A DNA stretch of 64,000 bases from Bombyx mori (Eukaryota > Arthropoda > Insecta > Lepidoptera > Bombycidae). Both the position numbers and the translations under genes were made by a program. Below, piece after piece: positions 1 to 64,000 of the stretch. The DNA lies in contig NC_085112.1 of assembly GCF_030269925.1 (NCBI RefSeq), positions 3,101,501 to 3,165,500 of the forward strand. The letters are read 5' to 3'. The notes under the pieces were generated by a model that saw only the letters and a list, made by a program, of their open reading frames with translations, was not told the DNA's origin and did not search any database. How positions within the stretch are numbered: the first letter of the stretch is position 1; the number at the start of each line of letters is the position of its first letter.

Positions 1-54
1 CATTCTAAAAGAAAAGTTTTTACTGTGTGACAATACTTATGACCTGACTAGTTA
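1..54 (-). mobile_element. maT-type mariner, one end only
   Basis: Bases 1-57 are identical to 26878-26934, the right end of the mariner copy at 25.6-26.9 kb. The terminal repeat ends near base 52 and is followed by the TA target dinucleotide. The element body lies to the left, outside the window. The flank on the right is the tail of a tRNA-Gly-headed SINE, so this mariner landed in that SINE. Confidence 0.8.
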
Positions 55-372
55 TATCCATCGGAGCTTTTATTAAAATATTATTTTATTGGAATGGCCT
101 CAAGACCACATGGTGCTATGCAATTACCGGAACTCATCATGAAATATGAGGTCCAAGTCTCAATCGTAGGCTTAGCTACGCGGCAAAAATGGGTAGGATG
201 ACTAATGTGAACATACAATAAATACATCCTACCACAATCTGGTAACCACTTTATATCACCTCTGTAAATTAGTTCAACCCTGGAGAACAGTAAATAACAA
301 TAAGTGCTGTTAGATATAATTTCTCTGATTAAAACTTAAAAAAAAATACCTAAAAAATGTGTTCCAAAAAAT
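55..372 (-). repeat. SINE-like tail attached to a tRNA-Gly unit
   Basis: Read on the minus strand, this 318-bp stretch follows the tRNA-Gly unit at 373-443. It matches the sequence after the tRNA-Gly at 15866-15936 over its whole length, apart from one internal deletion of about 35 bp. It includes a block resembling the middle of Bm1 (CCTACCCATTTTTGCCG). The far end is cut by the mariner. Confidence 0.65.
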
Positions 373-443
373 TGCATTGGCCGGGAATCGAACCCGGGCT
401 GCCCGCGTGGCAGGCGAGCATTCTACCACTGAACCACCGATGC
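373..443 (-). tRNA. tRNA-Gly(GCC)-like, variant copy heading a SINE
   Basis: This is a 71-nt cloverleaf with anticodon GCC and A- and B-box promoters. It differs from the six uniform copies at two bases: one creates a C-A mismatch in the acceptor stem and one lies in the variable loop. A T-run follows on the minus strand. With the mismatch and the SINE-like tail it is more likely a SINE head or tRNA pseudogene than a working gene. Confidence 0.6.
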
Positions 444-538
444 TCATAGTCTTGTACTATAAAATTATATAAACATGATTTTACAACGCCACATTTATGC
501 AATAGATTCAACTCATCAATTTTAGAAAGTCTTACTTA

Positions 539-808
539 CATATGAGTCGTCTATTATCAAAGCTGGCAATCTGTGCATTTGGACAAAAAAATGTTATTGA
601 TATGTCAATACAGATTGATTTGAATATAATCGTCTCCTTCAAAGAATACGGTTCAAAACCTGCATTAAATAAAGGTTAATACTTAACCTGTTATTTATCT
701 AAGATGTCGTTCAGAAGAGTTTTGTGACTACCAATGGAATACAAAGTCAATAATTCGTTTTTCTGATTTACCAATAATTGCCAGCTTTGATAATAGTCGA
801 CTCATATG
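539..808. mobile_element. 270-bp MITE with 33-bp inverted ends
   Basis: The ends (CATATGAGTCGTCTATTATC and onward) form an inverted repeat of about 33 bp with one mismatch. TA dinucleotides flank both sides (537-538 and 809-810), as in Tc1/mariner-type insertions. The interior is AT-rich and non-coding. Confidence 0.8.
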
Positions 809-1004
809 TAGGATATAATTCCAAACACACTCGGACGTATGAAATATTGTCGTAGCTTATAACTTTGACCTCATACGTGGACGGCACCATTCCTATTTTG
901 ATGCCTATGTGGTCTGATAATCGCTTAGTGACAAGCGAGACACTAATTTGACTAGATGGTACAACAACAAAAAATTAAATAGTAGATTTAGATTTTCATT
1001 TTTA

Positions 1005-1275
1005 TTTTTATTTTTATTGCTTAGATAGGTGGACAAGGTCACAGCCGACCTGTTGTTAAGTGGTAACTGGAGCCCATAGACATCTACGACGTAAAGGCGC
1101 CACCCGCCTTGAGATATAAGCTCTAAGGTCTCAGTATAGTTACAACGGCTGCCCTACCCTTAAAACCGAAACGCAATTACTGCTTCACGGCAGAAATAGG
1201 CTGGGTGGTGGTACCTACCTGCGCAGAATCACCAGAGGTCCTACCACCAGTAATTACGCAAATTATAATATTGCA
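1005..1275 (-). mobile_element. Bm1: Bm1 SINE, head missing
   Basis: A minus-strand Bm1 copy begins on the plus strand with an A/T-rich tail and the ATTGCTTAGAT block, then the block containing CCGAAACGCAATTACTGC. It ends after ACCAGTAATTACGCAAATTATAA, so the tRNA-like head is absent. Moderately diverged. Confidence 0.85.
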
Positions 1276-1385
1276 GGTATAATACGCTGTTGTGATACTC
1301 AAAGGAACAGCGCTGTCCATTCGTTGCTGAATCCTTTAGCGACATTTACGCCATCCAAAAGAAGAGTTAGGATACCGCTCTTCTA

Positions 1386-1870
1386 TTTTATTTATGTTCC
1401 TTAAATGGGTTGACGGGCTCACGGCTCATCTGGTAATGATTACCGAAACTCACAAACATCAGCAAGGTTAACGCTGCCATACACCATGAGACATTAATTC
1501 TCAATTAAGTCTCAGTATTATTATAGTACTAGCGACCCGCCCTCGCTTCGCTTCGGAAACATTAAAACACACATTAAACTAAAAAAAATAAATAAAAAAT
1601 AAATAAAAAAAAGTAGCCTATGTTCATCAGGGACAATGTCGGCTTCTAATGGAAAAAGAATTTTTCAAATCGGTCCAGTAGTTTCGGAGCCTATTCGAAA
1701 CAAACAAACAAACAAACAAATCTTTCCTCTTTATAATATTAGTATAGATATATAGACAACCGCTTCCCAGTCTTCAAACCGAAACGCATTATTGCTTCCC
1801 AGCGGAAATAGGTAGAGTGAGAGTGAGGGAGGGAAATGCGATCTCGCGGGTCGTACCACCAGTAAAACAC
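1386..1870 (-). mobile_element. Diverged Bm1-like SINE split by a Helitron
   Basis: The left part (1386-1528) carries the tail half of a Bm1-like SINE, from the CACGGCTCATCTGG block to AAGTCTCAGTAT. The right part (1749-1870) resumes at CCCAGTCTTCAAACCGAAACG and runs to ACCACCAGTAAA. The 220 bp between them is a Helitron. Confidence 0.65.
1529..1748 (-). mobile_element. Short non-autonomous Helitron
   Basis: On the minus strand it starts TCTATACTAATATTATAAAG and ends GGGCGGGTCGCTAG before a T, with the host A at the other side. This is the A|TC...CTAG|T signature. Same family as 36778-36986, and its start matches the element at 24860. Confidence 0.85.
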
Positions 1871-3003
1871 AGCTAAAATTCATTTACTAAACTAATAGTA
1901 GGTTTTCGTCTATTATTATTTTTTCAATAAAGACATCATATCGTATCGCATCGTTCGACAACTGTTCAAATAATTCCGACTCGTTTGGCACAAAGGTTTC
2001 AATTAAGCTGTTCAATCACTATGAAATTATCAAAGCGATTGTCCAAAGAATAAACCTTTGTCAATTTCATTTATTGTTGTACAAATGAATAAAGATAATT
2101 CGCGTCGATTTAATTCGTTATTGTTTCGAATTAGTTAAATATATTTTGTGATTGTTGTTTTTTTCTGGCGTTCTAACAAGTGATATTTATTTAGTTATTA
2201 TATGATATTTATCTATTTAGTGGTTCAAGGAAGAGTTGACGGTCAACGCTCTCGGGGCCGATCATCCACAAGGTAGACAGACTTGGTTAAGTTATCTACG
2301 AAGTGTTCCCTTACTGAGTGTACACGTACCGCCACAAATAGAGATAGATGGAGAAGACTCTCAAAAGCCGCAACCAAACATTAAGACTTATGTAGCCACG
2401 ACCACTCCGCCAGGAGTGAACGACTGAGAAGAAGAATCAACACTGCTGTTTAGCCTTCGAAAGCAGATGAGCTTACGACATCAGTAATAGCAGTGAAAGG
2501 TTCGCCGATCGTTGATATTTTTAAACGTACCCTAATTAAGCTAAAAAGGCCTCCAAGACAATTCCCACATCCAAAAAAGTGGAACACAATAGACAAGAGT
2601 TCTACAATCATTTTTAAACTCATAATTATCAATGAACGTAAATTACGAACGAGATAATTTGTAAGAAGTCCTCAGGGCACTTCCGAAACACCATTAATAG
2701 TTCGCTAAACCAACTAACGGATCTGTCGAATAGTTGTGCAATATTTGCAGCCACTATTTACCATGAACACACATCTGCTTTGCACTTCACAGTCTAAGGA
2801 GTCGGGGATACGCAACTTTGAGAAGCTCTGTGAAGCAGATGAGCGTCTCTTGAGAATTACTTGTTGAGATCACCGCTTGTAGTTCGACTTACATATTTGC
2901 TTTTGTACAGCGGCTCCGAATGTAGACTTATGACGTGAAGTATTCGATTTTCTTTATTATACAACACGATTGTTTTTGAACACAGATACAGTCCTATTGA
3001 AGA
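1871..3003. other. AT-rich stretch, nothing recognised
   Basis: No repeat family, RNA gene or convincing coding sequence is visible. The open frames here are short and match no motif I know. Confidence 0.5.
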
Positions 3004-3232
3004 CTAGCTGACCCGGCAGACTTCGTAGTGCCTCAATAGATAAACCTACCAATACCTAAACTTTTGTATAAAATAAACTTAAAACAAACAATAGGAATCC
3101 GTCCGACGGGGGAGATCTAAAATGGAAACTAAAATTGTTAAAATACAAGACCAAAATTAGCCAAATCGGTCCAGCCGTTCTCGAGTTTTAGCGAGACTAA
3201 CGAACAGCAATTCGTTTTTATATATATAGGTA
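3004..3232 (-). mobile_element. Short Helitron
   Basis: The minus-strand 3' end is GCCGGGTCAGCTAG followed by T, the same end as the large Helitron at 24215. The other end is TATATATATAAAAACG, with the internal phrase ACCGATTTGGCTAATTTTGG typical of lepidopteran Helitrons. The exact 5' base is uncertain. Confidence 0.75.
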
Positions 3233-3674
3233 AAGATAATTAAAAGAACGATTTTGATATTTCAATACGATGATCTCTATCACTTTGTACGTCTATGGAT
3301 TGTGGTAGTCATTTCAAACAAATCTAATTCATGGCACGCAATCATTTCAAAACAGTCGTGGAGGTTACTTATTTTCACTACTCCTTATTGTCACAAAACT
3401 ATTGTAAGAAAGGGTGAATGTATGTTTGTTACTCCTTCACGCAAAAACTGCTGGATGCATTTTAATGAAACTTTACAATAATATAGCTTACACATTAGAA
3501 TAACACATAGGCTATAATTTATAAATATATATAGTATGAATTACGTAGAAACATAACGATAAGTGTCAAGTAAGTAGGAAAAAATTTGGCATCTGCCAGC
3601 TATTCTGTCGTGCGCCCCAAAAACCGTTAGAGTTACACGTATCTATATTCCTTTACATGAATTACCTACATGAG

Positions 3675-4208
3675 CCCTGGAGTCATCGTGGCCTAAAGCA
3701 TAAGGCGGATGGTTTACTCAAATTCCCCGGTCATCGTTCTCATCGAACCTGTCGCTTGCGACGACGGGCTCGACTAGTAAATTAACCCACAGACACAGTC
3801 CACTGAATTTCTCGCCGGATCTTCTCAGTGGGTCGCGTTTCCGATCCGGTGGTTGATTCTGCGAAACACGGCTCTTGCTAGGGTTCGTGTTGGCAACGTC
3901 GTTAGGTTTGAGCCCGGTGAGCTCAACTACTAGTTAAGGTTACGCTGAAGTATCCTCTCAAGGCCATCGGCAAGGAAGGAAAAAAAATCTAATTGAGGGA
4001 TGCCACTATACCGGTGTTCAAATCCCGCAGTCAGTAAACGTTTTTTTTGCTAATGCAATGTGTAACTGACAATTGTAAAATTCTTACTTCCACGATGAAG
4101 GATTAACATCGTGTAATTAAAATCGAGCCGTCAACAATTATAATTACTGGGGGTAGGACGTCTTGTGAGTTCACACGGCTAGTACAGGCCGCGAAGCAAT
4201 AATGCATT
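3675..4208 (+). mobile_element. Bm1: Old Bm1 SINE split by a Jockey LINE tail
   Basis: A Bm1 tRNA-like head (GTCATCGTGGCCTAAAGCAT) at about 3692-3731 is interrupted by LINE sequence. It resumes at about 3996 with the B-box region (GGTGTTCAAATCCCGC) and runs on to the GGTAGGACGTCTTGTGAG block. The sequence is diverged and its far tail is missing. Confidence 0.7.
3732..3995 (+). mobile_element. 5'-truncated Jockey-clade LINE tail, family 1
   Basis: The 3' region of a Jockey-type LINE, with the hallmark CTCGCCGGATCTTCTCAGTG block, ends in an A-run. It lies inside the Bm1 head. Only a degraded target duplication can be made out, so the insertion looks old. Related tails lie at 10.8, 11.1, 15.4, 35.4, 40.2, 49.7 and 56.8 kb. 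Confidence 0.8.
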
Positions 4209-4719
4209 TTGGTGAAGGCTGATGTTGTTATACAATACAATACACTATGCCAATCCCTATTAATGTACTGTATCATCTGTTGGGAATCTGCTTCAAAAAC
4301 TGTGCTAATTGAATTAGAAAGAGCTCAGCGTTCAGTGTTAAAGGTGATACTAAATAAACCTCGAAGGTACTCTACAGAACGCGTTTACAGGGAAAGTCAA
4401 GTTCTCAACGTCCGTCAGCTATTCATTTTAAAAATATTTTTATTGATACATGGAGCGGTGCTCTCATCTGAATGTACGATTCCTTGATTAAACGCAGGGT
4501 TTACAAATAACCTGTAACTTTGACAGCTACAAAATTACCATCTCTCCAAAAACATCTATTTCAAGATGTTGCTAAGATCTTTATTTATAACGCGGTTATT
4601 AGACATTGTAATTAAAACCTAAAACACAAAACGGTTAGGCAAGCTAAACCACTAGTGAAAAAATTGTTGTTAACATTGAACTATATGGACACAGAGAACT
4701 TAATTAAAAGCAAGAAATA
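4209..4719 (+). pseudogene. C-terminal fragment of a non-LTR reverse transcriptase
   Basis: The open frame to 4487 reads LCQSLLMYCIICWESASKT, then LERAQRSVLKVI, then RQLFILKIFL. This is the conserved region just after the reverse transcriptase domain in CR1/Rex/Daphne-like LINEs. After a frame change near 4480 the homologous tail continues (RRVYK, then LQKHLFQDVAKIF) with scattered stops to a TAG near 4719. The endonuclease and RT core are missing. About 400 bp of 3' UTR-like AT-rich DNA follows, to a run near 5130. It may be a dead 3' relative of the element whose 5' end is at 61.5-64 kb, but the two do not overlap, so this is only a guess. Confidence 0.65.
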
Positions 4720-5130
4720 GCAGTAGATTTATTAGTTTTGTATCTTTTTGTTTATTTTTTCTTATTAATTTATTTTATAATTGTTTATGTCTACGCTCCC
4801 CACATATGTGTAATTATTTGATGTGTTATTTTTATTACTCAAAAATTTTTATTATATTATATGTTAAATCTTGTAACGCATGTTTTTGAGCGTAATAATT
4901 ATTAATAATAGTGATGTCGTTTTGAGGTCAATTATATACATAGTAAATCGCATTTTGGTCCTCACGATACAGGCTATGCCTAGTGTGAGGATCATTGGTT
5001 AATTTTATATTGTTGATGCCATCTGCGTAATCTCTCAGTTTGTTAAATATGTAAATAGTATTCTAGGTCATGGTTTAAGGGCTTATGTAGTAAATAAAGA
5101 AATGATTATTTTTATTATTTTTATAATAAA

Positions 5131-5714
5131 GCCACGTCTCTGGGTAGATTTCGACATTTTTGCTGTACCACTTAAAATCGTATGGGTCGTAAGCTTATTC
5201 ACCTTTTCACACAGTAAAACTGTGCATTAATAGCTAAATTGACAAATCTGACAAAAATATAAACCCCCCTAATAGAAATTACAAAATAATCTTAAACAAA
5301 TAAAAGTTCCACACATTCTGACCGATCTCCTAGCGATAAACACAAAACGTCGTTTTCCAAATGAGCTTATTATCATCATATTACATAGAAGTTTCAATTA
5401 TAAGTTACGTAATTTTATATGGAAGATCGGTGCACAAACGCGAACTTTAACAACTCTAGCTAAACTTAAGTCCTCGTTTAGTTTAATAAAGTTACGAACT
5501 GCACTCGAACGTGAATTACTTGGAAACTAGACTTACGTACTTAGCTAATTTGAACTGTGCACACTAACCACGTCGTGTTTCATGGAAGATTACGCTTCTG
5601 AAAATTTTCGCTAAACAAAATCACGAAAATATTGAATCAAGTAAAAGCGGCCACACTGGGCAGTCATGCGAGACAGGGGCCGCAGCTTCGGACCGGGGAA
5701 TTGAATTCGCACGA
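5131..5714. other. AT-rich stretch, nothing recognised
   Basis: No motif, RNA gene or repeat family could be supported here. Confidence 0.5.
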
Positions 5715-5912
5715 GCTCATAGCCTACCTGGTGTTAAGTGGTTACTGGAGCCCATAGACGTCTACAACGTAAATGCGCCACCCACCTTGAGATATAAGTT
5801 CTAAGGTCTCAAGTACAACGGCTGCCCCACCCTTCAAACTTCAAACCGAAAATCTTCACAGCAGAAAATAGAAATAGGCAGGGGCGGTGGTACCTACCCG
5901 AGCGGACACACT
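5715..5912 (-). mobile_element. Bm1: Bm1 SINE fragment
   Basis: It runs from the CCTACCTGGTGTTAAGTGG block through a slightly scrambled ACCCTTCAAACTTCAAACCG block to GGTACCTACCCGAGCGGAC. Head and extreme tail are missing. Confidence 0.8.
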
Positions 5913-6244
5913 TTCAGTTCCCTTAACGACAACGTAAATAGTAAGAATATATTGTTCATTGCACGATTAACACGCCACCGCAGTAGCGTTCATCCAGAGA
6001 TAATGCCGTGCCATCTGGCAATAAAATATATAATACTTCTTCTTTTCCTGAGCGCCATAAAATCCTCCTCCAAACGATTTTCCAGCGAACTCGACTGTGA
6101 CCAATGGCTTGGTACGGTCCGTAGGCGGTAGCACTGTTCATATCCACGAGTGAACACTTAAAAGCCAAGAAAGAAAAAGAATAATGAAGAAATTCGCTTA
6201 CATTACAGGCCGCGGCTTGGCTTGAAGAAAGATTGTCTTATTTG

Positions 6245-6372
6245 AATAATATCTTTTTTTTACTATCCTTATAGGCAGACGAGCAGCATACGATCCATCT
6301 AATCGTGAGTGATTGCCGTCGCTCATCAACGACAGCAATATCAGGAGCACAGCCAAGACGCTGCTTACTGCA
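6245..6372 (-). mobile_element. Lepidopteran SINE tail (AGGCAGACGAGCA family), diverged
   Basis: A T-rich run is followed by AGGCAGACGAGCAGCATACG and a diverged GTGAGTGATTGCCGTCGCTC block. Better copies lie at 35.86 and 57.63 kb, all in the same orientation. Confidence 0.6.
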
Positions 6373-6404
6373 AAACATACAACACCATTATGAAATTTCA
6401 TTTA

Positions 6405-7108
6405 AACACTCCTCCATTAGATTATACCTAATCACTGGGAACAAATCACGCACGATCATCGGGCCCCAAATTAGGATTCCCCGTGTTATGGGTACCAGAG
6501 ACCAGAGACTGGACATCGATACTTTTATACGTACTAGTGTACTAGTGGTCCCAGACTAATCGAAATTCGACTATAATTTATTGAAATTATAAGTTTGAAC
6601 CTGTTTGAACATTATTAAGGTTCTATTGTCAAAGATAATTATACTTCTTTATTCACAGATTTTGCCAAGACCACACTATGGACAAATAATATTAAAGATA
6701 TGCAACATTAACCCATTCTTCATTTGACGACAGACTATAAGCAATAAGAAAAGTTTGACAGTGAACAACAAAGAGTATGCATTGTGTCCAATACATGGTA
6801 GTGTGTGTAATGTTTTTTTATTGGTTTAATGCTTAATTAATACATAATTTAAAAAAAAATTGGCAATCTGCACTCCTTCTCTATATTCCTTATAAGTGTG
6901 GAAAATTTCATACTCCTCTGCCCGCGCAATTTTCGTAAAAATTTGTACAATGTTTTTGCTTCACGTATGGATATATAGATATAAATAATACACACTCAGC
7001 AAAGAGCAACCATCCTACTCGTCACGCTAATGTTTGCCCGATGTGGGAATCGAACCCACGACCCTCGGCGCAGCAGCCAGGGGTGCTAACTACTGCACCA
7101 CCGAGTCA
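6405..7108 (-). mobile_element. tRNA-derived SINE (second family), split by an insertion
   Basis: The tRNA-like head on the minus strand is at about 7032-7108 (B-box GGGTTCGATTCCC, A-box region CGGTGGTGCAGTAGTTAGC). The body resumes at 6405-6555 with ACGCACGATCATCGGG. A copy without the insertion is at 11795-12000. A Helitron-like element at 6556-6979 separates the two parts. Confidence 0.65.
6556..6979 (-). mobile_element. Helitron-like element
   Basis: The minus-strand 5' end is TCTATATATCCATACGTGAA and the 3' end is GTCGAATTTCGATTAG before T, fitting TC...CTRR. It is homologous, in the opposite orientation, to 36684-37216. No open frame. Confidence 0.65.
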
Positions 7109-7375
7109 GTTTAATATCGGAATGACTTTTAAGTGATAAGTTTTCACACTCAGCCATAACATCTTTTAGTGTTTGAACCAAGTTAAACTAAATTTACGTT
7201 TGTTTCTAAATTGAGGCAGTATTCCGCAGTTTACTATCCGCCATCAAACTGCATATCGCTGAGAAAGCAGTCAAGCCTTAATGTTCAAACATTAAATTCT
7301 TCATATACTGTAAGCATTCGACGGCTATGCGACTTTAATTATAAATATTCTGTCTATATTTTTTTAGTATACTGG

Positions 7376-7630
7376 GTGCGGGTTGTTAGTAAGGGTAAAC
7401 CTTATCTGATGGTAGAGCGTCTTGTGAGTACCACGACCCTGCCTAATTAGCAGTGAAGCTGTATGTTTCGGTTTCAAGGGTGGGGCAGCCGTTATATTAT
7501 AAAACTTTGGAATATAGAAATTATTTCTCAAAGTGAATGGCGACATTTCCGTTGTTGATGTCTATCGACTCCGGTACCCACTTAACAGCTGATGGGCCGT
7601 GAGCTCATTCGGCCATCTGAGCAATAACAA
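7376..7630 (+). mobile_element. Bm1: Diverged Bm1 SINE
   Basis: The blocks GAGCGTCTTGTGAGTACCAC, GTTTCAAGGGTGGGGCAGCC and TGATGGGCCGTGAGCTC occur in Bm1 order. The head is missing and the sequence is diverged. Confidence 0.7.
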
Positions 7631-9059
7631 ATTTTTGAGCCAATAAATCAATATATCGAATGGTGAAAGGCTATTTTGTTTAAGCGACATTTTGCTTAAC
7701 AACACACGACATGATTTATCTTTGTAGTTAAAAGTCTGGTTTGTTTGGTATTCTCATCAACAATTCGATGATTGTAATTGAACTTCAAGTTTAAGTTTAC
7801 TCCATTCAAATAGCTGAAGAAGCTTTTTTTTGTTATGGCATTTTTTCCATAACTTTAAATGGCTCTCCTGCAAAGTTGCAAAAATGTCGCTCAAACCAAT
7901 ACCCTATTCACACTTCATTAAGGTAATATTTCTTATGTCACCAGACTATCCACCTTAGGGGCCAAATTAATCCCTACTATACGAAATCTCTAGGTTCATT
8001 TAGTGTGTTATAAGTAATGGTGTTCTTCAAAAGAGGTATGGAACGAACCTTTGGCTATAGGCAGTAGTTTGGACGTGACGCTGCTTTGCTGTTGTTCTTT
8101 GCTGCGGCTACTGACATCTGATAGTAATTGAAAAATTTCTTAAATTTTGATATTTCTTATAAAAAAGCCTTTCTCAAATCTACGCCTAGGAAATGGATGG
8201 GCCCGACATTTGTGAAATTTTCGTTGTCTTTTTTCTATTTCTTAGTACCAGAGCAACAATATATACTGCTCTTTTGAAATCCATCTTCAAACTGTGAAAA
8301 TCGCGGGCGAATTCGCAGTTAATAATTATAGTGTGTGCATCTTAAGCGGTTTCGCGGTTATAGCGGTTAATCGCTCCCGGGAATAAACCGTAGTGCAGTC
8401 TCGGCCTTAATGTAGCCACTAATAGCCAAATAAATTCATTTTCAGGTCTATGTGAGTAAAAAATACATTTTCTCAGACTTTGTCTAATAGGATATAAGCA
8501 ATGAGAGGGTTTTTAGAATATTTACCTACAAAGATTATTTAGTGGGTCGCCGAAAGGCAATGTACTTTAAAGCAAATTACTTTTCCATAGCTCGGAGCGA
8601 ACTGTTGAGTTCTCGTCTCGAAGGACTCGCTCAGAAGAGATTACAAAGAAATTTATTTTAACAATTTATTTAAGAGAAAACTGTGGAAAATGGTGTTTTG
8701 AAAAATGAAGACGGTTGCATATTTCGGTTTCCTTTGTAGAAAGTCTGTCTGTCTGTTTACTTAATGTCATTAAAATCTTCAATTCAATTTGATTGAGTGT
8801 GTGCTTGACTGTGTGTGTTTTTTTTAACTTAAATGATACTTAAATGATATAAACTTTTTTAAACTTAAATGATATAATGGAAACAAGCCTGTATTTGAAC
8901 GATAAAACTGTGGAAGAATTTTTAAATTACAAATTGTCCTAATTTCGCTAATCCGTTCTAATCTTGTTTAAAATGGGAGCTCATCTTACTAAATACGCGC
9001 CAATTTGATATTGTACTTCACAACAGAATTAGCCTCTGGCAATAACCACCAGTGACGTT
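7631..9059. other. 1.4 kb with nothing recognised
   Basis: AT-rich DNA without a convincing coding frame or known repeat. The phrase GTGCAGTCTCGGCCTTAA near 8392 looks like a DNA-transposon end, but I found no matching partner. Confidence 0.45.
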
Positions 9060-9345
9060 ACCAGAAAAAAAAACTTGTTCTTAGTCGGGCACGGTTAGCG
9101 TGGTATGGACATGTGATGCGTAGAGAGAAGACGCATGTGACTAGGAGATGTATGGAAATTGTAGTGCAAGGCAGAAGGGAAAGAGGTCGACCGAAGAAAA
9201 CTTGGATGGAGTGTGTGAATGACGATATGAGAGAGAGAGAGAGAGAGAAGTGAGTGTTGAGATGATGGCTGATAGAATAGAATGGAAGAGAAAAATTACT
9301 GTGCCGACCCCACCTAGTGGGATAAGGTGGAGAAAAAGAAGAAGA
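9060..9345 (+). pseudogene. RTE-type LINE C-terminal fragment
   Basis: The plus strand encodes YGHVMRREKTHVTRRCMEI, RGRPKKTWMECVNDDMRER and the untranslated GACCCCACCTAGTGGGATAA end, as in the copy at 32974-33385. A (GA)n run at about 9228-9250 breaks the frame. Only the last part of the RT-containing protein is left. Confidence 0.75.
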
Positions 9346-10115
9346 GAGTCGGACACTTGTCAGAGTAGTTGTGGTTGCGCTGACGTCATACACGCAGAAA
9401 CATTCGTTAGGTCGTTTATGTTCCAGAGGATTACCTTCATGGCGATGCCCTTCCAGATCTGGTGGTTCGAAGCGTTTCGAGTACGTTCAAGTAAATTACA
9501 ATACATCAAAAACTATTAGGTCCCTTTGCTTAAAAATGACATACCTACAATAAACTTTAAACTTATATTTAACAAAAATGGTATCATTGTACTCGCGCCC
9601 TATACATCCCAAAACTGAACAAAATAGCAGTGAATTATGCCGTGTTAAAAATTTAAGCTATTCCATAGCTTTTATCGCGGGCTTTGAGCGTGGCGACCGA
9701 ATCGAGGAATTCCGTAACGAAAATAAAACCTAACACCCCCCACTCTGCCTACGATGTAGCTCGCGTTCAACACATTCACACGTTGCACTTGTGTAGTGTT
9801 TGTGAATAAGCGCGCGACGTGACGTCGCACTGCATGCGCATCATGAAAAGTCTGCCCGTCTCTCTCTCGCGCGGTCTAGCTTATAAGTGTGGAGGGAACA
9901 GTTAATGTTTTGCTTTTGTTAATGATTATAAATATAACGTGGTCTTATTTTACTATTGTTTTAATATTAAATTATTATTGTGTAAATATAATTGCATAAG
10001 TTCATAAAAAATGCTATGCAATAGCTTTACCGCGGCAGTCCCCGAGTGCCAATGTGTTTTTTACTTTTATGCTACTATATTAGGTTTATACAGATTACGT
10101 ACTATTATTAACAGG
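9346..10115. other. Unclassified sequence, possibly an old repeat
   Basis: At 9660-10040 similar phrases face each other (ATAGCTTTTATCGCGGGC and CAATAGCTTTACCGCGG) around a GC-rich, CpG-containing core. I cannot assign a family. No coding frame. Confidence 0.35.
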
Positions 10116-10283
10116 TCCTAAATGCCGCGGTAGGCCCAAGAACCGTTGGTTGGATGTGCTCAAGGCGGATATGAAGAAGAATAACCTCACCTAGAAGGAT
10201 GCCGAAGACCGAGCAAAGTGGAAAAGCTTAAGTAGAAAAACGGAATCTGGCACTAGACCGGGAAAACGCTAGAAAGAAGAAGA
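10116..10283 (+). pseudogene. LINE C-terminal fragment (RTE-like)
   Basis: The plus strand reads RPKNRWLDVLKADMKKNNLT, a stop, then KDAEDRAKWKSL. This is the usual C-terminal signature of RTE-like LINE proteins. Only about 55 codons remain, with one stop. Confidence 0.6.
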
Positions 10284-10811
10284 AGATATAAGAAATGCCC
10301 ACATAAATACTATTAAGTAAATCATAAATAAACTATTACGGTGTAGAAAAGATTATTTAATATAAAGATTCCCGAGATAATAACGTAGATATAACAGAAA
10401 CGATGTGAGGTATTAAAACGGCTGTTATTGAAGGGAAACTTGCGCAATTTTAAAAGCTATTCCCCGGTCGAGATGATGAAATTAAAATCCAAGAGATCGT
10501 ACAAGAGTTTGGAGAGCTCGTGCAAATATACTCTTAAGCGAGATTCGCGTATATCTGTAATGAGAATTTTGGTCGTAACGATATTTTTATCGTTTCAAAC
10601 TTTTCACACGACAGAGCGAGCTATTACCGTAATCTTCTATATAAAATCTTCCACATTATGTTAATAATTGCTAAATATGATCACTCCATTGACTCACTCA
10701 CACACACTCAATAGAAATCTTTGGTTTATGAGCCTTATTATATTTTTTTGTACAGTTTAGCACATAAATGTACTTTCGTTACATGTATTACTCATTAACA
10801 ATAGATAGCCC
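10284..10811. other. AT-rich stretch, nothing recognised
   Basis: No supported feature. The 78-codon open frame at 10428-10664 shows no motif or domain. Confidence 0.45.
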
Positions 10812-10992
10812 ACATTCTCGCCGGATCTTCTCAGTAGGTCGCGTTTCCGATCCGGTGGTAGATTCTGCATTCTGCGAAGCACTGCTCTTGCTAGGGTCAG
10901 TGTTAGCATCACTCTGGTTTGAACCCCGTAACCTACTAGTTAAGTTTACGCTTAAATAGCCTCTCAAGGCTATCAGCTTAGGTAGGAAAAAC
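10812..10992 (+). mobile_element. Jockey LINE tail, family 1
   Basis: It begins at TTCTCGCCGGATCTTCTCAG and ends at CAGCTTAGGTAGGAAAAA. Strongly 5'-truncated, non-coding 3' end only. Confidence 0.8.
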
Positions 10993-11084
10993 AAACAATA
11001 GACAATTAAATTTATATCTTAAATGCTTATTAAAGTTTAATCCTTTTTTTCGTACCGTTGATAGCCTAAGGGGCTAGTGGACGG

Positions 11085-11290
11085 GCAAATTCACGGGTTC
11101 AAACTGAAAGAAAATGCTAATACTGGCCCTAGCAATAGCAGTGCTTCGCAGAATCTACCGTCTGATCAAAATCGCGACTCACTGAGAAGATCCGGCGAAC
11201 AAGTCAGTGGGTTGAACCTATGAGTTAGTTCGCTCAGGGATGCGACGCGACCGGTGCTTGAAGAGCCTAAAAGCACCAAAAGTGGATCCC
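11085..11290 (-). mobile_element. Jockey LINE tail, family 1, diverged
   Basis: On the plus strand it shows GGCCCTAGCAATAGCAGTGC, then GAGAAGATCCGGCG and a short stretch of the 3' coding end. The A-tail is eroded. Confidence 0.65.
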
Positions 11291-11300
11291 GGAATCCGAT

Positions 11301-11794
11301 AAGGCAAGTGTCATCCTTTACATATAGCAGACAAAGAGCAGAAGTCACGACAATTTCAGGCATGACGATATCGTTACGATATATAATTAACGTGAATCTC
11401 TAATGATATATATGTCGGAGAACCCACAATTATTAAAAACATCGTCAGACATCGTAGGGGTGAATAGAGTGATCGAGCTAAGAGAAATATTAACTACACC
11501 AATCACGTTTGTTGTCTTAGAACCATTTAGAAATATTTTCTTGACGTTAGCAAACGAAAACGAATGACAGTTCTTAGGACGGAGGCATCGCTCTTCGAGA
11601 AGGCTGGTTGGTAAGTGTGATGGCATCTATCCGCCTCCATCGGCTAGGCTCTGTCGTAGCACGAAGCTAGCCGAATTCTGATGCTACCGCAATCGTGCTG
11701 CATTTCGTTTAGCTACCAAACTAATGACCGTCTCCGACGTGTAAATATTTTCTCATGAATGTAATAATAATAATAATAACAAACTGGAATAAAA
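11301..11794. other. Nothing recognised; short ATA repeat
   Basis: Unique-looking sequence with an (ATA)n run at about 11762-11779. No supported gene. Confidence 0.45.
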
Positions 11795-12000
11795 TAACGC
11801 ACGATCATCCGGCTCTAAACTAGATTATAGGTACCAGAGCCCTATATAGATACCTATATGCGTTTAAATATAGATAATAAACACCCAGACAAAGAACAAA
11901 CAAATCTGTTCATCACACGAATGTTTTCCCGATGTGGGAATCGAACCCACGACCCTTGGCACCACGGTCAGCAGCACTAACTACCGCACCACCGAGTCAC
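11795..12000 (-). mobile_element. tRNA-derived SINE (second family), uninterrupted copy
   Basis: The minus-strand head at about 11927-12000 has the B-box GGGTTCGATTCCC and a GGTGGTGCGGTAGTTAG A-box region. The body extends to ACGCACGATCATCCGG. It serves as the reference for the split copy at 6405-7108. Confidence 0.7.
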
Positions 12001-12492
12001 TCAAAGTTTTGTAATACTCGACATAATTTTGTTACACTCAAGTGTATTCAGTAATGAAAATTTATGTACATATATCTGAATAATTCATATGTGTGTCCCG
12101 ATCCATCGATATTCATGCAAATTATGTGTTTTACATAAAAAGATCACGAACAACATATTAAAGGTGGACGAAATAAAGGGAATAATAATATAAAGCTTTA
12201 AGAAGCATTATGTTCAAGACTAAGCAACAAAGACGAAGTAACAAAAGATTTTACAAATTTTCTTCGTCATTTTGCGGATCAACGGGCATTTGCAAATCGA
12301 TACCATTACGAAAATTTTATAAATAAACACATTTCTTCGTTAAAAACTATGTGCTTGATAGATTTTATTTTATCCGACATACCAATATTACGAAATTTGT
12401 ACAAAAAAGAAAGCCAAAGTCATCAATATTAAATGTGAATGAATATAATTAATGTACGAGTAATCTATGTCATTTAAATATGCATTATTATA
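12001..12492. other. AT-rich stretch, nothing recognised
   Basis: No repeat family or coding frame could be supported. Confidence 0.45.
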
Positions 12493-12770
12493 ACGGCCGT
12501 CTGGAGTCGTGGTAAGTGGCATAGTCACTACACAAGGGGGTCGCGGGTTCGAATCCCGCCAAGGGAAGATATTTGTATGATAAATATAAATATCTTTTCC
12601 AGGGTTATGGATATATATTAAATATATGTATGTGTATAATAAAAATCTTACATTTATTTCCGTTAGCTGGTACCTGTAACACAAGTTCTTTACGAACTTA
12701 TCACGGGACCAGTTAACGTGGCGTGATTGTTAGTAAATATTTATATTTATTTATTTATTAAGAATTTTAG
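12493..12770 (+). mobile_element. tRNA-derived SINE (third family)
   Basis: The head has an A-box-like TGGAGTCGTGGTAAGTGG and the B-box GGGTTCGAATCCC. The body contains TTCCGTTAGCTGGTACCTG and ends in a TATTTATTTATTTATT run. The layout is head, body and short AT repeat, as in lepidopteran SINEs mobilised by RTE LINEs. Confidence 0.7.
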
Positions 12771-12911
12771 ATCTAGTCAAGGTAGGTGATTACCATCAGT
12801 CATTTTATAAGAGTTGGTTGGGAAGATCGTTAGTGCTGAAATAAAAAGGCCCAGAAATGGCGAATAAAAATCGTTTTGTTTATTCGTAGAATAATTTTTC
12901 CCGGAATTTGC

Positions 12912-13180
12912 CCAGTTGGTAACCAACTTGCTAGTGATAGGACGTCTTGTGAGTCCGCACGTGTAGGTACAACCACCCTGCCTATTTCTGCCGTGAAGCA
13001 GTAATGCGTTTCGGTTTGAAGGGCGGGCCAGCCGTTGTACTGTTAAAAAGTGAAACCTTACAACTCATGTCTCAAGGTGGGTGGTGCCATTTACGTTGTA
13101 GATGTCTATGGGCTACGTTTACCAATTAACACCAGGTGGGCCGTGAGCTCGTCCACCCATCTAAACAATAAAAAACAAAA
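12912..13180 (+). mobile_element. Bm1: Bm1 SINE, head missing
   Basis: It runs from AGGACGTCTTGTGAGTCCGC through TTTCTGCCGTGAAGCAGTAA to the CACCCATCTAAACAATAAAA tail. Confidence 0.85.
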
Positions 13181-13191
13181 AATCAAAGTAC

Positions 13192-13794
13192 TCGTCGTAC
13201 ATTAATTTAAAAAAAAATGAGATCTCATGAGAAGCAAAAACATTCCAATAACCATCGAATGGCATCTTGGAATCCCAACGTTGTTACATCCCGTGATAAA
13301 AATCAAACATACACACCATTATTACAAGTATAATAAAATTGTCTTTCAATTCGCAAAGATTGTTTGACGAACGCTTCGAGTCTACAAAACGTCTACAAAA
13401 AAACCTTTTACAAACCGTATATTTATTTTAAACGCAACACAAAATCCACCTCTGTAGCCGCGCGTATGCTATGCTAATACATACCTTTGAACATTAACTT
13501 GTTTTGCTTTTACAGAACATTAAACTGTCGCGAACCGAGGGTACGAAATTACACGAAACTTCGTTATGTTTGAATTGTTGATTGATTTACGTTGTAATTT
13601 CAGAGTTTGTCTTACGGGTACGGGTACGAGCTTATTGAGCTCAAACAGCTCTGGCGAATAAGAAAGCTACATAGCTTTAATATGCCGTGAAGAAGAAGAC
13701 GTGACTAATACCAGGAAATTCTAGTAGGCTGCAACTTAGCGCATATGAATCGTAAGGAGTATTGTGACAAGACACGCGTCGATACCACAGTCCT
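13192..13794. other. Nothing recognised
   Basis: Unique-looking AT-rich sequence without a supported gene or repeat. Confidence 0.45.
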
Positions 13795-14034
13795 AACCTA
13801 ACCCATGCATCAGCCCACTGAGTTTCTTACTGGATCTTCTCAGCGGGTCGCATTTCCGATCCGGTAGTAGATTAATTCGCGAAGCAGATGCTCTTGGGTT
13901 GTTAGGTCTCCTTCGGATGCGCTCGGGCAGCTGTTAGCAAATCCTACCCCTCCTAGATGAGCCTTTGCTCGCCCGCCAGCCCTGGTGAAAGTGGAAAAGC
14001 CTTTGGGCTACCAGTAATCCTTCAGTCATAAAAA
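13795..14034 (+). mobile_element. Jockey LINE tail, family 2
   Basis: From CCTAACCCATGCATCAGCCC to TACCAGTAATCCTTCAGTCA and a short A-run. It is the 3' end of the same family as the long copy at 41305-43398. Confidence 0.85.
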
Positions 14035-14855
14035 AACCACAGTCCTGCGTTATTCTGTTGCGAATCAACCCCGCCTTCAAGTTTGATATGTGAACAAATC
14101 GGTACTTGAACACTTTTCGTCACGATACGCTTATTCATCGATCCCGGTCGTTTGTAAACTCCAAAAGGGATACAACATTCGCAGATATATTGCTACTGTA
14201 TGCTTGTCTCAATACAAATAAAAATCCCGACCGCACGTAGCTGGAATAAATAACCCCTTAAGTTACCAGCGAATTAGTACGAAAAAAAACTTCTCCGAAA
14301 TCTGGCAGGAATGAAGGCTATTTAACAGCGGTTTTACTAAAAAAAACAATATGTATATAATAAAAATGAGTAAAATATACAGAAGTTTTTGCGGTTTTAC
14401 AAATCATGGCAATTAATACCAATTTTACTTGCTCAGTCATCCGTGACTACTGTGAAGTACCTATGCACCCTGTGGTGAGATAATAGACGTAAAAACTCCT
14501 TATACATAATCTCAAATCACTAATCATACTATATAAATAGGCCATGTTAAACCAGTTCGCTTCTGTCATCAGAATAGTGTCTACAGATAATTTGACCACG
14601 TAATATTATAGTTCCCGCAGAATCTCTGCCAACGTAGACCACTGCCAACAACGCTTTGAAACGATATCGCACCCGATGCCACCTCTAAAGCTGTCAACTA
14701 CACTATGCAGGTTAATTATACCGCATTGAATTTCGCTTACAACTGATTAAAACTGGAAATTGAATTTTAATTTTAATGTAAAAGAACAGTTATTGTAAAA
14801 GAACAGTTATTGTAAAAGAACGGTTAATTGTAAAAAACCGCTTTAAGCAATAATA
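14035..14855. other. Nothing recognised; short triplicated motif
   Basis: Mostly unique-looking. At about 14778-14830 the phrase TGTAAAAGAACAGTTAT is repeated about three times in tandem, a small minisatellite. Confidence 0.5.
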
Positions 14856-15112
14856 CTTTTTTTTTTTATTGCTTAGATGGGCGGACGAGCTCACAGCCCA
14901 CCTGGTGTTAAGTGGTTACTGGAGCCCATAGACATCTACAACGTAGACGCGCCACCCATCTTGAGATACAAGTTCTAAAGTCTCAGTATAGTTACAACGG
15001 CCGCCCCACCCTTCAAACCGAAACGCATTACTACTTCACGGCAGAAATAGGCAGGGCGGTGGTACCTACCCGCGCGGACTCACAAGTGGTCCTACCACCA
15101 GTAAATTATAAT
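14856..15112 (-). mobile_element. Bm1: Bm1 SINE, head missing
   Basis: T-run, then ATTGCTTAGATGGGCGGACG on the plus strand, through to ACCACCAGTAAATTATAATT. A well conserved copy. A (CT)n microsatellite follows at about 15292-15309. Confidence 0.9.
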
Positions 15113-15414
15113 TTTTTGGTTTCGATTGTATTCGTGTAAAGTATAAAATTTATAGTAATGATTGAACTGATTTTTAATTTGTTTCCTAGCGATTCTTGTC
15201 CACCTGGTGGTCTGGAAGAGATCGCTTTTGGCGATAATGTACTTTTTTGTATTTAATGTTTTGCGTTTTTTTTGTGTACAATAAAGCATATTCTCTCTCT
15301 CTCTCTCTTTGATAATATTGAAATACTAATTATCTAGAGTTAAGGAATGACAAAAATAAACACGGATGTGTACAAGCCACCGTTCCCAATGAACTCGTCG
15401 ATTGACGAAGACCG

Positions 15415-15590
15415 ACAGACCCAGCCCACTGAGTTTATTACTGGATCTTCTCAGTGGTACGCTATTCCGATCCGGTAGTAGATTCAGCGAAGCACTGCTC
15501 TTGCTAAGGTTGATGTTTGGCAAATTCTTTAAAGCTGAGCCCCGTAACTCACGCAGTAAAGGTGGAGCCAGAATATTCCCTCGAGACTTT
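15415..15590 (+). mobile_element. Jockey LINE tail, family 1, diverged
   Basis: CAGCCCACTGAGTTTATTAC is followed by the ATCCGGTAGTAGATTC block and AGCCCCGTAACTCACG. The end decays without a clear A-tail. Confidence 0.7.
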
Positions 15591-15715
15591 TGGAATGTTG
15601 CCTCAAAATCGTTTTTAATTCAATGCTTTTAAAAGCTTTTTTCATCGAGCTCACAATCTGCCGCTATAATTCTAATATTTAAGAAACATCAATCTAATAA
15701 TACTCTTTCTGACCT

Positions 15716-15865
15716 GCGCCATCAAATCTTAATATAACAGTACTAGACTTTCTTGTGTACTGTTAACTAGGTCACGTTTTGCAACGAAGATGCGCGTGCG
15801 ATTTCGTCTAAAAGTGAACGCGTATAAAAGTGTGAATAATCTGCTATTTCTTTAAAATTTATCAA
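15716..15865 (+). repeat. Duplicated 5' flank of a tRNA-Gly gene
   Basis: These 150 bp match 35467-35617, the 5' flank of another tRNA-Gly gene (shared GATGCGCGTGCGATTTCGTC). The two tRNA genes were therefore copied with their upstream DNA. Confidence 0.75.
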
Positions 15866-15936
15866 GCATCGGTGGTTCAGTGGTAGAATGCTCGCCTGCC
15901 ACGCGGGCGGCCCGGGTTCGATTCCCGGCCGATGCA
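15866..15936 (+). tRNA. tRNA-Gly(GCC)
   Basis: A 71-nt cloverleaf with anticodon loop CTGCCAC (anticodon GCC), A box TGGTTCAGTGG, B box GGTTCGATTCC, paired 7-bp acceptor stem and discriminator A. A run of six T follows one base after the gene, fitting Pol III termination. It decodes GGC/GGU glycine codons. Silk proteins are very glycine-rich, and silkworms have many tRNA-Gly genes. The downstream DNA is also SINE-like, so this copy could have been spread by retroposition. Confidence 0.9.
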
Positions 15937-16300
15937 GTTTTTTGGAACACATTTTTTCGGTATATTTTTTTTAAAATTTTAAGTAGTGAAATTTTGTCGA
16001 AAAGTTCTTAATGTTATTTAGTGTTCTCCAGGGTTGAACGAATTTACAGTGGTGATATAAAGTGGTTACCAGATTGTGGTAGAATGTATTGTAAGTTCAC
16101 ATTGGTCTTCCTACCCATTTTTGCCGCGTAGCAGTCATACTTTTATATTTGGAGGGTAGGACTGCCGCTAAGCCTACGATTGAGACTTAGATCTCATGTT
16201 TTATGATGGGTTCCGATAATTGCATAGCACCATGTGGTCTTGAGGCTGTTCATACATCAATACAATAATGTTTTAATAAAAAGTTCTGATGGATATGTAC
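15937..16300 (+). repeat. SINE-like tail after tRNA-Gly
   Basis: Matches the tail of the minus-strand unit at 55-372. Contains CCTACCCATTTTTGCCGCG, similar to the centre of Bm1, and ends near TTTTAATAAAAAGTTCTGAT. The other five tRNA-Gly genes lack this tail. Confidence 0.65.
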
Positions 16301-16402
16301 CCAGTTCCGAATATTAATTATATTATTGTGTAATTCAATTATATTTGATGATTGAGTAAATTTGTCACATGAACATTTTACTATTCAGTTTCAAGCGTAT
16401 AA

Positions 16403-16473
16403 GCATCGGTGGTTCAGTGGTAGAATGCTCGCCTGCCACGCGGGCGGCCCGGGTTCGATTCCCGGCCGATGCA
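16403..16473 (+). tRNA. tRNA-Gly(GCC)
   Basis: Identical to the copy at 15866 over all 71 nt, with anticodon GCC and both internal promoter boxes. It is followed by ATAGCTTTTGTC, whose TTTT can end Pol III transcription. It lies 466 bp after the previous gene on the same strand but has a different 5' flank. Confidence 0.93.
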
Positions 16474-16845
16474 TAGCTTTTGTCACAACAATTATTAAGA
16501 TTTTTTTTCCTACCATTGTCTAACCATTAAATTAAAAAGAAAATCATTCTTATTCCGTTTCCTCACTTTTATTATTAAAGTATTTTCTTCGATTTTCGTT
16601 AGCCATACATGTCTGTGTGCATAAAAACTGTATAGGACACGGAAACAACGGAAATAACATCTATATATATAAAAGAAAGTCGTGTTAGTTACTTCACTTA
16701 TAACTCAAGAACGGCTGAACCGATTTAGCTGAAAATTGGCAGGGAGGTAGTTTAGAGCCAGGAGAAGGACATAGGATACTTTTTATCCCGTTCGACATCA
16801 TTCCCGTGTGACTTGACATTTAACGTCAGTCACTATAAAACGTGG

Positions 16846-17108
16846 TGAGGGAGTTCGTATAGAGTCCCTTCTTTATTTCGCCGTAGTCGTGTTTTAAGTA
16901 ATTAACACCACAGTTGAAACAATATAAATTATATTGATGTAGCGGCATAAACAATTCCAGTTAATTATAATAGGTATATTAGTTATTTAACACATTATAA
17001 ATTATTTTTATGTTTTAAATATTTGGCGGTAAAAAGGCCTCGTGTCACAGACTATATCCTTTTTCCCACATCTCGTGCGTTCCGGCTTACGCATAATAAA
17101 ACGCCACA
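16846..17108 (-). repeat. Gypsy 3' LTR (263 bp)
   Basis: By my reading it is base-for-base equal to 22111-22373. In element orientation it is preceded by the G-rich polypurine tract GGGGGGTGG. Confidence 0.95.
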
Positions 17109-17155
17109 CCACCCCCCTACGGAGAAGGAGAATCCGCAGAAAAAGAGAAAAATTA

Positions 17156-20100
17156 TCATAGGTCGAAAGGTTTGGAGAAGTGGACTCTGCGACCTGACTG
17201 GGTGGTATATTGAGGTGTATGTGTAGGAGTAGCAGTTAGAGGTGCCGAAGGCACGAGTGGACATGAAGGGACATTAGTAGCATCCGGTTGCGCTGGTTGA
17301 GGCACAGAAACCCGCGGTGCTGGTGCTGGAACGAGATCTACTAAAGAATGCTCGACGAAAGCTGGCTTAATTCTGTCGACACTGACCGTCACCTGTTTCC
17401 CTTTTACATCAATCGACCACGTTTTTCCGTCCTCGGCTCTAGATATAACTCTATGAGGACCAGAGTAAGGTGGTTGCATTGAACGTCTAACCGAATCCTC
17501 CCTGAGCATGACATGAGAGGCGGTGGAAAGATTTTTAAATATGAAAGGTGATGGTTTAGTGTGTGAGGAACATGGAGTGGGACGCAATTTAGACATACGC
17601 TGTCTTAACTTTACGACAAAATCCGTCGGGTCCTCGAAACCAGAAGGACCGGGAGGTACTAACAGTTCCCCTGGAAGCGTTAATGTTTCTCCGTAAAGCA
17701 ATTCCGCTACTGTTGCTTGTAGATCTTCTTTAAAAGCCGAACGCATTCCTAATAAGACCAAAGGTAATGCATTCAACCACGAATCATCATAACACATCAG
17801 AGAGGCCTTTAATTGTCTATGCATGCGCTCCACGAGCCCATTGGCACAAGGGTGGTAACTAGTAGTGCGTATACGTTTAGTACCACATAAATTAGTAAGG
17901 CGTCTGAAAAGGTCCGACTCGAACTGTCGTCCCTGGTCGGTAGTGATGACAGCAGGTACTCCGAATCGAGCAATCCAACCGGCTACAAAGGTGCTCGCCA
18001 CTTCTTCTGCTGTTATTCCGTGCATAGGCCAAACTTCGGGCCATCGAGTGTAGCGATCCACAGCAGTCAGGCAGTATTGGAAGTCAGAACAAGATGGAAG
18101 AGGGCCTATGATGTCAATATGGACATGCTTCAGTCGAGACGTAGGACTGGAGAAGTGTCCAAGTGGAGATTTTATATGCCGCGTCACCTTACTTCGCTGG
18201 CAAGCAACGCAGGTTTGGCACCAATAACGGCAATCTTTGGCAATGCCAGGCCACACGAAACGGTCTGAGATCAATCGAATGGTTGATCTAGTACCAGGAT
18301 GGCTAAGATTATGTAGCTGAGCAAAAATCTTCTTTCGCATAGGTTCCGATACAAATGGGCGTGGTCGCCCTGTTGACATGTCGCAGACCAAAACAGTGTT
18401 TGTGCCAGGAACTACGACGTTCTCTAGTTTTAGAGAAGAATTCGCATCGTTACGATACTTTTTCAATTCGTCGTCAAGTTTTTGGCAAGCGGAGAGAGCA
18501 GAATGGTCAGTTTCAAAACTAACAGCTTCGATGCGGGACATGGCGTCCGCCACCGTATTGTCCTCCCCTTTTATATGGACAATGTCCGTGGTAAACTGCG
18601 AAATAAAAGACAGTTGATTTAACTGTACCGGAGGAAGCCTTTCGCGACGTTGCGAGAACGCATAAACTAATGGCTTATGGTCCGAATAAATCGTTACGTG
18701 CTGTGCGGCTAAGAAGTGTCGATAATGTTGCACACTCTCATATACCGCAAAAAGTTCTCGGTAGTATGCTGGCCACTGGCACTGTCGGGGATTCAGCTTT
18801 TTACTAAAGAAACCCAGGGGTTGCCAAGCATCACCGACTTTCTGCTGAAGGCAGGCACCAACGTGAGAACTGGAAGCGTCGGTGAAAAGCCCTAGTTCAG
18901 CGTTAGGCAAAGGGTGTGCCAACAGAGCTGCAGATGACAAGCTATCCTTACAGGCATTAAAGCATTCTTCGAGCTCAGGTGTCCAAGTGATCGGTGTGAG
19001 ACCTTTACCTCCAGTGGCCACGATCGCGTTGACTAGCGGTGCTTGTAACTTGGCCGCATTGCGCAGAAATCGGCGATAATAATTAACCATCCCAATGAAA
19101 CGACGGAGTCCTTGTACAGTCTGTGGTAGAGGAAAATCTTTTAGAGCTTGAATGCGCTCTGATGGTGGTTGTGTTCCGTCGGCAGATATTCTGTTTCCGA
19201 GAAAAGTAACTTCAGGAGCACCAAACACGCATTTTGCTGGATTTATAACGATTCCGTAATCTTCAAATCGCTTGAAAAGAGTACGAAGGTGTGCAGCATG
19301 TTGAAGAGCATCACGGGAATACACTAATATGTCGTCAACGTACGCAAAGCAAAAATCGAGACCTTGGACAACTTCGTCTATAAATCTTTGAAACGTTTGG
19401 CCTGCGTTGCGCAGACCAAAAGTCATGTAATTAAATTCGTAGAGTCCGAAGGGTGTTATGATGGCGGTTTTACAGATATCCTCAGGCGCAACAGGAATTT
19501 GCTGATATGCCTTAACGAGGTCGATGGTACTAAATATACTACACCCAGATATGTTATGGCCGACGTCACCGATATGGCGAACTGGGTACCTGTCGGGTAT
19601 GGTACGTGAATTCAAAGCACGATAATCGCCGCAGGGTCGCCAGGTGCCATCGCGCTTAGGGACCATATGAAGTGGAGAAGACCACGAACTTTTCGAAGGT
19701 CTGGCTGTCCCGCACTGTACCATATCATCAAAAACCTTTTTGGCCTCTTGAAGTTTTTGAGGTGCCAGACGTCTAGGACGACAAGAGACTGGGGCGCCCT
19801 CAGTGGTTAGAATATAATGAACTGTATTATGCTTCGGCTCACGAATAAGTCCTGGTGGCTTCGTAATGGACGGAAATTCCGCAAGAAGTGCACTAAATTG
19901 GGATGACGGAGCGCAGACAACTTTGACGCTGGTCTGGTCTAAAACAGCGACGGCAGCTACGCATGACAACCCGGTAATACTATCGACAAGTCTCTTACTG
20001 GCACAATCGGGCAACAACCGATAGTGCGCCAGAAAATCGGAGCCGATGATTGCGGTGTTGACGTCGGCGATAATGAATCGCCATTGAAATATGCGGCGTA

Positions 20101-20380
20101 GCCCCAAATTAAGCGCCATTTGTATGTGACCAAAAGTGCGTATCTCACTACCATTGGCAGCCGCTAATGTATAATTTGAACGTATCGGCTTATTTGATAA
20201 CCACTGATATGGATAACAGGAGAGGTCAGAGCCTGTGTCTATTAAAAAACGGCGCTTGGTTGAGCTTTCGGTGACAAATAATCGGCGACTCTCCTTTAAG
20301 CAGTCAGACGTCGCCATCATTGACTGCTTTTGTCGTTTTCCGAAGGTGGCGGCGGCGTCCAGGTACATGGTTGAATACAC
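17156..20380 (-). CDS. pol: Gypsy Pol polyprotein (protease, RT, RNase H, integrase)
   Basis: 1074 residues, intact. Domains in order: retropepsin with active site DTGS at about 48-51; reverse transcriptase with [15 protein letters not shown] near 283-297 and the YVDD catalytic box at 347-350; RNase H with FTDASS near 499-504 and SDHKPL near 566-571; integrase zinc finger (two His, two Cys) at about 690-727; integrase core D756, D815 and E851, with 35 residues between the last two. The C-terminal tail is Pro-rich. It overlaps gag by 64 bp in the -1 frame, so it is probably made as a Gag-Pol fusion by frameshifting. The first Met is therefore only the start of the open frame. It copies the element RNA into DNA and integrates it. 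No disabling change is visible. Confidence 0.93.
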
Positions 20381-21255
20381 TTAACAGCTTTAGTATTAAA
20401 TTTCCTATGGTAAAAGCACATTTGAGGCTTACCAGGTGTTTGTGAGCGTCGTCGCTGATTTGAGAAATCCCGGGTCCTATTTCTACCGCGCTCTGCAGTA
20501 AGCACAGCAAGCTGACGCGTGACCTCATCCAGACGCCGTGTGATATCTTCTAACGAAGGGGGTGAGACGGCAGACGTGCTTGCTGAGAAAACAGCAGATG
20601 AATGAGGTGCGAACATACCAGGCGAAACTTCCAAAATTTTGTCCGCTAGCTCAGCGACTTTGTCCAGCGAGAGTTCTGATTGGGCGGCCAAAATTGCTTG
20701 GAGATGTTGTGGGAGGCGACGCATCCATAGCTGGCGAAGCAAATTTTCATCAGTGAGGGTGTTTCCTGCCAATGATCTAAGATGACGTAAAAACTGCGAA
20801 GGACGGCGGTCACCCAACTCAACATCACTGACAAGTTGCCTGACACGTTGCTCCTCAGACGTGGACAACCTACGGATCAACTCGGATTTGAGGCGACCAT
20901 ATTTGTCCTCTGGTGGTGGTTGGAGAATAATGTCTTCTACCTCCCCAATAACTCGGGTATCTAACTGAGCAATCACGTAGTTAAATTTAGTCAGGTCAGC
21001 GGAGATGCCCGAAATCGAGAATTGTGCCTCTACCTGAGCAAACCAAATTGCAGGCCGATCAGGCCAGAAGGGAGGAAGTTTTATGGCTACTGTGCATACT
21101 GAGGTAGGTTGAGGAAATAATGGCTCTGTGGGGGGTGGGTCCGTTTTATCGACGCATTGCATTTTAAATTTTTGTAACTCAGCCTTTAGGATGGCATTTT
21201 GTTGTTGTAACAGCGTATTTTCTTCTCTTACTAATTGTTCGTTTGCCTCCATCAT
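20317..21255 (-). CDS. gag: Gypsy Gag structural protein
   Basis: 312 residues. The N-terminus (about 1-35) is a Leu/Gln-rich coiled coil. The middle has the usual retrotransposon Gag capsid features ([20 protein letters not shown] near 59, RQLWMRRLP near 175). Near the C-terminus is a zinc knuckle variant, Cys-x2-His-x9-Cys-x3-Cys, of the type seen in many insect Gypsy elements, for RNA binding. The start is the first of two adjacent Met codons, about 855 bp after the 5' LTR. Its last 64 bp overlap pol. No clear canonical slippery heptamer is seen; G GAA AAC shortly before the stop is the nearest candidate. Confidence 0.9.
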
Positions 21256-21894
21256 TGAACTTTACGTATACAATTGTAAAAAAAAAAAAACTAAGCATTT
21301 ATACAATTTAACAACTTAAAAAAATAATAATAATAATAAGTAAAGAAGAAAATGAAAATTAATGATTATGGTAAAAGATGGCAAAATACTGACAATAAGA
21401 GGCACAGTAAAACAATGAAATAAAATTATAGTAAACAAGAAAATAGAAATTAATTAAATACAGATGTGATGATAACACCGACTTACATTTCGTGACTATT
21501 TACTTTATAGCATTCATGTAGATAAAACCTAAAACTGTAATTATTTTGCCTCGTAAAAACAAATATTTCCTTACTACTAATCGTACAATAATACCTTAAT
21601 ATTATTATTAATTACAATGTTATACTATGAATTGGTGGAGCAATGAAGGCCCGTTAACAAAATATGAATAACTATTGTTACAAAAGGAACCTTTAAATTA
21701 AATTAAAATTTTGTTTTTCTTGTTTTTTTATGTCGACAAAGACCAAGCTGTTACTTATGCAATTATGTAACAAAATTAAAGTTACAGTATAGGCGGAGAA
21801 TATGAAGAAGTATTAAGATTAAAATAAAATAAAAAATATAAAACACTTCACCGAGTTAATCAGAAAACACAAAAAAAAAAAAAAGTTCCATGTT
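21256..21894 (-). other. AT-rich Gypsy 5' leader
   Basis: Untranslated leader between the tandem repeats and gag. Contains A-runs and an (AAT)n run near 21322-21338. No open frame of note. Confidence 0.6.
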
Positions 21895-22080
21895 GTGGAA
21901 TGCCGCACCAGGTGTTTAACCGCTTGTACTTGATCACTCTGCTGTGCGCGGCGATGCTGCGCCAAGTGTATATGGTTTGTAGACGATCTTGCCTGAATGC
22001 TGCACCAGGTGTATATAATATGTACTCGACCTTGTCTGGATGCTGCGCCAGGTGTATATGGTTTCTACTCGATCTCTATT
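21895..22080 (-). repeat. Four tandem repeats in the Gypsy 5' leader
   Basis: The core ATGCTGCGCCAGGTGTATAT or a variant begins at 21900, 21954, 21997 and 22040, so the spacings are 54, 43 and 43 bp. The array sits just inside the 5' LTR, before gag. In Drosophila gypsy the same place holds a repeated insulator. I see no clear Su(Hw)-type motif, so any regulatory role is inference. Confidence 0.75.
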
Positions 22081-22092
22081 TGTAACGATCGA

Positions 22093-22110
22093 TCACGTCG
22101 GGGTCACCAA
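22093..22110 (-). promoter_or_regulatory. tRNA-Trp primer binding site
   Basis: In element orientation, one base after the 5' LTR comes TGGTGACCCCGACGTGAT. This is the 18-nt complement of the 3' end of tRNA-Trp, the same primer site known from avian retroviruses. The assignment is from memory of that site. Confidence 0.75.
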
Positions 22111-22373
22111 TGAGGGAGTTCGTATAGAGTCCCTTCTTTATTTCGCCGTAGTCGTGTTTTAAGTAATTAACACCACAGTTGAAACAATATAAATTATATT
22201 GATGTAGCGGCATAAACAATTCCAGTTAATTATAATAGGTATATTAGTTATTTAACACATTATAAATTATTTTTATGTTTTAAATATTTGGCGGTAAAAA
22301 GGCCTCGTGTCACAGACTATATCCTTTTTCCCACATCTCGTGCGTTCCGGCTTACGCATAATAAAACGCCACA
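22111..22373 (-). repeat. Gypsy 5' LTR (263 bp)
   Basis: Equal in length and, by my reading, in sequence to 16846-17108. In element orientation it runs from TGTGGCGTTTTATTATGCG to GAACTCCCTCA. Confidence 0.95.
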
Positions 22374-22567
22374 CCGGTATAACAAAAAAGAATCAGACTT
22401 GGAATAACAAAATTGACGTATAATGACAGCTATGTAATGACGTATGGATGACAATTTGATATTTGTAAGAAATCAATAATAAAACTATTTCTATTAAATA
22501 AATAATTCACATTATTGCCCAATTGCCCATTCGTATAAACAGTGAAGTGAACTATAAAACTCATGTG

Positions 22568-24073
22568 CGGTAATTTATTAATCAGGTTAGGAATGCCAGC
22601 ACCATATCGTGAAATGAATGACGCATTTAATCGATAATTGGAAAGGGAACGTGAATATGATCACCAGGAATTAAATTTAGTAGTTCAAACGAATGTACCC
22701 CTGTTGAATTACCAACAAAAGGAAGTTTATGATACTTTAATGAAGGCAATCGATGATGAAAATGGTGGTTTATATTTCCTAGATGCCCCTGGTGGAACTG
22801 GCAAGACATTCCTCATGTCATTAGTTTTAGCAACTGTTCGGGCGAGATTTAACATAGCGGTTGCAGTTGCTTCTTCTGGAATAGCAGCCACATTGTTAGA
22901 AGGATGCCGTACGGCTCATTCAGCATTCAAATTATCGTTAAATCTTCAAACTATTGAAGAACCAACGTGTAATATTGCAAAACACTCAGCAATGGCCAAA
23001 GTTTTAGCGGTATCGAAAATCATCATCTGGGACGAATGCACAATGGCGCATAAACGTGCATTAAAAGCACTTAACCGAACATTAAAAGATTTACGCAATG
23101 ACTCGAGATGTTTTGGAGGAGCAATGATTTTACTTTCTGGCGATTTCCGCCAAATACTGCCAGTAATTTCAAGATCTAAGTACGGCTGCCGACGAAATAA
23201 ACGCTTGCCTCAAATCGTCAAATCTATGGCGCCATGTGAAGAAACTGCAACTGACAACAAACATGAGAGTTACATTGCTTAATGATACATCTGCTGAAGA
23301 TTTCTCGGAGCAATTGCTGACTATCGGTAATGGTCAAGTACCTGTCGATGAATCGAGCGGATTAATATCATTTCCAAATAATTTCTGTAATTTTGTCTCA
23401 TCAAAAGACGAACTTATCAACAATGTATTTCCAGAAATTATTTCTAACTACAAAAATTATGAATGGATGAGTGAGCGAGCAATTTTAGCGGCTAAGAATA
23501 AAGATGTAGATGACCTAAACTACATAATTCAAAATAAGATCATTGGAACAATGCATTCATTCAAATCTATTGACTGCGTCACAAATGAAGATGAAGCCAC
23601 CAAACTATCCAATTGAATTTTTAAACTCTTTGGACGTGCCTGGCTTACCACCGCACAATTTACGCCTAAAGGTTGGCTCCGTAGTAATCATGCTTCGAAA
23701 CATAAACCAACCAAAACTGTGCAACGGTACGCGTTTGGTTAGAAAATTGATGAACAATGTAATTTACGCTACGATAATGATAGGAAAATTCAAAGGTGAG
23801 GAAGTTCTCATTCCGAGGATACCGATGATCCCAACCGATATGCCGTTTGAATTTAAAAGACTTCAATTTCCGATACGTCTTGCATTTGCCATGACCATCA
23901 ACAAATCACAAGGCCAATCCTTAAAAGTTTGTGGTTTAAATCTAGAACATTCATGTTTTTCCCATGGTCAATTATACGTGGTATGTTCACGGGTCGGAAG
24001 ACCATCTGCGTTGTTTGTTTTTGCGCCTGATAATAAAACAAAAAATGTCGTGTATCACAAGGTACTTAAATGA
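22568..24073 (+). pseudogene. Helitron helicase (Pif1-like), broken
   Basis: This is the C-terminal helicase part of the Helitron Rep/helicase protein. Visible: Walker A GGTGKT (residue about 51 from 22638), Walker B IIWDEC, SGDFRQILPV, then [19 protein letters not shown] and the C-terminal TINKSQGQS and YVVCSRV motifs of Pif1 helicases. Three breaks are clear: an in-frame TAA at 22635-22637, a frame change near 23185, and another near 23600. The N-terminal zinc finger and HUH Rep nuclease are missing. It once unwound DNA for rolling-circle transposition and is not functional now. Confidence 0.88.
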
Positions 24074-24215
24074 AGAGCAACCTATGTACTAAAATACAGA
24101 AATAATTATGAATGATTGATGTAGAAATTTAATTTTTTTTGTATTTTTTCCAATAAAAAAAAAATCTGCTTATTTATTGACATTAAGGCGGAACAAAGTT
24201 CGCCGGGTCAGCTAG

Positions 24216-24859
24216 TTAAATATAAAAATAAGTAATAGCTTAGAAAAACTAAAAAAATAGCTTTTATATATACGTATTTAAAATCCAACTCAAAAGTAGA
24301 AAATAAATTTTAATAAATTTGAATTAAAAATGGTGCAAGAAAAAATGATTTTATTGTAAAAAAAGCATGGGGTACTTTTCAGGATATTATCAAAATAACC
24401 CTTCTACTCATATCTGTTCATAAAATATTTATATCTATTGATACCATACACCCCACGCTTTTTTTTACCATAAAATAGTTGAATTTTCTATAAAAGCGTA
24501 TATTTTTAGTTTTTTAAACTATTTTTATTTATTTTTCATTTTTAGCTGAATTTCGTTTTTTTCTATATTTTTTTCAGTTTTTAAGACTTCATCTGAATCA
24601 GTCGATAGATGATCGGCGCGCCTGGTAGTTTCCCTTCTTGGCCTTTACGCAGACACTCCGGGTCTCAGGAAAACAAAAAATCGCTAATCCTGATTATCCT
24701 AGTAAGAATAACGGATCAAACTGCTTAAAATATTTAATTATCATCGGTCCTTAACAAGTATGCCAAATTTCGAGTTATTCCGAACTTTTGAAGGGGATCA
24801 AAATCATGTTCAAAGATTCCGTTAGATACTAACATTCGTATGAAACTAATAAAAGCGTA
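24216..24859 (+). repeat. Fold-back repeat with long palindromic arms
   Basis: A-rich arms near 24250-24300 and 24470-24545 are inverted copies of each other around a loop bounded by GCATGGGG and CCCCACGC. A 3' part (24680-24855) contains TCTTTGAACATGATTTTGATC read in reverse. An inverted, shorter copy is at 38095-38520. It fills exactly the space between two Helitrons. Class unknown. Confidence 0.6.
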
Positions 24860-25325
24860 TCTATACTAATATTATAAAGAGGAAATATTTGTTTGTATTG
24901 AATAGGCTCAGAAACTACTGAACCGATTTGAAAAATTCTTTCACTGTTGGGAAGCTACACTATTCCCGAGTAACATAGGCTATAATCTATTTTGAAAAAA
25001 AATTGGGATCTTTACTAAAACTCCAATAATGTACCCCAAGGTGTAAAAAAATTACCTAAAATATTCTTTACATCGCGTGCCCTGCGGAAACTATTGATGA
25101 TAGAATAAAATAATGTACTACGACTTTGTAGAACACATTATTAATGACTTAAAGTGTCGCGACAGCATAAGTTTAACTATTATAGTTATGCCGCAATAAG
25201 TGTTCTTTTGTAATTAAAAAAATAAAACAACGTCAAATATCGTTGAAATTTTTGTTAAAGACCCGAGCGGAGCCGGAGCGGGCCGCTCTTCGATCATCAA
25301 TATTGTTGATCGAAGGGGCCCCTAG
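24860..25325 (+). mobile_element. Non-autonomous Helitron, 466 bp
   Basis: Starts A|TCTATACTAATATTATAAAG and ends CCCCTAG|T. Just before the end is a perfect hairpin (CTTCGATCA...TTGATCGAAG) after a GC-rich GAGCGGAGCCGGAGCGGGCC. No coding sequence. Confidence 0.8.
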
Positions 25326-25622
25326 TGAATAATAAATGTCAAATAGCTGGAACAACCGAAATAGCAGAAGAAAAATAAGCACATGATAGAGATTTACTGA
25401 AGAGAGTAATAGGTATTTGGTATCTATTCACTTACGTATTGACGAGTCGTAGACATAATTAAAAGTAACTAACTATAATTAAAATTTGTCCTTGACCACG
25501 AAATCTGTAAAGTATTCAAAACAATGGAAGCAATATGATGACAATACAAACGCGAGACTACGCCGTTAAATAATGTTTGTTTCAAAATAAAAAAATAAAT
25601 TTCATTTAATTTAATGCATCTA

Positions 25623-26929
25623 CCTAGTCAGGTCATAAATTCTGTGACATGTTTAATGTAAAATAATTGAAACAAGTTTATTCATTATGTAACCATTCAT
25701 ATACCAAAATGAACTTAACAAAACATAGATTCTTATGACACTAAAGTTTATTCAAAATGACCTCCGTGATTTTGAATACAGGCCTTCAATCTGCGCGGCC
25801 AGTCGTCTATCGCAGCACGAACGAGGTCCATGTCAATATCGGCGGCTGCCTTAATCAAGGATGTCTTCAGTGACTACAAATTGGGATGAGGCTTTGAGCA
25901 CGCTTTTTCCTCCAAGTGTTGCCATATCTTGTAATCTAACGGATTCAAATCTGGACTGGAGGAGGGCCAGTTTTCGTGCCGGATGAAGTCGATTTCACGC
26001 GCCGCCAGCCAGTCTTGTGTGCTCTTCGCTCTATAAGCTGGCGCCGAATCTTGTTGGAATACCCAATGCCCGTTATTGAACATGGTATGAGAAACAGGTT
26101 CCACAAGGTTCATCAGGACTGTATTTTGATACACAACTGTATTCGTTTTTACACCTTTCTCACAAAAATGTACCTCTGTTAAGCCCCAATAAGAAACTCC
26201 CAACCATACCATGAGCGAGGATGGAAAATGACCTCGTTGGACACGCGGAATACGGTTGCTCGCTTCTTCACTGCTGTGTGCGTACACCTTATCATTTTGT
26301 ATGTTGTAGCTCTCTTCTACGGTAAAAATTTTTTCATCCGAAAAAAGAATTTCCCGATATTTTTTTCTCGCGTACCGCTTCAACAAAGCGCGGCATCTCT
26401 TCAGTCTCAGGTCCATTAGACGAGCATTCAAACGATGTCCTGTTTTTCTTCGATATGCCCGAAGCCCTAAGTCTTCATTTAACACCCTTTTCACCGTGGT
26501 TCTGCTTAACCCCATCTGAAGGGCCAACAGTTTCTGCTTACGTTTGGGATTTCTTTGAATTCGCGCCTTCACAGCTTTTATCACTGCTGGAGTCCTAACA
26601 GACCGAGGGCGACCACTTCTTGACCTGTCATCTACACTAGAGTCTTCATTCTATCGTTTGATGGTACGACAAACGAATCTTTTGGTTATATTCAAATTGT
26701 TCAGAATGTAAAAAATTTGAATTGGCGCGTAACCGCAACGATGCAACGCAATAACTGCAACACGGTCTTCTTTAAGCGTCCACTCCATATTTAAAAATGA
26801 GTAAAATTCTAAAAGTATACATTTTTATTTTCATGAACAATTCGAAATTCGAATTCAATAAACTTTTTTGTGGCCAGCATTCTAAAAGAAAAGTTTTTAC
26901 TGTGTGACAATACTTATGACCTGACTAGT
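25623..26929 (-). mobile_element. maT-clade mariner, full length
   Basis: A 1307-bp element flanked by TA on both sides (25621-25622 and 26930-26931). The terminal repeats begin CTAGTCAGGTCATAA and stay similar for about 27 bp. It encodes one transposase. A second copy's end is at bases 1-54. A separate LTR element begins 6 bp beyond the right end. Confidence 0.88.
25748..26788 (-). pseudogene. maT transposase with two amber stops
   Basis: A 346-codon frame from ATG at 26788 to TAA at 25748, with the same frame throughout. It begins MEWTLKEDRVAVIALHRCG (helix-turn-helix DNA-binding region). Catalytic residues are present: D in ILFSDEKIF, D in WVFQQDSAP, and D in SPDLNPLDY, with 37 residues between the last two. 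This DD37D spacing marks the maT clade and separates it from classic DD34D mariners. Two TAG codons interrupt it, at 26651-26653 (codon 46) and 25874-25876 (codon 305). No frameshift is seen, so it decayed only recently or could be read through. Confidence 0.88.
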
Positions 26930-26935
26930 TATATG

Positions 26936-27309
26936 TGACGGCGTTAACGATATTACTGTTTAGCACGTGCAATAGGAGTGACTCACACAAGCCAGGTGCG
27001 CCGGCCGTGTCGTTCGACTCATAAACAACAGGTGCAACAGAAGTGACTCATAAATAAGCCAGCTGCGCCGGCCAGTATAAAAAGGCGGTACGTGGCTCGC
27101 AATGGACATTCGTTGGACTGCGCTTGCCTGGTGCACTTACTATATTCTTGTTACGTTGTGTGATTCAGTGACTGTTGTACATACTGGTTAAAGTTGGACA
27201 AGTGTTAAAGTGAATTGTTACGATAACATATTGTTGATTAAATCAGAAATCAAAGGTGACTTCGTTTAACTTGGTGTTCAACAAAATAATGTCTACCCTC
27301 AAGCTTACA
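26936..27309 (+). repeat. 5' LTR (374 bp) with TATA box
   Basis: Contains AGTATAAAAAGGCGG near 27076, a good TATA box, and a CAGT-type initiator context downstream. It differs from the 3' LTR only at one position (GTACATACTGG versus GTACGTACTGG). Confidence 0.85.
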
Positions 27310-27629
27310 TCAGAAGTGAGATCAGGACTCTACTCTCACTGGCGTGACGTGTTTGAACATGTTCGAAGTACAGCAAAGAAAAACATGATGCAGATCAGAA
27401 TACTAGTAGTGGTACGCCACAAGAGCGTGAATGCAGCATACGTAAGTCGTGTAATAACGTCTCTGTTACCTCGATGGAAGATCTGAGCCACGAAGAAATC
27501 GTCACATCTTACGTTCTGGCTCATGTTGCCCAGTTTGACTGTCGACTTCATCACATGGCATTTACTAACGGAAATACAACACGTAACAAGCTATTGCAAG
27601 AAATTAAGGCAAGTGCAAATCTCAAGTGA
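27256..27629 (+). pseudogene. Gag-like fragment starting inside the LTR
   Basis: An open frame leaves the LTR with MSTLKLTSEVRSGLYSHWRD (Met at 27289) and reads to 27486. A second frame continues with MEDLSHEEIVTSYVLAHVAQ and ends at a TGA near 27629, suggesting a frame change near 27470. A coding start within an LTR is unusual. No Gag motif is diagnostic, so this is inferred from position. Confidence 0.45.
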
Positions 27630-27889
27630 AACTTCGATCGCAATAATGGATCTGTCATGACGAGTGGGTAGTTCCGACACGAATCGTTTTTAAGCCAATG
27701 ACTACTGCTAGAGTTACATGGCACTAGTACAGTAAACCAGGACATGAGACTGTGAATTGTCGCTGAAATTTTAGAATCTACTCGATTCCATACCAATAAC
27801 ACTACACGTTCGATGACTTCGGGCTCCAGCAAGCAAGCAAACAAGAAAGCAAGCAAGTTTCCGTGGGGAAGAAAAATTTACACATCTGA

Positions 27890-28665
27890 AGTCGTCGTGA
27901 CCTGTAAGATAAGACGTCCGGTGCGTTCGTGCCTGGCGATGCGGCGGTGTTCGGGTTCCGCTGGCGGATGCAGGTTTTTCCGGTGAAGTGCGTGCTTGTG
28001 CGTGCTTGACAAGTGTTCGCGGTTGGCTTCCTCAGTGTGGGAGTAACATCGTGTAAGAGAGGTGGAACCCGTAAAATTGTAGTTTGCGTGGTGGCTGGTA
28101 AGATTTGTTGCGGTAAGAAGTTTGCATGGTGGTAAAATGTCTTGTGAGTCTGCACAGGTAGCCGGAGGTGAGACTTCCGCGGTCGCGGCCCACCCAGTCC
28201 GCGAGAACCGGGCAGATCGCCTCGACGGTACGGTGGCCGGCCGACGGGTCCGCCAAACGACGAGATCACGCCTCCAGCACGGACTGCCGATATTGGAGAC
28301 CCCGCGCTCCGGCTGCACTTGCGCTAGGGCGCGCCGCCTCGTAGGAGACTGTGAAGTATCATTGAATAACTCTGACTGCGATCGCGCGCTGCCGGCGTCG
28401 CAGCGCGGCGACGTTCTCGTGGGTAAGGACGTGGCACCAGACGGGTGCTCCGTATAGTGCCATCGACCGCACGGGTACCATCACCCTGCCTATTTCTGCC
28501 GTGAAGCAGTGGTGTATTTCGGTCTGAAGGGTGGGGCAGCGGTTGTAACTATACTGAGACCTTAGAACTTCTATCTCAAGGTGTGTGGTGCGTTTACGCT
28601 GTGGATGTCTATGGGTTCCAGTAACCACTTAACACAAGGTGGGCTGTGAGCTCGTCCACACATTA
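27890..28665 (+). mobile_element. Bm1: Bm1 SINE inside the LTR element, split by an R1 fragment
   Basis: Head GAAGTCGTCGTGACCTGTAA near 27892, body to GTCTTGTGAGTCTGCAC, then the R1 piece. It resumes at GCACGGGTACCATCACCCTG and runs to GTGAGCTCGTCCACACATTA. Noticeably diverged, more so than the two LTRs are from each other. Confidence 0.8.
28161..28468 (-). pseudogene. R1-clade LINE RT-tail fragment
   Basis: The minus strand reads ALYGAPVWCHVLTHENVAAL, then RRRQRAIAVRVI, a stop, and YFTVSYEAA. This is the region just after the RT domain in R1/TRAS-like LINEs. It is flanked by a 9-bp target duplication in Bm1 (GCACAGGTA at 28152 and GCACGGGTA at 28469, one mismatch). Two stops; no A-tail. Confidence 0.75.
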
Positions 28666-28687
28666 ATACGAAGAGCATAATCAAACG

Positions 28688-29014
28688 AAATTAGATACGA
28701 AGTTTAAAGGGCCGTTTAAAGTAGTTGAAGTATTGGATGGTGTCGATTTAATTTTGACTCTCACACATTCGCTTAAGGCTCGAGCTACTACTTGCCTCAC
28801 AAAAATACAGCCTACAAAACCTGAACAACCTCCTCATCCGTGGGCGCCCGGCTCTCGCCTGCAAGTCGGCTGTTACGTGTGCGGTGATGCGAGTCATGTA
28901 GCTTCTGGGTGTTCCATGCGCTACAAGAAGAAAAACGACACAGCTCCAGGTGCTGTGGCAGGTGCAACCAGAGACGTCAACGTGTGTTCCAGAGCTTCAG
29001 TGTGTTACAGATAA
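28688..29014 (+). pseudogene. Integrase-tail and zinc-knuckle fragment
   Basis: The open frame begins KLDTKFKGPFKVVEVLDG, which resembles the GPY/F module at the C-terminus of Gypsy integrases. About 60 residues later it has CYVCGDASHVASGC, a Cys-x2-Cys-x4-His-x4-Cys Gag zinc knuckle. In a normal element the knuckle comes before protease, RT and integrase, so this order means an internal rearrangement. Confidence 0.6.
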
Positions 29015-29109
29015 GTGGTTTTGGCTCCCCCTTTATGTTCCATTCAGGGTCAGAATGTAGTCTTATAAAACAAAGCCATAGTAATTTATTCAATGGTAAG
29101 CGGTTTCAT
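29015..29109 (+). pseudogene. Retropepsin fragment, catalytic Asp changed
   Basis: A frame overlapping the knuckle ORF reads FMFHSGSECSLIKQSHSNLF. It aligns with the protease active site D-S/T-G, but the Asp is His. It stops where the Jockey tail begins. Confidence 0.5.
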
Positions 29110-29478
29110 GAACAAGTCACCGTAGTCACCCTAGACACGTCCTTACGGATCCATTAGATACCTTCAGCTCTAACACTAGGAGCAGGCTGAGGAACCCCAG
29201 TAATCGTACTCGTCGAACTCTACAAAGAGGTCGACGTGCAACCTAACCCATGCGTCAGCCCACTGAGTTTCTCGCCGGATCTTCTCAGTGGGTCGCGATT
29301 CCGATCCGGTAGTAGATTCATTCGCGAAGCGATTGCTCTTGAGTTGTTAGGTCTCCTGCGGAGGCGCTCGGGCAGTTGTTAGCAAATCCCACCCCTCTTG
29401 GCTGAGCCTTTGCTCGCCCACCCGTCCTGGTGAAGCGGGAAAGGCCTCCGGGCCACCAGTAATCTTTCAATCATCTGC
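29110..29478 (+). mobile_element. Jockey LINE tail, family 2
   Basis: Begins in the last coding part (CTAGACACGTCCTTACGGATC) and runs through CTCGCCGGATCTTCTCAGTG to CCACCAGTAATCTTTCAATC. It matches the end of 41305-43398. Confidence 0.85.
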
Positions 29479-29516
29479 AGTTTTGGAAAACGATAGGTAT
29501 AAGTTGAGACGTGTAA

Positions 29517-29720
29517 ATGGTTCTAGTGTACAAAGTTCTCCATGAAAACTTACGCGAAGTACCTCGAGGCCCGTCAGGCCTACTAGAAATTTCTGAAAAT
29601 TATAGTGACGATGACGTGACGGCGTACACAGATGGGTTAAGTAATCTTGTTCATGAAACTGATCTTAATGATGACGACTCTATCACTGACAATAGAAGCG
29701 ACATTTTTGTCCGCAAATAG
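29517..29720 (+). pseudogene. Short acidic ORF in the LTR element
   Basis: 67 codons, rich in Asp and Glu. No motif recognised. It may be the C-terminus of the element's own polyprotein, judging only by position. Confidence 0.3.
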
Positions 29721-29858
29721 CGATACAGCAAACATAGTCTGTGGGTAGTGATACAATGTCTGTAAGCTCAGGCACCTCAGGTGCAGGTGTTGGAAATGTA
29801 GAAAACGATGGTCGGTCTCGCACTATTTCTGAAGAAATTCCGTATAAATGTTCTGGTT

Positions 29859-29959
29859 TAAAAAAAAAAAAAAAAAAAAAGAGAATTGTATGTGGCTAGA
29901 GAGATGTTAATCCGGACTAGCAAAAAAAAAAAAGAGAAAAAAAAAAAAAAAAAAAAAAG
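29859..29959. repeat. Two poly(A) tracts
   Basis: A run of about 21 A, 45 bp of spacer with ATGTTAATCCGGACTAGC, then a second long A-rich run. They look like two reverse-transcribed tails, but the bodies before them are not recognisable. Confidence 0.6.
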
Positions 29960-30365
29960 TGTGATGTCATTGAAGGGTCTGTCCGGTCCAATGGCTGGCT
30001 ATAGGGATTTTCATCCAGATTAGCCACAACAATTAGCTACAGGGATTGCGATTCGGTCTAGCATTATCCGGTCCAGTTCGAAAAACTGAAGGGATAACAA
30101 TTCCGGTCTAAGTTAAAAGGGACATACTTACATACCTGAAGAGTTTTAAATGAACTGGCCCAGGTATGTAAGCAGTCTGAAGGTTATTTATAGCCAGTAT
30201 AGGATTTTCTGAAGAATTATGTGAACCGAACCGTACTAGATTGTTAATATCATAGACCACGTTTTAAGTTGCATCCGTTAATGTCAGGATGAACGAACAC
30301 GTTTGTTGGTCACAGACATACCATAAGAATACGCGCACGAGGACGAGCGCACGTCAGTATGGCCG

Positions 30366-30739
30366 TGACGGCGTTAACGATATTACTGTTTAGCACGTGC
30401 AATAGGAGTGACTCACACAAGCCAGGTGCGCCGGCCGTGTCGTTCGACTCATAAACAACAGGTGCAACAGAAGTGACTCATAAATAAGCCAGCTGCGCCG
30501 GCCAGTATAAAAAGGCGGTACGTGGCTCGCAATGGACATTCGTTGGACTGCGCTTGCCTGGTGCACTTACTATATTCTTGTTACGTTGTGTGATTCAGTG
30601 ACTGTTGTACGTACTGGTTAAAGTTGGACAAGTGTTAAAGTGAATTGTTACGATAACATATTGTTGATTAAATCAGAAATCAAAGGTGACTTCGTTTAAC
30701 TTGGTGTTCAACAAAATAATGTCTACCCTCAAGCTTACA
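30366..30739 (+). repeat. 3' LTR (374 bp)
   Basis: Matches 26936-27309 with one substitution. Followed by TATG, the second half of the target duplication. Confidence 0.85.
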
Positions 30740-30743
30740 TATG

Positions 30744-32498
30744 CATGTTACGTTGAATATTTGTTTTCTTTTTCATTAAAAACATATTTTACTAAAAATG
30801 AACATAAAATTAAAACTAAATACACTTTGTGATAAAAAATAATCATAATTGAAGTGCTTGTGTAGCACTTTGTGACAGAGAATTTTTATTAATATTATTA
30901 CACATTTTTACCAGGTTGGTAGTGTACCCGGGATTGCTGATGTCCATGGGTGATGGTATCTATCACACGTACGGTAAATTAGTCTGACATAATTGGAAAT
31001 CTGCCACGAAAATACCGGTACGCTATGTTGAGGTCAGAAGATATTTACCGTTTCTAGTTTGTCTGAAGAAATCCGAAGACATTAATGATAAATTAAATTA
31101 AATCACTCACATTCCAATTTAAATCTTATTTCCATTCACATAAAATTATTTCTTATTTAAACTATTCATAATTCATTTTAATTAAGATTTCTAACATACT
31201 GGAAATAATGTCTACCTTATAAGCATAGATAATACACATAAATTAGTTACAATTATGTAGATAAGCAACACAAGCACTCAACAAAAATGTTTAGGGGCGT
31301 CGGCCACTAGATGGCCTCGCTTCGATTAGTTTCTCATTGCTCCTGTAGATACATAGCAGGTAGGATCATATTACCTATCCTATATTTTGTTTTTAATGAA
31401 GGATATTGTAAATTTTCAGAAACTACAAATTGATAAAATTTAATCAATTTGTCTATAACAAATAAAAACTTGTATGTTTTTTTTTTATTTACTTATAACT
31501 TAATGAAATGCCTGAACTTTAACATATAAGTTTAGAGGCATCCGCCACAAGATGTCGCTAGTTTCCATACAAAAAATATTTGTTTTAAAGTATGGGAGTT
31601 TCGGTGCCCTGCTTCTAGGTAATAAAAATATTAAAAAGTTCCTTACTTTCAAGAGTACAGATCATTTTCAGTTACTTATTTATATAGCTTCAAATTATTA
31701 TGCAGGTCTCGTTATCCTATCGGCAACTGCTGTCATTTCTATAAAGATTCTAGCATTACAACTCAAAGAGCAGGATAGCAATCGACCTCAAATATCAAGA
31801 TCATTTGGCGGCTTTGATTCGTGGTGTCCATTAAATCAGGTACCTACCTGAGAAACATGAGTTCTTTATTATAACAATATTTATTTTAAGTCCTATTCGA
31901 GGTATAAAGAAAATAAAGCTGGAGGTTTCGCAACAGCCCACGGTCATTCGGTAACGTGCGAACTTATTGTGGTACACTTCATTCACGGTTGTTTGCATAA
32001 GAGTTAGTGTATTGCGCAAACGAACGCTCTGAGATCGTGGTCAATGAATGATAAAAAAATATGTTTTTTTTTACATTTTATTACAAAGCTAACTCGTACA
32101 CTGTGTACATTACTAATTTGTACGTTATTACAAAGTTAAGTCGTACACTGTGTGCATTACTAATAAAAATCTTACGTTACGGACGTTTTTCCCGGTTAGG
32201 GTACACCTCCGCATCGTCCCATAAGGAACTTCGTTCCAAAAAGAAAAGATTTCGGTCAACAGATCTTAATATCATTGAGTCTCTCCTATTGAGACGAATC
32301 TCCGTGACATGCGGCGCAAATAAATAACTCGGAATTTGAATGTTGACCGAGAAAAATGTTAGTCAATTTATTCTTATCGCGTTTGTACTAGGACAATTTG
32401 TATGTCCACTTGGAAGGAGCATTTATCTTAATACTGAACGAATATCATTCGTAATTTCGGGAACGAAAATGTTCGAGAAAGACATTTGAAGTCCTTAA
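30744..32498. other. 1.75 kb AT-rich, nothing recognised
   Basis: No gene. Two small related phrases occur (GGCGTCGGCCACTAGATGGC near 31295 and GGCATCCGCCACAAGATGTC near 31536), too short to classify. An open frame of 99 codons at 31552 has no motif. Confidence 0.4.
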
Positions 32499-32703
32499 TC
32501 CATACTTATATAAAAAACGCGAAAGTGAGTTTGTTTGCCACGCTCTCATATGCTAACTATTCGACGTATTATCATGAAAGCAACACAGAGGTACATAAAA
32601 GAACATGGGTATCCATTCAGACAAAAATATTATGCCCAAGGGATATTATTTTTCTATATTAAGTGAGTGAGTAAGTGAGCGAGTGAATCCGCGGCTAAGC
32701 TAG
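32499..32703 (+). mobile_element. Short Helitron, 205 bp
   Basis: Starts A|TCCATACTTATATAAAAAAC and ends CGCGGCTAAGCTAG|T. A GTGAGTGAGTAAGTGAGC repeat lies near the end. Confidence 0.75.
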
Positions 32704-32794
32704 TGTTGTTGTCTATAGTATGCTTTTCACATATTTGTTCCTCAGAGACGTATTCTAGATCTAGGCCTTATGAAGCTCGTTTTATTTACATTTT

Positions 32795-33535
32795 TTTTTT
32801 GGACGACCGCGCTAGCTCACTTCCAATTTGGCGTTAAGTAGTCACTGAAGCTCATAGACATCGCAGCTTGAATGCAGCATATATCTCAGTTGTATAATTA
32901 TTACGCTCCTTATATTTTTTGGGAATTTGATTTTTATTACAAGATATTGTGCCTTTGTCGTGGAAGTAGTTCGTATTCATAGCTGTGAAGGTTTTGGCAA
33001 AGTTTTACGACTGCCCGCATCCTGACGTTGCGAATGTTGAGATGGATGTGTGGAGTGACAAGAATGGACAAGATAAAGAATGAGTATATCAGAGGAAGTG
33101 TGAAAGTAGCCACGGTAATCGACAAATTAAACAGCGGACAGTTAGCGTGGTATGGACATGTGATGCGTAGAGAGAACATGCATGTGACTAGGAGATGTAT
33201 GGAAATGGCAGTTCAAGGTAGAGGGGGAAGAGGTCGACCGAAGAAGACCTGGATGGAATGTGTGAATGACGATATGAGAGAGAGAGGAGTGAGTGTTAAA
33301 ATTGACGGTTGATAGAAGAGAACGGAAGAGAAAAATTAGCTGTGCCGACCCCACCTAGTGGGATAAGGTGGACAAAAAGAAGAGATCGTGGAAGTAGTTC
33401 GCTAAGCACATAATTCATTACATTTTTTTTTATATTTCCGCGGGATTTGAACACCGGCATAGACGAATCGCTCGATACCAGTACGCCGGGCATCTTATCT
33501 TTCATGCTACGACGACTTCTGTCTATTGATTGTGG
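32795..33535 (-). mobile_element. Diverged Bm1-like SINE split by an RTE LINE
   Basis: The tail side (32795-32973) shows a T-run and AGCTCACTTCCAATTTGGCG. The head side (33386-33535) shows CGGGATTTGAACACCGGC and CATGCTACGACGACTTC. The two parts join at a 16-bp duplication. Confidence 0.7.
32974..33385 (+). mobile_element. 5'-truncated RTE-type LINE with 16-bp target duplication
   Basis: Encodes the last 94 residues of an RTE-like polyprotein (33028-33312): LRWMCGVTRMDKIKNEYIRG, then WYGHVMRRENMHVTRRCMEM and RGRPKKTWMECVNDDMRERG. The short 3' UTR contains GACCCCACCTAGTGGGATAA. It is flanked by TCGTGGAAGTAGTTCG at 32958-32973 and 33386-33401. The frame is undamaged, so this truncated insertion is fairly recent. 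Confidence 0.88.
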
Positions 33536-33654
33536 TTAAGAAATTCAAATCACACGTACATATCTACTAGTTCATTGTTACCCAGTGATACCTACTGGTT
33601 GTGAGACGGAATTGTTACTAAGTATATTGGTAAGGCCTATGTTCAGCAGTGGGC

Positions 33655-33838
33655 AGATAAACGTCTACAACGTAAATGCCGCCACCCACCTTGAGATATA
33701 AGTTTTAAAGTCTAAGTATAGTTACAACGGCTGCCCCACACTTCAAACCGAAACGCATTACTGCTTCACGGCAGAAATAAGCGGGGTGGTGGTACCTACC
33801 CGCGCGAACTCAAAAGAGATCCTACCACCAGTAAAAAT
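33655..33838 (-). mobile_element. Bm1: Bm1 SINE fragment
   Basis: From TCTACAACGTAAATGCCGCC to CCTACCACCAGTAAAAATC on the plus strand. Both ends missing. Confidence 0.85.
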
Positions 33839-33939
33839 CGAAAAATGAATACATACTGATTTAATCTAAAGTCTATTCCGTTGAATAATACAAGTAATAT
33901 CGAATTATGTGGTTTTTTTTTTGTGAAGGAAGAATTATA

Positions 33940-34118
33940 CTGGTGGTCCGGAAGCCTTTCCAGTTTCACCAGGACAGGCGAGCGACCACGGCTCAGACAG
34001 GAGCGATGGGAGTTGCTAAGAACTGCCCGAGCGCTTCCAGGAGATCTAACAACTCAAAGGCAGCTGCTTCGCGAATGAATCTTCTACTGGAACGGAATCG
34101 CGACTCGCTGAGAGGAAC
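33940..34118 (-). mobile_element. Jockey LINE tail, family 2
   Basis: Plus strand shows ACTGGTGGTCCGGAAGCC to GAATCGCGACTCGCTGAGAG. 5' part absent. Confidence 0.8.
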
Positions 34119-34236
34119 CGGCGATCGAATTATGATACAGAATACGGAAATTCTGAAACAAATACTAATAAATTAAAATACTGGGACGAGTAAACATTAC
34201 ACTATTGGATTATTTTTGTATCCACCACGATCTACA

Positions 34237-34492
34237 ATAGGGGCTCTCAAACTTATTTTGTCACTGCCCACTTTGAGAATAAATTCATTTTTAGCGCCCC
34301 CATTTTTCATCTACTGAAAAAACCACTATAGCGAGAGCTCAGTTAAGAGTAAGAGTCCTCCTAAATGACATTACAAATCGCCTCCCAAGCCTCTATAGAC
34401 AACGCCCCCATTATTTTTCTGGGTCTCTTACCGCCCCCCTTTAGGCCTGTAGGGTCCACAAGAGGGCGTTATCGCCCATTTTGGGAAAGACT
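34237..34492. mobile_element. Non-autonomous hAT element, 256 bp
   Basis: Flanked by the 8-bp duplication GATCTACA (34229-34236 and 34493-34500). The ends (TAGGGGCTCTCAAACTT and CCATTTTGGGAAAGACT) form imperfect short inverted repeats, as in hAT elements. Non-coding. Confidence 0.8.
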
Positions 34493-34500
34493 GATCTACA

Positions 34501-34856
34501 AAAATCAATTCTAAAACAAATGCTCTCAAACGAAACTCATCGAGTATTATTACTTGCAGTAATCCTAAATGAATACCGAGTGTTTCATTAAACTAAGTCT
34601 AATTACACAGTTCCGTGCGAAATGCAATTGGCGCAGGTCGCTAAATGAACACTATTCAATTAGCCCTCGCTCTACTAGCATTACGGGACAGTGCGCTTAA
34701 ATCGAAAGCGAAGACCGTAAAATACGAATAGACTATAAGGGAATTAAATAATTAAATAAACATTTGTACACGGTACGATTTATCGCATTTTTGGACGTTT
34801 TTCACACATTTCACATAAGTATCGGGAACACGTAACAGTAACTGAAATCTAAGTTT
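34501..34856. other. Nothing recognised
   Basis: AT-rich, unique-looking sequence between a hAT element and Bm1. Confidence 0.45.
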
Positions 34857-35190
34857 GAAGTCGTCATGGCCTAAAAGATAAGACGTTCGGTGCATTCGTA
34901 TCTTGCGATGCATCAGTGTTCGAATCCCGCTGACGGGTACCAATTTTTCTAATGAAATACATAGGTACTAAAAATGAAACCCGCAAAATTATAATTTGAG
35001 TAGTTACGGGTGGTAAGAGCTCTTGTGAGTCCGCACGGGTAGGTACTACCATCCTGCCTATTTCTGCCGTGAAGCAGTAATGCAATTCGGTTTGAAGGGT
35101 GGCGCATTTACATTGTAGATGTCTATGGGCTTCAGTAACCACCTAACACCGTGGGGTGAGAGCTCCTCCACCCGTCTAAGCAATAAAAAT
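34857..35190 (+). mobile_element. Bm1: Bm1 SINE with tRNA-like head
   Basis: Full head GAAGTCGTCATGGCCTAAAA with B-box GTGTTCGAATCCCGC, shortened middle, and the GTCTAAGCAATAAAAATAAA tail. One of the most complete plus-strand copies. Confidence 0.9.
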
Positions 35191-35414
35191 AAAAACTATT
35201 GCGATGTCATGGAATGTGAAAATAATGTGAAAAACCCGTTAAGAAATAGTGTGAATAAGTTATAACAGTTCGAATTTATGCATTTGTTAATAGTTTATAC
35301 GATGTCTTTGAGGAGTCATTAAAATAAAATATTATTACATTTTAGATATGAATATTACGGGATTTCTTACACTGTTGCTACCAATATGTAGCTAATACTT
35401 TGGCTAATACTAGT

Positions 35415-35466
35415 GCTTGACAGACTCTACCACCGGATCGGAATCGCGACCCACTGAGAAGATCCT
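35415..35466 (-). mobile_element. Jockey LINE tail scrap
   Basis: CTCTACCACCGGATCGGAATC to ACTGAGAAGATCC on the plus strand, directly before the duplicated tRNA-Gly flank. Confidence 0.65.
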
Positions 35467-35617
35467 ACTACGTCGTCAAATCTTAAAGACAGTACTGCAT
35501 TTACTTGTATACTATTAACTAGGTCACGTTTTGTAACGAAGATGCGCGTGCGATTTCGTCTAAAAGTGAACGGATTTAAAAGTTTGAACAATCTGCTATT
35601 TCTTTATAATTTATCAA
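35467..35617 (+). repeat. Duplicated 5' flank of a tRNA-Gly gene
   Basis: Matches 15716-15865, including ACTAGGTCACGTTTTG and CTGCTATTTCTTTA just before the tRNA. Confidence 0.75.
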
Positions 35618-35688
35618 GCATCGGTGGTTCAGTGGTAGAATGCTCGCCTGCCACGCGGGCGGCCCGGGTTCGATTCCCGGCCGATGCA
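35618..35688 (+). tRNA. tRNA-Gly(GCC)
   Basis: Identical 71-nt tRNA-Gly with anticodon GCC. Its 5' flank equals that of the gene at 15866, but its first 3' bases (ATAGCTTTTGTC) equal those of the gene at 16403. TTTT can terminate Pol III. Confidence 0.93.
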
Positions 35689-35857
35689 TAGCTTTTGTCT
35701 TGTTTTCACTTAATTTTCTTTCAATTAATTTCATACAAACTCTCGTACACTCAACTTATTTCATTACTACACATTGTTCTTATGTGAATTCTCAGTGTAT
35801 GTCGCCTTCGATAATAACATTATAAAATGTTTGAAGTTTGTTTCTTTTTAGCTTTTT

Positions 35858-36000
35858 TTTATTTCCCTTGTAGGCAGACGAGCATATGGCCCACCTGATG
35901 GTGAGTTGTGACCGTCGCCCATGGACGTCAGCAATGCCAGAGACAGAACCTTGCCGCTGCCTACCGTTAAGTACTCTCCACAAGCCTCCAACTCAACGTA
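35858..36000 (-). mobile_element. Lepidopteran SINE tail (AGGCAGACGAGCA family)
   Basis: T-run, CCCTTGTAGGCAGACGAGCA, TGATGGTGAGTTGTGACCG and CTTGCCGCTGCCTACCG. Same family as 57627-57745. Confidence 0.75.
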
Positions 36001-36683
36001 GCTAAACCTACATACATTTTTTATTTACCAAGTCCAACGAAGAACGTCAAGAATGATGATGAAGATTTAATTTAAATATACATACATATATCTTTGAGTC
36101 ACTTACGCAACTTTCATACGAAGTTATTATATATTATTATTTAAATATATTAATAAAATAAAAAATAAAAATTATATGTAATTATAAAAAATATTATAAT
36201 ATTTAAAGGTCTTATATGAACAAAAACATTCGTTTGTATCAATTGTTTAAAGAAAATTAACTTGAAATATTATCAGCATTTTTGTTTGGGAATATCGGGG
36301 TTGACTTTTAGCCATTCAAAAAAAAGGCTTTGTATATTATTATTGTTTTTTTTACGCAATTTTATCACTTTTATTTTTAAGTACGTTTCAATTTTACAGT
36401 AAGCATAATTAATAATAATACTGCTAATAATTAATAATAATAATAATAACATAAACTGCAACTCACGAAACCTCTTAAACTAGATTACATAAAACAATAT
36501 CAAACAGTGTATTTTAAAGCCGCGACTGAAGCAAAATTCACGAGTTAATAAATACGCACAAAACTGTCAGCGTAATCAGATATATTTCGCAACGAGCTCG
36601 ATTTGTTTGCATTCGACAAAACAACAGCAATACAAAACACACAAATGACGTAGATAATTTTCAAAACCAATGATCACTGTTTA
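36001..36683. other. Very AT-rich stretch
   Basis: Long runs of A and T with ATT/AAT microsatellites near 36340 and 36405-36450. No gene. Confidence 0.5.
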
Positions 36684-37216
36684 TCTATATATTAATACGT
36701 GAAGCAAAAACTTTGTATTCCTTTTTACGAAAATTGCGCGGACGGAGAAGTATGAAATTTTCTATACTTATAGAGAACTAGCGACCCGCCCTCGCTTCGC
36801 TTCGGAAATATTAAAACACACATAAAACCAAAAAAAAAAAAAAATTAAAAAAAAGTAGCCTATGTTCATCAGGGACAATGTCGGCTTCTAATGGAAAAAT
36901 AATTTTTCAAATCGGTCCAGTAGTTTCAGAGCCTATTCGAAACAAACAAACAAACAAATCTTTCCTCTTTATAATATTAGTATAGAAAACATTACACACA
37001 CTACCATGTATTTGACACATACACATATACTTTTTGTTTATTGCATTGAAGTATTGTCAAACTTTTATTATTGCTTAAAGTCTGTAGTCAAATTGAGAAT
37101 AGGTTAGTATTGTTTATCTTTAATATTACGAATGTTTGCCTATAGAGTAGTCTTGGCGAAATCTGTAACAATAATGTTGAAACTTATAATTTCAATTAAT
37201 TATAGTCGAATTCTAG
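36684..37216 (+). mobile_element. Helitron-like element with a nested Helitron
   Basis: Starts TCTATATATTAATACGTGAA and ends TCGAATTCTAG|T. Homologous in the opposite orientation to 6556-6979. The Helitron at 36778-36986 lies within it. Confidence 0.7.
36778..36986 (-). mobile_element. Short Helitron nested in another
   Basis: Minus strand starts TCTATACTAATATTATAAAG and ends GGGCGGGTCGCTAG|T. It is nearly the same as 1529-1748 apart from shorter A and CAAA runs. Confidence 0.88.
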
Positions 37217-37486
37217 TTTATTTAAAGGCATGAAGTCGTAGGTATTATTTTGAGCGTAACTGCTTTTAGTACATACTTTTATATGACTATCACAAGTGGT
37301 TCCATTCGGATTAATTTTGAAGATTAATCCCTCGGGAATTCTACTTTTCTTGTATTCTTGGTTTTATTTACGTAGGTATTCGACAATGCAAAAGAAATTG
37401 GAACTATTTATGTATCCAACAATGCAAAGGTTTCGCTATTTGGTGTCTAATGAAGACGGCAAAGCGTAACATAGCAGGGCATGTGC

Positions 37487-37556
37487 TCAGCCCGCACGGG
37501 TAGGTACCACCGTCCTGCCTATTTTTGCCGTGAAGCAGTACTGCATTTCCATTTTC
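37487..37556 (+). mobile_element. Bm1: Bm1 SINE scrap
   Basis: CCCGCACGGGTAGGTACCAC to GTGAAGCAGTACTGCATTTC, about 70 bp. Confidence 0.75.
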
Positions 37557-38094
37557 TTGATGTGAAACATCTATAGCCGCACGTAAAACCGATTTCTGGC
37601 GTGGCGACGCATGCCGTGGCGACGCGTCGCCATGCGCAATCGACTGTGCGATTCTCTCCCACTTGATCCGGCGTTAAGCCATCACTTTCGCTACACTGAG
37701 CTCGGATACCTATACTGTATACTCCGTAGTGTAGGTATACAGTGTTGTTTACTACAGTACACATAACCTGTGTTTTACTTGAAAACAAATTATTTTTTCG
37801 TAATATTTTATTTTATCATTATGACATATTTAGTTCCTATCACAATCTGTTCTTTTCTGCATATTACTTTTACAAAATAATGTCTATGACAATCTGTTCC
37901 TTTTTTGTAATTAGAGTTTATAATTTATAAAAAATGAATTTATAGTTCTACTTCAAGAAAGTGTTTAATTCTTTATTCAACACGAAACAATCAGCGTCAC
38001 GTTCGAAACACGAGCCCTTCCAGTACGTTACATAATTAATGTATTTCCTCATAAACGTGCTGATGCAAAGTGATTTACACAGACAATTTCGTTT
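37557..38094. other. Nothing recognised
   Basis: Contains a short GC-rich patch (37590-37680) with GCGACGCATGCCGTGGCGAC and a local palindrome near 37705-37745. No gene or repeat family assigned. Confidence 0.4.
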
Positions 38095-38520
38095 TTAATA
38101 CGATTTTATTAGCTTCATACGTATGTATGTTTGTAACGGAATCTTTGAACATGATTTTGATCCCCTTCAAAACGTCAGATTAACTCGAAAATCGGTATAC
38201 TTGTTAAGGACGGATAACAATTCAATATTTTAAAAAAAATTGAAAGAATTGAAATTCAACTAAAAAATGAAAAATAAATAATAGTTTAAAAAAAATAACA
38301 AAATACGCTTTTATAGAAAATCCAACTAAAATATAGAAAATAAATTTTAATAAACTTGAATTAAAAATAGTGTAAGGAAAAATGATTTTATTGTAAAAAA
38401 AAGCGGGGGATGCTTGGTATCAGTAGTTATAAATATTTTATGAACAGATATGATTAAAAGGGTTATTTTGATAATATCCTGAAAAGCACTCCACGCTTTT
38501 TTACAAAAAAATATTTTTTT
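38095..38520 (-). repeat. Fold-back repeat, second copy
   Basis: Inverted, shortened copy of the element at 24216-24859. It shares TCTTTGAACATGATTTTGATC, the A-rich arms and a loop in opposite orientation. Confidence 0.6.
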
Positions 38521-39468
38521 CTTACACTATTTTTATTATATAATATGTATTTATAACAATGTATTTCCACGTTCCCGTTATCATAAAAACTATAGTACGA
38601 ATAAGAAAATGATCTTTTCATAATTATTTTTCTTATGTGTGCGCACAAAACAGCTCTGACGGCATTTTTTTACGTAACAATAGGATGGGCGTAAAGAGCT
38701 ATTTTATTTAAAATTAAAGAAAAAATACAAATTACTATTAAATATTGCGAGTTTTATGTACGAACATCAAGAATTCCATAGCTAAAAATATAAAAAAAAA
38801 TCAATTATATATTCGGAACGTGACAGCTGTCATTTATGTATAATAATAATAAAATCTCTCTCCACAGACAATCCAACAAGTTCGTCATTTTTAAATTTAG
38901 TAATAAGAAATATTTATACCTATTTCCGTAAACCCAGTTCAATAAAATCGATCGACTGCCCAGGCCTTGACCTTCCCGATTAAGGATCGGTCAACACGCT
39001 GATCACAAATGTTCTACTCTTCAAACCCGGAAGTATAGCTACATTGGAGCAAATTTGTCAAGATGGCGGTTCTACCTGGTCCTGCACGTGTAGGCTTAAA
39101 TTCGCTACCAATAAATCACATTAGGCTAGTATAAGACACAAACGCTACTCTCAATTGACAGGTGAATCAATTAGTCTACTTTAACGACACCCCCAAGAAG
39201 TGGTGGGATATTATCATTCTAAGCCCACCAATTTGTGATCATTAAATCTATGGGCTGAACATAAAAAGCTTTACTTTAGAGTGTTCACCCGGTGGTCCGT
39301 CTCAACAATAGCTACTAATTAAATAAAATCGATTAACTAAGAATTAAAAAAGGTGATGTACATACTGTGTCGCCTTTACTTATTTTGACAAATGAACACA
39401 AAAGTATAATAGGTAGTGCCTGTGAGAATTTTCTTGAAATTATATGATTTACGTTCACAAAAGAAATC
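38521..39468. other. Nothing recognised
   Basis: No supported gene. The stretch 38950-39300 is less AT-rich but has no long frame or known motif. Confidence 0.4.
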
Positions 39469-39539
39469 TGCATCGGCCGGGAATCGAACCCGGGCCGCCC
39501 GCGTGGCAGGCGAGCATTCTACCACTGAACCACCGATGC
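39469..39539 (-). tRNA. tRNA-Gly(GCC)
   Basis: 71-nt tRNA-Gly on the minus strand, anticodon GCC, with TTTCTTTTG downstream. It lies head-to-head with the gene at 39685, with 145 bp between them. The flanks differ from the other copies. Confidence 0.93.
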
Positions 39540-39684
39540 TTGACAAAATTATGAATTATTAAAGATATATTGTAGAAAATGTGACGTATGATTAAAACGA
39601 TGACAAGTATTTTGTATCAATATTACAAAAACAGTTGTAAAATTATGCTTACTAAAGATTTAAAAATTATGCAAATGTGTATAA

Positions 39685-39755
39685 GCATCGGTGGTTCAGT
39701 GGTAGAATGCTCGCCTGCCACGCGGGCGGCCCGGGTTCGATTCCCGGCCGATGCA
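39685..39755 (+). tRNA. tRNA-Gly(GCC)
   Basis: Identical 71-nt tRNA-Gly. The AAAACTTTTATG just downstream supplies a T-run. It diverges from the minus-strand copy at 39469. Confidence 0.93.
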
Positions 39756-40230
39756 AAACTTTTATGAATGTAAATTATTTTACTCCGAAGAACGTTATTT
39801 TTTAGGCTGTATACTTTTTTATCTTCGTTTATCAAATAAACTCATCCGTTGTTTTTAATTATTATTCATTATAATATCATAACACATTTACATTTGGATT
39901 AAAAGCTTAAAAATGAAATGTTTTCAAACACAATTACAGGACATTTAAAATGAAAGCACATCGCTAGCTAGCTAGCTCAAAACTATCTGTGCTCCAGCTG
40001 TCAACGCGGTCATTAACCCCGAGGCTATCAATCACGGGCCTGCGAAATAAGAAAGTAATAATACTTAGATTTGCAAATAAATATTGTTTCTGATTCAGAA
40101 AAAGCAGTTACCTTGTACCATTAACGATCTCTTCGAGATATAACCTTCCGTAATATAACTATTACCGCTTTTTTCTACTTAAAATTCAATACTAAGTTCC
40201 ATTCTAAATACTGTAAAGAGCATTGTAAAC
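39756..40230. other. Nothing recognised
   Basis: AT-rich. A short GCTAGCTAGCTAGCTC run lies at about 39962-39977. Confidence 0.45.
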
Positions 40231-40240
40231 GCAAATGGGT

Positions 40241-40625
40241 CACTTCGATAAAACGGCACGACACGAGAACCCTCTTATCGTGGCCGCCGCGCGCGCCGGT
40301 AACTACATTCCCGACTCTGCGGACAGAATGGAAAGCAGTCAACGTCGCCCAAAGCACGTCATTTCGGATCCTCCCGATCAACTAACGGTGCTTTTAGGTA
40401 CCTCAAGCACCGGTTATCGTTCCCCACAGACACAGCCCACTGAGTTTCTCGCCGGATCTTCTCAGTGGGTCGCATTTCCGATCCGGTGGTAGATTCTGCG
40501 AAGCACGGCTCGCGCTAGGGTTGGTGTTAGCAACGTCGTCAGGTTTGAGCCCCGTAAGCTCACCTACTAGTCAAGGTTACGCTGAAATAGCCTCTGAAGG
40601 CTATGAGCTTAGGTAGGAAAAAAAA
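40241..40625 (+). mobile_element. 5'-truncated Jockey LINE, family 1, with 10-bp target duplication
   Basis: Carries the last coding part (FDKTARHENPLIVAAARAG, homologous to YFDKAMRHDNRLIVAAA in the long copy) and the full 3' tail ending GTAGGAAAAAAA. Flanked by GCAAATGGGT at 40231-40240 and 40626-40635. Recent. Confidence 0.9.
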
Positions 40626-40669
40626 GCAAATGGGTTCTTATTGCTGCCACGAACCAAACACGAATTTCG

Positions 40670-41115
40670 ATTATTTTTTTTATTGCTTAGATGGACGGAC
40701 GAGCTCACAACCCACCTGGTGTTAAGTGGTTACTGGAGCCCAGAGACATCTACAACGTAAATGCGCCACCCACCTAGAGATATAAGTTCTACGGTCTCAG
40801 TATAGTTACAACGGCTACCCCACCCTTCGAACCGAAACGCATTACTGCTTCACGGCGGAAATAGGCGGGGTGGTGGTACCTACCCGTGCGGACTCCCAAG
40901 AGGTCCTACCACCAGTGATTACGCAAATTATAATTTTGCGGGTTTGGTTTTTATTACACGATGTTATTCCTTCACCGTGGAAGTCAACCATGAACATCCG
41001 TTGAGTACGTATTTCATTAAAAAAATTGGTACCCGCCTGCGGGATTCGAACACCGGTGCATTGCTCGATACGAATGCACCGGACGTCTTATCCTTTAGGC
41101 CACGACGACTTCGAA
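40670..41115 (-). mobile_element. Bm1: Bm1 SINE, essentially full length
   Basis: On the plus strand: T-run, ATTGCTTAGATGGACGGACG, all central blocks, CGGGATTCGAACACCGGTGC (B-box), and TTTAGGCCACGACGACTTC (head). At about 445 bp it is the best reference copy in the window. Confidence 0.92.
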
Positions 41116-41302
41116 AGGACGATTTGAAGATTTTCGACCTTACCTCTCAAGATGAGAATCTGTTATGTTGAAATATCTACGGGCGAATACGTCTAAAACG
41201 ATAACAGTCCAGAAGCTTTTATTTTATGTATTTCTCTCCCCAAAAATAAATACGGCGTCAGAAACTTTTCTAGTCAGAACCAGACGGTTCAGTTTAAGGG
41301 TT

Positions 41303-41304
<2 letters not shown>

Positions 41305-41337
<33 letters not shown>

Positions 41338-43398
41338 ATTGAAGGATTACTGGTGGCCCGGAGGCCTTTCCAGTTTCACCAGGACAGGTGGGCGAGCAAA
41401 GGCTCAGCCAGGAGGGGTGGGATTTGCTAACAGCTACCCGAGCGCCTCCGAAGGAGACCTAACAGCTCAAGAGCAGCTGCTTCGCGAATGAATCTACTAC
41501 CGGATCGGAATCGCGACCCGCTGAGAAGATCCGGCGAGAAACTCAGCGAGCTGATTCATGGGTTAGGTTGCACGGCGAACTCTTTGTCGAGTTCGACGAG
41601 TACGGTTACCGAGGTCCCTAAGCCTGCTCCTAGAGCTGAAGGCGTCTAGTGCGAAGGTTATTGGATCTGATGGATCCGTAAGGACGTGTCTAGGGCGTCG
41701 ACGGTGACTGGCTCCTGCATGATCAGGATTCGGGGAGTAGTCAGCGGCGGCTACGATAAGGCGATTATCATGACGCATAGCCTTATCGAAGTACCGTTCC
41801 GACGCTGACTTCATGTATTTCTGTATAGATTCGAGGCCCAGGTCGTCGTGTAGGTCAATGTTCCTCACGAACCACGGAGCTCCGACGGCTAACCTGCAAA
41901 AGCGGGATTGTAGAGATTGAAGGGTGTCTATGTGCGTGCGGGCCGCGTGAGCGAACACCACACTCGCGTAAGTCATGACGGGCCTTATGCAAGTTTTGTA
42001 AAGTGTCACCTTGTTCCGAAGGGACATTTTACTCCGCTTACAAATCATGGGGTAGAGTCTACCGAGAATAAACGCGGCACGGTCACGGACTGATTTTATA
42101 TGCGGGCGGAATGTCATCGATGCATCCAGGGTAACGCCCAGGTACTTGACCTTCCTGGCCCAGGGTATGGATTGACTAAAGAGAGTAATCGGGGGTGTGA
42201 GATTCCTCCTCCTAATACGGGAGGAAATCCGTGTGGAGCTTCCCCTCTGAAAGAGCACCGCAGTACTTTTCGCTGGGTTGATGTCTATGCGCCATTTTCG
42301 GAACCACTGTCCTAGGGCTAGGGCTGCGCTCTGAAGCTTCTTCGCGATTAGGGACTTGTTTCTACTGGAATAGTAAACAGTCGTGTCGTCGGCGAATAAA
42401 GCTAAATGGGTCGGCGGCGACCGGGGAATATCGTTAACGAATAAGCTAAATAGGAGGGGTGAGAGGACAGAGCCTTGCGGGACTCCAGCTGTGAGAGGTC
42501 GTAGGGAGGAGCGGGTTCCCTCGACTCGATATCGAAAAGAGCGGTTCGACAAGAAGTCCCGTATGATGAGCACGAGACTATCCGGCACACCCATGTTGAA
42601 TAGTTTGAAAATCAAACCGTTGTGCCAGACTTTGTCGAACGCTTTTGCGACGTCGAAGAAGAGAGCTCCCGTGTATAACGGTTTTGGTCGATTAAGCCCC
42701 ACAAGAATGTGCTCCGTGAGGCGGTGCACCTGTTGAACGCATGAGTGATTTGTACGGAATCCGAATTGTTCATCGATGAGAATGCCCTTGGATGAGACGA
42801 AGTCTCTGAGGCGTTTGTAGAGCAGACGCTCATACAGTTTGCCTAGAGACATGAGGAGGCTAATCGGGCGGTAGCTCGTCGGATGATTTTTTGGTTTACC
42901 GGGTTTATGTATGCCGATAACGTCCGCTTCTTTCCACACCGCGGGAAAGATACAGTTCGCCATAGCGGCATTGAAAATAGATGCCAACATCACGATGAGT
43001 TGGACGGGTAGAAGTTTAATAACGCGGTTGGATATACCGTCGGAACCGGGAGCCTTGCGAGGACGTAGGTCTTTGATCAAGTCTTTAACTTCCATCGGGG
43101 TGACGGGTGGTAACACATCAGAGGGTGGCAAGGAGGCTCTGCGTTCTACCTCACTGTCTACTAATTCTACATGCACAGGGTCCACGGATTGAGTGCTGGG
43201 CGTGCACTGGGTTTGCAATGTATCGGCCAGCAGCTCTGCTTTTTCGTCATCATCGAACGCCGTGAGTCGGCCTGAGGGGCCTACGAGGGGGGGCATAGTT
43301 ACTACCGTATCCGATTTGAGAGTACGAGCTAAGCGGTAGTAAGACCTTTGGGAGGGCGCGAGTCCTTCTAAGAAATCAGACCATCTGGCATTTCGGAC
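41305..43398 (-). mobile_element. Jockey-clade LINE, 5'-truncated, with 11-bp target duplication
   Basis: A 2094-bp insertion with a poly(A) tail (plus-strand T-run at 41305-41334). Flanked by TTAAGGGTTCC at 41294-41304 and 43399-43409. Its tail defines family 2 (other copies at 13.8, 29.1 and 33.9 kb). ORF1, the endonuclease and the start of the RT are missing. Confidence 0.93.
41563..43398 (-). CDS. Jockey LINE reverse transcriptase, N-terminally truncated
   Basis: The frame is open from the truncation point (43398) to the TGA at 41563, 611 codons. The first Met is at 43296, but the frame before it (NARWSDFLEGLAPSQRSYYR) is also coding. RT motifs in order: RKAPGSDGISNRVIKLLP, HKPGKPKNHPTSYRPISLL, FFDVAKAFDKVWHNGL, GVPQGSVLSPLLFSLFVNDI, the catalytic FADD in LALFADDTTVYYSS, and KVKYLGVTLD. 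The C-terminal region (CKRSKMSLRNKVTLYKT, RHDNRLIVAAA) is typical of Jockey elements. The copy has no stop codon inside but lacks the endonuclease, so it cannot move alone. Confidence 0.9.
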   Translation of the reverse strand, partial: VRNARWSDFLEGLAPSQRSYYRLARTLKSDTVVTMPPLVGPSGRLTAFDDDEKAELLADTLQTQCTPSTQSVDPVHVELVDSEVERRASLPPSDVLPPVTPMEVKDLIKDLRPRKAPGSDGISNRVIKLLPVQLIVMLASIFNAAMANCIFPAVWKEADVIGIHKPGKPKNHPTSYRPISLLMSLGKLYERLLYKRLRDFVSSKGILIDEQFGFRTNHSCVQQVHRLTEHILVGLNRPKPLYTGALFFDVAKAFDKVWHNGLIFKLFNMGVPDSLVLIIRDFLSNRSFRYRVEGTRSSLRPLTAGVPQGSVLSPLLFSLFVNDIPRSPPTHLALFADDTTVYYSSRNKSLIAKKLQSAALALGQWFRKWRIDINPAKSTAVLFQRGSSTRISSRIRRRNLTPPITLFSQSIPWARKVKYLGVTLDASMTFRPHIKSVRDRAAFILGRLYPMICKRSKMSLRNKVTLYKTCIRPVMTYASVVFAHAARTHIDTLQSLQSRFCRLAVGAPWFVRNIDLHDDLGLESIQKYMKSASERYFDKAMRHDNRLIVAAADYSPNPDHAGASHRRRPRHVLTDPSDPITFALDAFSSRSRLRDLGNRTRRTRQRVRRAT

Positions 43399-43409
43399 TT
43401 AAGGGTTCC

Positions 43410-43768
43410 CCCAGGTGTCGCAATTCTTTGAACTTTTGTCGTCTAGAAGTACAGATAAAATTAAGTTCAATTTGAATGCTTTCAGAAAATTTTCCGTTAT
43501 TGTTCTTCTAACATATTATGTATGTGTATAAATCTGCCCATATTCTGAAACAGACTTGATAGATTGGATCGTATTTTTAGGAATAGTTAAACGGTTTGTA
43601 GTATAGGCCGCGGTCATTGCTTACCATCAAGTGGGTCATATGCTTCATCTACATAAAAACTTGGCGTTTTTGTCATAAATGAACATGTTGTAATTGTGTA
43701 CTCGTAAATAATTTCTTTCAAATATTCGGTTTTGAAAATTTGGCAAAATAAAAAGTAAAAAAGAGTAT
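43410..43768. other. Nothing recognised
   Basis: AT-rich sequence between the LINE and a tRNA gene. Confidence 0.45.
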
Positions 43769-43839
43769 TGCATCGGCCGGGAATCGAACCCGGGCCGCCC
43801 GCGTGGCAGGCGAGCATTCTACCACTGAACCACCGATGC
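43769..43839 (-). tRNA. tRNA-Gly(GCC)
   Basis: Minus-strand copy of the same 71-nt tRNA-Gly, anticodon GCC, followed by CTCTTTTTTAC, a strong Pol III terminator. Confidence 0.93.
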
Positions 43840-44239
43840 TCTGTTGACAGGTTTGAAATAGTGTATAACTAAGAACAATAATTTTTTATAATGGAAATGC
43901 GTATTCAATTTTCCAAACATTACCTGGATAATTTTATACCAAAAAAACATGTGTTTTATACTTCAGCCAATGTTATTTTAAATGCTAATAATAACAATCT
44001 TTTGCAATATTTTAAATAGAGAAACGAAATGCTCTTAGACACTTGTAAAAGCATACACAATTATTTAAGAAAATGACACTATCAAGACAAATATGACTTA
44101 ATAATATTTGTTGGCTCTATATCGATCGCTACTAGATTGTAACATTATCTAAAGCCGCTGACATTAACACTGCCTTACCAGATGCCTTACCACTAAAGGT
44201 TATTATATAATCTAGGTAAAAAAAAATTGTATTGCTTAT
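43840..44239. other. AT-rich stretch, nothing recognised
   Basis: No gene or repeat seen. Confidence 0.45.
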
Positions 44240-44410
44240 ATTGGTGTACGAGCTCACAGCCCACCTGGTGTTGAGTGGTTACTGGAACCCATAGACATCT
44301 ACAACGTAAATGCACCATCCACCTTGAGATATAAGTTCTAAGGTTTCACTATCGTTACAACGGCTGCCCCACCCTTCAAACCGAAACGCATTACTGCGTC
44401 ACGGCAGAAA
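44240..44410 (-). mobile_element. Bm1: Bm1 SINE fragment
   Basis: GAGCTCACAGCCCACCTGG to ATTACTGCGTCACGGCAGAA. Cut on the right by unrelated sequence. Confidence 0.88.
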
Positions 44411-44486
44411 AAAATTGCACGTTTTTGTTTTATATAATAACAAAAAAAAATCGGTTGTCTGTAAAGTCGGTTTACTGACGATAGTT

Positions 44487-44880
44487 GAACGTGACAACGT
44501 CATAAGAAAATACTGATGGAATGGTTTCATTTTTCAAAAGAAAATTTTAATTTTATTTGTTTGATAGATATCTTGTATGGACAATTGACACCAGATTCAC
44601 TTTTAACTGAACTTCATACTTGACGAAAACATGTAAATGTATTATTGTATAGCAGCTGTCCACGCGGATGCATCACTCACTCAAGTAGAAGAGAGAGACA
44701 GATGTCGAACGCTGCCGAACGCGGAGGCCGACTGTGCCTCTTTGTCGCTGGTTGCGCGCTCTCACTTACACTTCAAGCCTTAAATGAAACGCCTCAGAGC
44801 GAGGTAACGCCGCATGAGTCATGTTATTTCGTGCGTACAGCCGGCTCCATCGAATTATAAGACGTTGTCACGTCAAAAAA
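44487..44880. repeat. Candidate MITE with GTGACAACGTC ends
   Basis: ACGTGACAACGTCATAAG at about 44490 and TTATAAGACGTTGTCACGT near 44858 are inverted copies. The interior includes a GC-richer block. No target duplication was identified. Confidence 0.5.
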
Positions 44881-45171
44881 GAAAAAGAAAACCCAGTTGA
44901 ACTGAATCGAACTGTATTCGTGACAAGATTCCTAATTCCTAAGCCGTCTTGACCGTAGACAGATTTACAGAGGGCTTTTGCAACTCCCTACATAAGTAGT
45001 CCTCGTCGTATAGGGCTGCTAAGATTCGAACGAAATCGATTTTCTTTTATTGCCAAAGTTTTAGACCGTTTACTTTGCCCGGAAGCTACTTTATACTAAA
45101 ATATTTATTTCTTCGTTTTGCCCTTAGTATTTATTACTGATGCACGCGACTAATGATCAAATATACAGTAT

Positions 45172-45442
45172 ACTCAAACCCGCAAAATTATAATTTGCGT
45201 AATCACTGGTGGTAGGACCTCTTGGGAGTCCGCACGGGTAAGTACCACCGCCCCGCCTATTTCCACCGTGAAGCAGTAATGCGTTTCGGTTCGAAGGGTG
45301 GGGTAGCCGTTGTAATTATACTGAGATCTTAGAACTTATATCTCGAGGTGGGTGGCGCATTTACGTTGTAGATGTCTATGGGCTCCAATAACCACTTAAC
45401 ACCAGGTGGACTGTGAACTCGTCCATCCATCTAAACAATAAA
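45172..45442 (+). mobile_element. Bm1: Bm1 SINE, head missing
   Basis: CTCAAACCCGCAAAATTATA to CATCTAAACAATAAAAAAAC, well conserved. Confidence 0.9.
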
Positions 45443-47035
45443 AAAACTCTGATTTACGCAATAGAAACATTTTAAGAACGTTTCACCTAATTTAACATTA
45501 CCATATGTGTATAATTGATATCTCTTATCTTGTTATATCTCTTAAATGGCAGGAATAGCTTAAATTTCTCAAATAATACAAGGCTTATGTAAGCAAGACA
45601 CGGTCCGATAACAGAACTTTGTACTGATTTAACTAAATATAAGACTAAGTAATGTTTATAGTTTTCGCATATCATCAAAGATTATCGCGTTAAAACTTTA
45701 GAAAAGCGCCGCAAAAATATCTTTCTTTCACAAAATAACCAACGTTTCTCAATCTTTATTCGAGTGTTCTCAACTGCAAATTCTGACTGATCAAATTTAA
45801 AATTAACGATCTCCCGAGCTGACTAAGTAAAACTTCTACAAATAAAGTTCCTCGATCTAGATTTTGGATGTTGTAGAGGTTCTGCAGACAATCCAGCACT
45901 TTTTAATCTAAATCTTGATGTTAATGTCAAGTTAATAGAGTTGAGAAAGGATCTACTGAAATTTTGCAGCTGATAGAATCGATTGCGAACGCGTAAAAAC
46001 TAGTGGTCCAGTATAAACTCGTAACTCATCTCTCATAGCAGGCGGTTCAAGTTGTATTAATGATAATATTAGTTTTCATTAAATTAGTTTTTCCTTAAAT
46101 ATTTTATTTTTTAGTAACGTTCACTTATTATCTAAATTATAAATGGAAAATAATCTAAGTCGAACTTGGATTGATTTTAATACATTTTTATTTCGTGTTA
46201 AAGAGCTTTCACCTAAGTTTCAACTGACGGCTCCGTTCTGTGAAGCGGAAATATCGATCGCAATCCTCTCGTGATATAAAACAGTAACATCTCACATGAT
46301 ATCCTAAGTATTTCAACCCCGTCGCGTCGTACGACTCGAACGTTTCATTGTGCTCTTCTCGTATATTCCGAGATCTTCGCGAACCGTAGACACGACTACA
46401 AACACTTTTGCTGCTCAGTCACAAAACTTAGCGCACTGGGTGAATTTATAATTGAGACCGTCACTGCAAAAGTGACATAACCCACAATTTTTCATATTCG
46501 TGCTTATATATTGCAATTTATTTAAAACGTAGGTAATAAATGTTGATGCAAAAGCGGCCTATCCCTAGAATCGCCCATAGATAACAGATGGCTTTGTAAA
46601 TATTATTTTTGCGCGTATTATTTTTGCCTACGAAGCAGTGTAAAAGAAAATTCAGACCTCATTATCTCCACATTATGGTAGGCTTAGGCCACCTATACGC
46701 TGACAGCCTCAATTATCTCCGGCAATCATATTGCGAAATCCAACAAAAACATGTTTAACTATTTGCACACCACGGCACGTGAAGCTCATCTCTACACAAA
46801 AAGAAAAACTTCTTCAACCTAACCCGTCGTCCGACCACAGCTTTAAACCGGCCTAAAAGCATTGGGCCGTAAAATCGAAGTTGTCGTAAAGCTTGTCGTT
46901 TAAAACAATAATCAGAACGGATTCCGGAATTCATTGGATTCCGTCGCTTTCGAGTGATATCGACCGGTCCTACAACTGGTTGACTGGCCCAAGGAATTAA
47001 ACTTCATACGGAAGAAACATCGCTATTACAAACAA
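45443..47035. other. 1.6 kb without recognised features
   Basis: No coding frame or known repeat. Probably older, unique sequence. Confidence 0.45.
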
Positions 47036-47160
47036 CTAGCTTTACCCGTCCGCTTCGCTGGGCATTTAAAATTAACATTATTATTTCTCACTTAACTCTT
47101 AACGCCCGTTAATGATGAGAATCTTTTTGGGGGTGAATAATCTTTTTGAAATAATGTTCA
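47036..47160 (-). mobile_element. Helitron 3' end fragment
   Basis: Minus strand ends GAAGCGGACGGGTAAAGCTAG|T. The same terminal phrase reappears at 47487, so two related ends lie 450 bp apart. The left limit of this copy is unclear. Confidence 0.6.
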
Positions 47161-47486
47161 TGTTCTCAATTAAAGATGTTTCTGTTTATGGTTAATTGTA
47201 ACGTAGTCATTTTCAGTTGTCAAGTCAATTACCTGGCCAAGAAAATACAGTCGGCTTGTCTTCATCGAAACCCATTAAAAACCAATTGCATTTAGTCGGT
47301 GGTTTTTCTTTTAAAATCCTTCAGTAGTTACTAAGACAAGGTTGGAAAATAATAAAACATTGTTAAAATGATCGAATCAATTCTAATCACTTAAATATGG
47401 ACAAGAAATCTATACTTGAGTACTGCATTACCGGATTCGCATTAAACTGCCATTGAAACTCAAATGTTTTTGCAAAAGAATAGTTG

Positions 47487-48156
47487 TACCCGTCCGCTTC
47501 GCTAGCCATTTAAAATTAACATTATTATTTCTCACCCCCACAAAGATTCTCATAATTAACGCCTTTTTATTTTTTTTATTTCGGGTAGGGGGCCGAACCT
47601 CCTACGAGGTCCCCGCGCCTAGGGGGCGCGCGGGGTATGTGAGACTCAACGATCTGCAGGTGTTGAGAGCAGATCGCGGGCCCAAGGATTTTAGGGCCCA
47701 CCCACTAAACGACTCCCCTGCACTCTTACACCCGACGTCCGATCTCCGTCCGGGGTCAGAACCTGGACAGAGTAGGGGGGTTCCCGCGGTCAACACTACA
47801 ACCAGACACGCGGCGCCACCCCGAGGACGCCCGACCGACGGGTCGTCGAGGCGATAGTCGACGACCAACGACGTCGGTCTCCGCGGTACGGCGGCCCTAC
47901 CAGGCCGCCCGGGCGGTGCCGCTGGTGTTCCGGGATACCCCGCTGGGCCAGAACCAGCCTGCCAGGTCGGAACGCGATACACCGCCGACCGGGTATAATT
48001 AACGCCCCCACAACTGGTGTAGGGAGTCCAACACTCATATAAATATTAGTCTATCCATTAAGTACTCTACCAAGTTTCAAGTCAAACGGATGCATGGTTC
48101 AGTAGTTATAACGGAACATCCGTAAAAACCACTGTAGATTTATATATTAGTGTAGA
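47487..48156 (-). mobile_element. Helitron with an R1-type insertion
   Basis: The minus-strand 5' end is TCTACACTAATATATAAATC and the body contains CCGTTTGACTTGAAACTTGG. The 3' end has CCAGCGAAGCGGACGGGTAC-like sequence (eroded). A GC-rich insert lies at 47564-47994. Confidence 0.7.
47564..47994 (-). mobile_element. GC-rich R1-clade LINE tail with 12-bp target duplication
   Basis: A 431-bp insert flanked by ATAATTAACGCC at 47552-47563 and 47995-48006. Minus strand starts ACCCGGTCGGCGGTGTATCG and ends in an AAATAAAAAAAATAAAAA tail. The GC-rich blocks (CACCAGCGGCACCGCCCGGG, TCGGCCCCCTACCC) are as I know them from 3' ends of lepidopteran R1-clade LINEs. Its base composition stands out from the surroundings. 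Confidence 0.8.
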
Positions 48157-48231
48157 TAATTCATTCGTAAGAGAAATGTACGAGAAATGTCTCTAACTGG
48201 ACCCAATCCGCATTTTGGGCCACCATTTTAC

Positions 48232-48335
48232 TGCCCCACCCTTCAAACCGAAACGCATTACTGCTTCACGGCAGAAATAGGCAGGGTGGTGGTAACTACC
48301 CGTGCGGACTCACAATACGTCCTACCACCAGTAAT
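48232..48335 (-). mobile_element. Bm1: Bm1 SINE fragment
   Basis: TGCCCCACCCTTCAAACCG to TACGTCCTACCACCAGTAAT. Confidence 0.85.
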
Positions 48336-48734
48336 CCATAGTAGGCGTACGCAACATTTACAGTGCTTTATTACTTCCGTACTTTATTGCAGACTTGACT
48401 GGAGCGTTAATACATCAAGCCAGATTCACGTCCAGTACCTACATGATTTTATGGCCGCAGTATAATTTGGCGCAGTGAACTCAATTGAATTGGCAGGTTT
48501 TTAGATATCACAAAAATTCTTCCTATTCTGTTTACCGAAATAGCATTGTATTTGCATTGAACTTTTGCTGCAACCTCATCATTGACATTACGTCAAAGAT
48601 CACGTACCAGATACCCTCATAGCGGAAGTAAAATCGACTGTTATTCCTATATTTTCCGACTATTATTTCTTCATGTTGCTTACACGACTTCCCAATAATT
48701 CTTGTAATTTTACCCAGGCTGTTTTGCTGTGTTC

Positions 48735-49062
48735 TTTCTAAGGTCTCAGTATACTTACAACGGCTGCCCCACCCTTCAAACCGAAACGCATTATCCTTCA
48801 CGGCAGAAATAGGCAGGGCGGTGGTACCTACCCGTGCGGACTCACAAGAGGTCCTGCCACCAGTAATTACGCAAATTATAATTTTGTGGGTTTGATTTTT
48901 ATTAGATGATGTTATTCCTTCACAGTAGAAGTCTATCGTGAACATTTGTTAAGTAGGTATTTCATTAGAAAAATTGGTACCCGCCAGCGGGATTCGAACA
49001 CTGGTGCCTCGCTACATACGAATGCACCGGACGGCTTATCCTTTGGGTCACGATGACTAGAA
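48735..49062 (-). mobile_element. Bm1: Bm1 SINE, tail truncated
   Basis: AAGGTCTCAGTATACTTACA through the B-box GGGATTCGAACACTGGTGC to CTTTGGGTCACGATGACT. The head is present and the far tail is missing. Confidence 0.88.
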
Positions 49063-49307
49063 TGATTCTAGAATGGCTAGAAGACGATTTTAATGATTAT
49101 CTTCATCTAATATAATTCAAAGTTAATGGGATCTTAATGACTTAACTTTAAAATAGTCTAAATAATAATAATTAATATAAAGCTTTCTATATTCCATACA
49201 AAAAATAGTTAACACTTAATTACAAGCAATTTGAATATACATTAATGGATTAAAAGTTTCTTATATTAATTTATTGTTGATTATTATTTACATTATTTCT
49301 GTACGGA

Positions 49308-49586
49308 TTATTTCTGTAAAACCTCATCTAAGGTATACCACTTCTTTCTATCCCTGGCGATTTTCAGCCAATCTTTACCAGTCACTATTACAATTTCGTC
49401 TACCCACCTGACGTACGGGCGGCCTTTAGCTGTCTGTCCTCGCGGAACTGCCCATACGACCGATCTTTTTGCCCATCTGTTGTCGTTGTATCTATCCAGA
49501 TGGCCTGCCCGTTTCCATTTCCTTTGTAGCGAGAATATTAAAGCATCTGCTATTTTCGTTTTCCGGCGGATATCCGTGCATTTCAC
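49308..49586 (-). pseudogene. LINE C-terminal fragment
   Basis: About 92 codons: RKTKIADALIFSLQRKWKRA, then GHLDRYNDNRWAKR, GRPYVRWVDEI and KDWLKIARDRKKW. This is the C-terminal zinc-finger/tail region common to many RTE-like LINE proteins. RT and endonuclease are missing. A different family from 32974-33385. Confidence 0.7.
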
Positions 49587-49732
49587 CTAAATAATACTTA
49601 CTTACTTACTTTCACCTGAATAATAATCAAAATAGTCTAGATAGGCGATAAAAATCCAACTACGTCGGTCAACATTTTTGCAGATACGAAACAATTATGT
49701 GATCGAGAGCCGCTCGTGAAGCCGTTGGAAGC

Positions 49733-49994
49733 TTTTTTTTCCTACCTATGCTGATACCCTTGAGAGGCTGTATCAGCTTCTCCTTGACGTGTAGGTGAGC
49801 TCACGGGGCTCAAACCGGGTGTGTTACTAACACTGGCCCTAGCAAGAGCAGTGCTTCGCAGAATCTACCACTGGATCGGAAACGCGACCCACTGAAAAGA
49901 TCCGGCGAGAAACTCAGTGGGCTGTGTCTATGAGGTAATTCGCTCGTCGAGCCCTTCGTCGCAAGCTACGGGTTCGACGAGGGCTGTGACCGGA
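49733..49994 (-). mobile_element. Jockey LINE tail, family 1, with 9-bp target duplication
   Basis: Plus strand T-run, CCTACCTATGCTGATACCC, GAGAAGATCCGGCGAGAAAC and a short coding end. Flanked by GTTGGAAGC at 49724-49732 and 49995-50003. Confidence 0.88.
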
Positions 49995-50003
49995 GTTGGA
50001 AGC

Positions 50004-52740
50004 AAAATTTGCTTTATAAACCCGAACTTATCAATGATGGATTTTACAGATTTTTTCGCTAATTTTTGAAGACTTGCGATAAATTTCTAAATCGTCATGA
50101 TTTCATACCTATATAATCTGTAGGTGCTTCGGAGAAGGCAGCTAGCCTTATTCACAATATTTCTTAACAATCCGAATTGGATTCGCAAAAGTATCAGAGC
50201 ATTTTTCCGCGCAAAAGATCGTATTGAAAATACTTGTAAAATTAAATAGCTGGTAAACATTTTGAAGTAATAGCAGTTTTAATTTACCTAGAAAAAAATT
50301 TGTTTCAATTTATTTCAATTAAGTAAAATATTAAATATAAATTTAAAAACATTAAAAATATTTCCAAAAATTCCAAAACTGTATTTTGAAAACATTTTAT
50401 AGCAATGTTATTCCAGTATTGTGTATGTAGTTAAATAGTTTATTTTAAACAAAAGAATTAAGTAGAACATTGTATTATTCATTTCATTACGAAGCACAAT
50501 TTTTACGGCTCCACAAAAGAGTCATCTAGCGGTAATGTATTGAAATATTGTGAAAGTACCTTTCAAATTTCAACTTACGACACGTAATAGTTTTAACATC
50601 TGCCAATAGATGTCATAATACAGAGTCGCAGTGCATCAAAAATACCCTAAAAATAAATTACTAAAAAAATGAGCTAAAAACAGCAAAATAGTTTAAAACA
50701 CTAAGCCGATTTTAAATAATAAGAAGATTTTATCTTGGTAATGAGAATATTCGACCAACATAAAAATATAATTGTATTGTCATCGGTCTTTGATTCGTGT
50801 TCAAACGTTAATCGAACCTCTTCGGACTGGGTAAAATTGGGTACACTAAAAGATATCGTCAGATAAATAGGGCAAGTTTATAGGGGCAAATTACAAGATA
50901 CCTTGTTTTTTTTACAAAAAGTATTTATCAACATGTCCTTTATATAGTATTCTAAGCATGTTTGGTTTAATATTCTGAAAGGTAGCCTAAAATAGGACCA
51001 TATGATTGCATTTAAAAAAAATTGACACTGATATCCAAATATTATTATGACAAAAAGAGAAAGATAAGGTGATATTAAGACGTATCCTAAGTCTGTAAGA
51101 GTTTACCATTAATACTTCGATCAGTTATTGTTGATCGAAGCATTAATATGTCCTAAAGATAATCATTCAAAATGCAGTTTACGCAGTAAGCGTGGTGAAC
51201 CCTTTTTGGAAAATTCTAGTTGCTTATCCTTTGATTGACTTCAACTCCCTGTGTTTATCTATTTAAATATCTTTAACATGAACGATACCTAAAATTTATT
51301 ACACTATCACAAATTGTTTGTATTTTATAAAGAAAAAAACAACGACTTGTAAGACCGATTACACAAATTTCAGCAACTACTTGGATATATTTAAGCTCTT
51401 TAAGATAAATTCCTGTAATTTCTTTTGCATACTGCATATGATACATAGCAGCAGCAATGATTTTTAACTCATCATGACTTAAGTGGTAAGAACATAGCAC
51501 TGGCAACACTAAAAACCTTTATGTGATATCTTGGTTGCACATACGGATTTCATAACGAAAGCGAAAGAGATAAGAACATTGTTTTTAGAAATATTAGACG
51601 CGGATTAGTGAAGACAAGAGACAAGTCAGACAACTCTGCTCATCACAAATGTCAAAACTCTCTCGATGCCAAGTAATAATTTATTGCTTGTTTTAATAAT
51701 TTTTAAACAATATTTATCAAAAATGCATCGGGATCGAGTTTTCCGTGTTCACGCCGCGATTGTCGTTGCGCGAAGTAATACCCATTGCCGGATTAGTGCC
51801 GTATCAAGAATTTTACTTGCTACACTTGAAAATGTCAGATTGTTTTTTAGTGTTTTTCATAATATTCTGGCAAAAAAAGTCATACAAATAGGTTCAAAGT
51901 TTCCCATGGAAACCTCGTGTTGTTTGGGTAGGCTGAAATCCGAAATGATGTGATCCTACTAATGAAAATGAGTTTTTTTGTTTTGTTGTTTTGAGGTTAG
52001 TTTTTGTTCCCGCTTTAGAGGCAAGTTGTTCCAGTCTGGTGTCAGCGGTCCGGTGAGTAATAGTCTATAAGTTCTCACTTAAAGGACTGCCAAAACTCTG
52101 TAACTCGAAATAGCCACAGAAGGCTATATTTTTTGAGAAATTGCATCCTATCCTACTACAATGTTTACAAAGCAGAACTATACAATAGACAAATGTGTGT
52201 GTTTTATTCTGTATAAATTGAAAAGGAATAAAGTTTTTTTATATGTAAAACTACTCTAAAACTGTCTGTCAAGAGATTACAATGTATCAACAAAGAACTT
52301 AAATCAACTAAAAATAATTATAAGTACAGTTGTTAAGATTTCTCAAAAATGTTCTATCCTGCATGTAACTGGAGGTAAGATGTTGTTTACTTTACTTACA
52401 ATATAAACAGTATAGCCAACAGCTATTCAAAAGTAAGTAACTTGCATAATTATGCAAAACTACATATTACTTTATTATAAGTAAATGTGTTTATTGGACA
52501 TTCAAGTTTTCTTGATAAATAAGTGGTGCTGTTTCTATGATTATATAAAGAAAATAGTTTTAAATGCAATAGTATTAATTAGCTTAATAATAATATCAAT
52601 ATATTGAATTAGTATTTTTAAAGTCCTGTGGTCTTACAGTTGTTCATAGACTTAGTACTTAGTAAAGTAGAGTACACATAAATAACTTTAAAACTTATAA
52701 TATAACATATATAATATAATAATTGTCACATCATGGCTTT
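50004..52740. other. 2.7 kb with few or no transposons
   Basis: The longest repeat-poor stretch. A small perfect hairpin (CTTCGATCA...TGATCGAAG) lies at about 51115-51142. Open frames of 78 (minus, 51273-51509) and 95 (plus, 51666-51953) codons exist, but I see no domain. It may be intergenic or intronic DNA near mod(mdg4). Confidence 0.45.
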
Positions 52741-52745
52741 AAAAT

Positions 52746-54102
52746 TTTGGGTTCGATTCCCATAAAAATATATCAAGATAGAGAAAATAACAACAAATTG
52801 GAAAGTGATTTGTGACAACTGGGTTCGATCCTCAGATTTTTTTGTGGAACAATTTTTCTCAATCAAAGGTTTTTTGTGTCAAGGAGAAGTAGACCAAAAC
52901 ACAGTACTAATGTGACCATGACATTTTAAATTCAGGGTTCAAACCCCTGAAAATAATTTAGGAGTTTCTTACAAAATATACATAAGCATAACTTGAACCG
53001 TTTCCTAGGTTCATTCATTTGATAAGACAAAAACAAAACTATAAGGAATTAAGAACATATCTGACAGTTATTGGTGTGTTGTTGATGGCAATGTCAGTGT
53101 TATTCCCATTGACTTTTTTCTATTATTGAAATCTTTTTACCTCATGTCTCAAGGTGAATTTGGTATGTATGAATTTGTATGATTTTAAGAACTACCTTAA
53201 ATGAGGAGGACTGCCTGCCTGCAAAATCTATCAATGTTACTTTGAGTTGAATTCCCAGATAAACTAATGTGATTAAAATAAATAAATAGATAAAAAGTTT
53301 TTGTGGTTACATAGTGTGATGTGTATTGTGATTTTTTTATGTTTAGATAGGTGGATGAGCTCACGGCCCACCTGATGTTAAGTGGTTACCGGAGCCCATA
53401 GACAAGTACAACGTAAATGCCGCCACCCACCCTTAGATATGATTTCTAAGGTGTCAGTATAGTTACATGGCTTCCCCACCCTTCAAACCGAATCGCATTA
53501 CTGCTTCACGGCAAAAATAGGCAGGGTGGTGGTACCTACCCGTGCAGACTCACATGAGGTCTTAACACCAGTAATTATGCAAATTATATATTTTTATTAC
53601 ACGATGTTGTTCCTTCAACGTGGAAGTAAATTGTGAACATTTGTTAAGTATGTATTTCATTACAAAAATTGGTACCCGCCAGCGGGATTCGAACACCAAT
53701 ACATAGCAAGATACGAATGCACCGAACGTCCTTATCCTTTAGACCACAACGACTTGAAACTTCGAGTTCAATTTGGACCCTATTCATCTATGCAGAAAAA
53801 TGCGTATGTCCAGTAGATACCTCACATGGTTCATAAGTTCCATAAACTGAGTTAGATTCTCAGTTAAACTACTAAAAATCATGATAGTGTGGTAACAGAC
53901 TTTCGACCTCAAATCAAAACATGACATAATCTAGGTTCGAGTCCTAGATGAAATATTTACATGAGACCTTGATGTCCATAGACAGGTGGAAATTATCGAA
54001 AGTAACAGTTCGGTGGTCTAAGGAAAATGCTTTATAAATAATATAAATAAAATCATAATTGTAAATTTTTTGGTAATTTAACTGCCTTGGTTTGAGTCTC
54101 AA
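52746..54102 (+). repeat. Series of tRNA T-arm-like hairpins
   Basis: Near-canonical T-arms (5-bp stem, 7-nt loop) occur at 52819-52835, 52933-52949, 53847-53863 and 53931-53947. Weaker ones are at 52746-52762, about 53241 and 54087-54102. Most carry a GGTTCGATTCC-like B-box. A Bm1 (53330-53757) interrupts the series. They are probably remnants of an old tRNA-derived SINE cluster, but no full cloverleaf is clear. Confidence 0.45.
53330..53757 (-). mobile_element. Bm1: Bm1 SINE, nearly full length
   Basis: TTATGTTTAGATAGGTGGATG to CCTTTAGACCACAACGACTTG on the plus strand. Moderately diverged, but both head and tail are present. Confidence 0.9.
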
Positions 54103-55382
54103 TTCGTTTTATAGTTATAGGAACAATATACTTTGATTATGATTGGTTTTTCATCAATAGTATTAATGAATCCACTTTTATTGCTTACGAAAAATAGACA
54201 AGCCTATCTTGTGGTTACCACATCCCATTGACTTTGAAACTTGAATGTCAAAACACACTTCTATGTTTGAGACTAAAGCTCGTTATTATAATTAGGAAGC
54301 TTGCTATCAAACGTGTTATAGAAGTAGCTTCAGGTAGTTTTTGTAAAATTATGTTTGAATTGATATTTAATGAAGAGACAATATGGCCCCTGCCTATGCA
54401 ATGCTAAGTCAGATTCCCATAATCAAAACGGAAAAATATTATAATTGCTATATATTTCTGGAAGTAGAGTTAATAGCGCTGATATTTAGTGGTTACCGGT
54501 ATTATTAGTTCATAAACTATGCAGAGTGAATGCTGCCACCCAGCCCTAAGACTCTTGAGTCGAAGTTTCAATATTGTTTGACAACTCTCTAACTTATTGT
54601 GGCATAATTGGGCTTGTTGATACTTACTCCTGCAGTCTCATAATATTCTCCACCAGCAGGTAAGTTCGAAATAATTATAGAAAAATTGTAATCTTTTCTT
54701 GAAAAGACAGTAAATGTCCTACGCTAAATAAACTTATTATCAAGACATTGAAAATTTTTCAGTTTGGCATCTCCCAAAAAGATATTCGTGGAAAGCATTT
54801 TAAAAGGTTAATTTGGAAACTAATTAAAATCTAACTTAACGAAATTATTGTGATATATAAATATAATGTCGAATATAATTAAATTTTATTCCTCAAAGTA
54901 CACACATTGTCTCAAGTTTTGGTGTCCTTATCACTTATATATTTGAAACTTTTGAGTTTTAAAACAACCATGGTGCCATTTTTTTTAAACTTTTAACTGA
55001 ATCAAAAACAAAAGTATTAGGTATTATTTTTAGTTATTTTTTTTTTTTGTAAAAGAAATAAAATTTGTATCTGTTTTTTTATAAATAAAGAAAACAAAAG
55101 CTTTGTTTATTTATTACCCTAATAAAGAAATTCGGAACGCTTCGTCTATTTATTTACCTTTTTTCCCCGATTCCCCTCAATCCTACCCAGCAATCAATTA
55201 TATGACTGCATTTTTGTCGTGATTTGCATATGCTCTCTTAAGCCTTAAAAAATAACAATATTTATTCATTAGGCCGTTAAGAAAGCATTTGCGTCATAAA
55301 TAAAATTAGTTTAAAAACAATACAGAAACCTGTGTTTTATTCCCAAGGGCAAAGGTATTAATGATCTGGTTATACCCTACAG
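54103..55382. other. AT-rich DNA before the FLYWCH exons
   Basis: No known repeat or gene. The last part would be intron or upstream DNA of the first FLYWCH exon. It contains a branch-point-like TATTAATGAT about 25 bp before the acceptor. Confidence 0.45.
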
Positions 55383-55675
55383 TTCCCGCGCAATTTATCC
55401 CAGGAAGAACGGGCGCCGGACTCCTGATATTAAACGGTTTCACTTTCTACATGAAGAATCACCAGGCGTACGGGAAGAAGCAGTGGTATTGTTCGTCTAG
55501 GGACGTCCACGGGTGCCGCGCTGACGTCATCACTTGCAAAGGTGCCGATGGAAGAGATTATATTTCCATATTCCGCGGGAGGCATATCCACGATCCCCCC
55601 CGCTTAAGGCAATGTCACGACGGTAGATTTATAAGGGAAAAAGATTTTGTAATAGGCAGACATTATACTAAGTGA
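55383..55675 (+). CDS. mod(mdg4): FLYWCH 3' exon, probable mod(mdg4) isoform end
   Basis: The coding frame after a good acceptor (ACCCTACAG at 55374-55382) runs to TGA at 55675, about 97 residues. It encodes one FLYWCH zinc finger: QFIPGRTGAGLLILNGFTFY, then QWYC, seven residues, Cys, and finally HIH in RGRHIHDPP. These are the W-x-C, Cys and H-x-H zinc ligands. In insects, single FLYWCH domains as last exons are the hallmark of mod(mdg4), a BTB chromatin and insulator protein whose isoforms differ only in this C-terminus and are partly made by trans-splicing. The exon begins with two bases (TT) completing a codon. GC content is above its surroundings. The nearest poly(A)-signal-like hexamer is ATTAAA near 55911. 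The common BTB exons are not in the window, so the gene name is inference. Confidence 0.75.
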
Positions 55676-56060
55676 TTTATATCGTTTGTGAATCTAAAAT
55701 CATGTGATGTACTTATACAAATGTGACTTGAGCCTGTTTCTGATGTAGGGACCTGCTAGTTTATTAGTTTTAATTTATAAGGATAAGTTATGTAGATTTA
55801 TAAAAAAACAAAAAATATATAAAAAAAAGAATCGACTAATGATTGTAGCTTTTATTTTACATTTGTTGAATATAGCCAAACGCAATCTACCCATTCTGAA
55901 GTATTGTATTAAAGATTAATTTTATTAGTTTCATTTTATTTAATTTAAAGCTTAGCGGGTATTTAAAAAAAAAAAAAGTAATTCTGTTCTGTTGGATACT
56001 GTTGTAACCGTTTTTTTTTTTTTGTAATGTACACATAATGATGCCTGAGCTCGGTTTCAG
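55676..56060. other. Spacer between the two FLYWCH exons
   Basis: 385 bp, AT-rich, with the likely 3' UTR of the first exon and a T-rich tract (56012-56023) before the next acceptor. Confidence 0.55.
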
Positions 56061-56290
56061 ATATATACTATTTGCCGTCGCACCGGACCGGTAGCATGGT
56101 GCTGATTTACAAAGAGAACAAGTACTGGATAAACAATCGTTATCAGAACACTATAAATTGGACGTGCAGAGATCGCAAGAGGATCGGCTGCACGAGCTGC
56201 GTGCAGACCACGATCGAAGGACGTTACATCAAGCACAAGGGGTTCCACAATCACGACGACAATTACACCAAATACAATTTCGATAAATGA
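56061..56290 (+). CDS. mod(mdg4): Second FLYWCH 3' exon, probable mod(mdg4) isoform end
   Basis: Acceptor CTCGGTTTCAG ends at 56060, after a 12-T tract. The exon runs to TGA at 56290, about 75 residues. FLYWCH ligands: W-T-C in NWTCRDRKRIGC (seven residues between the Cys), then H-N-H in KGFHNHDD. There is no ATG before LPSHRTGSMVLIYKENKYW, so translation must enter by splicing. Its first two bases (AT) complete a codon, the same phase as the exon at 55383. It is a different, shorter finger than its neighbour, as expected for alternative C-termini that give different DNA or protein targets. Naming is by domain and layout only. Confidence 0.75.
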
Positions 56291-56423
56291 TCGGCGTATT
56301 GGAATTAAAATTGCTCACGATCAATGTATGTATGTTTGTTTGCTAGTAACGTGGGTCGATACAGCGGTTTTCAAATGAAATTGGACGAATAATGACCGAG
56401 AAATCGAAAAATATTCAACATCC

Positions 56424-56684
56424 TGAGGGATTCCGTGTAGATTCCCTTCTTTATTTCGCGTGAAAATCGTATTTCTGGATCACTCCTAATTAACACCACA
56501 ATTGAACAAATAGGAGTTTTATTGTTGCAGCGGCTTACACAGTTTTAAGTTATACCAACCATATAATTCTTTTCGTCTTATGTATTTTTGGCGGTAAAAA
56601 AAATCTCGTGTCACAGACTATCTTCTTTTTTCCACCTCTCGTGCATTCCGGCTTACGCATCATAGAAAAGGTTTAAACGCCACA
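56424..56684 (-). mobile_element. Solo Gypsy LTR, 261 bp
   Basis: TGAGGGATTCCGTGTAGATTC to AACGCCACA on the plus strand, alignable along its whole length with the LTRs at 16846 and 22111 but clearly diverged (a sister family). No internal region, so it arose by LTR-LTR recombination. It starts 133 bp after the second FLYWCH exon. Confidence 0.85.
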
Positions 56685-56817
56685 ACCCTTAAAAATATTG
56701 TTTAAAATTTATGGCAATCATTGACACTTCACTTTTAGCTTATTTTTTTCGTATTAAATCTATAAATTTCATCGGTGTTATATCAATTACGAAAACTCGC
56801 TTGTACTGCACGCGTCA

Positions 56818-57005
56818 CTATCCCACTGAGTTTCTCGCCGGATCTTCTCAGTGGGTCGCGTTTCCGACCCGGTGGTAGATTCTGCGAACCACGGCTCTTG
56901 CTTGGGTTCGTGTTAGCAACATTGTCAGGTTTGAGCCCCGTGAGTTCACCTACTAACCCGGCGAAGCTGACATGGTCTCTCTCTCATCAGCTTAGGTATA
57001 AAAAG
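56818..57005 (+). mobile_element. Jockey LINE tail, family 1
   Basis: CCCACTGAGTTTCTCGCCGG to ATCAGCTTAGGTATAAAAAG. Confidence 0.85.
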
Positions 57006-57626
57006 CGGTAGGTAATCAAGTTGCTTATGGGCTGTGTGCTACCTAAAAATAACGCGCAATTTAAAGGATACAACAGCCGGTGATGTAAACTTAATAAGGA
57101 TGTCAAGATGCCCAAATTGGAAGTTAGTGCTTCTAAAAAAACCTGTGTGATATGTTTTTTTTTATATGTTTCGTTGGAATCGTATCGGCTGCCTGTAAAA
57201 AAAAAGTGTTTTAAGTTTAAAAAATGTTAATAGCTAGTAAATATCATTGGTCAACGTTTTAAAATTATCTGTTAATAAGGCTCTTCGAATAGATCATACT
57301 AGCAAATAAGGAATTTCGTGTTAGGAAAACGGAATGCGCGCTTAAAAAAATAAATCGGCTTGGGCCTATGTTCGTAAATTTTACAAACGAGAGCGCAAAT
57401 AAAATCTAAATTTATATTTCTGACATGGAAACCTGATTAGGGCTAAACAGTTTAAGCAGATAGACGAAGACCAGGTCAGTATGTAACACGAATGTTTGGA
57501 GCTCAAAGTATTTTGGTCTAATTGTTTTAACGACTGAAAGATCGACTGTCTGTCAAAACTTTCGCCGCTATCATTAGAGACGCTATTTAAGGGGTTCTAA
57601 AACACGATGTTCTTTAGTACAGTATT
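57006..57626. other. Nothing recognised
   Basis: AT-rich unique-looking sequence. Confidence 0.45.
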
Positions 57627-57745
57627 TTTTTTTATTGCCCTTGTAGGCAGACGAGCATACGGCCCACCTGATGGTGAGTGGTTACCGTCGCCCATGGACT
57701 TCAGCAATGCCAGGGGCAGAGCCAAGCCGCTGCCTACCGAATTCA
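57627..57745 (-). mobile_element. Lepidopteran SINE tail (AGGCAGACGAGCA family)
   Basis: T-run, CCCTTGTAGGCAGACGAGCA, GATGGTGAGTGGTTACCGTC and AGCCGCTGCCTACCGAATTC. The best copy of this family here. Confidence 0.8.
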
Positions 57746-57804
57746 GCAGAAAGGCTAGCCGTACACTACTTACGGGAGAAACAGTGTGGCAATCGTGTCA
57801 ATGA

Positions 57805-58068
57805 ATATCGACGCTTGAAAGGCAAACGTGACTAAGCGACAATGCATGAACTTTACAGTAGACTAATTTAAAGTTGAATTACCTGAAAACAAAATTTATT
57901 TTAACGAATCTAACTGTAGTAGAATCTAGCTAGTAGCTGTAGGATTGAAATGATTTTAATAGACCTAGAAATATATTTTTTTTGCGCATCGAATATGGTT
58001 ATTGCCTATCATTTATGTACAAAGCAGTTATTGTCGCTTAGTCACGTTTGCCTTTCAAGCGTCGATAT
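57805..58068. mobile_element. 264-bp MITE with perfect 39-bp inverted ends
   Basis: ATATCGACGCTTGAAAGGCA and the following 19 bp at 57805-57843 are an exact inverted copy of 58030-58068. The interior is AT-rich and non-coding. The superfamily is not clear; no target duplication is assigned. Confidence 0.85.
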
Positions 58069-59273
58069 ATATAATGACTTGTTAACAGTCTCACGCAGAT
58101 AAACCGCTTAGCTTAACGACCTTGAAAGCTCTAACTCAATTAACAATAAAAAAGAATCATCTACCCATGAAAGCAGGTGAACTTAAAATAGACTTGGATT
58201 TCGTGCAGGGTCATTTTTTCTGCATATTATAAACAATTTGCAGAGATTAGTTGATGATTTTTGCGGCTACCCGCTAATGTGGTTATTATTAGTGATGAAA
58301 TAATTTTCTCTTAGCTTTACGGCTACGGACACGATAATATCTTAGGATTGTTTTTTAAAATAAATATCGGCAAATATTATCGATAGTAGATATTATTTAT
58401 TACATTAAATAAAATGTTTCTTTTGTTATATCAATTAATACTAAGGACTTTTAAAATTTAATTCAGAAATCGTAAAATTTCGATCATCAATCTGTTCCTT
58501 TTTTTTAGTCATAAAAAAATCGCAATTATAATCGTGGATAACGGATCAATCATAACTAGATATTATTTCAAATCCCCCACTTTCCTGTTTGCTCTTTTGA
58601 CCATCTCTTTGAATGGATTTTATTAAATCGACATAAAATCAGTTTATTTATTTTGTAAGTGTGTGGATGTAGTAAGAAATGCAGTAGCTATTACATTATA
58701 AAAGAACTGCTCGCAGTTGTAATACCCTTGGCGATATTGTTAATAGTAAGCGAGACTTGAATTTCGAATCTATTCCAGTATAATAAAGTAATTAATACCG
58801 AATCAACGGCATTATTAAGTCAATAATATGTACTGTAATTTTCATTATACAATCAAATATGTAATTAATACGTTTAGTAAGTATTCTTATAATGATACTG
58901 TTGATAAATGAACTGCGATTGAAATTTCGTGATCTCCTCAATATTCCAGTTTAGATTTTTAGTGGTTTTATATGTTTTGTAATTAGTAGTAATAAGGTAG
59001 GAGTAGTATAGTAGAAATGCTGAGGTATTTAAATCCTATAATCCCCGTACTAGTTATATTAAAAAAAAAAAAATAGTTTCTCTGCTCGAGTGAATTGTAA
59101 ATTGTTTGCCTGAGGGCTGTTCCTGATAATAAAGACCAGCAATCGAAAGTTTATTAAACCAATCTTTGTATTGTACGCAATGTAACAAGCGCAAAAATGT
59201 ACCGATACTGAGGGCGTCCAACACGTGCCTTAGACTTACATTGCTGGTTTGCGGTCAGTTTGCGTGCTAAGTT
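58069..59273. other. 1.2 kb AT-rich, nothing recognised
   Basis: No coding frame or known repeat. Confidence 0.45.
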
Positions 59274-59493
59274 TAAGGCCGGTTACAGTGCTCCACCGAC
59301 CGTCTGCGCGTACGTTCCGTCCTGACGGTACGCATTAACCGATCGTCAGTTTGCTTCATTCAGTGCTCTCCTGACCAACAATCTGACCGAATTGGTATAG
59401 TCGGTACGCAAAAGGGAAGCGTTTGCAAATAGCTTAATTGCTGCTTATTATTTTCGAAAACGTTTAAAGAAAGTTCAAGTTTTTTTAATTATT

Positions 59494-59775
59494 TCAGAAT
59501 TTCCTATCAAGTTTTGATGAATTATCAGCACATACTTCTTGCCAGGTCTTTAACTTGGCATCGCGATCTTTATATAACACGTGGCCTTTGTCCCAGAGCG
59601 GTTCACGAAGACGAGCTTCGGTGATTAGGCGCTCGGTGTCGATATATTTGGCCACGTTCAATACGAAATCGCTTTTTCTGATGATGATACCCACATCCGT
59701 ACGGTCGGTCCACCTATCGGTGCAGCACTGAACGCGTTCATTTGTTTCCATAGCGCGTCGGTAGACCGACGGCAC
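59494..59775 (-). pseudogene. MADF/Myb-like DNA-binding protein fragment
   Basis: 93 residues: IDTERLITEARLREPLWDKG, then HVLYKDRDAKLKTWQEVCAD. This is the first half of a MADF domain (a Myb-like helix-turn-helix). Harbinger elements encode such a protein to help the transposase bind DNA. The rest of the domain is missing. The start is uncertain (Met 1 or Met 9), and the upstream side is cut by the hAT insertion. Confidence 0.65.
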
Positions 59776-59785
59776 GCATGCGGAC

Positions 59786-60560
59786 TAGAGGTGGCTAATA
59801 TAACCAATAACCAATAAATTTACCGGTAAAAAAAATTAACACTTCTATTCGATAAATAAAATTACCCAAAACGGTTAAAAATACCGTTTACCAAACACAC
59901 TGCGTGTAGTGGCATAGGCAATTATTGGAAATTATATTTATGCAAGTTTCAACTTTATTTCAACACGTAAGATTCATTTTCGCCTTGCAGATGTCTTCAA
60001 CTTATCATGTAAAAAATATTGAATTTTATGATTTCATTGTATGCTCTATACCCCTCAAAATAAAGCACAATATTTAAGTTGGTGTATTTTACAGTTAATG
60101 ATAATTTTTTTCGTTAAAAAATTGAAATGAAACGATATTTTTACCGAACGCGAAGATGACGTGATTGGTTGATTTTTTAAACGTAATATTTTGTTTGGTA
60201 CTTGACATTTTGGTGGCTCAGTGCATCTTTTCTATTATTTTGGTAAAGTTGTGTTTTTGTATTTTAAGAGATTTGTACTTTGTGTTTGTGTGTTTTGACT
60301 TTGTTTTTGTGTGTTTGAGACTTTGCTTACTTTGTTGTTGTGGATTTTTAAATTGTATATCTAATTTAAAATGCCGAAACGCAATGCAGAAATATGGGAT
60401 CATTTCGAAAAGTGCTAGTACCATTCAAGTTTAACATTAGCAAAATTAATTTTTCAACGAAAAGATTTACCGGTATTTTCAACCAATAAAAATATCGGTA
60501 ATTTTTTTTATCAATTACCAGTTAACAGATAAATAAATTCAACCGTTAACGCCATCTCTA
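59786..60560. mobile_element. Non-autonomous hAT inside the Harbinger element
   Basis: 775 bp flanked by the 8-bp duplication ATGCGGAC (59778-59785 and 60561-60568). Ends TAGAGGTGGC and GCCATCTCTA are inverted with one mismatch. The interior is AT-rich with no transposase. Confidence 0.85.
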
Positions 60561-60720
60561 ATGCGGACGCGCTAGACCGACGGTCCTCGTACGCAGTGCG
60601 TAGCAATATACGCGTGCGTACGGTCAGTCCAGCACTGTAATGATTTATGAATTTTCATATAAACGACAAGCGCGACTGACGTACGCACAGACGGTCGGTG
60701 GAGCACTGTAACCGGCCTAA

Positions 60721-61448
60721 GGATTGCCTTACATCGCTCATACCTTAGCTTCGAGTATCAACTCGTTATGAGATGGTGATAGCATTCCTTGAACGGTGTG
60801 ATTTTTTAATTTAAGCGCCATCTAGAATCGAACGACGAAACTTCGAAGTAGCTCGTTAATAATGCATTCGAGCGATAGATGGCGTTGATTATACTACATT
60901 CTGCCTATGTACGTACCTAATGTTTGGATCCTTCATTAACTATTAAGGTTTAATATACATATGAATTGAAATATTCGAATTTCGTTTGTTTTGTAGTGCT
61001 GAATAATTGGACTTTCCAGAATTTTCGAATTTCCTAGTCAGTGCATTGTTTATAGAAAAGTATGTGCCAAACTCTTCAATTTATAATTTTATTATAGTGT
61101 AATAAAATCGGATACGTAAAATTCTCAAATAAATTATTGAATATAATGGTACGTTTTTTTTTGTTGTTGTTGCTCAATTATAAAATGTATTAAAAGACAT
61201 TCTGAACGATTGCATTAATTTAATATATAGGTTCAATTATTTGCAAGGTGTCGAATGAAGTCTAGGTAAGTGTACAATCGTTGCTATTAGAACGGTGACC
61301 GAAACCGAATGTTTTTCAAAAACCATAATAGTACTAAAAGATCTCAAACGTTTTAGTGCTTATGGTGAAAGGGCGTAACGGAAAAAACTTACTAATGCTC
61401 AACGGTTACACGTATTACCAACACAAAGTAATCTGCCAAGTATCTGTA
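60721..61448. other. AT-rich stretch before the LINE
   Basis: No gene seen. It may include the site into which the LINE inserted. Confidence 0.45.
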
Positions 61449-61568
61449 ATCATTTTAAAATAAATTACAATAAAATATGTAAGGAAAATTTACGAAGTTG
61501 CCGGTAATCTGACCGGCAACTTCGTAAATTTTCCTTACATATTTTATTGTAATTTATTTTAAAATGAT
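61449..61568. repeat. Perfect 57-bp inverted repeat at the LINE start
   Basis: Arm 61449-61505 is the exact reverse complement of 61512-61568, with a 6-bp loop (AATCTG). The first two ATG codons of ORF1 (61564 and 61567) lie at the outer end of the right arm. Either the element's 5' end was copied back on itself during insertion, or the hairpin is a real part of the leader. Confidence 0.97.
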
Positions 61569-63210
61569 GACTCGCAGCATCAAATCTCGTCAGGTTGATG
61601 AACAGCTTCGTATTGCTTTAGAACAATTAAAAAATACTCGCGAAAAATATGATATACTTTTACAAGAAAGTGAACAAAATGAAGAGGAGATGCTGTCAGT
61701 CATCTCTAAGAATACTGACCTTAAAAAACAATTGTCTCAGCTCTTCATTGAACACAGTGAAGCTCTTGAGATCAATCAGAAGTTGCAGGATACGATTAAC
61801 ACCTTTTCTCAATGCAGTGATGAATTTTGTGATTCATTGAAAATCACTGCTGAGTTGAGACATAAATTGGCTGAGGCTGATGATTGTATTTCTGACTTGC
61901 GGTCAGAGTTATGTAAACTTAAGGAACAGCAGCCTCAGAGCTTATATTCGGAACTGGTTCAGAGCGAACCCTCTTTGGTTGCTGTAGATACTGCCTTGAA
62001 TTTTGACATAACTACTATTGATCTGACTGGTAGTGATGCAGAGACCTCAGAGCGCTCCCAGTTAGTTTTAAGTAAAAATAAACTTAGGAAATATGTTAAA
62101 ATTAATAAATTAATATATAAGACTCAACGGAAATTGAGGAATTACAAGTCTCAGGAATACATCAAGTTCATTTGCAAGCAGAGAACTTCACTTTCACACC
62201 AGGTAGCTGTATTGACTGAACAGAGTCAACAAATTCATCACAAACACATGGAAGAAATAGAATGTTTATCTACACAAATAAACAATTTAAAGTCAAGTTT
62301 AGAGAACATTACATTAAACTATGAACTAGCACAGAGGGACATTAGTGAGCATGTGTTGGCAATGGACAATTTAATTGATACTTGTAATTATAATCAACAG
62401 CGTTTTGACTCTTTGACAATGCAGTACGCTGAATGTAAATGCTCTGCATCGGGTTGTCAGGAGCTACCACATGTTGAAATTCAAAAACATAATGTGTCTA
62501 TTCTTTCAGTGCTAGAGTCTCAAAGCAATGATATTATGAGGGCAGCACCTATCTGTCTACCTACTACTGCATCTTCACAAGTTTCTAGAGAAGACAAAAT
62601 TAAAATAAAAATTTTTAGTGATGAGCTGGGGAAACAAATGGGTGTGGCATTACATGACCTTTGTTTTGGACAACATGTGATTAATTACTGTATGCCAGGT
62701 GCTAATCCAGAACAAATATTTGATAAGATTTTAAATACCACACATTGTCTAAACACAGTCATAATAATTATGTTAGGGAGGAGAGAAAACGTTAACCAAA
62801 AACAAATTTTGCATTATGTTGAACAAGTTAATATGTTAAATATTAAAAAAATTATTATGTTCACCTTTCCTTACTTGCAGGACTTGCCGACAGAAAATAA
62901 AATTAGATTTAATATTAATAATGCAATTTATAATGCTTTTGACAATAATAACTGCATCTTGACATCCAAAAAATATGCATTTAAATTAATAGACTTAAAT
63001 AATATAATAAAATTTAGATATTTAAGGACATCAAAAAATGAAATATTTAAATTAACGAATAAAAATTTTAGACAAGTAGCAACATCGCTACACTATTTTA
63101 TACACAATTTCCTAGCTATAAATTTAGCTAAAAAAATACCTGCTTCTATTGAGCAGGAAAAAGATATGACATGTTATAAGACTTTGGAATCTGCTTCCAA
63201 TTTAAATTAA
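61564..63210 (+). CDS. Non-LTR retrotransposon ORF1 protein
   Basis: 548 residues, intact. Residues about 5-125 are a long coiled coil, and there is a second around 205-270. After about residue 350 comes an SGNH/GDSL-hydrolase-like fold: KIKIFSDELGKQMG (block I), YCMPGANPEQIFDKI (block II) and NTVIIIMLGRRENV (block III, G..N). Esterase-like ORF1 domains are known in CR1-group LINEs. Here the C-terminal Asp-x-x-His block is not evident, so activity is doubtful. ORF1 proteins bind element RNA and act as chaperones. The start is one of two ATGs in the hairpin. The gene ends AAT TTA AAT TAA, with the slippery TTTAAAT just before the stop. Confidence 0.8.
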   Translation: MMTRSIKSRQVDEQLRIALEQLKNTREKYDILLQESEQNEEEMLSVISKNTDLKKQLSQLFIEHSEALEINQKLQDTINTFSQCSDEFCDSLKITAELRHKLAEADDCISDLRSELCKLKEQQPQSLYSELVQSEPSLVAVDTALNFDITTIDLTGSDAETSERSQLVLSKNKLRKYVKINKLIYKTQRKLRNYKSQEYIKFICKQRTSLSHQVAVLTEQSQQIHHKHMEEIECLSTQINNLKSSLENITLNYELAQRDISEHVLAMDNLIDTCNYNQQRFDSLTMQYAECKCSASGCQELPHVEIQKHNVSILSVLESQSNDIMRAAPICLPTTASSQVSREDKIKIKIFSDELGKQMGVALHDLCFGQHVINYCMPGANPEQIFDKILNTTHCLNTVIIIMLGRRENVNQKQILHYVEQVNMLNIKKIIMFTFPYLQDLPTENKIRFNINNAIYNAFDNNNCILTSKKYAFKLIDLNNIIKFRYLRTSKNEIFKLTNKNFRQVATSLHYFIHNFLAINLAKKIPASIEQEKDMTCYKTLESASNLN

Positions 63211-64000
63211 TTAGTAAGACAAAGGAGTCACACTCTTGCAATTACAAATCAATTAATACACCAACTAGATTATACCCATCAAAAGACGTTAACGTTTCAA
63301 TTATTAACATATTCAATTTGGTGCATCAAAATTTACAAGGGATGATGGGTAAAGAGCTAGAAATTGAAATGTTTTTAAATATGCATAATATTAATGTATT
63401 CTGTGTCACTGAGCACTGGTTTAGAAACTATGAATTATTGTTTAATTTTAATGATCACCAGTTGTCAAGTTCCTTCTGCAGAGAGAACGCTATTCGCGGT
63501 GGCTCACTGATTCTCGTTAGTAAATGTTTGAAATGTAAGGAACGAAAGGATGTAGTGGCCCTCTCTGTTGAGAGAATTATTGAAATTTCCTGTGTTGAGC
63601 TTGAGCACCTCATCGTTGTCTGCGTCTACAGACCTCCTGATGCGTTATATGATTCTTTTGAAAATATTTTGGAAAATGTATTGCTAAAGCTTTCTGTCTC
63701 TAATAAACAAATTTTGGTATGTGGTGATTTTAATATTAATCTTTTAGAAAACACAAATACCACTATTAGATTCAGAACACTGTTAAAGTCATATAACCTC
63801 CCAAACTTATTTTTAGAGCCTACTAGGACAACGACCACATCGGCAACATGTTTAGATAACATATTTACAAATGTAACACCGACTAACAAAAAAATTATTA
63901 ATCAGTTAACATCAGACCATAGTGGACAATTTCTGTCTTTTGAATCTAATATGAATCCTAAAGATAAAAATACTCTTGTGATTGTTCCTATTAATAAAAA
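63180..64000 (+). CDS. LINE ORF2, AP-endonuclease domain, runs off the window
   Basis: Open in the -1 frame relative to ORF1 from 63180 to the window edge, without a stop. APE-type endonuclease motifs: NLVHQNLQG (Asn), VTEHWF (catalytic Glu), VVCVYRPPDA, LVCGDFNINL (Asp and Asn), SATCLDNIFTN and SDHSGQF. This enzyme nicks the target for reverse transcription. RT should follow to the right. The first in-frame ATG (63342) lies after the conserved HQN Asn, so starting there would lose a catalytic residue. Entry by -1 frameshift from ORF1 fits better. The clade looks Rex/Daphne/CR1-like. Confidence 0.82.
63201..63243 (+). promoter_or_regulatory. Candidate -1 frameshift signal
   Basis: TTTAAAT at 63201-63207 fits X XXY YYZ in the ORF1 frame (aaT TTA AAT), immediately before the TAA at 63208-63210. 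A weak 6-bp stem-loop (AGGAGT, loop CAC, ACTCTT) follows at about 63223-63237. The slip moves the ribosome exactly into ORF2. Confidence 0.6.

What the first reader, a model, noticed from the sequence alone, without database searches (positions are those of the whole stretch)
55383..56290. Two alternative FLYWCH exons of mod(mdg4)
Both exons have an acceptor, no usable start codon at their beginning, a single complete FLYWCH finger, their own stop, and the same phase (two bases completing a codon). This is the layout of mod(mdg4) variable exons, which can be joined to common exons by trans-splicing. The common exons are not in the window, so they lie outside it, possibly on either strand.
Basis: partly seen in the sequence, partly recalled or inferred. 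Interest (0 to 1): 0.8.

Follow-up and report, generated by a model that had tools for sequence, protein, structure and literature searches.

The report
Opposite-strand mod(mdg4) alternative end exons
A moth genome, probably silkworm, carries two alternative zinc-finger end pieces of the gene mod(mdg4) on the DNA strand opposite to its shared front part and over 600,000 bases away, so a complete protein could only be made by joining two separate RNAs.

Summary
Window 55383-55675 and 56061-56290 (+) are single-FLYWCH terminal exons with their own stops and the same entry phase. They belong to an array of 177 detected FLYWCH exons, a lower bound, on both strands of C6:3.157-3.820 Mb (147, 30 more; at least 28 of the 30 also pass Pfam). 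The BTB common exons lie at C6:3,780,696-3,781,692, minus strand; their last donor leaves one G, so the partner must supply two bases. The best acceptor has that phase in 109 of 119 exons, against 30 of 118 in a control. The window exons are on the plus strand about 623 kb away, so cis-splicing to the common exons is impossible in this assembly; trans-splicing is inferred. Exon 1 is 49-52/54 identical in 17 other database proteins, and conservation starts exactly at base 55383. Paralogues of both exons follow the same BTB part in other Lepidoptera's protein models. No protein joining the orthologues of these two exons to BTB was found, and annotators model them as stand-alone genes. A third conserved FLYWCH exon at 61357 is split by a retrotransposon. 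This is a new member of a known kind; the repertoire size is the main surprise.

The parts
55369..55382 (+). 3' splice acceptor of exon 1 (ends CCTACAG)
   Evidence: sequence; boundary fixed by conservation starting at the next base in 17 other database proteins
55383..55675 (+). variable exon 1: one FLYWCH finger, own stop, entered with two bases completing a codon
   Evidence: Pfam FLYWCH E 4.1e-10; orthologues 49-52/54 identical; paralogue joined to BTB part as GDAQ|VPA
56047..56060 (+). 3' splice acceptor of exon 2 (ends GGTTTCAG)
   Evidence: sequence; phase fits the common donor
56061..56290 (+). variable exon 2: one FLYWCH finger, own stop, same entry phase
   Evidence: Pfam FLYWCH E 4.4e-10; orthologues 68/74 (Papilio), 66/74 (Pectinophora), 50/61 (Operophtera) identical
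61357..61429 (+). 5' half of a third variable exon, interrupted by a retrotransposon; its 3' half lies at C6:3167944-3168054, outside the window
   Evidence: local profile hits E 1.9e-5 and 8.9e-8 for model positions 2-22 and 24-59; the 3' half alone does not reach Pfam E 0.001; sequence; relative in Operophtera 22/24 and 41/50 identical for the two halves
61430..64000 (+). non-LTR retrotransposon inserted in the third exon (runs on beyond the window)
   Evidence: endonuclease/exonuclease/phosphatase domain in 63180-63998; the two exon halves lie about 5 kb apart

Best explanation
The two exons are alternative 3' terminal exons of mod(mdg4). They are probably transcribed from their own promoter(s) on the plus strand (inferred) and joined to the BTB common exons, transcribed about 623 kb away from the minus strand, by trans-splicing (inferred). 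The last common exon leaves one G; each acceptor supplies two bases. The products would be 377- and 356-residue proteins with one BTB domain and one FLYWCH finger, the finger presumably setting DNA or partner specificity. Shown: the exons, the exon 1 boundary, phase match, linkage, opposite strands, conservation, and BTB-joined paralogues in other species' models. Not shown: transcription, the junction itself, protein function.
For: FLYWCH in both. The only BTB hits near the array are C6:3781260-3781626 minus, encoding MASDEQFSLCWNNF...GDAQ with all three donors in the same phase. Best acceptor in the fitting phase in 109 of 119 exons; control inside the domain 30 of 118, control upstream of the in-frame stop 52 of 119. 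Fused exon 1 protein: the six best hits, 80-88% over 94-98%, are BTB-FLYWCH proteins whose tails are closest to exon 1 among the 119 exons compared. Tails of P0017, P0020 and P0079 are closest to exon 2 (37/73, 37/75, 38/73). Exon 1 orthologues 49-52/54 identical in 17 of 17 other proteins that hold that stretch. Close duplicate exons in the array have dN/dS 0.10-0.62 in 36 of 37 pairs, pairs not independent.
Against: No database protein was seen that joins the BTB part to the orthologue of exon 1 or 2. One search lists 120 of 3179 hits, where such a protein should rank first (inference); searches give 3 and 20 proteins, none with the BTB part. Annotators model them as separate genes, in 10 of 20 cases fusing exon 1 to exon 2 relatives. 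The exon 1 acceptor is not the best-scoring AG. No RNA data were available.
Confidence: 0.85

Rival explanations
1. Exons 1 and 2 (and 3) form an independent FLYWCH gene with its own start codon and no link to the BTB exons, as public annotations model them.
For: LOC106712925 (Papilio), LOC126370416 (Pectinophora), LOC111356134 (Spodoptera) and others are annotated as stand-alone proteins. P0127 and Spodoptera P0137 share the same upstream residues before VPAQF.
Against: Apart from that pair and short matches (LT, SS), the residues before V differ between proteins, whereas V onward is nearly invariant. An independent gene would not need each exon to carry its own stop and the phase of the BTB donor. 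Paralogues of both exons are BTB-joined elsewhere.
Confidence: 0.09
2. The exons are alternative ends of another donor, such as the second BTB gene at C6:8.85 Mb or BTB genes on C12.
For: Those loci also pair BTB with FLYWCH hits.
Against: They lie more than 5 Mb away or on another contig and have FLYWCH hits of their own nearby. The array runs from the window towards the 3.78 Mb BTB exons, whose donor phase fits. The other donors were not read, so their phase is untested.
Confidence: 0.03
3. Dead FLYWCH relics or transposon-borne domains.
For: The neighbourhood is rich in transposable elements and the third exon is split by one.
Against: 19 other proteins, 11 from named Lepidoptera, are 90-96% identical to exon 1 over 31-100% of it; frames are intact and dN/dS is below 1 in 36 of 37 close pairs of array exons.
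Confidence: 0.02

Closest known systems
Bombyx mori mod(mdg4) (Nat Commun 2015, PMC4667647: passages and section 8 read; its source Shao et al. 2012 not read)
   Same: Common 5' donor exons joined to FLYWCH 3' exons from either strand of the same chromosome; trans-splicing reported.
   Different: That paper gives 9 variable combinations for B. mori; here 177 FLYWCH exons were detected in the locus. Whether the two window exons are among the 9 could not be checked.
Danaus plexippus mod(mdg4) (PMC4667647, passages and section 8)
   Same: Acceptors on both strands over a 550 kb locus; [quoted passage not shown] Exon 1 orthologue KGM_208269 carries a number near that paper's acceptor genes DPOGS208282 and DPOGS208298 (inference from numbering; 208269 itself is not in the main text).
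   Different: 24 acceptor genes, 40 isoforms reported.
Drosophila mod(mdg4) (PMC12692577: start of abstract and passages; PMC11727487: passages)
   Same: BTB common exons plus alternative 3' exons on both strands; all isoforms said to be made by trans-splicing, 3' exons from independent promoters.
   Different: Just over 30 isoforms; four constitutive exons. Here three coding common exons were found.
tramtrack (name given to most of the 120 relatives listed)
   Same: BTB domain at the N-terminus.
   Different: Tramtrack proper carries C2H2 fingers (recalled); these carry FLYWCH, so the name looks like an annotation carry-over.

Membership tests
mod(mdg4) variable 3' exon | one FLYWCH finger with its own stop and no start codon before the finger | tested here: met
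   for the two exons; 112 of 118 array exons keep C-C-HxH. 23 of 118 array exons do have a Met in the first 10 codons.
mod(mdg4) variable 3' exon | acceptor phase fits the last common donor | tested here: met
   donor leaves G; both exons supply two bases; 109 of 119 array exons
mod(mdg4) locus | BTB common exons in the same locus | tested here: met
   C6:3780696-3781692 minus
mod(mdg4) locus | common part is mod(mdg4) by relationship | tested here: met
   relatives at 79-87% named modifier of mdg4 (Nymphalis io), mod(mdg4) (Epargyreus clarus) or mod(mdg4)-heS00531 (Aphomia sociella); most others listed are named tramtrack beta isoform. No direct comparison with the Drosophila protein was made.
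mod(mdg4) locus | variable exons on both strands | tested here: met
   51 plus, 126 minus: 27 and 120 as tallied, 24 and 6 added
mod(mdg4) isoform | mRNA joining the common exons to these exons | not testable with these tools
   no RNA data; no joined orthologue seen
mod(mdg4) isoform | made by trans-splicing of two pre-mRNAs | not testable with these tools
   opposite strands make it necessary if the isoform exists
tramtrack | BTB plus C2H2 fingers | tested here: not met
   the relative P0001 has BTB and FLYWCH and no C2H2 match at E up to 1

The most novel reading that the evidence does not exclude
Lepidopteran mod(mdg4) is a two-strand trans-splicing repertoire of well over 170 interchangeable FLYWCH ends, the largest known to me. 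About 50 of them, including an old conserved trio that begins in this window, lie opposite to the donor and can be expressed as mod(mdg4) only by trans-splicing; annotation pipelines that cannot join opposite strands may turn them into spurious stand-alone genes. Two near-perfect U1-binding sites early in the last common intron may recruit the donor for trans-splicing, as reported for Drosophila (Gao et al. 2015: title seen as a citation, content recalled).
Probability: 0.55. Interest if true: 0.65.

Novelty: new member of a known kind. Interest (0 to 1): 0.55.

Why it matters
mod(mdg4) is described as the one conserved case in which insects diversify protein function by trans-splicing (PMC4667647, abstract). 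A locus with 177 detected FLYWCH ends, versus the 9 combinations given there for B. mori and 40-41 for two other Lepidoptera, changes its scale. Exons opposite to the donor can be joined to it only by trans-splicing, so they make a clean test set, and the window's exons are conserved enough to test across the order. It may also explain a class of lepidopteran 'uncharacterized' gene models.

Tried and rejected
Donor-acceptor docking: 9- to 12-mers upstream of 118 acceptors that are complementary to the first 4.7 kb of the last common intron were somewhat commoner than in random genomic pieces (for 11-mers 5.5 against 4.2 per kb) but no commoner than same-sense matches (6.4), so no docking signal. 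Shared motif upstream of the acceptors: GTTATCT stands in 10 of 118 against 0.5 expected, but 6 of the 10 are near-duplicates of one family at 3468-3478 kb, so no motif is claimed. The AG at 55402-55403: better by a crude score, rejected by conservation. First reading of P0001-P0006 as orthologues of exon 1: rejected, they are paralogues (50/89 identical in P0001), because closer relatives are 91-96%. A homologue of the upstream residues of six database proteins in the 238.5 kb held: best tblastn E 0.012, on the minus strand, taken as chance. Place of the paralogues of exon 1, and of exon 2 relatives, in this genome: not completed. PDB: BTB chains among the 60 shown of 84; for the FLYWCH profile FLYWCH1 2rpr (E 1.1e-4), then mostly WRKY domains. 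Internal stops in my own exon set (0 of 118) are no evidence, because those exons were cut at the first stop; one search is the real check. In the 238.5 kb held without gaps one search had 26 exons and a local profile found 28 more, so 177 is a lower bound. Papers: searches listed no report of a lepidopteran array this large, judged from listings and the passages cited; a B. mori long-read paper (PMC8476886) does not hold the word mdg4 in its main text. Subscription papers are not held.

Full report
Check of the observation. The frames 55310-55675 and 56042-56290 each match Pfam FLYWCH (E 4.1e-10 and 4.4e-10) over nearly the whole model. Both frames end in their own stop. For exon 1 a second AG at 55402-55403, in the same phase, scores better by a simple pyrimidine-tract score; conservation decides for 55383 (below).

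The setting. The window is C6:3101501-3165500 of a 461.7 Mb assembly in 30 contigs. The size, and the BTB-FLYWCH hits on C12 that recall three published silkworm BTB-FLYWCH genes on chromosome 12 (PMC4033408, table passage), point to Bombyx; the species is inferred. Pfam FLYWCH gave 150 scored hits from 231 candidates, none with a stop inside. Of these 147 lie in C6:3.157-3.820 Mb, 27 plus and 120 minus. A profile built from the 91 exons I held found 30 more in the sequence held, giving 177, one of them split. Pfam confirms at least 28 of the 30: 17 of the 18 members of alignment A1, 17 of which are added exons, 10 of 10 and 2 of 3; the miss is the half exon. In the 238.5 kb held without gaps, one search had 26 and the local profile added 28, so the rest of the array, held only in pieces, probably has more. 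The window's two exons are the first of the array.

The donor. The only BTB hits near the array are C6:3781489-3781626 and 3781260-3781397, minus strand. The sequence there gives three coding exons, 3781482-3781692, 3780842-3781399 and 3780696-3780767, whose 280 residues begin MASDEQFSLCWNNF and end GDAQ, the last donor leaving one G. Of the 77 listed BTB hits five are on C6, and none is on the plus strand within 3.7 Mb of the window exons. A GTAAGT 147 bases further on, in an open frame, would leave T instead; 20 of 118 array exons would then begin with a stop codon, which speaks for the G donor. Relatives named modifier of mdg4 or mod(mdg4) match at 79-87%, though most of the 120 listed are named tramtrack, beta isoform.

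Phase. Of 121 exons found by the local profile 119 had enough flank (they include the half exon). The best acceptor has the fitting phase in 109 (45 of 49 plus, 64 of 70 minus). The same scoring inside the domain gives 30 of 118, and upstream of the in-frame stop 52 of 119. A first run on the 91 exons gave 84. Database proteins fix exon 1 independently. Of the 20 proteins, 18 hold its start, one being the window's own. The other 17 (9 from named Lepidoptera, 8 unnamed) are identical at 49-52 of 54 positions from V (base 55383) on, while the residues just before differ except for short matches and one pair, P0127 and P0137. P0131 begins at this position, so its upstream is unseen; P0123 and P0140 start inside the exon. 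The pair shares a phenylalanine before the junction, whose codon followed by G cannot be an AG acceptor in that frame. This hints at a spliced upstream exon belonging to the acceptor transcript; it is a hint only.

Conservation and neighbours. Exon 2 is 68/74 identical in Papilio, 66/74 in Pectinophora and 50/61 in Operophtera. In 10 of the 20 proteins the exon 1 relative is fused by gene prediction to an exon 2 relative (P0135 only in part), and P0123 (Operophtera) and P0140 (Manduca) go on to the relative of a third exon. That third exon is in this window too, at 61357-61429, with its other half at C6:3167944-3168054, about 5 kb further on; the halves are 22/24 and 41/50 identical to P0123. 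P0123 has one more finger in between, for which no close relative was found in the sequence held. So a trio of exons in fixed order is conserved, and its third member is broken in this assembly.

Joined relatives. With the common part plus exon 1 as query, 3179 proteins matched, 7986 candidates having been scored and 120 listed. The six best (P0001-P0006, 80-88% over 94-98%) carry tails closest to exon 1 (50/89 in P0001) and read GDAQ|VPA in Helicoverpa, Plodia and Hyposmocoma; the other three start a little differently. P0017, P0020 and P0079 carry tails closest to exon 2 (37/73, 37/75, 38/73). These are paralogues: closer relatives exist and are not joined to BTB in any protein seen. Most joined tails are only distantly related to the Bombyx exons I held; the exceptions are P0063 and P0096 (86/88 and 81/87 with 3283004 minus) and P0044 (51/59 with 3268611 minus), all same-strand exons. 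No listed protein joins BTB to a close relative of a plus-strand exon. That gene predictors cannot join opposite strands may be why; this is inference.

Evolution. A tree of 118 exons (80 columns, many forks unresolved, bootstrap not settled) needs 10 changes of strand, at least 4 forced by well-supported branches, against a shuffled mean of 37.4. Exons have therefore moved between strands several times while keeping frame and phase, as expected if either strand works. Thirty-seven close pairs, most from a few families and so not independent, have dN/dS 0.10-0.62, except one at 1.15 that rests on 4 synonymous and 18 other changes. Exon 1 groups with 3285034 plus and 3268611 minus (98/87).

Mechanism. 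Because donor and exons lie on opposite strands, a joined mRNA needs two transcripts. In Drosophila all mod(mdg4) mRNAs are reported to arise this way, with acceptors from independent promoters (PMC12692577, start of abstract) and with transcription stopped in the last common intron (PMC11727487, passages). The first 4.7 kb of the last common intron here has two 10-of-11 matches to the complement of the U1 5' end (sequence recalled), against a mean of 0.03 in 100 control windows, one of which has two or more; 7 of 100 simple shuffles have at least one. This is suggestive only. No complementarity between intron and acceptors beyond the same-sense control was found.

Limits. No RNA was examined. 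Of the 147 hits in the array, 56 were counted from coordinates without their sequence being read (91 read). The organism's name, tramtrack's C2H2 fingers and the content of Gao et al. 2015 are recalled or inferred. In checking this report I dropped one claim (0 internal stops in my own set, true by construction) and replaced it; the odds did not need changing.

Noticed in passing
61357-64000: Third FLYWCH variable exon split by a non-LTR retrotransposon (halves about 5 kb apart), with AAAGT at both junctions by my reading; unsplit relatives in Operophtera and Manduca models.
   Followed up: partly
C6:3544015, 3548235, 3551235, 3551902 (minus): A well-supported clade of four array exons that lack the HxH zinc ligands at the end of the finger.
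   Followed up: partly
L041 (last common intron, positions 196 and 1233 from the donor): Two near-perfect U1-binding-like sites; the first reads TTTCAG|GTATGT, like a recursive splice site.
   Followed up: partly
C6:3820106 (plus): A FLYWCH hit on the opposite strand beyond the donor (sequence not read), resembling in position the Danaus acceptor gene DPOGS208298 of PMC4667647.
   Followed up: no
59494-59784 (minus): Frame with a partial MADF domain (E 3e-5); gene or transposon piece not decided.
   Followed up: no
17156-43398: Transposable elements: DUF7041 frame beside a large retroelement polyprotein frame (17156-21261 minus), Pif1-like helicase pieces (22638-24073 plus), DDE transposase piece (25874-26650 minus), reverse transcriptase (41563-43398 minus).
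   Followed up: no
exon 1, near 55541: Gene models of six proteins (P0121, P0122, P0137-P0140) splice from an internal site near ITYK in exon 1 into exon 2; a combined two-exon isoform is possible but may be a prediction artefact.
   Followed up: no
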